A model generated the notes under the pieces. The model did no database searches, was not told the DNA's origin, and was given only the letters and a program-made list of their open reading frames with translations. A stretch of DNA of 40,160 nucleotides from Deltaproteobacteria bacterium. Lineage in GTDB: Bacteria; Myxococcota; XYA12-FULL-58-9; JABJBS01. Positions 1 to 40,160 of the stretch are shown one piece after another. The position numbers and the translations under genes were made by a program. Numbering within the stretch: the stretch's first letter is position 1; every line of letters starts with the position of its first letter. The stretch spans positions 1 to 40,160 of the forward strand of contig JABJBS010000262.1 in assembly GCA_018668695.1 (NCBI GenBank). Reading direction: 5' to 3'.

Positions 1-1
1 C

Positions 2-73
2 CGCACCAAAACCGCCCATGACCTAGGCGTCGATCCTCGCACAATTTTTCGCCATCTTGAGAAAGACGACTAA
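2..73 (+). CDS. C-terminal fragment of a Fis-type helix-turn-helix regulator (partial)
   Basis: Only the last 23 codons are inside the window. The frame beginning at base 2 reads RTKTAHDLGVDPRTIFRHL and then a few charged residues before TAA at 71-73. An Ala-x-x-Leu-Gly-Val turn followed by Arg-Thr-Ile-x-Arg-x-Leu is the pattern of the C-terminal Fis-like HTH that ends many sigma-54 activators (NtrC family), and the protein stops soon after it as those proteins do. Whether an AAA+ or receiver domain lies upstream cannot be seen. The link to the lipoprotein genes that follow on the same strand is unknown. The family call is inferred from a short stretch. Confidence 0.55.
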   Translation, partial: RTKTAHDLGVDPRTIFRHLEKDD

Positions 74-186
74 GCTAGGCCTCTACGCACCGTGACATAA
101 ATGTCCGGATAGCGCTGAATGGAATGCTTCGTTGGTCCGTCAAAACCTCGTCATTACAACTACTTTGGGGAATACTGGATTCTGGA

Positions 187-759
187 ATGAGATTTGCTTT
201 TAGACGTTTGATGTCAGCGCTCTACGTATCAACCGCAATCTCCGTCCTCTTGTCTGGAAACTCGGGGTGTCTTGTTCCGCCTCCTATCCCAGAAACGCCA
301 GTGAGCCAGAACAGCGCTCCACGAATAGACATTAACAAGCTAGACCCACATCCCGTCCAAGGGCCAGTAACCATGAGCACGGCTTGTACATCCTATACAT
401 TTCGCGTTCAGCTGAGCGACCCTGATTATGATGACACCCTCTATTGGCGAGTATTTGCGGATTACCACCGCGACTGGTTTCAAGAGAGCTTGGTACAGCC
501 GGCACCCGCGGATCCAAGCTCACCGGGAAGCCAGCAGATTAGCTTCGTCATTTACCCCAACGATCCAAGATTCTTTCAGGCTCCAGGAGCCACGGGGATT
601 CACACCGTTGAAGTGCTGGTTAGTGATCGCCCATTCGACGATGAGAGCTTTCCGCCAGGAAGAGATGTCTATCCTGATAGTGACGGGTTTATAGACAGCT
701 TTGTCTGGCCCGTGGAAATCGTGGACGACACTCTGCCTTGCGAGGAGTCGACGCCGTGA
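187..759 (+). CDS. Putative secreted lipoprotein of unknown function
   Basis: The 190-residue product has a basic N-terminus, a hydrophobic stretch and Cys at about residue 28 (SGNSGC), followed by a Pro-rich segment. This resembles a lipoprotein signal, although Asn at -3 is not canonical. An in-frame ATG at 124 would add 21 residues; 187 is chosen because it gives a normal signal-peptide length, but neither start has a strong ribosome binding site. The mature part, with acidic DPDYDD and WRVFADY motifs and alternating hydrophobic residues, suggests a beta-rich extracytoplasmic domain. I recognise no catalytic motif. Its stop overlaps the GTG start of the next gene, so the two are probably translationally coupled. 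Confidence 0.6.
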   Translation: MRFAFRRLMSALYVSTAISVLLSGNSGCLVPPPIPETPVSQNSAPRIDINKLDPHPVQGPVTMSTACTSYTFRVQLSDPDYDDTLYWRVFADYHRDWFQESLVQPAPADPSSPGSQQISFVIYPNDPRFFQAPGATGIHTVEVLVSDRPFDDESFPPGRDVYPDSDGFIDSFVWPVEIVDDTLPCEESTP

Positions 760-2363
760 AACACCTAATATTTCTCGTAACAGTTCTTTTTCTGGGCGGA
801 TGCAGCTTAGCAGAGCTTTCCATGTTTTCGTCCAACCAAGATTGCTCCAGTACCTATGATTGCTCGCCCGGTGATGTCTGTCATTTTGGTGCCTGTGTCG
901 CCCCAGGTGGTGAAGCTGGTGAAATCTTAATGGTTCTGGAGCCATCACCTTATTCAGGCTACCCAGCCCAAGCAGACTCAGGTGGCGAACGCAATGCTGT
1001 CGCAGGCATCTATCACGACCTCACGCTGACGGGCGGAAGCCGCGTCATAGGGAAAGTGGCTGTCGCTTCCGGGGGCTCGCGCACCGGTACACTCAGTATA
1101 ACAAGCGAAGAAAGTATTTTAGGGCTCTCCGATACCCAGTCTCTTCATTCAGGCGTTGATGGTTTCGTCGTCGACCTACTGCCGGGCACTTACACATTTA
1201 GCTTCGTGCCTGATGATGCAGATTTCAGGCCTCCGGTCATCTGGGCAGCGATCGATGTCCCGCAGGAGGGAATCTCTGATTTGGTGTTTCCATATCCAGA
1301 AGATTTAGGACTGGTTGCAGCGACTGGACAACTTGTATTTACGCAGCAACTGCTGAGCCCGATAGTAGGCGCAGTGGTTCAAGGCGAATATACAACCGCC
1401 TCTGGTTTAACCGCGTACAGCAGCCCTGCCCTAACAGACGAAGATGGTCACTACGACATCGTATTCCCTGGACCTGCCGAGACTTACCGTCTGAAGATTA
1501 GTCCTGGAGAGAACTACTTTATCCCGGAAACAACCATCCCAGACCTCAATGTCTCTGAGGACAGCCTGATAGACTTAGACATTTTACCCAACGCCCAAAG
1601 CTTTACCGTAGAAACAACGCAGGCCGACGGAAGCCTCGTCCCTGGCACAACCCTCTACTTTCAGGGTGTCATTCAAGAATACGCTTATGAACTCGTGTCT
1701 TTCGAGTTTGCGGTACAAACCGGCGCCCAAGGAAACTCTGTCATTAACCTCTTGCCCGGACTCTATACGGTCACCGCTATCCCGCCTCGGGCCAGTGATG
1801 CCAGCGTGACGGTACGAGAACTGTGTATCGCTGGAGCCGAGCCAGACAACAGCCTTTGTTTTGTACCCGACGTTGCTCAGGGAGAGACACTCAGCTTGGC
1901 ATTGAGCTCTAAGTCACTGTTTTCCGGTAGAGTTTATTCCGACAGACAAGAGATTGTGCCCAATGCCAGGGTAACGCTGCACACCAAAATCAACGGCCAG
2001 AGGCTTGAAGCGTTGACCAATACCGACGACCAAGGATTCTTTGAACTCAGGGTTGATGGTTGCCCAGATATTGAATCTGTCTACACACTTGATGTGCTTC
2101 CCCCAAACAAATTGGCTCTGCCGTGGCACCGTGAGGATTTCAGTGGCGATATATTTGGATCCATTCGGTCCGTGATCTTGCCCACTCCCGCACTTCTTGC
2201 GGGTGGACTGCGTGCAGAATCGGGAGTTCCTGTTGAAAATGTCGCGATTTCAGTCTACTCGGTTTCCACAGACACCAATTCAAGCCCAAGGCTTATCGGT
2301 GTCGGGACTAGTACGACCGGCGGCGAGTTTTTAATAGCGCTGCCAGCACAGGAAAACGAATGA
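756..2363 (+). CDS. Large lipoprotein with repeated carboxypeptidase-regulatory-like beta domains
   Basis: The start is taken as GTG 756, which overlaps the previous TGA and has GAGGAG about 9 bases upstream. The 535-residue product begins VKHLIFLVTVLFLGGC, a good lipobox with Cys at 16. A short Cys-rich segment follows (four Cys in DCSSTYDCSPGDVCHFGACV), typical of surface proteins from Myxococcota-like bacteria. The rest contains several units of the type 'G.V....G.......T...G.Y...L.PG.Y', resembling CarboxypepD_reg or transthyretin-like folds, for example around residues 200-270 and 400-470. This suggests an outer-membrane or surface structural or adhesive role. No enzyme motif is visible. 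The end overlaps the start of the next gene by 4 bases (ATGA). Confidence 0.7.
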   Translation: MKHLIFLVTVLFLGGCSLAELSMFSSNQDCSSTYDCSPGDVCHFGACVAPGGEAGEILMVLEPSPYSGYPAQADSGGERNAVAGIYHDLTLTGGSRVIGKVAVASGGSRTGTLSITSEESILGLSDTQSLHSGVDGFVVDLLPGTYTFSFVPDDADFRPPVIWAAIDVPQEGISDLVFPYPEDLGLVAATGQLVFTQQLLSPIVGAVVQGEYTTASGLTAYSSPALTDEDGHYDIVFPGPAETYRLKISPGENYFIPETTIPDLNVSEDSLIDLDILPNAQSFTVETTQADGSLVPGTTLYFQGVIQEYAYELVSFEFAVQTGAQGNSVINLLPGLYTVTAIPPRASDASVTVRELCIAGAEPDNSLCFVPDVAQGETLSLALSSKSLFSGRVYSDRQEIVPNARVTLHTKINGQRLEALTNTDDQGFFELRVDGCPDIESVYTLDVLPPNKLALPWHREDFSGDIFGSIRSVILPTPALLAGGLRAESGVPVENVAISVYSVSTDTNSSPRLIGVGTSTTGGEFLIALPAQENE

Positions 2364-2815
2364 CTGAGAAATCCCCAAAGGCACGCAAACTCATTTATGT
2401 AGTTTTTGGCTCCACGATGATTTACCTCATTTGGTGCGTCATCATCGGCATGGGCGTAGCACTTTATGAATCTTCACCCAGCGCCGAAGCACCTCGGTCA
2501 CGAGCGACGTTTAACCAATGTATGCGACAGATCGTGATGTTGAGTGATGAAGTTGAGCACGCACGCTACGCTGCCAAGCAAGGCGGAGCCAGTGTCTGGA
2601 TAAAGTGGGAAAGCGAATCTTACACGCCTCGCCTATCAGCGATTAAGCGTGGATGTGATCAGCTCGGTGATATCGGCATGGAAGCGGCCTTGGACTCCCT
2701 CGATAAGAAGTATCAAGGCGCAAAAGTAACGGCGGCAACTTACAAAGTTCCCAGCGGTGAATCTCTGCCTCAAACAATTCGCGACATGACTCGAAAAGCG
2801 GGCGAAACTCCCTAA
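2360..2815 (+). CDS. Single-span inner-membrane protein, unknown function
   Basis: The 151-residue protein has a short basic cytoplasmic N-terminus (MTEKSPKARK), one hydrophobic helix at about residues 11-33 (IYVVFGSTMIYLIWCVIIGMG) and a charged soluble remainder, probably periplasmic, of mixed helical character. It is the third gene of a coupled set: its ATG overlaps the stop of the large lipoprotein gene in an ATGA. Its TAA overlaps the convergent stop of the carbonic-anhydrase-like gene by 4 bases. I do not recognise a family. An accessory role for the two lipoproteins is an inference from the overlap alone. Confidence 0.7.
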   Translation: MTEKSPKARKLIYVVFGSTMIYLIWCVIIGMGVALYESSPSAEAPRSRATFNQCMRQIVMLSDEVEHARYAAKQGGASVWIKWESESYTPRLSAIKRGCDQLGDIGMEAALDSLDKKYQGAKVTAATYKVPSGESLPQTIRDMTRKAGETP

Positions 2816-3327
2816 TCAAATAATTTAGCGTGGGCCTGAGCGTTCTCAACGTAGTGCTGAGCGCTTTCTCGGTGAGCAGCCAATGCCTCGGGCCCGAGTT
2901 CCTTGATGACGCGAGCCGGTGACCCCAGGGCCATCGTCCCGGCCGGGATAACCTTGCCCGGCGCCACCAGAGCACCTGCTCCAACGAGAGCCCCTTTTTC
3001 AACCACGGCACCGTCAAGCACAATGGCTCCCATCCCGATGAGAACATCATCCTCAATGGTACAGCCGTGCAATATCGCGCGATGGCCAACGGTTACCCGT
3101 GAGCCTATTCGGGTATTGAAACGCTCTCCAGTGATATGGATGGTCGTAAGGTCCTGAATATTTGTCTCATCGCCGATAACAATCGTGCCAACGTCTCCGC
3201 GAACCACACAGCCATACCAGATGCTGGACCTATCCCCGATGGTGACCCGGCCGATAACTTTTGCGTCGTCTGCAACGAACACATCCTCACCGATATCCGG
3301 GTCGACCCCATCGAAGGAAAGAATCAT
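2812..3327 (-). CDS. Gamma-carbonic anhydrase-like left-handed beta-helix protein
   Basis: The 171-residue product shows repeated hexapeptides of the left-handed beta-helix (for example VFVADDAKVIGRVTIGDRSSIW) and the family signature: Arg-Gly-Asp in YGCVVRGDVG, the TIHI segment, and GHRAILHGC with two His five apart. These match the zinc ligands of the gamma-CA family (CaiE/PaaY/YrdA). Length fits those bacterial homologues, which lack the acidic loop of Cam. Activity on CO2 cannot be assumed, since many members have other or unknown roles. The ATG at 3327 overlaps the stop of the protease gene (ATGA) and is preferred over an upstream in-frame TTG at 3357. Confidence 0.85.
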   Translation of the reverse strand: MILSFDGVDPDIGEDVFVADDAKVIGRVTIGDRSSIWYGCVVRGDVGTIVIGDETNIQDLTTIHITGERFNTRIGSRVTVGHRAILHGCTIEDDVLIGMGAIVLDGAVVEKGALVGAGALVAPGKVIPAGTMALGSPARVIKELGPEALAAHRESAQHYVENAQAHAKLFD

Positions 3328-5258
3328 ACCGCACTGCCGCGTAAACGAATGCGCCAAACAGCAAGTAAGCCAAGCATCAAGAATAGGATACCCATGCCAC
3401 TGTTGGTGTAGGGCCCACTGGCACAGCCACTCTTTTCACGGCATTCAAGGTCGCAGAAACAATCGCTTTCGCAGCCAAATGTTGTGTCGCATACGCAGGT
3501 ATCGCCGCTGCAAGACTCTTCGATGCATTCAACATCGCACGCACAATTATCGTCGCACGCGTAGGTCTTATCACAAGCGCAAGGTACGCATTCTACATCA
3601 CACTGGCAGAAGGTGCATCCGTCACCCGCAAAGTTACACGAATAAGTGGTGTCACAAGAGCACCCCGAAGTTGAACCTCCATCAGTACCACCTGATGTTC
3701 CACCGCCAGTACCAGACCCATTCCCGGTGTCTGTTCCGTCTCCCCCGGTGCCACCAGAGCCATCGGTTCCGCCGCCACCCGTGCTGCCATCGGTGCCGCC
3801 TACTGGCTGACAAATACCGTAGTCGACTCCTTGAAGCTCGGTGCAGGTTTGACCCGCTAGAGGGCAATCAGGATTGCTTGGGTCGCACTCATAATAACAC
3901 TGGCCAACAATTCCAGACCCCACGCAGACCAGTCCTTCAGAGCAGTCTGTGGCATTCCAGCAGTTTTCACCTTCGCCGGCCGAGCCAAGCTCAAAGCAAG
4001 CTCCAGAACCATCCTGAAGCGCCATGCAGCCATAGCCGCTTGGGCAGTCATCATTGCTTACGTCGCAAGAACGGTGACAAGTCGGCGTTTCTCCTGCACC
4101 ATCCGACACACAAACAAATCCATCGATGCAGACGCCACCTGTGGCATTACAGTCTTGGCCGGGACCAGCAGATTCTAAACAATAACCCTGGGGGCCGCTT
4201 CCTGATGGTTCATCAAAGCCGATGCATCGGTAACTATCCGGGCAGCCGGTATTCGAAGCATTTGGATTACACTCATAGAAACATACGCCGTCGCCTGTAT
4301 TCGGGTCGCCGAGACAGATTGCACCCTCCTGGCAAACGCTTGCACAAGGCTCGCCCGGTGCAGGCAGACCCTCGCGCACGCAGTAATCAGTTCCGCCCAC
4401 GTTTTCACATTCGTAACCGCTTGGACAATCGCCGCAGGTTTGAGAGCAGTAAGAAACGCCCTCATAGTTGATGCATGAAAAGCCACTGGCGCAATCGCTG
4501 TTGTTGTCACATGAAGAGCCCAGCTGGCCTGGTTGCCCAGGGTACAAAGCACAAAGCCCGTTGATGTCATCTTGTTGAGGGTAACCATAAGAATCGTCAC
4601 CTGTGGCAGCCATAACCGCCGCACATGAATTAGAGCAGCCGCTGTAAACGCCAAGGCACGGATGCCCAAGCCCAAGGGCGTGGCCCATTTCGTGAAGCAC
4701 GGTTGCACGTAGCTGAGAGTAACCCTGGCCGTTGAAGCCGTTGATAATGATATCAGCATCCGAAAAAGAGCGGTTGTCACAATTCCAGCCGCCGTAGGGA
4801 GCCAAGGTTACACCTAGGGTACCACCGGCTCCTGAACCCGTTACTTGGATCCACTCTTGAGTCCCTGTGATCATATAGAGTGCCTGCGAGCTAGAGTTGG
4901 TTCCCCAAACTGCATCGTTATTAGCTGCAATCGTGCCCGAGATGTTTAGAATCGCGCTTGAACAAGAGATCTGACTCCAGGCATCTGCACCGTATTGAGC
5001 GATGTCGACGAACTGACTGCCGCTGACCGTGTTGTTACCCTGGTTTTCAACAACCATATTCAAGAGGCCACTCTGCCACTTAGGTGCAGCGTTGGCTGAG
5101 CAACCGCAGTTGCCGCCATTGTCATAGTCACCCTGAGGGCAGTTGTTGTTATCGTATCCTGTTACGGTATAGCCGCAGCCAAGAAACTCATAAGCACTGG
5201 CCTGAAATGGCACCAGCATCATCACCGCTAAGACATATGCGAATATCGACTTTTTCAT
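3324..5258 (-). CDS. Secreted matrixin-like (metzincin) zinc protease with Cys-rich modules and MYXO-CTERM-like tail
   Basis: The 644-residue protein has a signal peptide (cleavage likely after AYVLAVMMLVPFQASA). A catalytic domain follows with HEMGHALGLGHP near residue 188, the HExxHxxGxxH zinc motif, and a downstream Met in AAVMAA that fits the metzincin Met-turn. Residues about 240-480 hold several Cys-rich modules of the 'C..g..C..g..C' type. A Gly/Thr/Asp linker of about 45 residues comes next, then three units of the pattern C-x-C-D-x(3)-x-C...C-x-C-D-x-E-C. The end has Cys-Ala-Ser-Gly, a hydrophobic helix and Arg residues, like a MYXO-CTERM sorting tail. An AGGAGG lies 7 bases before the ATG. 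It is coupled to the upstream small secreted protein. The substrate is unknown. Confidence 0.85.
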   Translation of the reverse strand: MKKSIFAYVLAVMMLVPFQASAYEFLGCGYTVTGYDNNNCPQGDYDNGGNCGCSANAAPKWQSGLLNMVVENQGNNTVSGSQFVDIAQYGADAWSQISCSSAILNISGTIAANNDAVWGTNSSSQALYMITGTQEWIQVTGSGAGGTLGVTLAPYGGWNCDNRSFSDADIIINGFNGQGYSQLRATVLHEMGHALGLGHPCLGVYSGCSNSCAAVMAATGDDSYGYPQQDDINGLCALYPGQPGQLGSSCDNNSDCASGFSCINYEGVSYCSQTCGDCPSGYECENVGGTDYCVREGLPAPGEPCASVCQEGAICLGDPNTGDGVCFYECNPNASNTGCPDSYRCIGFDEPSGSGPQGYCLESAGPGQDCNATGGVCIDGFVCVSDGAGETPTCHRSCDVSNDDCPSGYGCMALQDGSGACFELGSAGEGENCWNATDCSEGLVCVGSGIVGQCYYECDPSNPDCPLAGQTCTELQGVDYGICQPVGGTDGSTGGGGTDGSGGTGGDGTDTGNGSGTGGGTSGGTDGGSTSGCSCDTTYSCNFAGDGCTFCQCDVECVPCACDKTYACDDNCACDVECIEESCSGDTCVCDTTFGCESDCFCDLECREKSGCASGPYTNSGMGILFLMLGLLAVWRIRLRGSAV

Positions 5259-5830
5259 TTCGTACCTCCTGCGCGAGCAGAGAGAGCACGAACGCGCTCG
5301 ATAAAGGAGTCCAGGGTTTCTGGGTCTGGGAATTTGTGATTCGCCGACTGGTAGCCGCCCTTACCATCTGGTTCCACACGGTGAACATCACCAAATTCGG
5401 GCAGCACAAACGTATCACCGCTGTGCTTCATGACCATGTACTTGCCAAGGCCCATGCCGTAGCTAACAATCATGTCCCGAAACCGTACACCAAATAATAT
5501 GAATTCTTCACCCTTACGAAACTTCAGTGCCCCGCTCACATGGAGCGTTTGCCCGTCCAGCGTTCCACCCACTTGGTAGATGGTAACAATATCGTTCTTC
5601 TTGAGGCCCTTTACTTCGGTCAGCACTTCGACTGCCGTTAGGGTCAGTATCCGGTCGGATCCAGCTTCCTGGACGACCTGCTGGGCTTCAACCCGACCAT
5701 GAACAATCACGGTGGATTCTTTGGCCATTTGTTCCAACGGAACGTTTATCACTGTGGTAGCTTGAGCCATACTGGCCCATAAGAATACGGCGAGAAATAG
5801 TAACTTCCCACTTACAAAAAACGACTTCAT
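5255..5830 (-). CDS. Small secreted protein paired with the metzincin, unknown function
   Basis: The ATG at 5830 gives MKSFFVSGKLLFLAVFLWAS and a likely signal-peptidase site after AQA, so this start is preferred to longer readings. The mature part, about 165 residues, looks all-beta: 'ESTVIVHGRVEAQQVV', 'TLTAVEVLTEVKG' and 'RKGEEFILFGVR'. This layout (ADxVVxGxV..., T...V.....KG, G..V.GxxxFxxGEExLLFL) is one I associate with small secreted proteins next to matrixin-like proteases in myxobacteria; the association is from memory and was not searched. The stop overlaps the protease start in an ATGA, so the pair is almost certainly co-translated. An inhibitor, chaperone or substrate role is speculation. 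Confidence 0.7.
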   Translation of the reverse strand: MKSFFVSGKLLFLAVFLWASMAQATTVINVPLEQMAKESTVIVHGRVEAQQVVQEAGSDRILTLTAVEVLTEVKGLKKNDIVTIYQVGGTLDGQTLHVSGALKFRKGEEFILFGVRFRDMIVSYGMGLGKYMVMKHSGDTFVLPEFGDVHRVEPDGKGGYQSANHKFPDPETLDSFIERVRALSARAGGTK

Positions 5831-5858
5831 GTCTAACCTATCCTGTGTTCGCTTGAAC

Positions 5859-7121
5859 CTAACGTTCAAGTACTGCCAAGACCTCGACATGTGGTGTGCC
5901 TGGAAACATATCAAAACCGGTTAAGGTCACCAGGCTGTAACCACCTTCTTTTAAGATAGCCACATCCCGAGCAAGCGTTGCCGGGTCACAAGACACATAC
6001 ACGATTCGAGCCGGTCCACTGCCTGGGCGTGCAGCTTCCCTTGCAACCTCCCGCGCCCCAGAGCGCGGTGGGTCTAGCAACAGAGTATCAAACTCTGACA
6101 TTCTCTCAACCGCGTCCGCGTCCCGAATGCAAGTGTTTTCTAATGCGATCGGTATACGAGCAGCATTGCGCTCCGACTGAATCGATGAGTTTGGGTTGAT
6201 TTCGAAGGCGCTAACATCCGCCCCCATGACCGCCAGCGGTAAAGAGAAATTACCAATTCCGGCATGCATTTCCATGACTTTCGGGCCCTTCATAGGATTA
6301 ATCGAGCTTACGACTCGCCTAACCAGCTCGTCATTCATCGCTGGGTTGGCCTGGGTAAACGTCCCGGTTTCGAATGACAAATCGTAGTCACCCACTGTCT
6401 GATCGTAATTCAATTCACAATTGCCAAAACGGCTGATTGAGTCGCCCTTTGCAATCTCGATTCCTAAAATCCCCGCCTCGTCCATCCAAGTCGTCGATTT
6501 GCGGAAGAATGCTGGGTCACCCTGGATAATCAGCCGCAATGCGCCGCGCTTGCTTTTTCTTGACCACACGGCCTCAACCTCCTCTAAGCCTACTTCCCGG
6601 GGGATTCGATGAATCGCCGGCACAACACGCGTTATGTATTTATCAAGCTCAGGCCACAACACGGGGCAGCCCGCATGGGGAACCACATCATTGCTACGTC
6701 GGGCGTGGAATCCAATTCTCCAGCTCTCTCCCGACCAATGAGCGTGCATGCGAACACGATGCCTGTAGTGCCAAGCGGACTGAGCGCCCACAAAGTCGAA
6801 AGACTCCGGGATATCCACTTTCGCGATCCGTGTTAGAGCACTGATAATACGGTCTTTTTTAACAATCGACTGACCATCCAAGCTAAGCGATTTTAAGGAA
6901 CATCCACCACACTTATCGATGCCACAACGGCTCACGACGCGATTCGGTGACGGCACCACCAAGTCGGTCATTCGACCATGCTGAACTTTTTTCTTCTTAA
7001 CGGTTAACTCGACACGTGCGGTATCTCCTGGCAGAGCGCCGGGAACAAAAACGACTTTACCCTCGGGTGTTCGACCCACACCATCTCCCTCGTGGCTCAC
7101 ACCATGAATCACTATTTCCAT
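5859..7121 (-). CDS. RlmD/TrmA-family RNA (uracil-5-)-methyltransferase
   Basis: The 420-residue protein starts with a TRAM domain (about residues 1-60, with EGDGVGR and VPGALPGD). An iron-sulfur motif follows, Cys-x4-Cys-Gly-Gly-Cys in CGIDKCGGCSLK, with a later Cys in HAGCPVLW as candidate fourth ligand. The C-terminal SAM-dependent domain has HAGIGNFSLPLA (SAM loop), DPPRSGAR and YVSCDPATLARD, whose Cys is the nucleophile in this family. These enzymes methylate C5 of a uridine in 23S rRNA or tRNA. Choosing between RlmD, RlmC and TrmA-like targets is not possible from motifs alone, so no symbol is given. The start ATG at 7121 lacks a strong Shine-Dalgarno sequence. Confidence 0.9.
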   Translation of the reverse strand: MEIVIHGVSHEGDGVGRTPEGKVVFVPGALPGDTARVELTVKKKKVQHGRMTDLVVPSPNRVVSRCGIDKCGGCSLKSLSLDGQSIVKKDRIISALTRIAKVDIPESFDFVGAQSAWHYRHRVRMHAHWSGESWRIGFHARRSNDVVPHAGCPVLWPELDKYITRVVPAIHRIPREVGLEEVEAVWSRKSKRGALRLIIQGDPAFFRKSTTWMDEAGILGIEIAKGDSISRFGNCELNYDQTVGDYDLSFETGTFTQANPAMNDELVRRVVSSINPMKGPKVMEMHAGIGNFSLPLAVMGADVSAFEINPNSSIQSERNAARIPIALENTCIRDADAVERMSEFDTLLLDPPRSGAREVAREAARPGSGPARIVYVSCDPATLARDVAILKEGGYSLVTLTGFDMFPGTPHVEVLAVLER

Positions 7122-7136
7122 TTAATCATTATCTCT

Positions 7137-7913
7137 CTACGAAATGTGCTCGACAACCAAATGGGTCGATGACCAGTCGGACTCGAGAACTGAAATAGCC
7201 GAGCCATCCCTGACGGCCAACTCCAAATAGCCGTCTGACCCAAAAAGCGCAACCAGAGTGTTGCGCGGCGCGTCACCGTAAGTATCAAAAACAGACAACT
7301 GCTTATCTTTCAGTAAGATAAGCGCATTAGCTGGAAAGTCTCTGACATGCAAATTCGTAAGGACATTGCCAAAGTTGTCGGCATGTAAGAGTGGCACCAG
7401 CGTCTGGCTGCCTGAACGTTGCGGCTTTACAAGCGAACCCTCCAGCCAATTCTCGATCGGCGTCCCAACATCATCAAGGGTGAGCCCACCGGCCAATTCG
7501 GCGGCAACGGGCGCAAAAATGTCCCGCCCATGAAATGTATTGGATACTGGCTCTCGAAAAATATGTGACTTATCGAGCACGACGGCCCGCACATCGGGCT
7601 CGTGAGCTAGTTGCCCAAACACCCCATTGTCGGGACCCACAAAAAATCGGCCACGGCTCTCTATGGCGATGGGTCGTCTCTGGGTGCCCACGCCCGGATC
7701 AACAACCATCAAGTGCACGCTGCCAGATGGAAAAATATGAGCAGTCGCCCTCAGCGATAACTCTGCTTCAAGAATCGATTGTGGGGAAATGCTGTGACTG
7801 ATGTCTACAAGGTTTGCCTCAGGCAAGCTCCCCAATAGAACTGCTTTGAGTTGTGCAACATAGGTGGAGCCCAAGCCAAAATCGGTTGTTAAAGCAATGA
7901 TGGGTCCTGCCAC
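7137..7913 (-). CDS. SAM hydroxide adenosyltransferase (DUF62 family)
   Basis: The 258-residue product begins with IIALTTDFG, contains VDISHSI and VDPGVGT, and has FVGPDNGVF, the set of motifs that defines the DUF62/fluorinase-like fold. Bacterial and archaeal members of this type use water or hydroxide to split S-adenosyl-L-methionine into adenosine and methionine; fluorinase and chlorinase are specialised relatives. Length matches the family. The start is GTG at 7913, a few bases after the stop of the CoA-transferase-family gene, so the two are likely co-transcribed. Its physiological purpose is unclear even in studied species. Confidence 0.88.
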   Translation of the reverse strand: MAGPIIALTTDFGLGSTYVAQLKAVLLGSLPEANLVDISHSISPQSILEAELSLRATAHIFPSGSVHLMVVDPGVGTQRRPIAIESRGRFFVGPDNGVFGQLAHEPDVRAVVLDKSHIFREPVSNTFHGRDIFAPVAAELAGGLTLDDVGTPIENWLEGSLVKPQRSGSQTLVPLLHADNFGNVLTNLHVRDFPANALILLKDKQLSVFDTYGDAPRNTLVALFGSDGYLELAVRDGSAISVLESDWSSTHLVVEHIS

Positions 7914-7918
7914 TGCCG

Positions 7919-9109
7919 CTAGCTCGAGCTTTCGGGGCTAAGAAGCAAAGAGCCTTCTCGGATGGCCTCATCCACAAGTTCTGAACTGATCTCAAACGAT
8001 TTAAGAACGGCTCGCCCGTCGTTAAGCGCGTCGGGCCGTGTAGTCCAAGCTTCAGCCACCGGGGCTCCAAAATGACTGTTGATGCAGGTAACGCCGTCAA
8101 TATCGTAAGAATCAGACCCTACAACTGGATCTTTGATGGCTTCCTCGTGGGTTAATACAGGCTCACAGCAGCAATCGACGCCATCCAGCACGCTTACCCA
8201 TTCGGCCTGCGTCTTGGACTTAAACACCGCCTCAAGCTCGTCCATAACCTGCTTCGCCCCGGGACCCATGTCGAGCCCCTTCGAAGACAGATGACCGCAT
8301 CCGGCGGCTTCACAAAAAGCAACGAAGAACTTTGGCTCCAATGCCCCAAGCGTCATGAACCGCCCATCACTTGTTTCGTAAACCCGGTAGCACGGCGCCC
8401 CGCCACCCAATGGCGTCGAGCCTCTGCTATCACCCATCAAGCTGGCACTGTTGGCTAAGTATCCATAGTGTCCAAACGTCAGGCAACCACGCGTCATTGA
8501 AATATCGAGATGCCTACCTTGGCCGGTTTGGCCTCGCTCCATAAGCGCAGCTAAAATAGACGAAAGACCCATCATAGAGCCTCCCGCTATATCACCTACC
8601 TGAATACCCGCCGTAACGGGCTCACGATCTGCGGGCCCAATTAGATTGAGTGCGCCTGCTCGTCCGGTGAAATTAAGGTCGTGCCCGGGCCTATCACGAT
8701 GTGGGTTATCTTGGCCAAAGCCCGTAACCGAACAGATAATAAGCTTAGGATTGGTCTCAAAGAGCTTCTCGGGAGAGAGCCCCAATCGGTCCAACACACC
8801 AGGTCGAAATGTCTCAACGAGGATGTCGGCCTGTTTGACGATGTTTAAAAGTATTTTCCGGGCGGCATCTTGCTTGAGGTTCAGAGCCAAGCCGCGCTTG
8901 CCAGCATTCACGCTGGTATAAAGCGCTCCCGCGTCGCCATGCATCGGCGGCATAAAACGCGCTGGATCGCCGGTTGGTGGTTCGACCTTCACCACATCCG
9001 CACCCAAATCTTTGAGCATTCGGGTGAGCAGAGGCCCCGGTAAATGGCGAGATAAATCAACCACGACAAGGCCCTTTAAAGGCGTCATCGGACCGCTGCT
9101 AACACCCAT
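7919..9109 (-). CDS. CaiB/BaiF family III protein, alpha-methylacyl-CoA racemase-like
   Basis: The 396-residue protein has the family III CoA-transferase fold signature: VVVDLSRHLPGPLLTRMLKDLGADVVKVEPP at the N-terminus and NAGKRGLALNLK. Three sites known to matter in alpha-methylacyl-CoA racemases can be found: His in GHDLNF, Asp in QVGDIAGGSMMG and Glu in LEPKFF. This favours a racemase acting on 2-methyl-branched acyl-CoA over a true CoA transferase. A GGAG lies 7 bases before ATG 9109. The SCP2 carrier gene directly upstream supports a role with branched or bulky acyl chains. Substrate is inferred, not seen. Confidence 0.82.
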   Translation of the reverse strand: MGVSSGPMTPLKGLVVVDLSRHLPGPLLTRMLKDLGADVVKVEPPTGDPARFMPPMHGDAGALYTSVNAGKRGLALNLKQDAARKILLNIVKQADILVETFRPGVLDRLGLSPEKLFETNPKLIICSVTGFGQDNPHRDRPGHDLNFTGRAGALNLIGPADREPVTAGIQVGDIAGGSMMGLSSILAALMERGQTGQGRHLDISMTRGCLTFGHYGYLANSASLMGDSRGSTPLGGGAPCYRVYETSDGRFMTLGALEPKFFVAFCEAAGCGHLSSKGLDMGPGAKQVMDELEAVFKSKTQAEWVSVLDGVDCCCEPVLTHEEAIKDPVVGSDSYDIDGVTCINSHFGAPVAEAWTTRPDALNDGRAVLKSFEISSELVDEAIREGSLLLSPESSS

Positions 9110-9149
9110 CGTTCACTCCAGGTGGTATGTGATTGAGCTGGTAGCTCGA

Positions 9150-9482
9150 TTAGCTTCCGAGGATTGAACCAAGTTTCATAGCCAACATCATGTCGCCTTG
9201 AACCTTAAGCTTACCTGACATGAAAGCCATCTGACCGTTAAGTTCACCATTGATGATGGCGAGGAAATCGGCTGAGTCTACTGTGATGTGGCAATCTGCT
9301 TCGCCGTCACCCGCGCTCACTGAACCGTTGCCCTCTTTGAGGTTTACAAGCCATGTACCGCCACCGTCGCCAGTGACTTCAAACTTGTAACTCGCACCAA
9401 TTTGAGCTGCCAATTCAGGCTTGCTCTCAAGACGATTGGCGATATTTTCTTCGAAGACTTTGCTCACTGATTCAACAGCCAT
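9150..9482 (-). CDS. SCP2 sterol-carrier-domain protein
   Basis: The single-domain protein of 110 residues matches the SCP2 pattern: a helical start (VFEENIANRLESKPELAAQIGASYKFEV), beta strands with GGGTWLVNLKEG, then DCHITVDSADFLAIINGELNG and FMSGKLKVQGDMMLAMKL. The last part is the hallmark of the lipid-binding fold. Such proteins bind fatty acyl-CoAs or other lipids in a hydrophobic tunnel. ATG 9482 is chosen over a TTG six codons earlier because AGGAG sits 7 bases before it. The racemase-like gene follows 40 bases downstream on the same strand, suggesting joint work on acyl-CoA. Confidence 0.87.
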   Translation of the reverse strand: MAVESVSKVFEENIANRLESKPELAAQIGASYKFEVTGDGGGTWLVNLKEGNGSVSAGDGEADCHITVDSADFLAIINGELNGQMAFMSGKLKVQGDMMLAMKLGSILGS

Positions 9483-9535
9483 TTCATGCTCCTTAGGCAA
9501 TGTGTGAATACCCGGGATAGCACCGGTCCGGAGAA

Positions 9536-9552
9536 CGGGTCAACTGAACCCG
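9536..9552 (-). terminator. Possible hairpin between cmk and the SCP2 gene
   Basis: On the minus strand CGGGTT pairs with GACCCG (one G-T pair) around a 5-base loop. It lies about 25 bases past the cmk stop and before the SCP2 ribosome binding site. No clear U-run follows, so it may be an attenuating or processing structure instead of a terminator. Confidence 0.3.
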
Positions 9553-9577
9553 CGCGGCGCGTCACAACTCGTTACGT

Positions 9578-10252
9578 TCAGGAGGCTGAACGGCCGTGAG
9601 CAACGATGGTTTCGATGACTTCTTCAATGCTCATGGAGGTACAATCGACATGAATTGCGTCTTCGGCGGGCTTGAGCGGGGCTTGGGCTCTCTCCGTGTC
9701 GCGTTTGTCTCTAGCCTCTATCTCAGCCAAGACATCAGCCAGTAGGCCTTCTTGCCCATTATCTTGCATCTGGGCCAATCTGCGCCTCGCACGCTCCTGG
9801 GCACTTGCGACCAAAAAGATTTTCACAGGCGCATCTGGGCAAACCACGGTTCCTATATCGCGTCCCTCCAAAACAGCACCGTGAGCTCCCGCCAAGTCGC
9901 GTTGAAGCTGCAGCAACCCATCACGCACGGCACCAACACTGCTCACTTTTGATGCGCCCTGCGAGATCTCAGGTGTTCGAATCGCCTGACTCACGTCGGC
10001 ACCATCGATAAAAACCCGGTTTTCGCCCTGATCCATCTTAAAAGTGATGTTGAGGCCAGCCACAATGTTCGCGAGTCCCTCAGAATCTCCCCAAGACACC
10101 GAGTTCTGAACGGCGGTGTATGCAACTGCCCGATAAATCGCGCCCGTATCAACCAGCGTCAAACCAAGATTTGCCGCCACTGCCTTCGAAACGGTGCTCT
10201 TACCGGCACCCGCAGGCCCATCGATTGCTATAACAAGGTTCTTTGTTTCCAT
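9578..10252 (-). CDS. cmk: Cytidylate kinase
   Basis: The 224-residue product has IDGPAGAGKSTVSKAVA (P-loop) near the N-terminus, DTGAIYRAVA for nucleotide-monophosphate binding, EGRDIGTVVCPDA and a helical lid with RARRRLAQM. This is the standard Cmk architecture and length. It phosphorylates CMP and dCMP with ATP in the cytoplasm. ATG 10252 is chosen because it puts the P-loop about 10 residues from the start; longer readings run into the end of aroA and add an unlikely leader. The gene follows aroA by 31 bases, an arrangement found in many bacteria. Confidence 0.93.
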   Translation of the reverse strand: METKNLVIAIDGPAGAGKSTVSKAVAANLGLTLVDTGAIYRAVAYTAVQNSVSWGDSEGLANIVAGLNITFKMDQGENRVFIDGADVSQAIRTPEISQGASKVSSVGAVRDGLLQLQRDLAGAHGAVLEGRDIGTVVCPDAPVKIFLVASAQERARRRLAQMQDNGQEGLLADVLAEIEARDKRDTERAQAPLKPAEDAIHVDCTSMSIEEVIETIVAHGRSAS

Positions 10253-10283
10253 AATCGCGCTATCCTCATAACGGGTTCGAAAA

Positions 10284-11633
10284 TCAAGCCAACTCTTCGA
10301 CCGTCGCACCAAGGCCGCGAAGAACATCAACAAAGTCAGGATACGAAACCCCAGCGACGTCGAAGCCGCGCAAAATAGACTCACCCTCAGCCGCACAAGC
10401 TAAAACTGCCGCGGTCATCGCCACTCGGTGATCCGATGAAACATCTAAGGTGGCACCATGCATAGGCTTACCGCCTTGAACAACGAAGCCATCGGGGCGT
10501 TCATCGGCTTCAACACCAAACGCACGAAGAATCCGAACAGTTTCGACAACCCTGTCCGATTCCTTAACGCGCAGTTCTTTTGCGTCTTCAACAGTTGTTT
10601 GGCCCGGATATCTCGCCGCGAGTGCTCCTAAAACGACCAATTCATCAATCAAGCGCGGAATCACGGCCCCGCCAATGACCACGTCCCCGCACGGCTCTTT
10701 CCAGTTAAAAGCACCAACCTCAACGTTCCCCATGGCCTCGCCGCCTGGCGAATCAAGCATTTCAACATCAAGCGTCACGCCGAACGACTCAACGGCATCC
10801 AGCACACCGGTTCGGCTTGGGTTGAGCCCGACGTTACGCAGTGAAAGCTTGGAATCAGGAACTATCAATCCGAGCACCATCCAAAAAGCCGCGGATGAGA
10901 TATCCCCAGGAACGCGAAACAACGCACCGTCTTCAAAGCCCTTGAAATGGTCCCGAGCATCTTTCGCCAAAGTCACGTGGTGCCCGCTGGCGTCTTCTAC
11001 CCGCTTAACTGAAATACCCATGCCCTGAAGCATTTGTTCCGTGTGGTCGCGAGATACCGTCGGTTCGTGAACTGTGACTTCCTGACCAGACAAAAGCCCG
11101 GCGAACAAGAGGGCACTTTTCACCTGAGCGCTGGCGACCCCTTGAGTCCACTCACCGCCGCTTAGTTTTGCCGGTTCGATGACCATCGGTGGTAATTCTT
11201 TACCATCTTGCATCTCCCCTTGAATCCGCGCGCCCATCGCTCTCAATGGGTCGCAAACCCGTGCCATGGGTCGTTTACAGAGAGATTCATCACCCGTGAG
11301 CGTAGCGTTGAGGCCAGACCCAGCTAGAATTCCTGAAACCAAACGGATGGTGGTCCCACTGTTGCCGCAATCGATCACATTGTCAGACTCTTGGAGACCG
11401 CCAAGACCCACGCCTTGTACGACCCAGCCATTGGGTTGTCTTTCTATGGACACGCCCAAACTGCGGAAAAGTTCGGCTGTGGAATCGTTGTCGGCACCGG
11501 CTCCCGGGGCGTCGATGGTCGTCTTGCCACCGGATAAGGATGCAAACATGATCGATCGGTGTGTGATCGACTTATCCGCAGGGATTTGTACTTCGCCTTG
11601 AAGTCCACTTTTACCAACAATCTTTAAATCCAT
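10284..11633 (-). CDS. aroA: 3-phosphoshikimate 1-carboxyvinyltransferase (EPSP synthase)
   Basis: The 449-residue protein shows DKSITHRSIMFASLSGG at the N-terminus, DCGNSGTTIRLVSG (the LGNSGT-type loop), SRDHTEQMLQGMG and VKESDRVVETVRIL near the C-terminus. These are the phosphoenolpyruvate and shikimate-3-phosphate binding motifs of the family. It makes 5-enolpyruvylshikimate 3-phosphate, the step before chorismate synthase. The start ATG immediately follows the TAA of the aminotransferase gene. With pheA and the aminotransferase upstream it forms a small aromatic amino-acid operon. Confidence 0.96.
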   Translation of the reverse strand: MDLKIVGKSGLQGEVQIPADKSITHRSIMFASLSGGKTTIDAPGAGADNDSTAELFRSLGVSIERQPNGWVVQGVGLGGLQESDNVIDCGNSGTTIRLVSGILAGSGLNATLTGDESLCKRPMARVCDPLRAMGARIQGEMQDGKELPPMVIEPAKLSGGEWTQGVASAQVKSALLFAGLLSGQEVTVHEPTVSRDHTEQMLQGMGISVKRVEDASGHHVTLAKDARDHFKGFEDGALFRVPGDISSAAFWMVLGLIVPDSKLSLRNVGLNPSRTGVLDAVESFGVTLDVEMLDSPGGEAMGNVEVGAFNWKEPCGDVVIGGAVIPRLIDELVVLGALAARYPGQTTVEDAKELRVKESDRVVETVRILRAFGVEADERPDGFVVQGGKPMHGATLDVSSDHRVAMTAAVLACAAEGESILRGFDVAGVSYPDFVDVLRGLGATVEELA

Positions 11634-12722
11634 TTAGCCTAATACCTTTGCCATCACTTCAAGCAGCTTGTCGTTTTGCTCGGTGGTTCCCATCGTAACC
11701 CGTGCACTTGTCGCTAACCCATAGCCCGCCATCGGCCGAACAATTACACCCAATCGCAGCATTGCATCGAATACAGGTCCTACTTCACGCTTGAAATCGA
11801 CCAGTACGAAGTTTGCCTGACTCGGTGTCACCACGCAGCCAAGGGCCTCTATCTGTGGAACCACACGTTCCATTTCACTTCGATTCAGTTCTTTGGTTCG
11901 GGTCAAATGGTCAACATCGTCCAGCGCTGCCATCGCACCTACTTGTGCCAATGTATTAACGTTGAACGGCTGGCGCCCCCTGTTGAGGTAATCGATGATC
12001 TCACTGTCACCTATCGCGTATCCAATACGAAGACCGGCCAAGCCGTAGCATTTTGAGAACGTTCGAGTTACCAAGACATTTTTGTGAGTCTTAAGATAAG
12101 ACAACCCATCGGGGTAATCCTCGGCATCTACGTATTCGAAATAAGCCTCATCCATCACCACAAGCACCTGAGGTGGTACTTTCGCTAAGAAATCATCCAG
12201 TTCTGATTTGGTGATATACGTTCCGGTTGGGTTATTCGGGTTGGCAATAAAGACGAGCTTCGTTTTTTCATCCATCGCATCCAAAACCGCGGGTAAGTCG
12301 TAGCGCATTTCGTTGAGCGGCACCTCGCGGATTTCGGCACCAATAGCCATGGAGGCAAGCTTGTAAACAATGAAGCTACTTTGGACATAAACGATGTTGT
12401 CTTCAGGCCGCATGCAAGTGCGGATAATCATCTCCAGCAGCTCATTCGTACCATTGCCAAATAGAAGCTGGTCTTGCTCCACCTTGAGAAAATCGGCCAG
12501 CTTCTTCTTGAGATAAAAAGCGCCGCCGTCCGGGTAATCATGAAGTGATGACAAGGCAGCTTGAATCGCCGCTACCGCTTTTGGAGACGGTCCAAGTGGG
12601 TTCTCATTTGAGGCCAGCTTCACACATCCAGAGATCCCAAGTTCCCGCTCAGTCTCGCTCACAGGCTTTCCCGGGATATAAGGTTTAAGCGTAAGATAAG
12701 CGTCGTTCACAAGCTTCGACAT
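11634..12722 (-). CDS. hisC: Histidinol-phosphate / aromatic amino-acid aminotransferase (HisC family)
   Basis: The 362-residue PLP enzyme belongs to aminotransferase class I/II, HisC subgroup: KLASNENPLGPSPKA, DYPDGG, FGNGTNELLE, ANPNNPTGT and TFSKCYGLAGLRIGY, whose Lys is the cofactor-binding residue. Typical HisC enzymes convert imidazole acetol phosphate to histidinol phosphate, but many also act on phenylpyruvate or 4-hydroxyphenylpyruvate. Its position between pheA and aroA, with no his genes nearby, suggests the aromatic role here; that is inference from context. AGGAGA lies 9 bases before the ATG. Confidence 0.88.
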   Translation of the reverse strand: MSKLVNDAYLTLKPYIPGKPVSETERELGISGCVKLASNENPLGPSPKAVAAIQAALSSLHDYPDGGAFYLKKKLADFLKVEQDQLLFGNGTNELLEMIIRTCMRPEDNIVYVQSSFIVYKLASMAIGAEIREVPLNEMRYDLPAVLDAMDEKTKLVFIANPNNPTGTYITKSELDDFLAKVPPQVLVVMDEAYFEYVDAEDYPDGLSYLKTHKNVLVTRTFSKCYGLAGLRIGYAIGDSEIIDYLNRGRQPFNVNTLAQVGAMAALDDVDHLTRTKELNRSEMERVVPQIEALGCVVTPSQANFVLVDFKREVGPVFDAMLRLGVIVRPMAGYGLATSARVTMGTTEQNDKLLEVMAKVLG

Positions 12723-12741
12723 GGTTGTAATCTCCTGGTAA

Positions 12742-13872
12742 TCAATCTGTTGGGCGAACCACTCTCTCTTCGAGCGCGCCGCGTGGGTACGAACCGAGCA
12801 CTTTCATGAAAATGCAGATCTTTTCAAGCTCTCCAATGGCTTCTTGCACCCTGGAATCGGCTCGATGGCCCACAAGATCAATAAAAAACGTATATTCCCA
12901 GGCTCTTTGCCGGGATGGACGTGATTCTATCCGCGAAAGGTTGATTCCAACCTTAGCAAAAGGTGCCAAGGCATCGAAGAGTACACCGGGCTTATCTTTG
13001 AGGCTGAACATGATGGATGTTCGGTCATCTTCACTCGGAGGCGCCATTTCCGGGCCAATCACCAAAAATCGGGTCATATTACCCTGAAGATCCTCAACAC
13101 GTTCATTCGCAATGCGAAGACCATGAATCGACGCAGCCAAGTCACCGGCCACCGCTGCTGCCGAAGGATCCTCTGATGCCAGTTGCGCGGCTCGGGCCGT
13201 ACTGCTTACATCGATAAGCGGCACACCTGGCAGGTTTCTCTCCAGCCAACCGCGGCATTGCGCCAAGGCTTGCGGGTGCGAATAGACCTTCGTGATGCCG
13301 TGGGACTCACCGGTTACCGTCAAGATATGGTGGCTAACGGGTAGCAGAATCTCTGCACAGATAGTTAAACTGCTGCCCATGAAAGCATCGAGAGTATGGT
13401 TCACCACTCCTTCTGTAGAGTTTTCAATCGGAACAACGCCATAACCACAGCGCTCACGTTCAACATCACTGAAAACGTCCGGAATTGCCTGCTTCGGCAT
13501 CAGTTGCGCACTGAGGCCAAAATGCCTCTTCGTCGCAGCATGGCTAAAAGTTCCTTCGGGTCCTAAAAAGGCAACTTTAAGCGGACTCTCAAGAGCTAAG
13601 CAGGCGCTGATAATCTCTTTGTAGATGAGCTTTAAGCCAGCCGGCGGCAATGGCCCTGGATTGCTGTCAAGAAGCCGAGACAGTAAAGCTCGCTCGCGCT
13701 CCGGAACATACATCTTCTGAGAGCGCTGAATCTTAATATCACCAATTTCACGCGCCAATTGAGCACGCTTATTGAGAAGTTCAATGACGTCGTTATCAAC
13801 GCTATCAATCAGCCCACGTAAACCCGCTAACGGATCCGCTTCTTGGTTACCACCATCGTTGTTCTTAGCCAT
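12742..13872 (-). CDS. pheA: Bifunctional chorismate mutase / prephenate dehydratase (P-protein)
   Basis: The 376-residue protein has three parts. Residues about 12-95 form a chorismate mutase of the AroQ type (LRGLIDSVDNDVIELLNKRAQLAREIG). Next comes the prephenate dehydratase with VAFLGPEGTFSHAA and VPIENSTEGVVNHTLD. The ACT domain includes KDKPGVLFDALAPFAKVGINLSRIESRPS, the usual site of phenylalanine feedback. It makes phenylpyruvate from chorismate. ATG 13872 is preferred because AGGTGG lies about 7 bases upstream; a longer reading from 13929 adds a Cys-rich leader unlike the family. Confidence 0.95.
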   Translation of the reverse strand: MAKNNDGGNQEADPLAGLRGLIDSVDNDVIELLNKRAQLAREIGDIKIQRSQKMYVPERERALLSRLLDSNPGPLPPAGLKLIYKEIISACLALESPLKVAFLGPEGTFSHAATKRHFGLSAQLMPKQAIPDVFSDVERERCGYGVVPIENSTEGVVNHTLDAFMGSSLTICAEILLPVSHHILTVTGESHGITKVYSHPQALAQCRGWLERNLPGVPLIDVSSTARAAQLASEDPSAAAVAGDLAASIHGLRIANERVEDLQGNMTRFLVIGPEMAPPSEDDRTSIMFSLKDKPGVLFDALAPFAKVGINLSRIESRPSRQRAWEYTFFIDLVGHRADSRVQEAIGELEKICIFMKVLGSYPRGALEERVVRPTD

Positions 13873-13938
13873 GCTTACCCACCTTTGCCGCAGAGCGTTA
13901 AAACAAGCTGTATCCTGACAAATTGTCAATAGGCACTG

Positions 13939-14865
13939 CTAGCTTTTTAGCTGAGACTGTATCAATTCCATCGTGTTCTCTAATGTCGTTACTTCGAGGC
14001 CTGTTAGTTTTTTCTCTTTGCGTAACCAAGTTCGTTGCCGGCGAGCATAGGCCCAAGTGCTTTTCCAAATGCGCTCAGATAACTCAGGTTCGTCGAATGC
14101 GCCCTGAATGTACTGCACGACCTCTCGGTAACCAACGGCCCTCATAGCCTGGCAGTCAGGCTCGACCCCCTGGTCGAGGAGCCGGCGTACCTCATCCACA
14201 AAACCTTGCCCAAGCATGAGATCAACGCGCTCTCGAATCCGGAGCCGCAGCTGCTCTGCTGGCCACTGGAGCCAAAAAGCGAGCATCGACACTTCCTCAT
14301 CTTTAAAGCCGTGCTCTTTCTTCACAACACTTGCTTTTTTTCCGGTCATTTCGAAAATTTCGAGCGCGCGGATTTGATGTCGGACGTTGTTTTTTGCAAT
14401 TGCCGCTACACTCTCAGGATCCACTTCTTGAAGACGCCGAACAACCACCCCCGGTTCCTGCGCTTCCCGCTCTTCCCACTCCGAACGAAACGCTGCATCC
14501 GCCGCCGGTACATCAATAACGCCCCAACGCAGCACTCGAAAATAGAGACCTGTCCCCCCGCACAAAATCGGGTGGTGGCCGCGAGTCCGGATCTCGGAAA
14601 TCAAACGCGTGGTATCCTCCCGAAAACGTTGGGAGTCGTAAGTCTCTTGCCAATCCGCAACATCGACCAAATGATGGGGAACCTCTTTCTGCTCGGCAAG
14701 GGTCGCCTTAGCTGAGCCCACGTCAAAACCGCGGTAAACTTGGACCGAGTCGCAACTTATAATTTCGCCGCCCAGTTGCTTAGCGAGCGCAAAGGCTACG
14801 GAGCTCTTGCCAGACCCAGTAGGTCCCACAATGGCCAGAGTTGGTAATGTACTTGAATCACTCAC
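13939..14865 (-). CDS. miaA: tRNA dimethylallyltransferase
   Basis: The 308-residue product has the P-loop GPTGSGKSSVAFALA, SCDSVQVYRGFDVGSAKAT, HHLVDV and the CGGTGLYFR segment, the MiaA signature set. It transfers a dimethylallyl group to N6 of A37 in tRNAs that read UNN codons. The start is GTG 14865, whose GTGA overlaps the stop of the glycosylase gene, so it is probably translated by coupling. Length is normal for the family. Confidence 0.95.
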   Translation of the reverse strand: MSDSSTLPTLAIVGPTGSGKSSVAFALAKQLGGEIISCDSVQVYRGFDVGSAKATLAEQKEVPHHLVDVADWQETYDSQRFREDTTRLISEIRTRGHHPILCGGTGLYFRVLRWGVIDVPAADAAFRSEWEEREAQEPGVVVRRLQEVDPESVAAIAKNNVRHQIRALEIFEMTGKKASVVKKEHGFKDEEVSMLAFWLQWPAEQLRLRIRERVDLMLGQGFVDEVRRLLDQGVEPDCQAMRAVGYREVVQYIQGAFDEPELSERIWKSTWAYARRQRTWLRKEKKLTGLEVTTLENTMELIQSQLKS

Positions 14866-15575
14866 GGCAGTTCCACACCCAGCGCTTCCAATTGCTTCTG
14901 AGCCGCGGGCGCCCAGCCTCGATTCGCCACAGGGCTTGCCGGGCTTGGATGAAGAATTCGCCCGATTTTAAGATTCATGTCGCCCAGCACGGCTTTAGCC
15001 TTTTTCTCAGCATACGCGCCAACGCCAATCACCCACTCGGGTTTGTAGTAACGAACCATCTCAGTCAGGGCCCAATCACAAGCCTCATTCACCGGCTGTA
15101 TTTCGCTGGCTGGAAGCTTATCAGGGGTTCGGTTTTTGCCACTCTCCTCCATAAAAACAAGCGGACAATAATTCACCACCATAAACGATTCGAAAAACTT
15201 ATCGGCCGTCCCAAAACGCTCTTTTGCCCAGCCCCAAAGCCGCGCACCACTGACTTCACTGCGCGTGCAATCAAAACCCTGCACGATGCGTTTAGGGTGC
15301 TCATGTTGAGGCTTGCCCACTTTTGCAGCCAGCCCCATCCAATCTCGGGCTATGCTCACTTCGCCAAAAGGAACACCTGTCTGCGCCATTCCCCACGGAC
15401 CGGGATTCATGCCAAGCATCAAATAGCGTTTCTTACCCTTACCGTAGCGCGTAAGGTATTTATTGTGGGATTGGCGCGCATAAACCAACGGATTGTAGAC
15501 ATGCGTAACGGGTTCAGCAAACCTAAGGCCATCGAGCCTTTTGCAAAGCTCAGTTGTAATATTTTTGGGTGTCAC
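14862..15575 (-). CDS. SMUG1-like uracil-DNA glycosylase
   Basis: The 237-residue protein matches SMUG1 at all family motifs: GMNPGPWGMAQTGVPFGEV (catalytic Asn of motif 1), VVNYCPLVF in the middle, and HPSPASPVANRGW at the end with the motif-2 His and the DNA-inserting loop. SMUG1 removes uracil and oxidised pyrimidines from DNA. The start is GTG 15575 with GGAG about 8 bases upstream. It is coupled to miaA downstream and follows the fabZ-like gene by 9 bases. This subfamily is patchy in bacteria, with a studied example in Geobacter, so horizontal spread is possible but not shown. Confidence 0.9.
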   Translation of the reverse strand: MTPKNITTELCKRLDGLRFAEPVTHVYNPLVYARQSHNKYLTRYGKGKKRYLMLGMNPGPWGMAQTGVPFGEVSIARDWMGLAAKVGKPQHEHPKRIVQGFDCTRSEVSGARLWGWAKERFGTADKFFESFMVVNYCPLVFMEESGKNRTPDKLPASEIQPVNEACDWALTEMVRYYKPEWVIGVGAYAEKKAKAVLGDMNLKIGRILHPSPASPVANRGWAPAAQKQLEALGVELP

Positions 15576-15584
15576 CCTAAGCTC

Positions 15585-16010
15585 CTAATCCTGGTCAATG
15601 GGTTGTAGAGAACCGGAAAGCTCGGCTTCAGCCACCTTCTTTTCATCCACCCATGCTTCGCATTGAGCTTTATAGATGCCCATCTTTTTTCCCAGCACAT
15701 CCAACACAAACGTGACCTTCTCGTCTGGTAGAACTGGCTTTCGAAATTTGGCACTTTTGATTCCAGCCAGGAGCATTTTGTGGGGGCCGTATTGATAGAG
15801 TTGCGTATAGGCCATGAGCTGAGCCATGGCCTCGACAAGATAGACACCCGGCACAATCGGGTCACCAGGGAAATGACCCTTAAAGAACTCTTCATCGGAA
15901 TTAAATATGCGAGTGGCCACGGCGCGTTCGGGTGTTACCTCAATGACCTCATCAAGCAAGAGCATAGGCGCTCTGTGCGGCAAAATATCTTCGGGTAGTG
16001 GCAGCTTCAT
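15585..16010 (-). CDS. FabZ-like 3-hydroxyacyl-[ACP] dehydratase
   Basis: This is a 141-residue hot-dog protein with LPHRAPMLLLDEV and GHFPGDPIVPGVYLVEAMAQ, which holds the catalytic His and Glu of FabA/FabZ enzymes. It removes water from 3-hydroxyacyl-ACP. ATG 16010 is used; GTG 16025 in the same frame is possible, and neither has a strong ribosome binding site. It follows a FabG-like reductase by 20 bases. The neighbourhood lacks fabD, fabH, fabF or acpP, so the pair may serve a side pathway and not core fatty-acid synthesis; for this reason no symbol is given. Confidence 0.88.
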   Translation of the reverse strand: MKLPLPEDILPHRAPMLLLDEVIEVTPERAVATRIFNSDEEFFKGHFPGDPIVPGVYLVEAMAQLMAYTQLYQYGPHKMLLAGIKSAKFRKPVLPDEKVTFVLDVLGKKMGIYKAQCEAWVDEKKVAEAELSGSLQPIDQD

Positions 16011-16030
16011 ATCGGTTCCCAACACCGGAC

Positions 16031-16756
16031 TTAGGTGTACAGGCCCCCGTTTACACCAATAACCTGCCCAGTAACATAGCCTGCGCCAGCTGAAGCGAGA
16101 AAAGAAACCACACTGGCTACATCTTCCGGCGTCCCGAGGCGACCCGCAGGAATCATTTTCGCCATTTCATCAGCGTCGATCCCTTTAGACATATCTGTAT
16201 CGATAAAACCGGGCGACACCGCATTCACAGTAATTCCGCGCTTTGCAACTTCCAGTGCCAAGGCCTTCGTGGCGCCGATTATCCCAGCCTTACTGGCTGC
16301 ATAATTTACCTGACCAGGATTCCCGCGTTCTCCTGAAACGGACGTTATATTAATAATGCGACCTGCTCTCTCTTTTAGCATTTTGCGAATCACTGGCTGG
16401 GTAAGCGCAAAGAACCCACCGAGGTTCACGTCGATCACGTCCTGCCAACCGCTTCGTTTCATTCGAGCAAAAAGCCCATCGCGTGTAACACCTGCGTTAT
16501 TGACGAGAACATGCGGCACGCCGTCTTCCTCAAGCATGTCCTTCACGGCGGCATCGGCTTCTTCAGCATCACCCACGTTAAAGGCCACGGCTCGAGCTGC
16601 CTGACCCTTGCCTTGAATCATGGCGACAACCGCATCTGCCTTCTCTTTGTTGCTTTGGTAGGTAATGGTAACATCGTACCCGTCATCGGCCAGCTGCAAT
16701 GCTATTGCGCATCCAATGCCTCGGCTGCCCCCCGTAACCCATGCTCTTAAAGCCAT
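16031..16756 (-). CDS. FabG-like 3-oxoacyl-[ACP] reductase (SDR)
   Basis: This 241-residue short-chain dehydrogenase has TGGSRGIG (NADP-binding), NNAGVTRDG, the catalytic Ser in ITSVSGERGNPGQVN and YAASKAG with Tyr-x3-Lys. TVNAVSPGFIDTDM and the ending QVIGVNGGLY are typical FabG. It reduces 3-oxoacyl-ACP to the 3-hydroxy form, the substrate of the next gene product. ATG 16756 is chosen because GAGGA lies 5 bases before it. Upstream in-frame starts lack such a site. Confidence 0.9.
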   Translation of the reverse strand: MALRAWVTGGSRGIGCAIALQLADDGYDVTITYQSNKEKADAVVAMIQGKGQAARAVAFNVGDAEEADAAVKDMLEEDGVPHVLVNNAGVTRDGLFARMKRSGWQDVIDVNLGGFFALTQPVIRKMLKERAGRIINITSVSGERGNPGQVNYAASKAGIIGATKALALEVAKRGITVNAVSPGFIDTDMSKGIDADEMAKMIPAGRLGTPEDVASVVSFLASAGAGYVTGQVIGVNGGLYT

Positions 16757-16836
16757 TGAATCCTCACTCATCAATAAAAACACCGCTTACTCGCAGCGCA
16801 TGGCCCAGCTGGCCCACTTCAACTGTTTAGGATGAA

Positions 16837-18066
16837 TCAGTCTTTGAAGAACTCAATCAACTCTTTGCGGGAAGCGTCCGCATCTGCTTTACCGAGTTCA
16901 ATCATAGCCGTAGCGAGCCGGCCATCAAACATCAAATAGCTCAGTAAATCCGATTCCCCGAGTGCCTCTGCATCAGACATGAAGTCGAAGAGTAAACCAG
17001 AGACGCCTCCGAGTTTCTCCGTAAAGACATCGATAAACTCGTGAGCCATCGCACCCAAATCTCTCGAAGGCCGAATCACCACTGTACCAACTTCGCGATA
17101 TCGGGCGCCGCGCATCTTCACGGCCGATGTATTGATTTGGTCCACGAACGAGTCGCCATAGACCCTCTGGCCATCCTGTAAGAGCATATTGAAGCCCTCC
17201 AGGCGCTTAAGGTCGTACTCAAGCCGGTCAAGCATGATACTGTCGGCCATCTTACCCATCAAAAACATTGGGCCTGGGTAAGATTCACTGCCGCCTTCCA
17301 TATGCTCAAGCGGCTGAGTCGGCGGATCTTCACCGCGAAGACCGACCACCAAAACTCTATCAGCGCCTAAACGCAGCGCCGGGGATAACGGTGTATTCTG
17401 CCGGACACCGCCATCGCAGTAGTAGGAACCATTGATATTAATTGCTGGGAACAAAATCGGGATCGCTGCGGATGCCAATGCATGCTGCGGCGTGATTCGC
17501 GTAGCGGTCGCAATCGTCCTTGGATCACGAGACCACGATGGTAAACCACCATCGGCCCGGTCGACAAAAATCGTCGACTTACCACTTTTGACATGGGTTG
17601 CACTTAAGGCCAGTGCCTCAACCACGCTGGATCGCACATTGTATCGAACCTGCGCCCACGGCATATCTCGAACGACGAGATCTTGGAGAGCGCGGGAATT
17701 AAGCAATAGACCCTTGCGTTGAGGGCTTCCACTGAAAAGCTTCTTGAACTCGAATGGCAACTTTACCATGTCCCGAGCACGTAGCTTGAGCATGTTCTCG
17801 ATTCGCATTTCGCGCCAAGAGTCTACGAGTCGCTCAATATCAAAACCATCAATGTGGGCCGAGCCAGCCAAAAAACAAGCATGAATAGCTCCTACAGAAC
17901 TACCACATATAATATTGATATCCCCTGGTTTAATAAGACCGCGAGGTAATTCCTGACAGATGTAGGAAAGGACACCAACCTCGTAGGCGCCGCGGGCACC
18001 CCCGCCGGCCAGAACGATTCCCCTCTTCGGTTTGTCGCGTTTTGCAGCACTATCGATATTTGTCAT
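16837..18066 (-). CDS. Patatin-like phospholipase
   Basis: The 409-residue protein has the patatin oxyanion motif GGGARGAYEVGVL, the nucleophile elbow GSSVGA (Gly-x-Ser-x-Gly) and the Asp of the dyad in YYCDGGVRQNTPLSP. There is no signal peptide, so a cytoplasmic lipase or acyl hydrolase is likely. The C-terminal 170 residues are helical and include a segment on regulation or membrane contact that I cannot assign. It lies 18 bases after trpA on the same strand without a clear ribosome binding site before ATG 18066. A functional link to tryptophan synthesis is unlikely. Confidence 0.85.
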   Translation of the reverse strand: MTNIDSAAKRDKPKRGIVLAGGGARGAYEVGVLSYICQELPRGLIKPGDINIICGSSVGAIHACFLAGSAHIDGFDIERLVDSWREMRIENMLKLRARDMVKLPFEFKKLFSGSPQRKGLLLNSRALQDLVVRDMPWAQVRYNVRSSVVEALALSATHVKSGKSTIFVDRADGGLPSWSRDPRTIATATRITPQHALASAAIPILFPAININGSYYCDGGVRQNTPLSPALRLGADRVLVVGLRGEDPPTQPLEHMEGGSESYPGPMFLMGKMADSIMLDRLEYDLKRLEGFNMLLQDGQRVYGDSFVDQINTSAVKMRGARYREVGTVVIRPSRDLGAMAHEFIDVFTEKLGGVSGLLFDFMSDAEALGESDLLSYLMFDGRLATAMIELGKADADASRKELIEFFKD

Positions 18067-18083
18067 ATTTTTCTATTGTCTCG

Positions 18084-18893
18084 TTACGCTTGAACGGAGT
18101 CGACACCGGCTCGCAATTTACGAACCAGCTCAAGAACCCTCTTGGGACCATCGCCAGAAGCCATACCCGCTTCTAACTCCTTCACAACAGCTGAACCAAC
18201 GACCACCCCATCAGCAATTCGAGCAGCCGCAGCAGCACTGGTGGCGTCACGTACCCCAAAGCCCAAGCAGCACGGTAAGTCGCTCACTGATTTTGCTGCG
18301 GCAATCATTGCCTCTGCCCCAGCAGTACTCTTCAGCGCACCGCCGGTTACACCCAGCATCGAAATCATATAGAGAAAACCGGTCGCCTGAGATGCAATAT
18401 TCTTGGCCCGGACGTCTCCCGAACTTGGAGCAATTAGACTTATCCAATCCATGTCGCGCTTATGTACCGCGTCACGGCACTCGCCAGCTTCTTCCGGTGG
18501 CAAGTCCACAACCAAAAAGCCATCCGCCCCAGCGTCTTTAGCCATGTCGCACGACTTCTCAAACCCCGGCCATAAAAAGGGGTTGCTGTAGCCAAACAAA
18601 ACAATCGGAATATCGGCATTGTAAGCACGAACTTGGCGAACCAACTCCAATGACTTCTCGAAAGTTGCACCGCCTTCAAGCGCACGAATCATTGCCCGTT
18701 GAATCACTGGGCCGTCGGCCAATGGATCTGAAAATGGTACACCCACCTCTAGAATATCGGCTCCGCCATCAATACAGGCCTTCGCTGCTGCTACAGAAGT
18801 TTCCAAGTCGGGGTCACAAGCAGTCATATAAATAACCAGCGCCTTGCGATTCTCTGCCTTTAAGCGAGCAAATGTTGGTTTTAACCTACTCAT
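18084..18893 (-). CDS. trpA: Tryptophan synthase alpha chain
   Basis: The 269-residue TIM barrel has YMTACDPD (catalytic Asp region), [17 protein letters not shown] (catalytic Glu) and the late [27 protein letters not shown] phosphate-binding part. It splits indole-3-glycerol phosphate into indole and glyceraldehyde 3-phosphate and channels indole to TrpB. ATG 18893 overlaps the end of trpB by 8 bases and has GAGGAC about 8 bases upstream, which decides against an earlier in-frame start at 18914. Confidence 0.96.
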
Positions 18894-20100
18894 CGGCTTG
18901 GTCCTCTTTCTCACTTAGGAAACGTCGAAGTTCCATCATATCCTTATCACCGCGCCCCGAGATACCGACCAAAATGGATGAACCCGGGTTTTCCTTCGCT
19001 AGGTTAATAGCACATGCAACTGCATGAGCCGTCTCCAACGCACAGATGATACCTTCTGTTCGGGCCAAGATTTTTAGAGCGGCCACAGCCTCATCATCGT
19101 CAATACCAACGTAAGAGGCTCGACCCGTCTTTTGAAGCCAGCAGTGCTCAGGTCCAACTGCAGGATAATCTAACCCGGCTGCCACTGAATGCGGCGGCGC
19201 AACCTGACCTTCATTGGCCTGCAGCACCAGTGTTCTTGACCCGTGCAGAATTCCAAGCTGTCCCTTTGTGAGAGAAGCTGAATGGTCGACAGTATCGAGT
19301 CCATGACCCGCCGCTTCTGCACCAACAAGCTTCACTGCTTCGTCCTTAACGAAACTATGAAACAAACCGATAGCGTTTGAACCGCCGCCGACGCACGCCG
19401 TTACAAAATCAGGCAAGGAGCCATGCTGGTCAATCATTTGCTGACGTGCTTCCTCGCCTATGATTGCTTGCAGATCACGAACCATCATTGGATAAGGGTG
19501 TGGTCCCGCCGCTGAACCAACCAAATAATGGGTCGTATCAACATTGGACACCCAATCGCGCATGGCTTCGTTCATTGCATCCTTAAGGGTGCAAGTTCCC
19601 GTTTCGACAGACACAACCTTGGCGCCCAACATACGCATTCGCTCTACGTTCAAAGCTTGGCGCCGGATATCTTCCGAGCCCATATAAACGATGCACTCTA
19701 AACCAAAGATTGCACAAGCTGTGGCCGTTGCAACGCCATGCTGCCCCGCACCTGTCTCGGCAATAATCCGTTTCTTACCCATCCGCTCACATAGGAGCGC
19801 CTGGCCAAGTGTTTGATTAATCTTATGAGCACCCGTGTGGTTGAGGTCCTCTCGCTTCAAATAAATTTTGGCGCCATACTCTTCAGACAAACGGCTTGCG
19901 TAAGTGAGAAGACTCGGACGGCCCACTAATTTATTCAAGAGGTCCATGTACTGTTTTGCGAATTCCGGATCAGACCTCGCCTCAGTGTAAGCCTCTTCCA
20001 GCTGTAAAATTGCGGGCATCAGGATTTCCGGAACAAACCGTCCACCAAACTCGCCGTAACGGCCATTTTCATCAGGTCTATCTGCTACTACTTCAAACAT
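18886..20100 (-). CDS. trpB: Tryptophan synthase beta chain
   Basis: The 404-residue PLP enzyme has [20 protein letters not shown] with the cofactor Lys, the [12 protein letters not shown] loop and [13 protein letters not shown] for phosphate binding. It has the length of the standard TrpB1 form. It condenses indole with serine. It lies 13 bases after trpF and overlaps trpA downstream, which fits a heterotetramer made from one mRNA. Confidence 0.97.
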
Positions 20101-20113
20101 AATCTACCCTAAC

Positions 20114-20749
20114 TCATAGTTGGGCAAACGCTAGCCGCGCCTGCTCACAAAATAATCGAACTTTGACCGGGTCCTTACGCCCTGGGGACGACTCTACCCC
20201 GGAAGCTGTATCTACGCCCGCCGGCCTCACTGATGCAATCCGAGTACCCACATTATCGGGATTCAGGCCACCTGCAAGGACCATTTCCCGGGCATCACTC
20301 ACGCGTTGCGCAAGTGCCAGCGGAGCCAACTTGCCCGTACCACCCTTTTGAACTTCGTCCCTTGCATCGACCAAGATAAATGGGCCGGATGCCTGCAACG
20401 CCGTTTGAACATGGTCTTCGTTTTGAATCCCCACCGCATAAAACGCTCGGGGACCCAGGGCCTCGATGTAGGAAGCAGGTTGTTCACCATGGAGTTGAAC
20501 CCAATTTGGATTGCCTTGTTCAACCAAGGCCTTGAGTTCAGCCAACGGCATATCCACCGTAACCCAGACCGTTTCTATTCTATTCGCAGCTAACTTGGTC
20601 AAAGACAGCGCCCTTTGGGCCGTGACACTGCGAGGACTCTTCGCCCATAGATTGATTCCAACGGCAGTTGCTCCCGCTTTGATCAATACCTCGAGGTCTT
20701 CTTCGCAGGTAATCCCGCAGACCTTTATCCATGGCTTCCTAAGCTTCAT
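20114..20749 (-). CDS. trpF: Phosphoribosylanthranilate isomerase
   Basis: The 211-residue barrel opens with WIKVCGIT, has VQLHGEQP and ends with LAGGLNPDNV and GVDTASGVESSPGRKD, the standard TrpF motifs. It isomerises phosphoribosylanthranilate. The start is within the end of trpC: ATG 20749 is chosen, with GTG 20755 a close alternative. The overlap suggests coupled translation. Confidence 0.94.
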   Translation of the reverse strand: MKLRKPWIKVCGITCEEDLEVLIKAGATAVGINLWAKSPRSVTAQRALSLTKLAANRIETVWVTVDMPLAELKALVEQGNPNWVQLHGEQPASYIEALGPRAFYAVGIQNEDHVQTALQASGPFILVDARDEVQKGGTGKLAPLALAQRVSDAREMVLAGGLNPDNVGTRIASVRPAGVDTASGVESSPGRKDPVKVRLFCEQARLAFAQL

Positions 20750-21545
20750 CCGCACCGGCCATCAATCGCAAAAGCTCTGCTTCTGGGTTATCGGAGGCAG
20801 CAATATGCCCCCCAATCAGAAACGAGCGGAATCCGCCGTTCCATAACTCACCTAATCGTTCGGGAGTGGAAATACCACTTTCAGCGACCGCTACGCGATC
20901 CGAAGGGATCTCACTGCGTAAATCGAGCGCACGGCTCGGGTCCAGCACCAGTGTCGATAGATTGCGATGGTTCACGCCAATCACTGCACCCTCGAGTTCC
21001 AATGCCATCTCAAGTTCCTCGGGCTCGTGGACTTCAACCAAAGCGTCCATCCCAAGCTCACGGGTTCTTGCATAACAGGCACTTAGAGTTTCCCGGGAAT
21101 GGCAGCGAACCATTAAAAGAAGAGCGTCGGCGCCCAAATGGCGACTTTCATCCACTTGCCAAGGATCAATAATGAAATCTTTTCTGATCACGGGCAGTCC
21201 GGTTGCTTGTTTGCAGGCCTCAACCAATCCCGGATCCCCCCAAAACGAGTGAATGTCGGTTAATACCGAGAGAGCCGCCGCGCCAGCTGAGGCGTACGCC
21301 CGGGCCAAAGCAAGAGGGTCCCAGTCGCCGGGCTTATCCCCGGGCCTCAGCACGCCTTTTGACGGCGACGCCCTTTTGATTTCAGCAATAATTCCAGGAC
21401 CTTGGGCCGCCTTCAGCGCATCTGAGAATCCTTTAATGGGGCTTCCCGTCTTGGCCAGTTCAACCATTAAGGCATCGGGCATCCGTTGCCGCGCCAACGC
21501 CAAATCCTGGCGTTTTCGTTCAATAATTTCCTCCAAGACACCCAC
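20739..21545 (-). CDS. trpC: Indole-3-glycerol phosphate synthase
   Basis: The 268-residue barrel has IIAEIKRASPSKG, LALARAYASAGAAALSVLTD, FIIDPWQV, GVNHRNLSTL and VAVAESGI, the signature of TrpC. It forms the indole ring from CdRP. GTG 21545 is chosen because AAGGAGG lies 9 bases before it; an upstream in-frame start at 21587 has no such site and adds a non-family leader. It is the first gene of trpCFBA. The trpE, trpG and trpD genes are not in the window. About 200 bases separate it from the divergent ffh; I saw no Trp-rich leader peptide or clear attenuator. Confidence 0.94.
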   Translation of the reverse strand: MGVLEEIIERKRQDLALARQRMPDALMVELAKTGSPIKGFSDALKAAQGPGIIAEIKRASPSKGVLRPGDKPGDWDPLALARAYASAGAAALSVLTDIHSFWGDPGLVEACKQATGLPVIRKDFIIDPWQVDESRHLGADALLLMVRCHSRETLSACYARTRELGMDALVEVHEPEELEMALELEGAVIGVNHRNLSTLVLDPSRALDLRSEIPSDRVAVAESGISTPERLGELWNGGFRSFLIGGHIAASDNPEAELLRLMAGADEA

Positions 21546-21646
21546 AGTCAGCAACCTCCTTGGCAATCCGAAGACGCATCGCCACACCGTGTCATAGTGT
21601 CCCTGTGTACGTCCGTCAAACGACCATTAGGTCGATTCACACAAAA

Positions 21647-21675
21647 TTGCCCGCTTCGGAGGGTGTTACCTGTAT
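21647..21675 (+). promoter_or_regulatory. Weak sigma-70-like promoter candidate for ffh
   Basis: TTGCCC and CTGTAT are separated by 17 bases, about 70 bases before the ffh start. The -10 match is poor, so this is only a candidate in the divergent trpC-ffh gap. Confidence 0.22.
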
Positions 21676-21746
21676 CGCTCGCTTTACAGAAGGCCCGTGG
21701 AAGCATATGAAGCCCGTCCTAGACGACTGGAAAGAGGAGCTTTTCA

Positions 21747-23426
21747 ATGCTGGAGATTGTCTCCAAAGGTTTTAAGAGCGCGAAAGCTGCCCTCACAGGC
21801 AAAACCGAGCTTACCGAAGCAAATATCAACGAGGCAGTGCGCGAGATCCGCGTCTCCCTCCTCGAGGCCGATGTTGAAATCGGTGTGGTTCGCACCTTTC
21901 TCAAACGAGTCAAAGAGCGTGCGATCGGTGAAGTTGTTCAGCTCGAAACGAGCAAGGGCAAGAAGAAGGTAAGTGCAACGCCAGGCGAGCACTTTATCCT
22001 CATTTGCCAGCACGAGCTCGAGAAGTTGATGGGCCCCCACGAGTCGGCTCCTATTGTTTATCGCCGCCCTTTCACCACGATTATGATGGTGGGCCTTCAA
22101 GGTACTGGTAAAACGACCACCACGGGTAAGCTCGCTAAATATCTTCTGGCCAACAAGCGTAAGCCGCTCTTGGTAGCGGCCGATGTTTACCGCCCTGCCG
22201 CCGTGGAGCAGCTTAAGGTTCTCGGTGAGCAACTCGGTGTACCTGTTTATGCTAAAGAAGGTCTATCACCGCCTCAGCTTTGTCAGGACGCATTACGCGA
22301 AGCGAAGAAGAAAAAACGCGACGTTGTTATTTTTGATACCGCCGGACGCCTGGCAGTTGATGAAGCGATGATGCAAGAGCTTGACGAGATCAAGCAACGC
22401 ACCAACCCCGACAACGTTTTCCTCGTTTGCGATGCCATGGCTGGACAAGACACCGTCCGAACTGCATCCGAATTTAACCGCCGGCTAGACCTCACGGGCT
22501 TCATTATGACGAAGCTCGATGGTGACGCTCGTGGCGGTGCCGCACTGTCTATCAAAGAGATCACCGGCAAGCCTATCAAGTTTCTTGGTATGGGCGAAGG
22601 CATGGACAAGCTCGAAGAGTTTCGGGCTGAGGGACTGGCTTCACGAATCCTCGGAATGGGCGACATCGTTGGCTTGATGAAAGACTTCGAGGAAGTCGTC
22701 GACGAGAAACAAGCTGAAAAAGACGCTAAGAAGATGCTTAGCGGGCAATTCACGCTCCAAGATTTCCTGTCGCAAATCAAGATGATTCAAAAGGTTGGAT
22801 CACTTTCTGAAATCTATGAAAAGTTCCCTATCTTCGGAGATGCCCTTCCAGACGGCGCTAAGATTGATGACAATGCGTTTAAGATCATGGAATCCATGAT
22901 TCAATCCATGACCCAAGCCGAACGTGACGACCCAAAAATCATCGATAAGAGCCGAGCCACCCGAATCGCGAAAGGTTCTGGCCGCAAGCCCGAGCAAGTT
23001 CAGGATCTCGTTCAGCGCTTCTCAATGATGCATGGAATGATGGCCAACTTGGCATCATCCCCAGGACTTCTCGGGAACCTACCCGGTATGAAGCAACTTG
23101 GGCAGATGCGTAAAATGAAAGGCATGGCAAACTCCGGACTTGAGGATCTCCTCGGTGGCGGGATGCCAGGAATGCCGGGTGGTGGTATGCCGGGAATGCC
23201 TGCGGGAATGCCAGGTGGTGGTATGCCTGGGATGCCAGGCGGAATGCCTGGAATGCCTGCCGGTATCACACCGGAGCAAATCGCTCAGATGCAGGCCCAA
23301 ATGGGTATGCGTGCACCAGGTGGCGCCCCCGCTGCTGGCCGCACTCAGCGCAGTGCTCAGCAAAAGCAAAAAGCAAAAGCAAAGCGTAAAGCGGGACGAG
23401 CTGCCCGTAAGAAACGTAAACGCTGA
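21747..23426 (+). CDS. ffh: Signal recognition particle GTPase Ffh
   Basis: The 559-residue protein has the N domain (residues about 1-90), a G domain with GLQGTGKTTTTGKLA, DVYRPAAVEQL, DTAGRLAVDE and TKLDGDARGGAALS, and the Met-rich M domain that binds 4.5S RNA and signal peptides (about 320-445, with MIQSMTQAERDDP and RIAKGSG). It is about 100 residues longer than usual because of a C-terminal tail: a Gly-Met-Pro repeat and then a Lys/Arg-rich end. GAGGAG lies 8 bases before the ATG. It targets membrane proteins to FtsY at the inner membrane. A hairpin follows the stop. Confidence 0.96.
   Translation: MLEIVSKGFKSAKAALTGKTELTEANINEAVREIRVSLLEADVEIGVVRTFLKRVKERAIGEVVQLETSKGKKKVSATPGEHFILICQHELEKLMGPHESAPIVYRRPFTTIMMVGLQGTGKTTTTGKLAKYLLANKRKPLLVAADVYRPAAVEQLKVLGEQLGVPVYAKEGLSPPQLCQDALREAKKKKRDVVIFDTAGRLAVDEAMMQELDEIKQRTNPDNVFLVCDAMAGQDTVRTASEFNRRLDLTGFIMTKLDGDARGGAALSIKEITGKPIKFLGMGEGMDKLEEFRAEGLASRILGMGDIVGLMKDFEEVVDEKQAEKDAKKMLSGQFTLQDFLSQIKMIQKVGSLSEIYEKFPIFGDALPDGAKIDDNAFKIMESMIQSMTQAERDDPKIIDKSRATRIAKGSGRKPEQVQDLVQRFSMMHGMMANLASSPGLLGNLPGMKQLGQMRKMKGMANSGLEDLLGGGMPGMPGGGMPGMPAGMPGGGMPGMPGGMPGMPAGITPEQIAQMQAQMGMRAPGGAPAAGRTQRSAQQKQKAKAKRKAGRAARKKRKR
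23153..23263 (+). repeat. Gly-Met-Pro coding repeat inside ffh
   Basis: About ten in-frame copies of a GMP-type tripeptide with spacers (GGGMPGMPGGGMPGMPAG and onward) are coded by near-identical DNA units of the form GGnATGCC. The tract sits after the M domain. Such Met/Gly-rich tails are known at the end of some bacterial Ffh proteins; here it is long and regular, so copy number may vary between strains. Confidence 0.85.
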
Positions 23427-23434
23427 TTAACGAA

Positions 23435-23466
23435 GGGCTCTCGAGAGCCCTCTTCCGTCTTTTCAT
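23435..23466 (+). terminator. Hairpin terminator after ffh
   Basis: GGGCTC-TCGA-GAGCCC forms a 6-bp stem with a tetraloop 8 bases after the ffh stop, followed by a T-rich run broken by C and G. The stem is symmetric and could also serve the convergent MaoC-domain gene. Confidence 0.55.
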
Positions 23467-23552
23467 AAACGTCTACGGATAACCGATAAAACGATGACGC
23501 AATTTAATCAATTGTATAGGGAAGCCCTCACCAAGACAGGTTGAGGAGCAAA

Positions 23553-24128
23553 TTAGGCGGTCTTTTTAGAAGTCTTTTTCTTCGTGACTTTCTTCTTGGC
23601 CACTTTTTTCTTCGCCAGCTTCTTACCGCTAGGTCCGTAACCCACAGCCACTTGGTAAACTAAACCGGTCGCCGCCGAGGCTTTGGTCAAAGTCGATTCT
23701 TCGTCTTTAGGAACCACCGCCAGCACCCGGCCTTTAGCTACAGTCTCGCCACGTTGATTGTCAGCCCAAACATCCATGTCGACCAAGTACTCGCTGTTTT
23801 CCTTGCGTGTCTCAACAATCACGCCGCGGCAGGTCAGGACATCACCGGGCCACAACAACTTCATAAGCCGAAGCCCATACCGTCGCAGCGAAGCGCCCGT
23901 CAATGAGGCTTGAACCATACGCCCAATGTAGGCCATCACCAACGTACTCGGTGCATAAACCGACGCTTTACCGGACGCCTTGGCAACCTTGTCGTCTAAG
24001 TGAATCGCATTGTAGTCGTCACTGGCACCCGCAAAGCGGGCCAAGGTCACGCGACTTAGCGCGGTAATTGAAACGCCCTCAATTGGAGTACCCGAGTCAG
24101 CGCCTTCGAAATCAAGCTTTTTAGCCAT
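23553..24128 (-). CDS. MaoC/hot-dog dehydratase-like protein with lysine-rich tail
   Basis: Residues about 15-150 form a MaoC-type hot-dog domain with FAGASDDYNAIHLDDKVA, in which Asp and His match the hydratase catalytic pair. The last 28 residues are a basic repeat: KKLAKKKVAKKKVTKKKTSKK. The 191-residue length is explained by this tail. The gene follows another hot-dog gene, as HadA/HadB-type dehydratase pairs do, and both lie directly after the MCE transporter genes. GGGAG is 8 bases before ATG 24128. The enzyme probably hydrates or dehydrates an enoyl or 3-hydroxyacyl thioester. The tail could bind nucleic acid, acidic lipid or a partner; this is open. Confidence 0.8.
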   Translation of the reverse strand: MAKKLDFEGADSGTPIEGVSITALSRVTLARFAGASDDYNAIHLDDKVAKASGKASVYAPSTLVMAYIGRMVQASLTGASLRRYGLRLMKLLWPGDVLTCRGVIVETRKENSEYLVDMDVWADNQRGETVAKGRVLAVVPKDEESTLTKASAATGLVYQVAVGYGPSGKKLAKKKVAKKKVTKKKTSKKTA

Positions 24129-24140
24129 GCTTACTGCTCC

Positions 24141-24590
24141 CTACTTTCGCAACTCGACCAAAACACGGCGGGACTTAAATACAGTCTTGCCACGCTTGTC
24201 GTTGCCGCGCGATTCGATGACGATAAAAACCAGCTGCCCATTTGGCACCTGCTTGTCATAGACATTGGATACCGTATGAACCACGCTAAGTATGTCACCC
24301 GCAAAAATGGGCTTAAAATACTCGTACTCTTCTTCTTGATGCATGACAGCATGCGGGTTGATACCCACCTCGTCATAAAAATCATCGAAGCAATGTATCG
24401 CCGACGCATAGGTACAGCTTGCAACAATGCCTGGGAAGCCTGCTGACTTCGCCGCATCTTCGTCATAATGGATTGGGTTTGTTTCACCGATCGCTTGCGC
24501 GAATCGCCGAATCTGCCCTCTTTCGACCTCGATAACCAAGGGGTCGGAACTCTGACCAATCATTTTGGTCAATATACTCGAAACTGCCAC
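24141..24590 (-). CDS. MaoC N-terminal-type hot-dog dehydratase subunit
   Basis: The 149-residue protein has FAQAIGETNPIHYDEDAAKSAGFPGIVAS, the substrate-binding hot-dog helix region of the FAS1_DH/MaoC N-terminal family, and EEEYEYFKPIFAGDILSV. In the R-hydratase motif G-D-x-N-P-x-H the Asp is Glu here, while the His is kept. Such single hot-dog subunits usually pair with a second one, here the next gene, like HadA and HadB. The start is GTG 24590, supported by GGAGGG 8 bases upstream and only 3 bases after the mlaD stop. Confidence 0.8.
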   Translation of the reverse strand: MAVSSILTKMIGQSSDPLVIEVERGQIRRFAQAIGETNPIHYDEDAAKSAGFPGIVASCTYASAIHCFDDFYDEVGINPHAVMHQEEEYEYFKPIFAGDILSVVHTVSNVYDKQVPNGQLVFIVIESRGNDKRGKTVFKSRRVLVELRK

Positions 24591-24593
24591 CGG

Positions 24594-25643
24594 CTAGTCC
24601 CTCCACAACATTTTCCAAGGATGACGCTTTAAGTCTCGCATCAATTCCTTCAAGTCGTCATAAACTTGAGGATCTTGAACAAACCCTCCAACGGTGCCTT
24701 CGCCTCGTTGGATCATGCCAAGCAATGCTTGACCGTCTTGCGTCATCGCATCCAGTCTTGAGGTCGCGTTTTGGATGTCTTTGACCATCGTCGTGATGGT
24801 CTCGTCACTCAATGAGCCCTCAGCTCGGTCTACGACCTTTTGCACGGTGCGGAGCGTATCACGGGCTTGAGTGAGGATCACGGGTAATTCCTGTTTAACG
24901 ACCGATAAAGTGGCGGAACCGCTCGAAAACACGTCATTTAGCCGTTCTCGGGTCATCACCGAAGCCGCAGATTCACTCAATTCCTTGAAATTCCTCGCGC
25001 TGCGAGCCAGATCGGTAAGCATTCCACCAATTTCATCCTCGCGGTCAGCTACCAAAACATCGAGTCGGCGCACCAAATTACCAATGGCTGTACCCAGACT
25101 ACCGACACCATCGGGCCCACCTTCTCCGATAAATTCAGTCACCACCTCTAAAAGCGCTGAAATTTGTAGGGACATCACATGAGCGCGGATGGCATCCACA
25201 CCCCGAATGGCGGTGCCTTCGGGCAGCAGAGGCGCGTCACGAGGCCCTGGCTCGAGTTCAAGGTACGGTTCACCAATCAGCCCCTGCATTCCAACAAGAA
25301 CCCTGGCTCCTTCCGTGACGAGTCCGTCGGCCTGCTCGCCTAAACTTACACGTGCCCGGACTGTTGCCGGTGAGCGCTGACCGAGCCCAGCCTTGGATGC
25401 CACCGCGGCGGCAGGTCCATCGGCCCGGTGAATCAACTCCATAGCGGTTATTTTACCAAGTTTGATGCCGCTTAGTTTGACGGGAGCTCCCATTTGGAGC
25501 CCACCTGAGTAACCAAAATCGACGTAGTATGTTTTTTGTGAGCCAAGCTCAGAGCCCGTGAGCAAAACCAAGAAGCCACCGAGAAGCAGTGCCGAAACAA
25601 CGACAAACATGCCTACGCGCAGTTCTATATTCGAGTCAGCCAT
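24594..25643 (-). CDS. MlaD/MCE-domain lipid-binding protein
   Basis: The 349-residue protein has one N-terminal membrane helix (RVGMFVVVSALLLGGFLVLLTG), then the MCE domain at about residues 35-120 with YSGGLQMGAPVKLSGIKLGKI and GEPYLELEPGP, and a long helical C-terminal part of about 200 residues. MCE proteins form hexameric rings in the periplasm that carry lipids between membranes. The C-terminal helices are longer than in E. coli MlaD and resemble the bridging part of other MCE proteins. GAGGA lies 6 bases before ATG 25643; a TTG at 25661 is less likely. Confidence 0.9.
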   Translation of the reverse strand: MADSNIELRVGMFVVVSALLLGGFLVLLTGSELGSQKTYYVDFGYSGGLQMGAPVKLSGIKLGKITAMELIHRADGPAAAVASKAGLGQRSPATVRARVSLGEQADGLVTEGARVLVGMQGLIGEPYLELEPGPRDAPLLPEGTAIRGVDAIRAHVMSLQISALLEVVTEFIGEGGPDGVGSLGTAIGNLVRRLDVLVADREDEIGGMLTDLARSARNFKELSESAASVMTRERLNDVFSSGSATLSVVKQELPVILTQARDTLRTVQKVVDRAEGSLSDETITTMVKDIQNATSRLDAMTQDGQALLGMIQRGEGTVGGFVQDPQVYDDLKELMRDLKRHPWKMLWRD

Positions 25644-25702
25644 GGCGATCCTCAACAACAAGTCAAAGAATGAATTACCATGTCAAAATCTTTCACTCAA
25701 GC

Positions 25703-26464
25703 TCAGGGGTTGGGTCTCCATCGCTTGGCCGGGTCTCCGACAAAGCTTTTTAGGGCCGGCTCCTGAGACTCAAGCATATTCTTAGCCGTGCCCTCATATG
25801 CTACCTGCCCCGCATCCAGAAAAGTGACCTTATCGGCAATGGACTCTAAGCTCTTTAAATCGTGACTAACCACCATCGACGTGATGCCCAGCTCTTCAGA
25901 CATCTCACGAATCAGACGGTCCGTGCGTCTTGCGGCCACCGGGTCCAAACTGGTTGTTGGCTCATCGTAAAGCATGATTTGAGGTTCAAGCGCGATCGCA
26001 CGAGCTATCGCCACGCGTTTCTTAACCCCTGCCCCGAGTTCGGTTGGCATTCGCTTCATGACGTCTTGAACATGAACTTTCCGCAAAGAGGCCACCGCCT
26101 TTTCTTCGGCCTCGGAGGCACTCAGCCCGGTTCGCTTCCGAATTGGCATCGCCACATTTTCCAACACAGACATGGCCTCGAATAAAGTCGCGTGCTGAAA
26201 AATCATCTGGCACTTTCGACGTACGGGCATGAATTGAGCCTCGTTAAACCTCGAGACCTCACTGCCATCGACCCAGACTTCCCCAGCATCTGGCCGCAGG
26301 AGCCCGACCACCTGACGGGTGAGCACACTCTTTCCGGCGCCGCTTCGTCCCATAATAAAATGCACGCTTCCCGCGGAAATATCCACACTTACTCCATCGA
26401 GAACCTTCTGCGCACCGAATGCCTTATGGACATTACGAAAAGATATAATGGGCGCTGGCATCAT
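25703..26464 (-). CDS. MlaF-type ABC transporter ATP-binding protein
   Basis: The 253-residue ATPase has the Walker A GRSGAGKSVL, the Q-loop FQHATLFEAMSV and the Walker B LYDEPTTSLDP. In the signature region, GAGVKKRVAIARAIA replaces the usual LSGGQ-like LSGGM(A/R)KR. The family is MlaF/MkL, which powers lipid movement by MlaE permeases. The ATG at 26464 overlaps the stop of the permease gene (ATGA). Upstream in-frame codons fall inside the permease gene and are not part of this protein. Confidence 0.92.
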   Translation of the reverse strand: MMPAPIISFRNVHKAFGAQKVLDGVSVDISAGSVHFIMGRSGAGKSVLTRQVVGLLRPDAGEVWVDGSEVSRFNEAQFMPVRRKCQMIFQHATLFEAMSVLENVAMPIRKRTGLSASEAEEKAVASLRKVHVQDVMKRMPTELGAGVKKRVAIARAIALEPQIMLYDEPTTSLDPVAARRTDRLIREMSEELGITSMVVSHDLKSLESIADKVTFLDAGQVAYEGTAKNMLESQEPALKSFVGDPAKRWRPNP

Positions 26465-27234
26465 GGCAGCAGCCAAAAGCCCAAGAGGCCCAGAAGGAAA
26501 TCCAATGCCAAAACTGCCACCGAGCCGCCAATCACTGCATAAGTCGTGGCTCTTCCCACCCCAGGTGCACCGCCCGATGCTCCCAAGCCAGCGAAGACCG
26601 CCATCAAAGGGACAGCAAAACCAAAGCAAGCGCATTTGATAACACCCAGTAAAACGTCGTTGAGCCCAACCTGTCCGTAATCGAAATAAGTCATGATACC
26701 AATATCGAACAAACCATGCGCCACTAAACCGCCGCACGTAAACCCTATCCATGCGCCGCAAATGCCTAAGCCCACGCCCGCGATGGTGCCGCCGAGGATC
26801 CTCGGGCAGGCCAGGTAAGTTAGCGCGTCAGCTCCAGCCAGCCGAAGTGCGTCAACCTGCTCACTGATTTTCATGGTTCCAATTTCCGCGGCAGTTCCCG
26901 CTCCATATCGAGCGGCCAACATCAGTGCGGATATCGTGGGCGCAAACTCGCGCACCAACAGCTTCATAAACGCCGGACCAATCATAGAAAGGTCGCCCAG
27001 AATCTTCTGCCCCTGCACACAAGCCTCAACCACCATGATGGCCCCAGTAAAACCCAGCGTTAATAAAACAAAAGGCAAACTCTGATTCCCTGCCTCATAG
27101 GCTTGTCGCAAAATAAGACGCGGCTCAGTAACCCGAAAGCGTAAACAAACACGCACAAAAAGAGCCCAGACAGAAAGCGTATCTCGGTAAACATCGAGCG
27201 ACGTTCGCCCTACGGCTCGGAGCCACTGGTTCAT
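26461..27234 (-). CDS. MlaE-type ABC transporter permease (second copy in operon)
   Basis: This is a 257-residue MlaE/YrbE permease with five or more hydrophobic helices. Conserved parts are the VREFAPTISALMLAARYGAGTAAEIGTMKISEQVDALRLAG stretch (the E-x-G-T-M-K-x-x-E-Q family motif) and LLGVIKCACFGFAVPL. The ATG at 27234 overlaps the stop of the other MlaE-like gene (ATGA), making the two permeases translationally coupled. The two differ clearly in sequence, so this is not a recent tandem copy. A pair of permeases suggests a heterodimer, as proposed for YrbEA/YrbEB of mycobacteria. Confidence 0.92.
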   Translation of the reverse strand: MNQWLRAVGRTSLDVYRDTLSVWALFVRVCLRFRVTEPRLILRQAYEAGNQSLPFVLLTLGFTGAIMVVEACVQGQKILGDLSMIGPAFMKLLVREFAPTISALMLAARYGAGTAAEIGTMKISEQVDALRLAGADALTYLACPRILGGTIAGVGLGICGAWIGFTCGGLVAHGLFDIGIMTYFDYGQVGLNDVLLGVIKCACFGFAVPLMAVFAGLGASGGAPGVGRATTYAVIGGSVAVLALDFLLGLLGFWLLP

Positions 27235-28016
27235 AGCAGCCTCCCGCCTAATGCAATCATGCAGTCCACTAAAAAGATGGCAACCGCTGACCCAACCACC
27301 TGCTGATTGACCGCACGCCCCACGCCCTGAGCACCGCGTTCGGCATTGAGTCCACAATAACTGGATACAACTGCGATAAGGCCCCCGAAACAAACGGTCT
27401 TCGCGACCCCTAAGAGGACATCGCTGACTTGTAACTTTGAGACCATACTTGAGTAAAAGGTAAGGTAATCGATCCCCAAGAGAACATCCGCCACACCAGC
27501 GGCCGCAACCAAGGCCATGAAGTCGCCCAGTACCACCAGGCAAGCCATAGCAAGAACCATGGCCACAACTCTCGGCACAATCAGCAGCTCATAGACATCG
27601 AGCGCCAAGACACGTAACGCATCCATTTGCTCGCCAACTTTCATCGAAGCTAGCTCCGAGGTGTTCTTGGCTCCCACTCGGCCACTGAACATAAGTGCGA
27701 TTAGAATCGGCCCTACTTCCTTCACCGTTGCCAAGCTTACATACCAACCCACAAAACTTCGCATGCCATACTTTTCAACGTAGACGGCACCTTGCAGCAC
27801 TAAAATCATCCCCGTAAATGCCGACGCCATCATCATGATAGGAATGGACTGTTCACCAAACCCAAGACAAGCACGCCAAAATTCACCGAGATCGATGCGC
27901 CTTTTGATTAAACGATGGATGACTTTATAGATCAGCAGAAAGAGCCCACCGACCATCGAGACCAGGCTCAAGAGTCTACGGCCACGCAGGCGAATCCATT
28001 GGTGTGCGACTTCCAT
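27231..28016 (-). CDS. MlaE-type ABC transporter permease (first copy in operon)
   Basis: The 261-residue permease shows GFGEQSIPIMMMASAFTGMILVLQG, VKEVGPILIALMFSGRVGAKNTSELASMKVGEQMDALRVL and LLGVAKTVCFGGLIAVVSSYCG, the MlaE family pattern. ATG 28016 gives the usual family length of about 260; an ATG at 28112 would add 32 residues without family support and would leave only 9 bases to the divergent permease gene. Neither start has a clear Shine-Dalgarno sequence. It heads the minus-strand operon: two permeases, ATPase, MCE protein and two dehydratase genes. Confidence 0.88.
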   Translation of the reverse strand: MEVAHQWIRLRGRRLLSLVSMVGGLFLLIYKVIHRLIKRRIDLGEFWRACLGFGEQSIPIMMMASAFTGMILVLQGAVYVEKYGMRSFVGWYVSLATVKEVGPILIALMFSGRVGAKNTSELASMKVGEQMDALRVLALDVYELLIVPRVVAMVLAMACLVVLGDFMALVAAAGVADVLLGIDYLTFYSSMVSKLQVSDVLLGVAKTVCFGGLIAVVSSYCGLNAERGAQGVGRAVNQQVVGSAVAIFLVDCMIALGGRLL

Positions 28017-28121
28017 TGATTCTGTCGTATCAAGGACGACTTGCTGAGTCACCTGAACGTTGAAATTCGATAGGAGCACGCAGTTCTTGACTTTCGGCGC
28101 GCACACCCGCATCACAGGAAA

Positions 28122-28877
28122 ATGGACACCAGTGTACTCGGGCTTCTCGACTTTCTAGTTCTGGCTCTTACAGGTTTCGCCGCTGGCTGGATCAATATAC
28201 TCGCCGGTGGTGGCTCACTGCTTACGATGCCGATGGCTATTTTTATGGGGCTCGAAGCAGGGGTAGCCAATGGAACTGCCCGGCTTGCCATCTTGGTTCA
28301 AAACATCACCGCCATAAGCCGTTACCAACAAAAAGGCGCCATCGACTGGAAACAGGTCCTCCCCTACGCTTTGCCGTGCACACTTGGAGCCTTAATTGGT
28401 GCTCACTACGCGTCGCATGCCAGCCATCAAGAAACCACTCGTTTTTTAAGCTTTGCAATCATCGGCGCGGTGGTCATGGCCATCTTCAAACCCAAATCGA
28501 ACAAGAAGCACGCCAAACCGGTACCGCGGCCAATTCGCTTTATTGCGTTTTTTATCATTGGGCTCTACGGCGGCGCTATCCAAGCCGGCGTTGGTTACCT
28601 CATGATTGCGGGTATCACTTTTATTGGCGGCATGGACCTCGTGAAAGCGAATATCCTCAAAGTCATTCTGGTTGGTGCTTACACACCGTTTGTTCTGGGC
28701 TTTTTCTGGCAAGCCAACCGAATTCATCTTTACGCCGCTTTGGCACTCGCCGTTGGGCAAGCCCTCGGAGCTTGGATGGCCGCTTCATTCGCCCTTGATA
28801 AGGGCGAAATATGGGTTCGTCGTTTTTTGATTGTGGCAGTGATGGCATCGGCTGCGAAGCTCTTGGGCGTATTCTAA
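28122..28877 (+). CDS. TauE/SafE family membrane transporter
   Basis: The 251-residue polytopic protein has about seven or eight hydrophobic segments and the family N-terminus with GFAAGWINILAGGGSLLTMP, plus GLYGGAIQAGVGYLMI at the start of the second half. TauE/SafE proteins (formerly DUF81) export or take up small sulfur-containing or organic anions; the substrate here cannot be told. AGGA lies 5 bases before the ATG. The last 4 bases overlap the stop of the convergent OmpA-like gene. Confidence 0.9.
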   Translation: MDTSVLGLLDFLVLALTGFAAGWINILAGGGSLLTMPMAIFMGLEAGVANGTARLAILVQNITAISRYQQKGAIDWKQVLPYALPCTLGALIGAHYASHASHQETTRFLSFAIIGAVVMAIFKPKSNKKHAKPVPRPIRFIAFFIIGLYGGAIQAGVGYLMIAGITFIGGMDLVKANILKVILVGAYTPFVLGFFWQANRIHLYAALALAVGQALGAWMAASFALDKGEIWVRRFLIVAVMASAAKLLGVF

Positions 28878-29902
28878 AGCTGCTTCCAGCTATGACGATC
28901 TGGAGCGCCGTTGGATAGAATGTATCGTGCCCGCCGGTTGCGCGGCTCATCAACATTATCGCCCGTCTCCACAGCAAGCTCCGTCTCTCCCGTACCACGA
29001 TAATGGAGGCTTACCCGGATACCATTCGCCTGTAAGTAGCCAGCAATTGCCTGTGCTCTTTGACGTGCTAACTTTTTATTAGCTCCAGCGTCACCAACCG
29101 TATCGGTATGGCCACTGATATAGAGCGCCAGTGGAATCAACTTGCCAAACTTATCGATAGCACTTTGAATTTCAGGCAAGACATCATCTATCTTGGCTCG
29201 TTCGCCATCCTCAATAAGCGAGCTACCCGATGAAAAAATAACATCGTCATGGGGAATCTCAAGCCACCAAGGGCTTAACTCAATACCATTGGAAAAATAA
29301 TCAACGTCAAAGCAATTCAGCTTAATTTTCATAACCACATGGTCTTGTCCGGCCATTGCCTTAGGAATCGGCCAGCGCACACTCAACCAATCTCCGGTTT
29401 GCGCTCCTTCAAAGACTGTGCGTTCCTGAACCCGCGCACCATTCTCATAAAGAACGTTCGCATCGCAGTAGTTGGCGGGCCTATTGAGTAGAACTTCCAC
29501 ACGCCCTTCTGTCTGAAAGATTCGGTCGTGAGGTACTTCAATGGTCATGGGTGCTGCTACGACAACCGCAAACTGAAGAGGCATCTCACCGGTGGCGCCA
29601 TCAGTAAATACAACACTTAGATTACCTCGAACCTCATACTGGCCTACCGGCGCATCGATTGTTGCCTTAAAGCTTCGCCCCGCTCTCTTCTTACCAATTT
29701 TATAGCGCTGAGTGCGTGACCCTATACCCTTCAATTCGACTGTTGCGTCGCGAACCGCCTTATTGAAAGTGAGTGTGATCGACGGTTTATCCTGGCCGTG
29801 AAGAACCTTGTTCATCACCGTCACCTCGACGTCGTTTGCGGACGCGGAAGATAAACCAAATAGGAAGGTCAATAGGACTGTTAGAAAATGAAGTGCTCGC
29901 AT
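28874..29902 (-). CDS. Periplasmic OmpA-domain protein
   Basis: The 342-residue product has a signal peptide (MRALHFLTVLLTFLFGLSSASA). A beta-rich middle of about 190 residues follows, which I cannot assign. The OmpA-like C-terminal domain includes ALYISGHTDTVGDAGANKKLARQRA, with the Asp and Arg that hold diaminopimelate of peptidoglycan, and ends with the NRRARYIL motif. The middle has no beta-barrel signs, so the protein is probably a periplasmic wall-binding protein. ATG 29902 has no strong ribosome binding site. It follows the flagellar genes on the same strand by 85 bases. A role in flagellar wall anchoring, like MotB or MotY, is possible but unproven. Confidence 0.8.
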   Translation of the reverse strand: MRALHFLTVLLTFLFGLSSASANDVEVTVMNKVLHGQDKPSITLTFNKAVRDATVELKGIGSRTQRYKIGKKRAGRSFKATIDAPVGQYEVRGNLSVVFTDGATGEMPLQFAVVVAAPMTIEVPHDRIFQTEGRVEVLLNRPANYCDANVLYENGARVQERTVFEGAQTGDWLSVRWPIPKAMAGQDHVVMKIKLNCFDVDYFSNGIELSPWWLEIPHDDVIFSSGSSLIEDGERAKIDDVLPEIQSAIDKFGKLIPLALYISGHTDTVGDAGANKKLARQRAQAIAGYLQANGIRVSLHYRGTGETELAVETGDNVDEPRNRRARYILSNGAPDRHSWKQL

Positions 29903-29986
29903 GAGCAATCGATGCCATGACGGCCGCAAAACGGCAACCCTATGCTGGAGGAGGAAAGAAAAAGAAGCCGTATTAGACAGGTCGCC

Positions 29987-30343
29987 TTAAGCGACACCCA
30001 GCAAGGCACCGGGTTCAGGTCTTGATTTTTTGGTATGCTGGATCAGGACGGCGCTCTTTCGGGCCGTTTCCATTTCCATGCGGACCGAGCTCATTTCAAG
30101 CTTAAGCTGGGTAAAGCCATACTCAACACGCCCGAGTGCTTCATTCAAATCCTCGGAAAATTCGCTTATCAACAACGCGCGAACCAGCGTTGGAGCGGAA
30201 TCAACCAAAAACTCAATCTCATCAATCAGTTCTTGGCGGTCCTCTAGAAACTGAGACCAATTCTCCATATTAACTTCTGAGGGAACTGGAATGGCCAGAA
30301 GACCATCCAAGATCTCTCGAAGTTCATGGCGATAATCCGTCAT
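29987..30343 (-). CDS. Small helical protein in the fliT position (possible flagellar chaperone)
   Basis: The 118-residue protein is largely alpha-helical and acidic, with a Glu/Asp-rich middle (NWSQFLEDRQELIDEIEFL) and heptad-like leucines. Its ATG overlaps the stop of fliS (TAATG). In many bacteria fliT, the chaperone of the filament cap FliD and a regulator, sits exactly here. I see no firm FliT motif, so the call rests on position, size and helical character. Confidence 0.6.
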   Translation of the reverse strand: MTDYRHELREILDGLLAIPVPSEVNMENWSQFLEDRQELIDEIEFLVDSAPTLVRALLISEFSEDLNEALGRVEYGFTQLKLEMSSVRMEMETARKSAVLIQHTKKSRPEPGALLGVA

Positions 30344-30756
30344 TATCTTCCACTCGCCTGCAAGCCGGCATCGCCACTCTCTTCACGTGAAACTCTAACA
30401 GCCTCACCCCAAGTTTCGCGCAGCTTTTCAAGGTGGGTCGTCACTTCATCCAGCGAACCAAGGTCCATTTCGCTACTCGCAACCTGAAGACGGTCGATGA
30501 GATAGTCATACAAGCGTGCCAGATTTTCACACAGCTCCGGTGCCCGGTCGTGGTCCAAGGTTGCCGAGAGTTCTGTAAGAATTGCCATGACGCTACCAAT
30601 TTTCTGACCCTTTTGAGCCGGATTATTAGTCTCGATTGCTATTCTGGCTTGCTTACAAAACTTAATTGCCCCGTCATAAAGAGCGAGCAGGATTTCACCT
30701 GGATCTGATAGCAGTACTTTATTTTTCTTATAACGATTTAGGTTTGCGCCGTACAT
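30343..30756 (-). CDS. fliS: Flagellin export chaperone FliS
   Basis: The 137-residue helical protein carries the FliS pattern: an N-terminal MYGANLNRYKKNKVLLSDPGEILLALYDGAIKFCKQA and later LCENLARLYDYLIDRLQVA. FliS binds the C-terminus of flagellin in the cytoplasm and hands it to the export gate. GGAGG is 6 bases before the ATG. It follows fliD by 21 bases. Confidence 0.94.
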   Translation of the reverse strand: MYGANLNRYKKNKVLLSDPGEILLALYDGAIKFCKQARIAIETNNPAQKGQKIGSVMAILTELSATLDHDRAPELCENLARLYDYLIDRLQVASSEMDLGSLDEVTTHLEKLRETWGEAVRVSREESGDAGLQASGR

Positions 30757-30777
30757 TACGGTCCTCCACTGTTAACC

Positions 30778-32202
30778 CTACTTAGCTTGATTGGTCGATG
30801 TCGCCCCAAGAGCAGAAAGGTATTGTTGTTGTGAATTCATTTTTAGAACCATCGATTCCATTTGCAAAAACTGCCTATTAAGTCTCTCCCGGTATGCATC
30901 TAGCCGACCTTCGAGCGTAGTTATTCGTGTATCTATATTCTTGGTTTGCTTCGAAATACTGTCATCTTTCACCCACAGCGAACCCTCACCAAGTAGAGTG
31001 TAATTATCAACAAGTTGTTCGAATTGGTCAGCCATGCCCGTGGTACCGGCATCTGAATCGGTAACAAAAAGCTTTGCTACTTCGGCCGGCTTTTCCCGCA
31101 GTGCTTCTAGGAAATCATCACGTTCGAGAACGAGATTACCTTTTTCACCACTCTTGATTCCCACTACTGGGAAAGAATTATAGGTTCCGCCGTGGCTTTC
31201 TACAGGACTGCCCACCAGTGCCGATAAGTCTGACTGCAATGAACGCAAAGTCATATCACCCTGCAGACGTCCTGGATCGCGATAACCTTTGAAGCTCAGC
31301 TCATCCGTTAACCGATAGGCAATTCTGTTGTATTTATCGAGCAAGCTCTCAACCACGTTGACGATGCCATCTTCATCCTGCTTGATCTCAACAGTGGATT
31401 GGCCCGTAGACGTCAAATCGAGATTAATACCTGGCAATAGATCAGTAATCGTATTGCTGTTTCGCGATACCTTAAAGCCCGTGGTAGGGTCGCCACTTCC
31501 ATCTACGGTAGGCACACCGTTTGTATAGGAAGGGTCAATAAAGATGGTCGCGTCGGACGAGCTCTTCACCGTGGAGAGACTCAGTGCTGTTTGAATATCA
31601 CCCGTAGTGCTTGAGTATGCATAGGTAACAGCGTTTGACGCCCCTGTTGACTCACCAGAGACCTGCATTCGGTAATTCGTTCCATCGAACATAATCCCCG
31701 CGGTCACGCCAGCCGATGCACTGTTGATAGCGCTCGCCAACGTACTTAAAGTCATATCTGTTGATACTGTTACATCCACAGAAGTAGCATCGGCGGTTCC
31801 TTCTGCAACTTTAATGGTGAATGTACCCGCTATGCCTAAAGCAGCGGTTTTTGAAGAGTGAGTCGTTGAATAATCACGTTGGGCCGAAGCCAAGGATTCG
31901 ATGTAGAGGTCGTAAGCACCCGGAATTGCGTCACCACCGGCGCTAACTTTCAGGGAATCAGTGTTTGATGAGGACGATTTGTATACGAAAAAATCTTTGT
32001 TCGTTTTTAACGTTTCTGATTCAGTGTTCAGATTTTTAAGTAGGTCACCAACTTCTTTATAAATACGTTGGTGCTTGAAGAGGCTTTGCTTCTTCTTGTT
32101 CAGCGCATTAATCGGCGCTCTTTCAACATTTACCAGGGCATCGACAATGGACTTGGTATCCATCCCACTTCCGAGACCCGAAAAACTAATCGCGCCCGCC
32201 AT
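30778..32202 (-). CDS. fliD: Flagellar filament cap protein FliD
   Basis: The 474-residue protein begins ISFSGLGSGMDTKSIVDALV, the FliD N-terminal hallmark, has a Ser/Thr-rich variable middle, and ends with helices matching the FliD C-terminal domain (KQTKNIDTRITTLEGRLDAYRERLNRQFLQMES). FliD forms the cap that folds flagellin at the filament tip. AGGAGG lies 6 bases before the ATG. It follows fliC after a hairpin. Confidence 0.95.
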   Translation of the reverse strand: MAGAISFSGLGSGMDTKSIVDALVNVERAPINALNKKKQSLFKHQRIYKEVGDLLKNLNTESETLKTNKDFFVYKSSSSNTDSLKVSAGGDAIPGAYDLYIESLASAQRDYSTTHSSKTAALGIAGTFTIKVAEGTADATSVDVTVSTDMTLSTLASAINSASAGVTAGIMFDGTNYRMQVSGESTGASNAVTYAYSSTTGDIQTALSLSTVKSSSDATIFIDPSYTNGVPTVDGSGDPTTGFKVSRNSNTITDLLPGINLDLTSTGQSTVEIKQDEDGIVNVVESLLDKYNRIAYRLTDELSFKGYRDPGRLQGDMTLRSLQSDLSALVGSPVESHGGTYNSFPVVGIKSGEKGNLVLERDDFLEALREKPAEVAKLFVTDSDAGTTGMADQFEQLVDNYTLLGEGSLWVKDDSISKQTKNIDTRITTLEGRLDAYRERLNRQFLQMESMVLKMNSQQQYLSALGATSTNQAK

Positions 32203-32251
32203 CGGCGCCTCCTCTCACCCACACCCACTAAATACCGTCCCCGTCCAAAGC

Positions 32252-32275
32252 GAGGGGTACCCAAAGGTACCCCTC
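32252..32275 (-). terminator. Strong fliC-fliD intercistronic hairpin
   Basis: GAGGGGTACC and GGTACCCCTC form a perfect 10-bp stem around a 4-base loop, about 32 bases after the fliC stop. The bases after it on the minus strand are GCTTTGG, with no U-run, so it may terminate only partly. An equally good reading is a 3' stabilising structure that keeps fliC mRNA far more abundant than fliD. Confidence 0.55.
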
Positions 32276-32307
32276 TATTTCGGCGGTGGGGTTGGTATTC
32301 CTAACTC

Positions 32308-33138
32308 TTAACCAATCAGCGACAATGCTGATTGCGGCAACGAGTTAGCCTGAGCCAACATCGACGTTCCCGCCTGAGATAGGATTTGCGAACGTGTAAA
32401 CGCTGCTGATTCTTCAGCGACGTCGACGTCCTTGATACGAGAGTTAGCTGAAGCAGTATTTTCATGCATAATGCTCAAGTTACTCATAGTAGCTTCCAAT
32501 CGGTTTTGGGTTGCACCCAAAGTACCCCGACTGGTGTTAATTGTTTGAAGCGCGGTATCCAGAGCAGCAATTGCTTTCTGAGCACCGGTAGAGCTTGTTA
32601 ATAATTCGTCGTTAAGACCGAGCGAAGTAGAGCCACTGTTAGCAATCGAAACAGAGATTCGATCATTACCAGTGTTATTCATACCAACCTGGAAACTAAC
32701 CCCGGCGGATACGCTACCATCAACAAGCTTTTGACCATTGTATTCTGTAACATTAACGACGCGGTCGAGTTCTGACTCAAGAAATTGGAATTCTTGGTCG
32801 AGATAACCACGCTCGGTAGCATCCATGGTACCTTCGTTAGAGGCTTGCACCGCTAACTCACGCATCCGCTGAACCATACCTGTCATCTCATTCAAAGCGC
32901 CTTCAGCGGTCTGAATAAGGCTAACACCATCGTTGGCGTTACGACTGGCTTGCTTCAATCCCTGCTCTTGAGCAGTCAACTGAGAGCTAATGGCGCTGCC
33001 TGCAGCGTCATCACCAGCCTTGTTAATACGAAGTCCAGAAGACAACTTTTCGATGTGTCCTGCCATCGCTTGGGTTGTCTTGTTTAAATTTGATTGTGCA
33101 CGTAACGAAGTTACGTTGGTTACAACTGAAATTGCCAT
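32308..33138 (-). CDS. fliC: Flagellin
   Basis: The 276-residue flagellin has the conserved N-terminal D0/D1 part ([37 protein letters not shown]) and C-terminal D1/D0 part ([42 protein letters not shown]). The middle is only about 60 residues, so D2/D3 are almost absent, as in other minimal flagellins. It polymerises into the filament. AGGAG lies 7 bases before ATG 33138. Upstream are a leader of about 100 bases and a sigma-28 type promoter. Confidence 0.97.
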
Positions 33139-33162
33139 AAAGGTTCTCCTAAAAAGTTATTC

Positions 33163-33178
33163 GGCGCATGCATGCGCC
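33163..33178 (-). promoter_or_regulatory. Perfect palindrome in the fliC leader
   Basis: GGCGCATGCATGCGCC is a perfect 16-base palindrome that starts about 12 bases upstream of the fliC Shine-Dalgarno sequence. As RNA it can form a short GC-rich hairpin, which could stabilise the 5' end or tune ribosome access; as DNA it could be an operator. Confidence 0.5.
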
Positions 33179-33181
33179 TTA

Positions 33182-33244
33182 TTTGTGTCGACATAATCTG
33201 TAAGCCCAACCCCACCAGGGCAAACTAATCATTTTGTGTCGACA
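33182..33244. repeat. Direct repeat of TTTGTGTCGACA in the fliC leader
   Basis: The 12-mer TTTGTGTCGACA occurs at 33182-33193 and 33233-33244 on the plus strand, 51 bases apart. The distal copy contains the palindrome GTGTCGACAC and lies at the predicted transcription start of fliC. This looks like two sites for one regulator, or a repeated RNA element. Confidence 0.6.
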
Positions 33245-33249
33245 CCAGA

Positions 33250-33276
33250 ACATCGTCGATGCTCTGAAGACCTTTA
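33250..33276 (-). promoter_or_regulatory. Sigma-28 (FliA) promoter of fliC
   Basis: On the minus strand TAAA (33273-33276) is followed by exactly 15 bases and then GACGATGT (33250-33257). The consensus is TAAA-N15-GCCGATAA, so the -35 is perfect and the -10 keeps its CGAT core. The start of transcription would be near 33243, giving a leader of about 105 bases. The presence of flgM nearby fits sigma-28 control. Confidence 0.7.
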
Positions 33277-33378
33277 GGGATTTTTTTGAGAAACCTTTAA
33301 AGCCACAAGGTGGAGTTATTCCAGAGGGTTAGCAGAATAATACGGCTTACCACCCCATGCTTTGTTCTTTTTTTTTAA

Positions 33379-33831
33379 TTAAACTTTCGCGATGTCGCGC
33401 AATTCGTCCTCTGCCGCATCCCACTTACCGAGGGCTACGATCAAAGTAGACTCGATAAAGGCTGCAACCTCGTCCGGAGACTCGGAGTCCACGACGACCG
33501 TTTCCAATGTACCCAGCGCATCGCCGAGGGCATTGTCAAACGCGACAACCTTTGGACCTTGAGTTCCTACTGAAGAACAAATCTGTTGAACCAAGCTTAG
33601 AAACACCTGCATATCGTTAAGAGTGGTCCACAGCATTGTGGCATCCTTATCTTTACGAATATCTGCAGCGGCCTGGCGCAAGTTGTCACACATACTGTTG
33701 ACACTTGGTTTGAGAACATTAAGGGCACCCCGCAACTTACCTTCAAGCTCTTCTAGAAGCTTTTGAATGTCAGGCTGCTTGGGGTCAACCTCGGTTTTCT
33801 GAATCTGGTTTGCTAGAGCTGAATCTGTCAC
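33379..33831 (-). CDS. Unknown 150-residue protein under a sigma-54 promoter in the flagellar cluster
   Basis: The GTG at 33831 has GGAGG 5 bases before it and gives 150 residues. The protein appears almost wholly helical. Residues about 20-35 are acidic and charged (IQKLLEELEGKLRGALNVLK) and the C-terminal part is rich in Asp/Glu (SPDEVAAFIESTL, WDAAEDELRDIAKV). There is no signal peptide and no membrane helix. I recognise no family. A near-consensus sigma-54 promoter lies 37 bases upstream, and fliC with its own promoter follows, so it is probably a single-gene unit of the flagellar regulon. A chaperone, regulator or chemotaxis-related role is possible but not shown. Confidence 0.8.
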   Translation of the reverse strand: MTDSALANQIQKTEVDPKQPDIQKLLEELEGKLRGALNVLKPSVNSMCDNLRQAAADIRKDKDATMLWTTLNDMQVFLSLVQQICSSVGTQGPKVVAFDNALGDALGTLETVVVDSESPDEVAAFIESTLIVALGKWDAAEDELRDIAKV

Positions 33832-33867
33832 AGCTACCTCCAATGATTAATTTCCTACAGATAACGT

Positions 33868-33883
33868 TGCAGCTACCGTGCCA
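33868..33883 (-). promoter_or_regulatory. Sigma-54 (RpoN) promoter
   Basis: The minus strand reads TGGCACG-GTAG-CTGCA, against the consensus TGGCACG-N4-TTGCA. The GG (-24) and GC (-12) are at the required spacing. The predicted start near 33857 leaves a leader of about 26 bases before the GTG of the unknown gene. Confidence 0.78.
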
Positions 33884-34026
33884 AACCTTGGGGAAATCCA
33901 AGCCGAAGCCTAGCCACTTGTTTTTATTAGGCTTTTTTGGTTTCCGGGGAAATAAAGGTTGCGACAGATTCATGACAAATTGCAGTTTAGAGCTAAATAC
34001 TGTCGGAGAATTGACGAAAAGTTCGT

Positions 34027-35469
34027 TTACGTGAGGAGGTTGGCACCTGGAACGGTTCTGTAGATCTGGTCGAGCATACCGTTGAAGCCCGCGTTCACTT
34101 CAACCCAAGCCAATTCTTTACTGCCCCGGCCATCATCAACAATCCTGCCTGTTGCAAAAGCTGTTGGGAATTCCGGCAATCTCACCTCAAAAACACCATG
34201 TAAATTGGCACCGCCAGCCTCTACGAGAGCGCTGATCCGGCCAAGCTCCTGAGTGAAAACTTCTACACTCACGTTTTCTTTTTTAAGGACCATTCTGATT
34301 CTAATCGGAACCCTGAGTTCGCCAGAGCCGGAATCCACGCCCTGCTCACTTCGTGACTGTGCGGTCGGGAAACTTAAGGTAAGTTCCGTCCCGCCCACTT
34401 CCGAGGTTCGGACATCGACATACCCTTGATGGAGATGGCAAATACGCCTCACCAAAACCAAACCAAGACCTTTTCCAACACGAACGCCGTCCGCCTTGAG
34501 GGTTACCAAGTTCGTAGTTTCGAAAAGCTGGTCTACGACCTGAGGATTAATTCCCGGACCCTCATCGGAAATACGAATCGAGCATTCTCCTCGGTCACGC
34601 GTAATCAAGAGTCGGGCACGTCCGCCCAGAGGGCTAAAGTCTGCCGCATTGAGCACTGCATTGGTTATGGCACAGCGCAGCATAGGTTCGTTCCCAATGC
34701 ACTCTATGGCTAAATCAGGGATCTGAGTCTCGAGTTCAACCTCTCGGGCACGAAAAGTCACGTCGTATTCCGCTACAATTGACCGGGCCAGCGCACAAAT
34801 ATCGACACGCTTATCACGAGGCATGTCATCCAAATCCTCACGTTCACTTACCCCTACTACGGCGCTCACCATTTCAGTCAGACGCTGACTGGCATCTTGC
34901 AATGACTCAAAGAGTTCAAGGCGCTCGGCTGGGTCTGTTGCGGATTCAAGAAAACTTAGAGAACTGTTGAATATCGTTAGAGGTCCTCTCATGTCGTGCG
35001 CAACCAACTTCAACAACTGCGGAATCGATTCGGCAGAAGCCGCAACCTGGCTTTGAGCCGCTGGAGCGGACGATTCCCCGGCAGAATCCAAGAGGCCGCG
35101 AACCGCCTCCCGCAAATCTTGAGAGCGAAACGGTTTAAGCAGGAGTAAGTTTGCTCCGGCATCTAATGCCGCTTGATGAGCCTGTGGGTCCGTTAAGGCG
35201 GTTAAGATACAAATCGGTAAATCTTTGAACCGGTCATCCGAGCGCAAACGACGGCAAACCTCAAAACCGTTGCGACGTGGCATCATCAGATCAAGCAGGA
35301 ATAAAGCCGGGCATTCTTCCTCAGCGGCCTCAAGAGCAGCCTCACCATCTTTCACCCAAGTTACCCTGAAGCGTTGCTGGTCTTCCAGCACACGCTGGAC
35401 CACATACGCGATGGTATGGTCGTCTTCGGCGAGTAATATCAATGGAAGTTCAGTAGATGCTTCAACCAT
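34027..35469 (-). CDS. Receiver-histidine kinase hybrid with extra C-terminal domain
   Basis: The 480-residue cytoplasmic protein has a receiver domain at about residues 9-125 (AEDDH acidic pair, phospho-Asp in LLDLMMP, Lys in LLLKPF). A HisKA-like helix pair follows with the phospho-His in VAHDMRGPL (about residue 158), then an ATPase domain with NAVLNAADFSP (N box), DEGPGINP (G1) and GKGLGLVLVRRI (G2). The last 100 residues are a separate beta-rich domain with RVPIR, faintly PilZ-like. There is no membrane segment. Lying between flgL and fliC, it may report on flagellar assembly or set motility. The ATG has no Shine-Dalgarno and follows a perfect 7-bp hairpin (35476-35490). No cognate regulator is next to it. 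Confidence 0.87.
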   Translation of the reverse strand: MVEASTELPLILLAEDDHTIAYVVQRVLEDQQRFRVTWVKDGEAALEAAEEECPALFLLDLMMPRRNGFEVCRRLRSDDRFKDLPICILTALTDPQAHQAALDAGANLLLLKPFRSQDLREAVRGLLDSAGESSAPAAQSQVAASAESIPQLLKLVAHDMRGPLTIFNSSLSFLESATDPAERLELFESLQDASQRLTEMVSAVVGVSEREDLDDMPRDKRVDICALARSIVAEYDVTFRAREVELETQIPDLAIECIGNEPMLRCAITNAVLNAADFSPLGGRARLLITRDRGECSIRISDEGPGINPQVVDQLFETTNLVTLKADGVRVGKGLGLVLVRRICHLHQGYVDVRTSEVGGTELTLSFPTAQSRSEQGVDSGSGELRVPIRIRMVLKKENVSVEVFTQELGRISALVEAGGANLHGVFEVRLPEFPTAFATGRIVDDGRGSKELAWVEVNAGFNGMLDQIYRTVPGANLLT

Positions 35470-35475
35470 AAATCG

Positions 35476-35490
35476 CGAGCGCTGCGCTCG
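35476..35490 (-). promoter_or_regulatory. Hairpin just upstream of the kinase start
   Basis: CGAGCGC and GCGCTCG pair around a single base to give a tight palindrome ending 7 bases before the ATG of the kinase, in the place where a ribosome binding site would be. It may restrict translation. Confidence 0.4.
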
Positions 35491-35546
35491 TCCCCCTTAG
35501 GGTAAAACGTTAGCACACCTTGAAGGGAGGATGAAATCCCAGAAGG

Positions 35547-36428
35547 TTACCGGAAACCGCTATCGAGGCTGGAAATAATCTTTTGCGCCTGAGCCAGAGC
35601 GGCCTGGAGCCCGTATTGAGTCTCGGTAAAATTGGTGAAAGCCTCATGCGGATCTGCATCCACCACGGCTGCCTTCTGCTGCAGCACGTTGGCCTCGATC
35701 TCAGTTCTTAGGTCCTTACCGGACAACACTGTTTTCAAGTTAATGCCCGCGGTGCTCTGTGCGTTTATCAATTGCTTGTGTGAATCGGCTATCGCTCCAA
35801 TGGAATCCTGAATGGCATCAGGATCATTGTTTTGCAGATTCGTTTCAAAATCACTCAAAACTGTAAAGATATTCTCACCACCAGTAGGTGAAAAAATCTC
35901 ATCGCCCGGAATGTTCATCTTAACGGTCAATCCTGGTGCAACTTCAACCGTACGTTGACCACTGTCCCCCTGGTAGACGCCGGCTGCTGTAAACGGCTCG
36001 CTGCCCGTCTTATAACCGCCAAAAACGAAACTACCCGATACCTGCGTATTGGCGAGACTCAGTAACTGTTCTTTGAGTTCGGTAACCTCGTAAGAGATGG
36101 CCATCCGGTCGCTTTCGCTTAGCGTTTCGTTGGCTGAGGAAATCATAAGCTCTTGAATTCGGCTAACGACCTGCACCGACTCAGCAATTGTCGACTCTGT
36201 TACGGAAAGCTCCTGCTCGGCAACCGATGCTACGCGGCCCATCGTATCTAAACGCGTAAGAGTCGATTCAAGCACGTTTACACGGCTTACGGCCAATGGA
36301 TCACGCGGGTCAGCAGTCCCTTCCATCGCACGTGTAGCGGCCTCTTGAGCCTGCATTTGGCGACCCTTATTGACCATGACGCTCTGGTTGAGAGCGTTGA
36401 AAATCATGTTGTCAGTAACTCGTAGCAT
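35547..36428 (-). CDS. flgL: Flagellar hook-associated protein 3 (FlgL)
   Basis: The 293-residue protein starts MLRVTDNMIFNALNQSVMVNKGRQMQAQEAATRAMEG, matching the FlgL N-terminus with the flagellin-like D0 helix, and contains QLLSLANTQVSGSFVFGGYKTGSEPF, a strong FlgL marker. The C-terminus is a flagellin-like helix (NFTETQYGLQAALAQAQKIISS). It forms the upper layer of the hook-filament junction. TAGGAG lies 8 bases before the ATG, 9 bases after flgK. Confidence 0.95.
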   Translation of the reverse strand: MLRVTDNMIFNALNQSVMVNKGRQMQAQEAATRAMEGTADPRDPLAVSRVNVLESTLTRLDTMGRVASVAEQELSVTESTIAESVQVVSRIQELMISSANETLSESDRMAISYEVTELKEQLLSLANTQVSGSFVFGGYKTGSEPFTAAGVYQGDSGQRTVEVAPGLTVKMNIPGDEIFSPTGGENIFTVLSDFETNLQNNDPDAIQDSIGAIADSHKQLINAQSTAGINLKTVLSGKDLRTEIEANVLQQKAAVVDADPHEAFTNFTETQYGLQAALAQAQKIISSLDSGFR

Positions 36429-36437
36429 TTATGACTC

Positions 36438-37832
36438 CTACATCCCGATGAGGGTTTGAAGCATTTGGTCAACCGTAGTCATCACCTTGGAAGCACCCTG
36501 AAACGCCCGCTGATATTTACTGAGACTCATCATCTCTTCTTCAATTGATACACCACTGTGAGATTCTCGGAGCTGATCCAGCAGGTCTAGACGCTGCCCT
36601 GACCCTTCCTCTGCATGCAGTGCCTCACGGAGACTAAAAAGGTAGTTCGTTTGAAGTAAGTTGGCCGACTCTGAAAGCGTCTGTGTCCCAGAGCTAGCGA
36701 TATTGGCCTGTTCAATCTGTGCCATCGCCAATGCACCAACACCGCTGCCTGGAGCATTTGCTGCTGAATCAGCCGCGGCCAAAAGGTCAACGTCGTCCTC
36801 GATATCTGCGTTTATCGTGATGGCTTCCGCTGCGCCCGAAACCTCGGTCATGGCATCAAATAAATTGGATCCAGCGTTTCCATCGAGGTCAAAGTTGGCC
36901 TCGTGAACAGCATTCGTCGCGTTTACAAGGTCGTAAGCAAATTCATCAAGCTCATTTTCACGGTCAGCTAAATCAACGTCGCGAAGCTGCAATAAGCCAG
37001 CAAGCTTTCCGCCAAGTCGGTCATTTACACTGAAGTCGACACCACTGTTTGTCCAAATGTCAAAGAAAGGAGAATCCACGACGCCATCACCGTCATCATC
37101 GCGGTTTCGCGCTTCAAGTGGAATCGTAGTGTCACGCTGCACCAAGTTAACACCGCCACCAAGCTGGATAGAGATGCTTCCATCTTCATCGTAGGTGGTT
37201 GTCGCCCCCATCAACTCGCCGAGGTCACGGGCCGCGTTATCGCGCTGGTCTTTGAGTTCATTGGCATCTTCACCGTAGGCCTCATTCTCGACGATTTCAC
37301 GGTTCAGACGGCTTACGTCAGCGATTAGAACATTCACTTCACCCACAACACGACCGATTTCAATATTCGCATCTTCGCGGGCATCGGCAATTGTGTCATC
37401 GATTCTTTGGACCGCATTCACCAGGCTTTGGGTCGCCGTTAAGGTCTCGCCTCGCTGACTTGCCTCTTGTGGAAAAACTGAAAGCTCTCTCCAAGATGCA
37501 AAGAAACGGTCTAGAGTGGCACTTAGGCCAAACTCGCCCTGGTTCCCCACAACAGCCTCAACAGATTGCAACCCGGATGCTCTTGCATTCGAGTGACCTA
37601 GAGTTCCTTCTTGTGCATGGAGACGACGAGCCAAAAACTCGTCTGTATGTCGTCGGACTTTTGCGATTTCGATACCATAGGTACCGCTTCCGCGAGCCTT
37701 GACTTGAACTTCTTGTCGGTGAAAACCCTCTGTGTTCACATTGGCAATGTTATGCCCTGTGACCGCGATTCCCGCTTGATGGGAAACAAGGGTATTGAGA
37801 CCCACGCCTAACGCGTCGTATAAACCACCCAT
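36438..37832 (-). CDS. flgK: Flagellar hook-associated protein 1 (FlgK)
   Basis: The 464-residue protein begins MGGLYDALGVGLNTLVSHQAGIAVTGHNIANVNTEGFHRQEV, the N-terminal FlgK motif of the rod/hook family. It has the coil region with DQRDNAARDLGELMG and ends with SGVSIEEEMMSLSKYQRAFQGASKVMTTVDQMLQTLIGM, the FlgK C-terminal motif. It is the first junction protein between hook and filament. ATG 37832 has AAGGTGG 5 bases upstream and is preferred to GTG 37847. Confidence 0.96.
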   Translation of the reverse strand: MGGLYDALGVGLNTLVSHQAGIAVTGHNIANVNTEGFHRQEVQVKARGSGTYGIEIAKVRRHTDEFLARRLHAQEGTLGHSNARASGLQSVEAVVGNQGEFGLSATLDRFFASWRELSVFPQEASQRGETLTATQSLVNAVQRIDDTIADAREDANIEIGRVVGEVNVLIADVSRLNREIVENEAYGEDANELKDQRDNAARDLGELMGATTTYDEDGSISIQLGGGVNLVQRDTTIPLEARNRDDDGDGVVDSPFFDIWTNSGVDFSVNDRLGGKLAGLLQLRDVDLADRENELDEFAYDLVNATNAVHEANFDLDGNAGSNLFDAMTEVSGAAEAITINADIEDDVDLLAAADSAANAPGSGVGALAMAQIEQANIASSGTQTLSESANLLQTNYLFSLREALHAEEGSGQRLDLLDQLRESHSGVSIEEEMMSLSKYQRAFQGASKVMTTVDQMLQTLIGM

Positions 37833-37858
37833 AGAAACCACCTTCACCCAACAACGCT

Positions 37859-37876
37859 TGGAACTTCAATGTTCCA
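37859..37876 (-). promoter_or_regulatory. Small inverted repeat upstream of flgK
   Basis: TGGAAC and GTTCCA are separated by 6 bases in the 95-base gap between the flgN-like gene and flgK. It can form a weak hairpin in the leader; I found no convincing promoter beside it. Confidence 0.3.
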
Positions 37877-37927
37877 ATGCAGAGAAGCACCATTCCACTG
37901 AATGCCTCCCTAACGCTGACTCACCAC

Positions 37928-38269
37928 TTAGCCGTACTGTCTTAAGAGTACCGCTTCCGCCCTACGGGAACCCAACTTAGCGTTGCCCCCGTACATCTTC
38001 TTCGTTTCGTGCCCTGGACCAGCTGTAGCGCTCATAAATGCATCCTGCATTGTGTCGCCAACAAACCTGCATATCTCTCTGAAACGGACCATGCCCGTTC
38101 TTACATGCACCAGGAATTCTTTATCCGGACTCATTTTTTGTAACTTCAGCGACCAGCCTTCAATTTCAGCCGTAACAATGTCGAGTTCAGGGCCATTAAG
38201 ACCAATGGCTGCGGCTTCTGCCCGCTCCATCAAATCATCAAATTCTGCCATTACCCGCGCCGCCGTCAT
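37928..38269 (-). CDS. Small protein in the flgN position (possible FlgK/FlgL chaperone)
   Basis: The 113-residue protein sits between flgM and flgK, the usual place of flgN, the export chaperone of FlgK and FlgL. It is helical, with charged heptads at the N-terminus (MAEFDDLMERAEAAAIGL) and a Gly-containing, basic C-terminal tail (MYGGNAKLGSRRAEAVLL) of the kind often seen in FlgN-like proteins. A direct match to FlgN motifs is not evident. AGAGGT precedes ATG 38269 by 5 bases. Confidence 0.6.
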   Translation of the reverse strand: MTAARVMAEFDDLMERAEAAAIGLNGPELDIVTAEIEGWSLKLQKMSPDKEFLVHVRTGMVRFREICRFVGDTMQDAFMSATAGPGHETKKMYGGNAKLGSRRAEAVLLRQYG

Positions 38270-38279
38270 TCGTTACCTC

Positions 38280-38603
38280 TTACTCTTCAATTCCCAAGTC
38301 ACTGTTAAGAATTGATGCTGCTAACTTTCGGGGATCCACATGGTAGTCGCCCGCCTCTATCGCCGCCTTAAGCTCTTCGAGCTTCGCCTCACTGGCCCCC
38401 ATGGGACCATCTACCCGTGAAATCTCCCGAATGGATTCAGCAAGAGAACCTAGACGCTCACTGAGCACCACGCGGTCACTCTGTCGATTAACAGATGTTC
38501 CACCGCTGCGCTGAGCACCTGCTTTTCCGCTTTTATCACCCGCCACAGCTTCGCTGCGTGCTCTTCTAGCTTTGTCTGCGGGTCCATTCTGGATTTTCAT
38601 CAT
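38280..38603 (-). CDS. flgM: Anti-sigma-28 factor FlgM
   Basis: The 107-residue protein has a disordered, basic first half and a C-terminal part fitting FlgM: DRVVLSERLGSLAESIREI, then KLEELKAAIEAGDYHVDPRKLAASIL. The last motif (V-x-x-L-K-x-x-I-x-x-G-x-Y-x-V-D-x-x-x-V-A) is the FlgM signature. FlgM holds sigma-28 inactive until it is exported through the finished hook. Two tandem ATG codons occur at 38603 and 38600; the first overlaps the flgJ stop, while the second has the better spacing to GGAGG. Confidence 0.9.
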   Translation of the reverse strand: MMKIQNGPADKARRARSEAVAGDKSGKAGAQRSGGTSVNRQSDRVVLSERLGSLAESIREISRVDGPMGASEAKLEELKAAIEAGDYHVDPRKLAASILNSDLGIEE

Positions 38604-39520
38604 TTTCCTCCGCTGGCTAGCCCCAGTCGATACTGCTTTAAACCATGTCGCTTAACTGCGCCATGGGAGCAAGGCTTTCCAGACTCGTCTTTATCTACAT
38701 CGCCCGCGTGAACATTAACTTGAGAGATATTTTCACCTTTTTGCTCAAATTCTTGTTCTTGGCCCTGCCAGCGCTTCAAATATGGCTCTGGGTCGATATA
38801 TCGGCGCTTCCCATCCACGCCATTCTCGAAAATTTCGAAGTGTAAGTGAGCTCCAGTCGAATTCGGGCCTGTATTACCAACATCACCGATATAACTACCC
38901 TTTTCGACAGAGTCACCTAATTTAAGGCCTTCGGCTACCTTATCGAGGTGCATATAACGCGTCTCGATCCCACCATTGAAGTGGGAGATTCCGACATAAA
39001 TACCACCACCAACCGATGGATCCCGGTTGATCCTGGATATCTTACCCGTGGCGGCCGCTACGATCGGAGTACCTACTTCTCGGCCTAAATCCACACCACA
39101 GTGACCATCACCGCACTCATCCGGCCTCAAACCGCTACGGTCGGCACCAAATTTTTGCCCGTTAGAGATGTTCACATCTCCCGATACCGGGAATGCCCAT
39201 TGCTCGGAACGTAGAAACTTTTCACCCCGGGTTTCCTGACCAAACATTTGATTACCGAGTTGTTCAGCCAGCATATCCGAAAGACCGAAACCATTACCCT
39301 CGGTCGACATATCAGCATATTCCTGGTCGAGCATGCTCTGGAAATTCTTACCCATCTGATTGCTTAGATAACTCGACTCCGTGGTTTTTCGCATAACCTT
39401 GAAGAGTTCGTTAACCAATAGGCCTTCGAATTCACGCGCAACTTTATCGATCTCGTCGCGCTTTGTCGGGGCATCCGGGATGTCGCGCGACTGGGGAGAT
39501 ATGGCGTCCAATAATTTCAC
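38600..39520 (-). CDS. flgJ: FlgJ rod-binding domain fused to an M23 peptidase
   Basis: Residues about 20-95 match the FlgJ rod-cap/rod-binding domain (EFEGLLVNELFKVMRKT, SMLDQEYADMSTEGNGFGLSDML). Residues about 125-250 are an M23/LytM endopeptidase with GHCGVDLGREVGTP (zinc His and Asp) and STGAHLHFEIF (His-x-His). In gamma- and betaproteobacterial FlgJ the second domain is a glucosaminidase; here a metallo-endopeptidase replaces it. It should clear a path in peptidoglycan for the rod. The last 50 residues are charged and unassigned. The start is GTG 39520, whose GTGA overlaps the end of flgI. Confidence 0.9.
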   Translation of the reverse strand: MKLLDAISPQSRDIPDAPTKRDEIDKVAREFEGLLVNELFKVMRKTTESSYLSNQMGKNFQSMLDQEYADMSTEGNGFGLSDMLAEQLGNQMFGQETRGEKFLRSEQWAFPVSGDVNISNGQKFGADRSGLRPDECGDGHCGVDLGREVGTPIVAAATGKISRINRDPSVGGGIYVGISHFNGGIETRYMHLDKVAEGLKLGDSVEKGSYIGDVGNTGPNSTGAHLHFEIFENGVDGKRRYIDPEPYLKRWQGQEQEFEQKGENISQVNVHAGDVDKDESGKPCSHGAVKRHGLKQYRLGLASGGK

Positions 39521-40160
39521 TGGATTTCAAGCTCCGCATGCAATGCACCCGCACTCTTAAGCGCCTGCAGGATAGCCACCAAGTCTCTTGGCGTCGCCCC
39601 AATTGCATTGAGTGCTCTGACAACCTCTCCAAGCGAGGTACTCGGGCCTACGGTCCGAATCTGTCCTTCTTCTTCAGTGACTCTAATATCCGTTTCTTGG
39701 ATAACCTTGGTCTCTCCCTGCGAAAAGGCGCCTGGTTGCGAGACTGATTGGCTTTCGTTGACTTCAACCGTTAAGCCGCCGTGGGCAATGGCCACCGGAC
39801 TCAAGGTTACGTCACCCCCCAGCACCACCGTGCCTGTGCGCTCGTTGATGACCACCTTCGTGGGTACATCCGGGCTGACTTCTAATGCTTCGAGCATTGC
39901 CATCAAAACCGGCACCTTACCCATGTAGAGTTCCGGCACCTTCACCACGACCGTGCCGCCATCCACCACTTGCGTAAATTGTTCTGCGGGCTCTTTGGAT
40001 GCTGCCGCTGCCAGTTCTGCCTCGGCCGCCTTCTTAGCGTTCTTACCGCGCTTGCCCTTTTTACCCGCTGCTGGCTCTTCTGCTTGAGCTGGCTTAACCA
40101 AACGCGCCTGAATGGCGTCTGAGATTCTTGCTGCGTTTGTAAAGTCAGGTGTACGTAAAG
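39517..40160 (-). CDS. flgI: Flagellar P-ring protein FlgI (C-terminal part; runs off the window)
   Basis: The frame is open to the end of the window, with LRTPDFTNAARISDAI coded at its 5' side, and includes VVINERTGTVVLGGDVTLSPVAIAHGGLTVEV, VSQPGAFS and the ending LVAILQALKSAGALHAELEI, all FlgI hallmarks. FlgI makes the periplasmic P ring around the rod. A segment of about 37 residues (coded at 39982-40092), rich in Lys, Ala, Gly and Glu, lies where most FlgI proteins have a few residues. The stop overlaps the flgJ start. The N-terminus and signal peptide are outside the window. Confidence 0.94.
   Translation of the reverse strand, partial: LRTPDFTNAARISDAIQARLVKPAQAEEPAAGKKGKRGKNAKKAAEAELAAAASKEPAEQFTQVVDGGTVVVKVPELYMGKVPVLMAMLEALEVSPDVPTKVVINERTGTVVLGGDVTLSPVAIAHGGLTVEVNESQSVSQPGAFSQGETKVIQETDIRVTEEEGQIRTVGPSTSLGEVVRALNAIGATPRDLVAILQALKSAGALHAELEIQ

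Follow-up and report, generated by a model that had tools for sequence, protein, structure and literature searches.

The window, i.e., the whole stretch of 40,160 nucleotides that was analysed, belongs to a Myxococcota draft assembly (G000; 5.87 Mb, 424 contigs), and all the genomes compared with it are draft (metagenome) assemblies as well. The local order of the genes is flgI-flgJ(M23)-flgM-flgN-flgK-flgL-kinase-X-fliC-fliD-fliS-fliT-like, where X is an unnamed open reading frame (ORF) on the minus strand, extending over 150 codons from a GTG at 33831 to a stop at 33379. Its location between a kinase gene and fliC is as had been described in the first-pass annotation. The kinase gene directly upstream (34027–35469, minus strand) encodes a cytoplasmic protein with the Pfam architecture receiver-HisKA-HATPase, and a related kinase is found directly upstream of X in a second genome (G007). 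The flagellin gene fliC (32308–33138, minus strand) is recognised by PF00669/PF00700; flgL (35547–36428, minus strand), upstream of the kinase, is related to the genes in flgL position in other Myxococcota flagellar loci.

Some other products of the cluster deserve a mention. About 100 residues at the C-terminal end of the kinase (34027–34360, minus strand), past the HATPase domain, have no Pfam match and on reading resemble a PilZ-type domain, which is a candidate assignment only. The small proteins in fliT position (29987–30343, minus strand) and in flgN position (37928–38269, minus strand) match no Pfam or NCBIfam family, and they are probably divergent FliT and FlgN. In the protein in FlgJ position (38600–39520, minus strand), the rod-binding domain PF10135 is joined to an M23 peptidase (PF01551), whereas the usual partner domain of FlgJ is a glucosaminidase.

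X is a genuine gene, showing a gene-like codon-position GC pattern and having homologues in two other Myxococcota genomes. Its product contains no histidine and no evident transmembrane segment, and the charged residues are unevenly distributed, with 13 D/E versus 4 K/R in the C-terminal half and 12 versus 10 in the N-terminal half. AlphaFold2, run on three sequences, returned a confident five-helix bundle (mean pLDDT 83, pTM 0.73) with a disordered N-terminus, a long first helix (residues 22–59) and further helices at residues 65–88, 92–115, 119–134 and 137–149. The conserved positions centre on W68-x6-Q75-x-F77 and V122-A123-A124. The ORF, the charge distribution and the all-helical model thus bear out the earlier description of a soluble helical protein of 150 residues with an acidic C-terminal half. 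That annotation had also called for profile searches and structure prediction of a family that it did not recognise, and the family matched nothing known here either: scans of Pfam, NCBIfam and PHROGs gave nothing credible, the PDB sequence search returned designed helical proteins and chance matches only, and Foldseek, run with two models, found generic helical bundles and nothing below E 0.1, so that the confident model has no significant structural match. A tblastn search of plasmids gave zero matches. Neither a receiver or Hpt signature, nor a recognisable phosphatase motif, nor catalytic features were found in X, and the CheZ profile of Pfam was not matched when a CheZ-type phosphatase was looked for. 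An Hpt protein, i.e., a four-helix bundle with a phosphorylatable histidine, was ruled out because X lacks histidine altogether.

The minus-strand sequence upstream of X reads TTTGGCACGGTAGCTGCAACGTTATCTGTAGGAAATTAATCATTGGAGGTAGCT-GTG and contains a sigma-54 -24/-12 element, TGGCACG-GTAG-CTGCA (33868–33883, minus strand), whose GG and GC doublets stand at the sigma-54 spacing (TGGCACG-N4-CTGCA, GG-N10-GC). A transcription start placed 12 nt from the GC element, near 33857, would give a leader of 26 nt (33832–33857, minus strand); within it lies the Shine-Dalgarno sequence GGAGG (33841–33837, minus strand), and the homologue has an identical TGGAGGTAG just before its ATG. The correctly spaced promoter, the 26-base leader and the strong Shine-Dalgarno sequence of the first-pass annotation were all found again. 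In the 40-kb window, no site other than this element matches TGGCACGNNNNTTGCW with one mismatch or none, while two-mismatch sites are not above chance frequency; for the 195 nt separating X from the kinase gene, dinucleotide shuffling produced an equally good site in 5 of 20,000 cases. Over the whole genome, the pattern has 82 matches, and the reversed control has 37. A perfect copy stands before a glutamine synthetase gene and a one-mismatch copy, read by eye, before a pilin-like gene; since glutamine synthetase and pilin are classic sigma-54 targets, the pattern is meaningful in this genome, and the excess of sites together with the perfect copy indicates that sigma-54 is in use in it. The contig carrying the glutamine synthetase gene (C78; L095:833–1966, perfect site TGGCACGGTGGTTGCT) also ends in a flagellin fragment. 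An inverted-repeat enhancer was searched for upstream of X and was not found. As far as the sequence can tell, the promoter looks real, and X appears to be transcribed from it.

The flagellin gene has a promoter of its own, of the sigma-28 type, as had been claimed: TAAAG-N16-CGATG (TAAAGGTC-N11-GACGATGT; 33250–33276, minus strand), 138 nt before fliC. The strict enterobacterial sigma-28 consensus missed this site, which the looser TAAAG-N16-CGAT form found, and the motif also precedes other flagellins of the same genome and of its order. X appears to be transcribed separately from the sigma-28-driven fliC and, by the usual order in such hierarchies, would be transcribed before it. Another contig of the same genome (C11; L093:1537–8802) carries, by sequence reading, a second flagellin gene followed by a very large protein, by one in which Hpt-like segments are repeated, and by a fusion of a receiver with a CheX-like domain.

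A clear homologue of X was disclosed in G007 (Myxococcota RA.bin128), a member of another family within the same order, in which it is the single strong hit (25% identity over 114 aa; BLASTP E 8e-11 in a single comparison). The genes are arranged in the order flgH-flgI-flgJ-flgM-flgN-flgK-flgL-HK-RRHK-HDOD-HK-X, so that four signalling genes lie between flgL and X, the last one encoding a histidine kinase. Of the six kinases compared, this one and that of the window match each other best: the former scores 87 bits against the window kinase and at most 46 against the two other kinases of its own cluster, and the latter has its best match at 87 bits and the next at 85. The homologue is preceded by its own sigma-54 site, TTGGCAC-N5-TTGCA (TGGCACCCTGGTTGCA), and by a Shine-Dalgarno sequence; the upstream sequence reads TTGGCACCCTGGTTGCA, then TGGAGGTAGGT-ATG. 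The Shine-Dalgarno context is nearly the same in the two genomes (TGGAGGTAGGT-ATG versus TGGAGGTAGCT-GTG in the window), the distance from promoter to gene is similar, and 17 of 20,000 shuffles gave an equally good promoter. At the level of sequence, this second promoter is an independent evolutionary test of the predicted X promoter, and the test was passed. The next gene has its GTG start directly behind the stop of X and, from its first 480 bases read by eye, a glycosyltransferase-like beginning. The fliC gene lies on another contig, which opens with a sulfotransferase and two glycosyltransferases ahead of it; the link between X and fliC in this genome spans two unjoined contigs (C59 and C127).

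A weaker relative is harboured by a third genome, G033 (profile E 5e-4 per genome; hhalign 88%). In the search back from it, X of the window was the only hit in G000 (E 0.01), and when folded alone it shows the same order of helices as X. It is located away from flgL and fliC, directly following a HATPase-receiver gene whose promoter matches sigma-54 (9 of 20,000 shuffles equally good), and it is followed by a gene for a PilT-type ATPase (T2SSE). The HATPase-receiver gene is divergent from a CTP_transf_3 cytidylyltransferase (CMP-sugar-synthetase-like) gene with a perfect sigma-54 site. For each of the three promoters (X, G007 and G033), the shuffles put chance below 1e-3.

The distribution of X is narrow. 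It was found in 3 of the 195 Myxococcota genomes, that of the window included, versus flagellin in 49 (cut-off E 1e-6). When the profile search was widened to 384 genomes, other phyla among them, it retrieved only the same three and chance hits, one of which lay inside a flgL reading frame; weak hits in G152, G186, G058 and L018, in giant or overlapping ORFs, were taken as noise. In G001, belonging to the same order, X is absent, and flgL and fliC are direct neighbours with nothing between them. It follows from these counts and this adjacency that X is optional and lineage-specific. Within a family of three sequences, one of which is weak, the linkage to a kinase and to sigma-54 holds in three of three cases and the flagellar neighbourhood in two genomes. 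The first-pass annotation had proposed a missing flagellar or motility factor: its position in the flagellar cluster, with flgL and a histidine kinase gene ahead of it, is indeed conserved, but the idea of a general factor is wrong, given 3 versus 49 genomes. The survey of co-occurrence with fliC, which it had suggested, showed flagellin in all three carriers, although the most constant partner of X is the kinase gene and not fliC.

Elsewhere in G000 (contig C261), a gene for a receiver-AAA-Fis sigma-54 activator (receiver-PF00158-HTH_8) is located directly before an operon consisting of a TPR gene followed by flgB-flgC-fliE-fliF. Between them lies a one-mismatch site, TGGCACGCATCCTGCT, which shares its CTGC variant with the X promoter but whose own predicted start would leave almost no leader. 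The activator and this site fit the earlier statement that sigma-54 controls the middle flagellar genes. In G002, of the same order, a homologous activator gene is divergent from a PAS-kinase/receiver-kinase/HDOD trio, the same HK-RRHK-HDOD trio that precedes the kinase-X pair in G007; in some members of the order at least, the kinases near X thus belong to the circuit of the flagellar activator.

Taken together, these results make X a probable regulator or helper of the flagellum that is specific to its lineage. With a probability of roughly 0.4, we read it, from gene order and promoters, as a middle-class sigma-54 gene of the flagellar locus whose product acts at the hook-to-filament stage as a partner in the kinase/activator circuit. 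An NtrC-type flagellar activator would drive X from the sigma-54 promoter, so that it would be expressed before, or as, fliC is switched on from its sigma-28 promoter. The protein would then pair with the cytoplasmic kinase as a small helical-bundle partner (an adaptor, an inhibitor or a phosphatase-like modulator) and adjust the circuit at this step, i.e., the sigma-54-made X might exert feedback on the kinase driving the next stage, or pass information to it. The biochemical step is a guess, since X has no histidine, receiver/Hpt signature or phosphatase motif; the cooperation with the kinase is deduced from gene linkage, which may reflect shared regulation only, and the three X-linked kinases differ in architecture. 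The further step of seeing in X the founder of a new family, in which kinase partners made under sigma-54 would link the kinase/activator circuit to the completed hook-filament junction (flgL) and so form a lineage-specific assembly checkpoint distinct from FlgM and FliW-CsrA, appears to us a rather long shot.

Other explanations have to be weighed. A small protein with an acidic C-terminal half and an all-helical model with a long first helix, encoded between flgL and fliC and with a sigma-54 timing ahead of flagellin, would also suit a chaperone for export, or a secreted helper, that serves a filament-stage substrate (flagellin, a HAP or some cap-like protein) and is built as a helical bundle without sequence relationship to FliS, FliT and FlgN. 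Nevertheless, the window already encodes FliS as well as small FliT-position and FlgN-position proteins, hhalign gives X only 0.1–1.1% against the Myxococcota FliS, FliT-like and FlgN-like sets, no structural match was found, and the gene of G033 lies away from flgL and fliC; Pfam alone is not decisive in this respect, since it misses the FliT-like and FlgN-like proteins of the window itself. We hold the chaperone to be possible, though doubtful. The sugar-related genes met in the other two carriers, i.e., the glycosyltransferase-like gene after X and the sulfotransferase and glycosyltransferases of the fliC contig in G007, and the divergent cytidylyltransferase gene with its perfect sigma-54 site in G033, might instead point to an accessory protein of a flagellin or surface glycosylation operon. 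This is unlikely, as no sugar gene adjoins X in the window, the two contigs of G007 are unjoined and X has no catalytic features.

The absence of X from most flagellated Myxococcota, G001 with its adjacent flgL and fliC among them, and the PilT-type ATPase gene after the G033 relative would be in agreement with an unrelated passenger, driven by sigma-54 and stable in its place, with no role in motility. Such a passenger is quite improbable in the light of the shared flagellar location and promoter, which persist in two families of the order at only 25% identity, and of the flagellin found in all three carriers when only 49 of 195 genomes have it. Finally, the reversed control implies that about 37 of the 82 genome-wide matches are expected anyway, so that the promoter match, or the ORF itself, might be due to chance; the independent homologue with an equivalent promoter at a similar distance and with the same Shine-Dalgarno context, as well as the gene-like codon pattern of X, largely refute this.

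The partnership with the kinase/activator circuit, which we prefer, recalls known systems in part. NtrC-type activators of sigma-54 middle flagellar genes are FlgR/FlgS in Campylobacter and Helicobacter, FlrB/FlrC in Vibrio and FleS/FleR in Pseudomonas. The locus shares with them the sigma-54 promoter in the flagellar cluster, sigma-28 for flagellin, a receiver-AAA-Fis activator beside the flgB-fliF operon and cytoplasmic histidine kinases nearby; it differs from them in that the X-adjacent kinase has an N-terminal receiver and sits in the flgL-fliC interval. We know of no counterpart of X in these systems. Like FliS, FliT and FlgN, X is small, soluble, helical and encoded in a late flagellar cluster, but it has no sequence, profile or structural similarity to them, and such genes are separately present. 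X is a new, narrow family inside a circuit of a familiar kind. Flagella and cell-surface polysaccharides are commonly under sigma-54 control (PMC3162934, PMC12316311), and no description of gene X was found in either paper.

To our knowledge, the way in which flagella are regulated in Myxococcota other than the model gliding species has hardly been explored. For these Myxococcota, the locus reveals a hierarchy of sigma-54 and sigma-28 that includes a flagellar activator gene, together with an undescribed family of proteins linked to this hierarchy through a conserved promoter and a kinase. Should X modulate the kinase, it would count as a new component of a checkpoint; otherwise, it at least identifies the variable flgL-fliC interval as a site at which different lineages insert regulators.

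The usual regulator in this interval is FliW (with CsrA), which occupies it in other Myxococcota. X shares this location, but it is all-helical and does not match PF02623. The idea that X simply replaces FliW was rejected since the four genomes searched within the order all lack FliW, with or without X, and G033 has both. Judging from its occupants (kinase, cyclase, FliW/CsrA, X), the interval seems to be a variable slot for regulators. In ten other loci of flagellated Myxococcota (L067, L068, L069, L071, L072, L073, L075, L078, L080 and L082), it contains an unrecognised gene of about 650–760 aa. In three further loci of flagellated Myxococcota (L059:4778–6937, L066:6378–9161 and L061:6306–9242), a class-I adenylate cyclase lies between flgL and fliC, with PF12633 and PF01295 at E 1e-36 to 1e-47 in the two tested and the signature seen by eye in L061; this might possibly represent a direct cAMP link to flagellar assembly.
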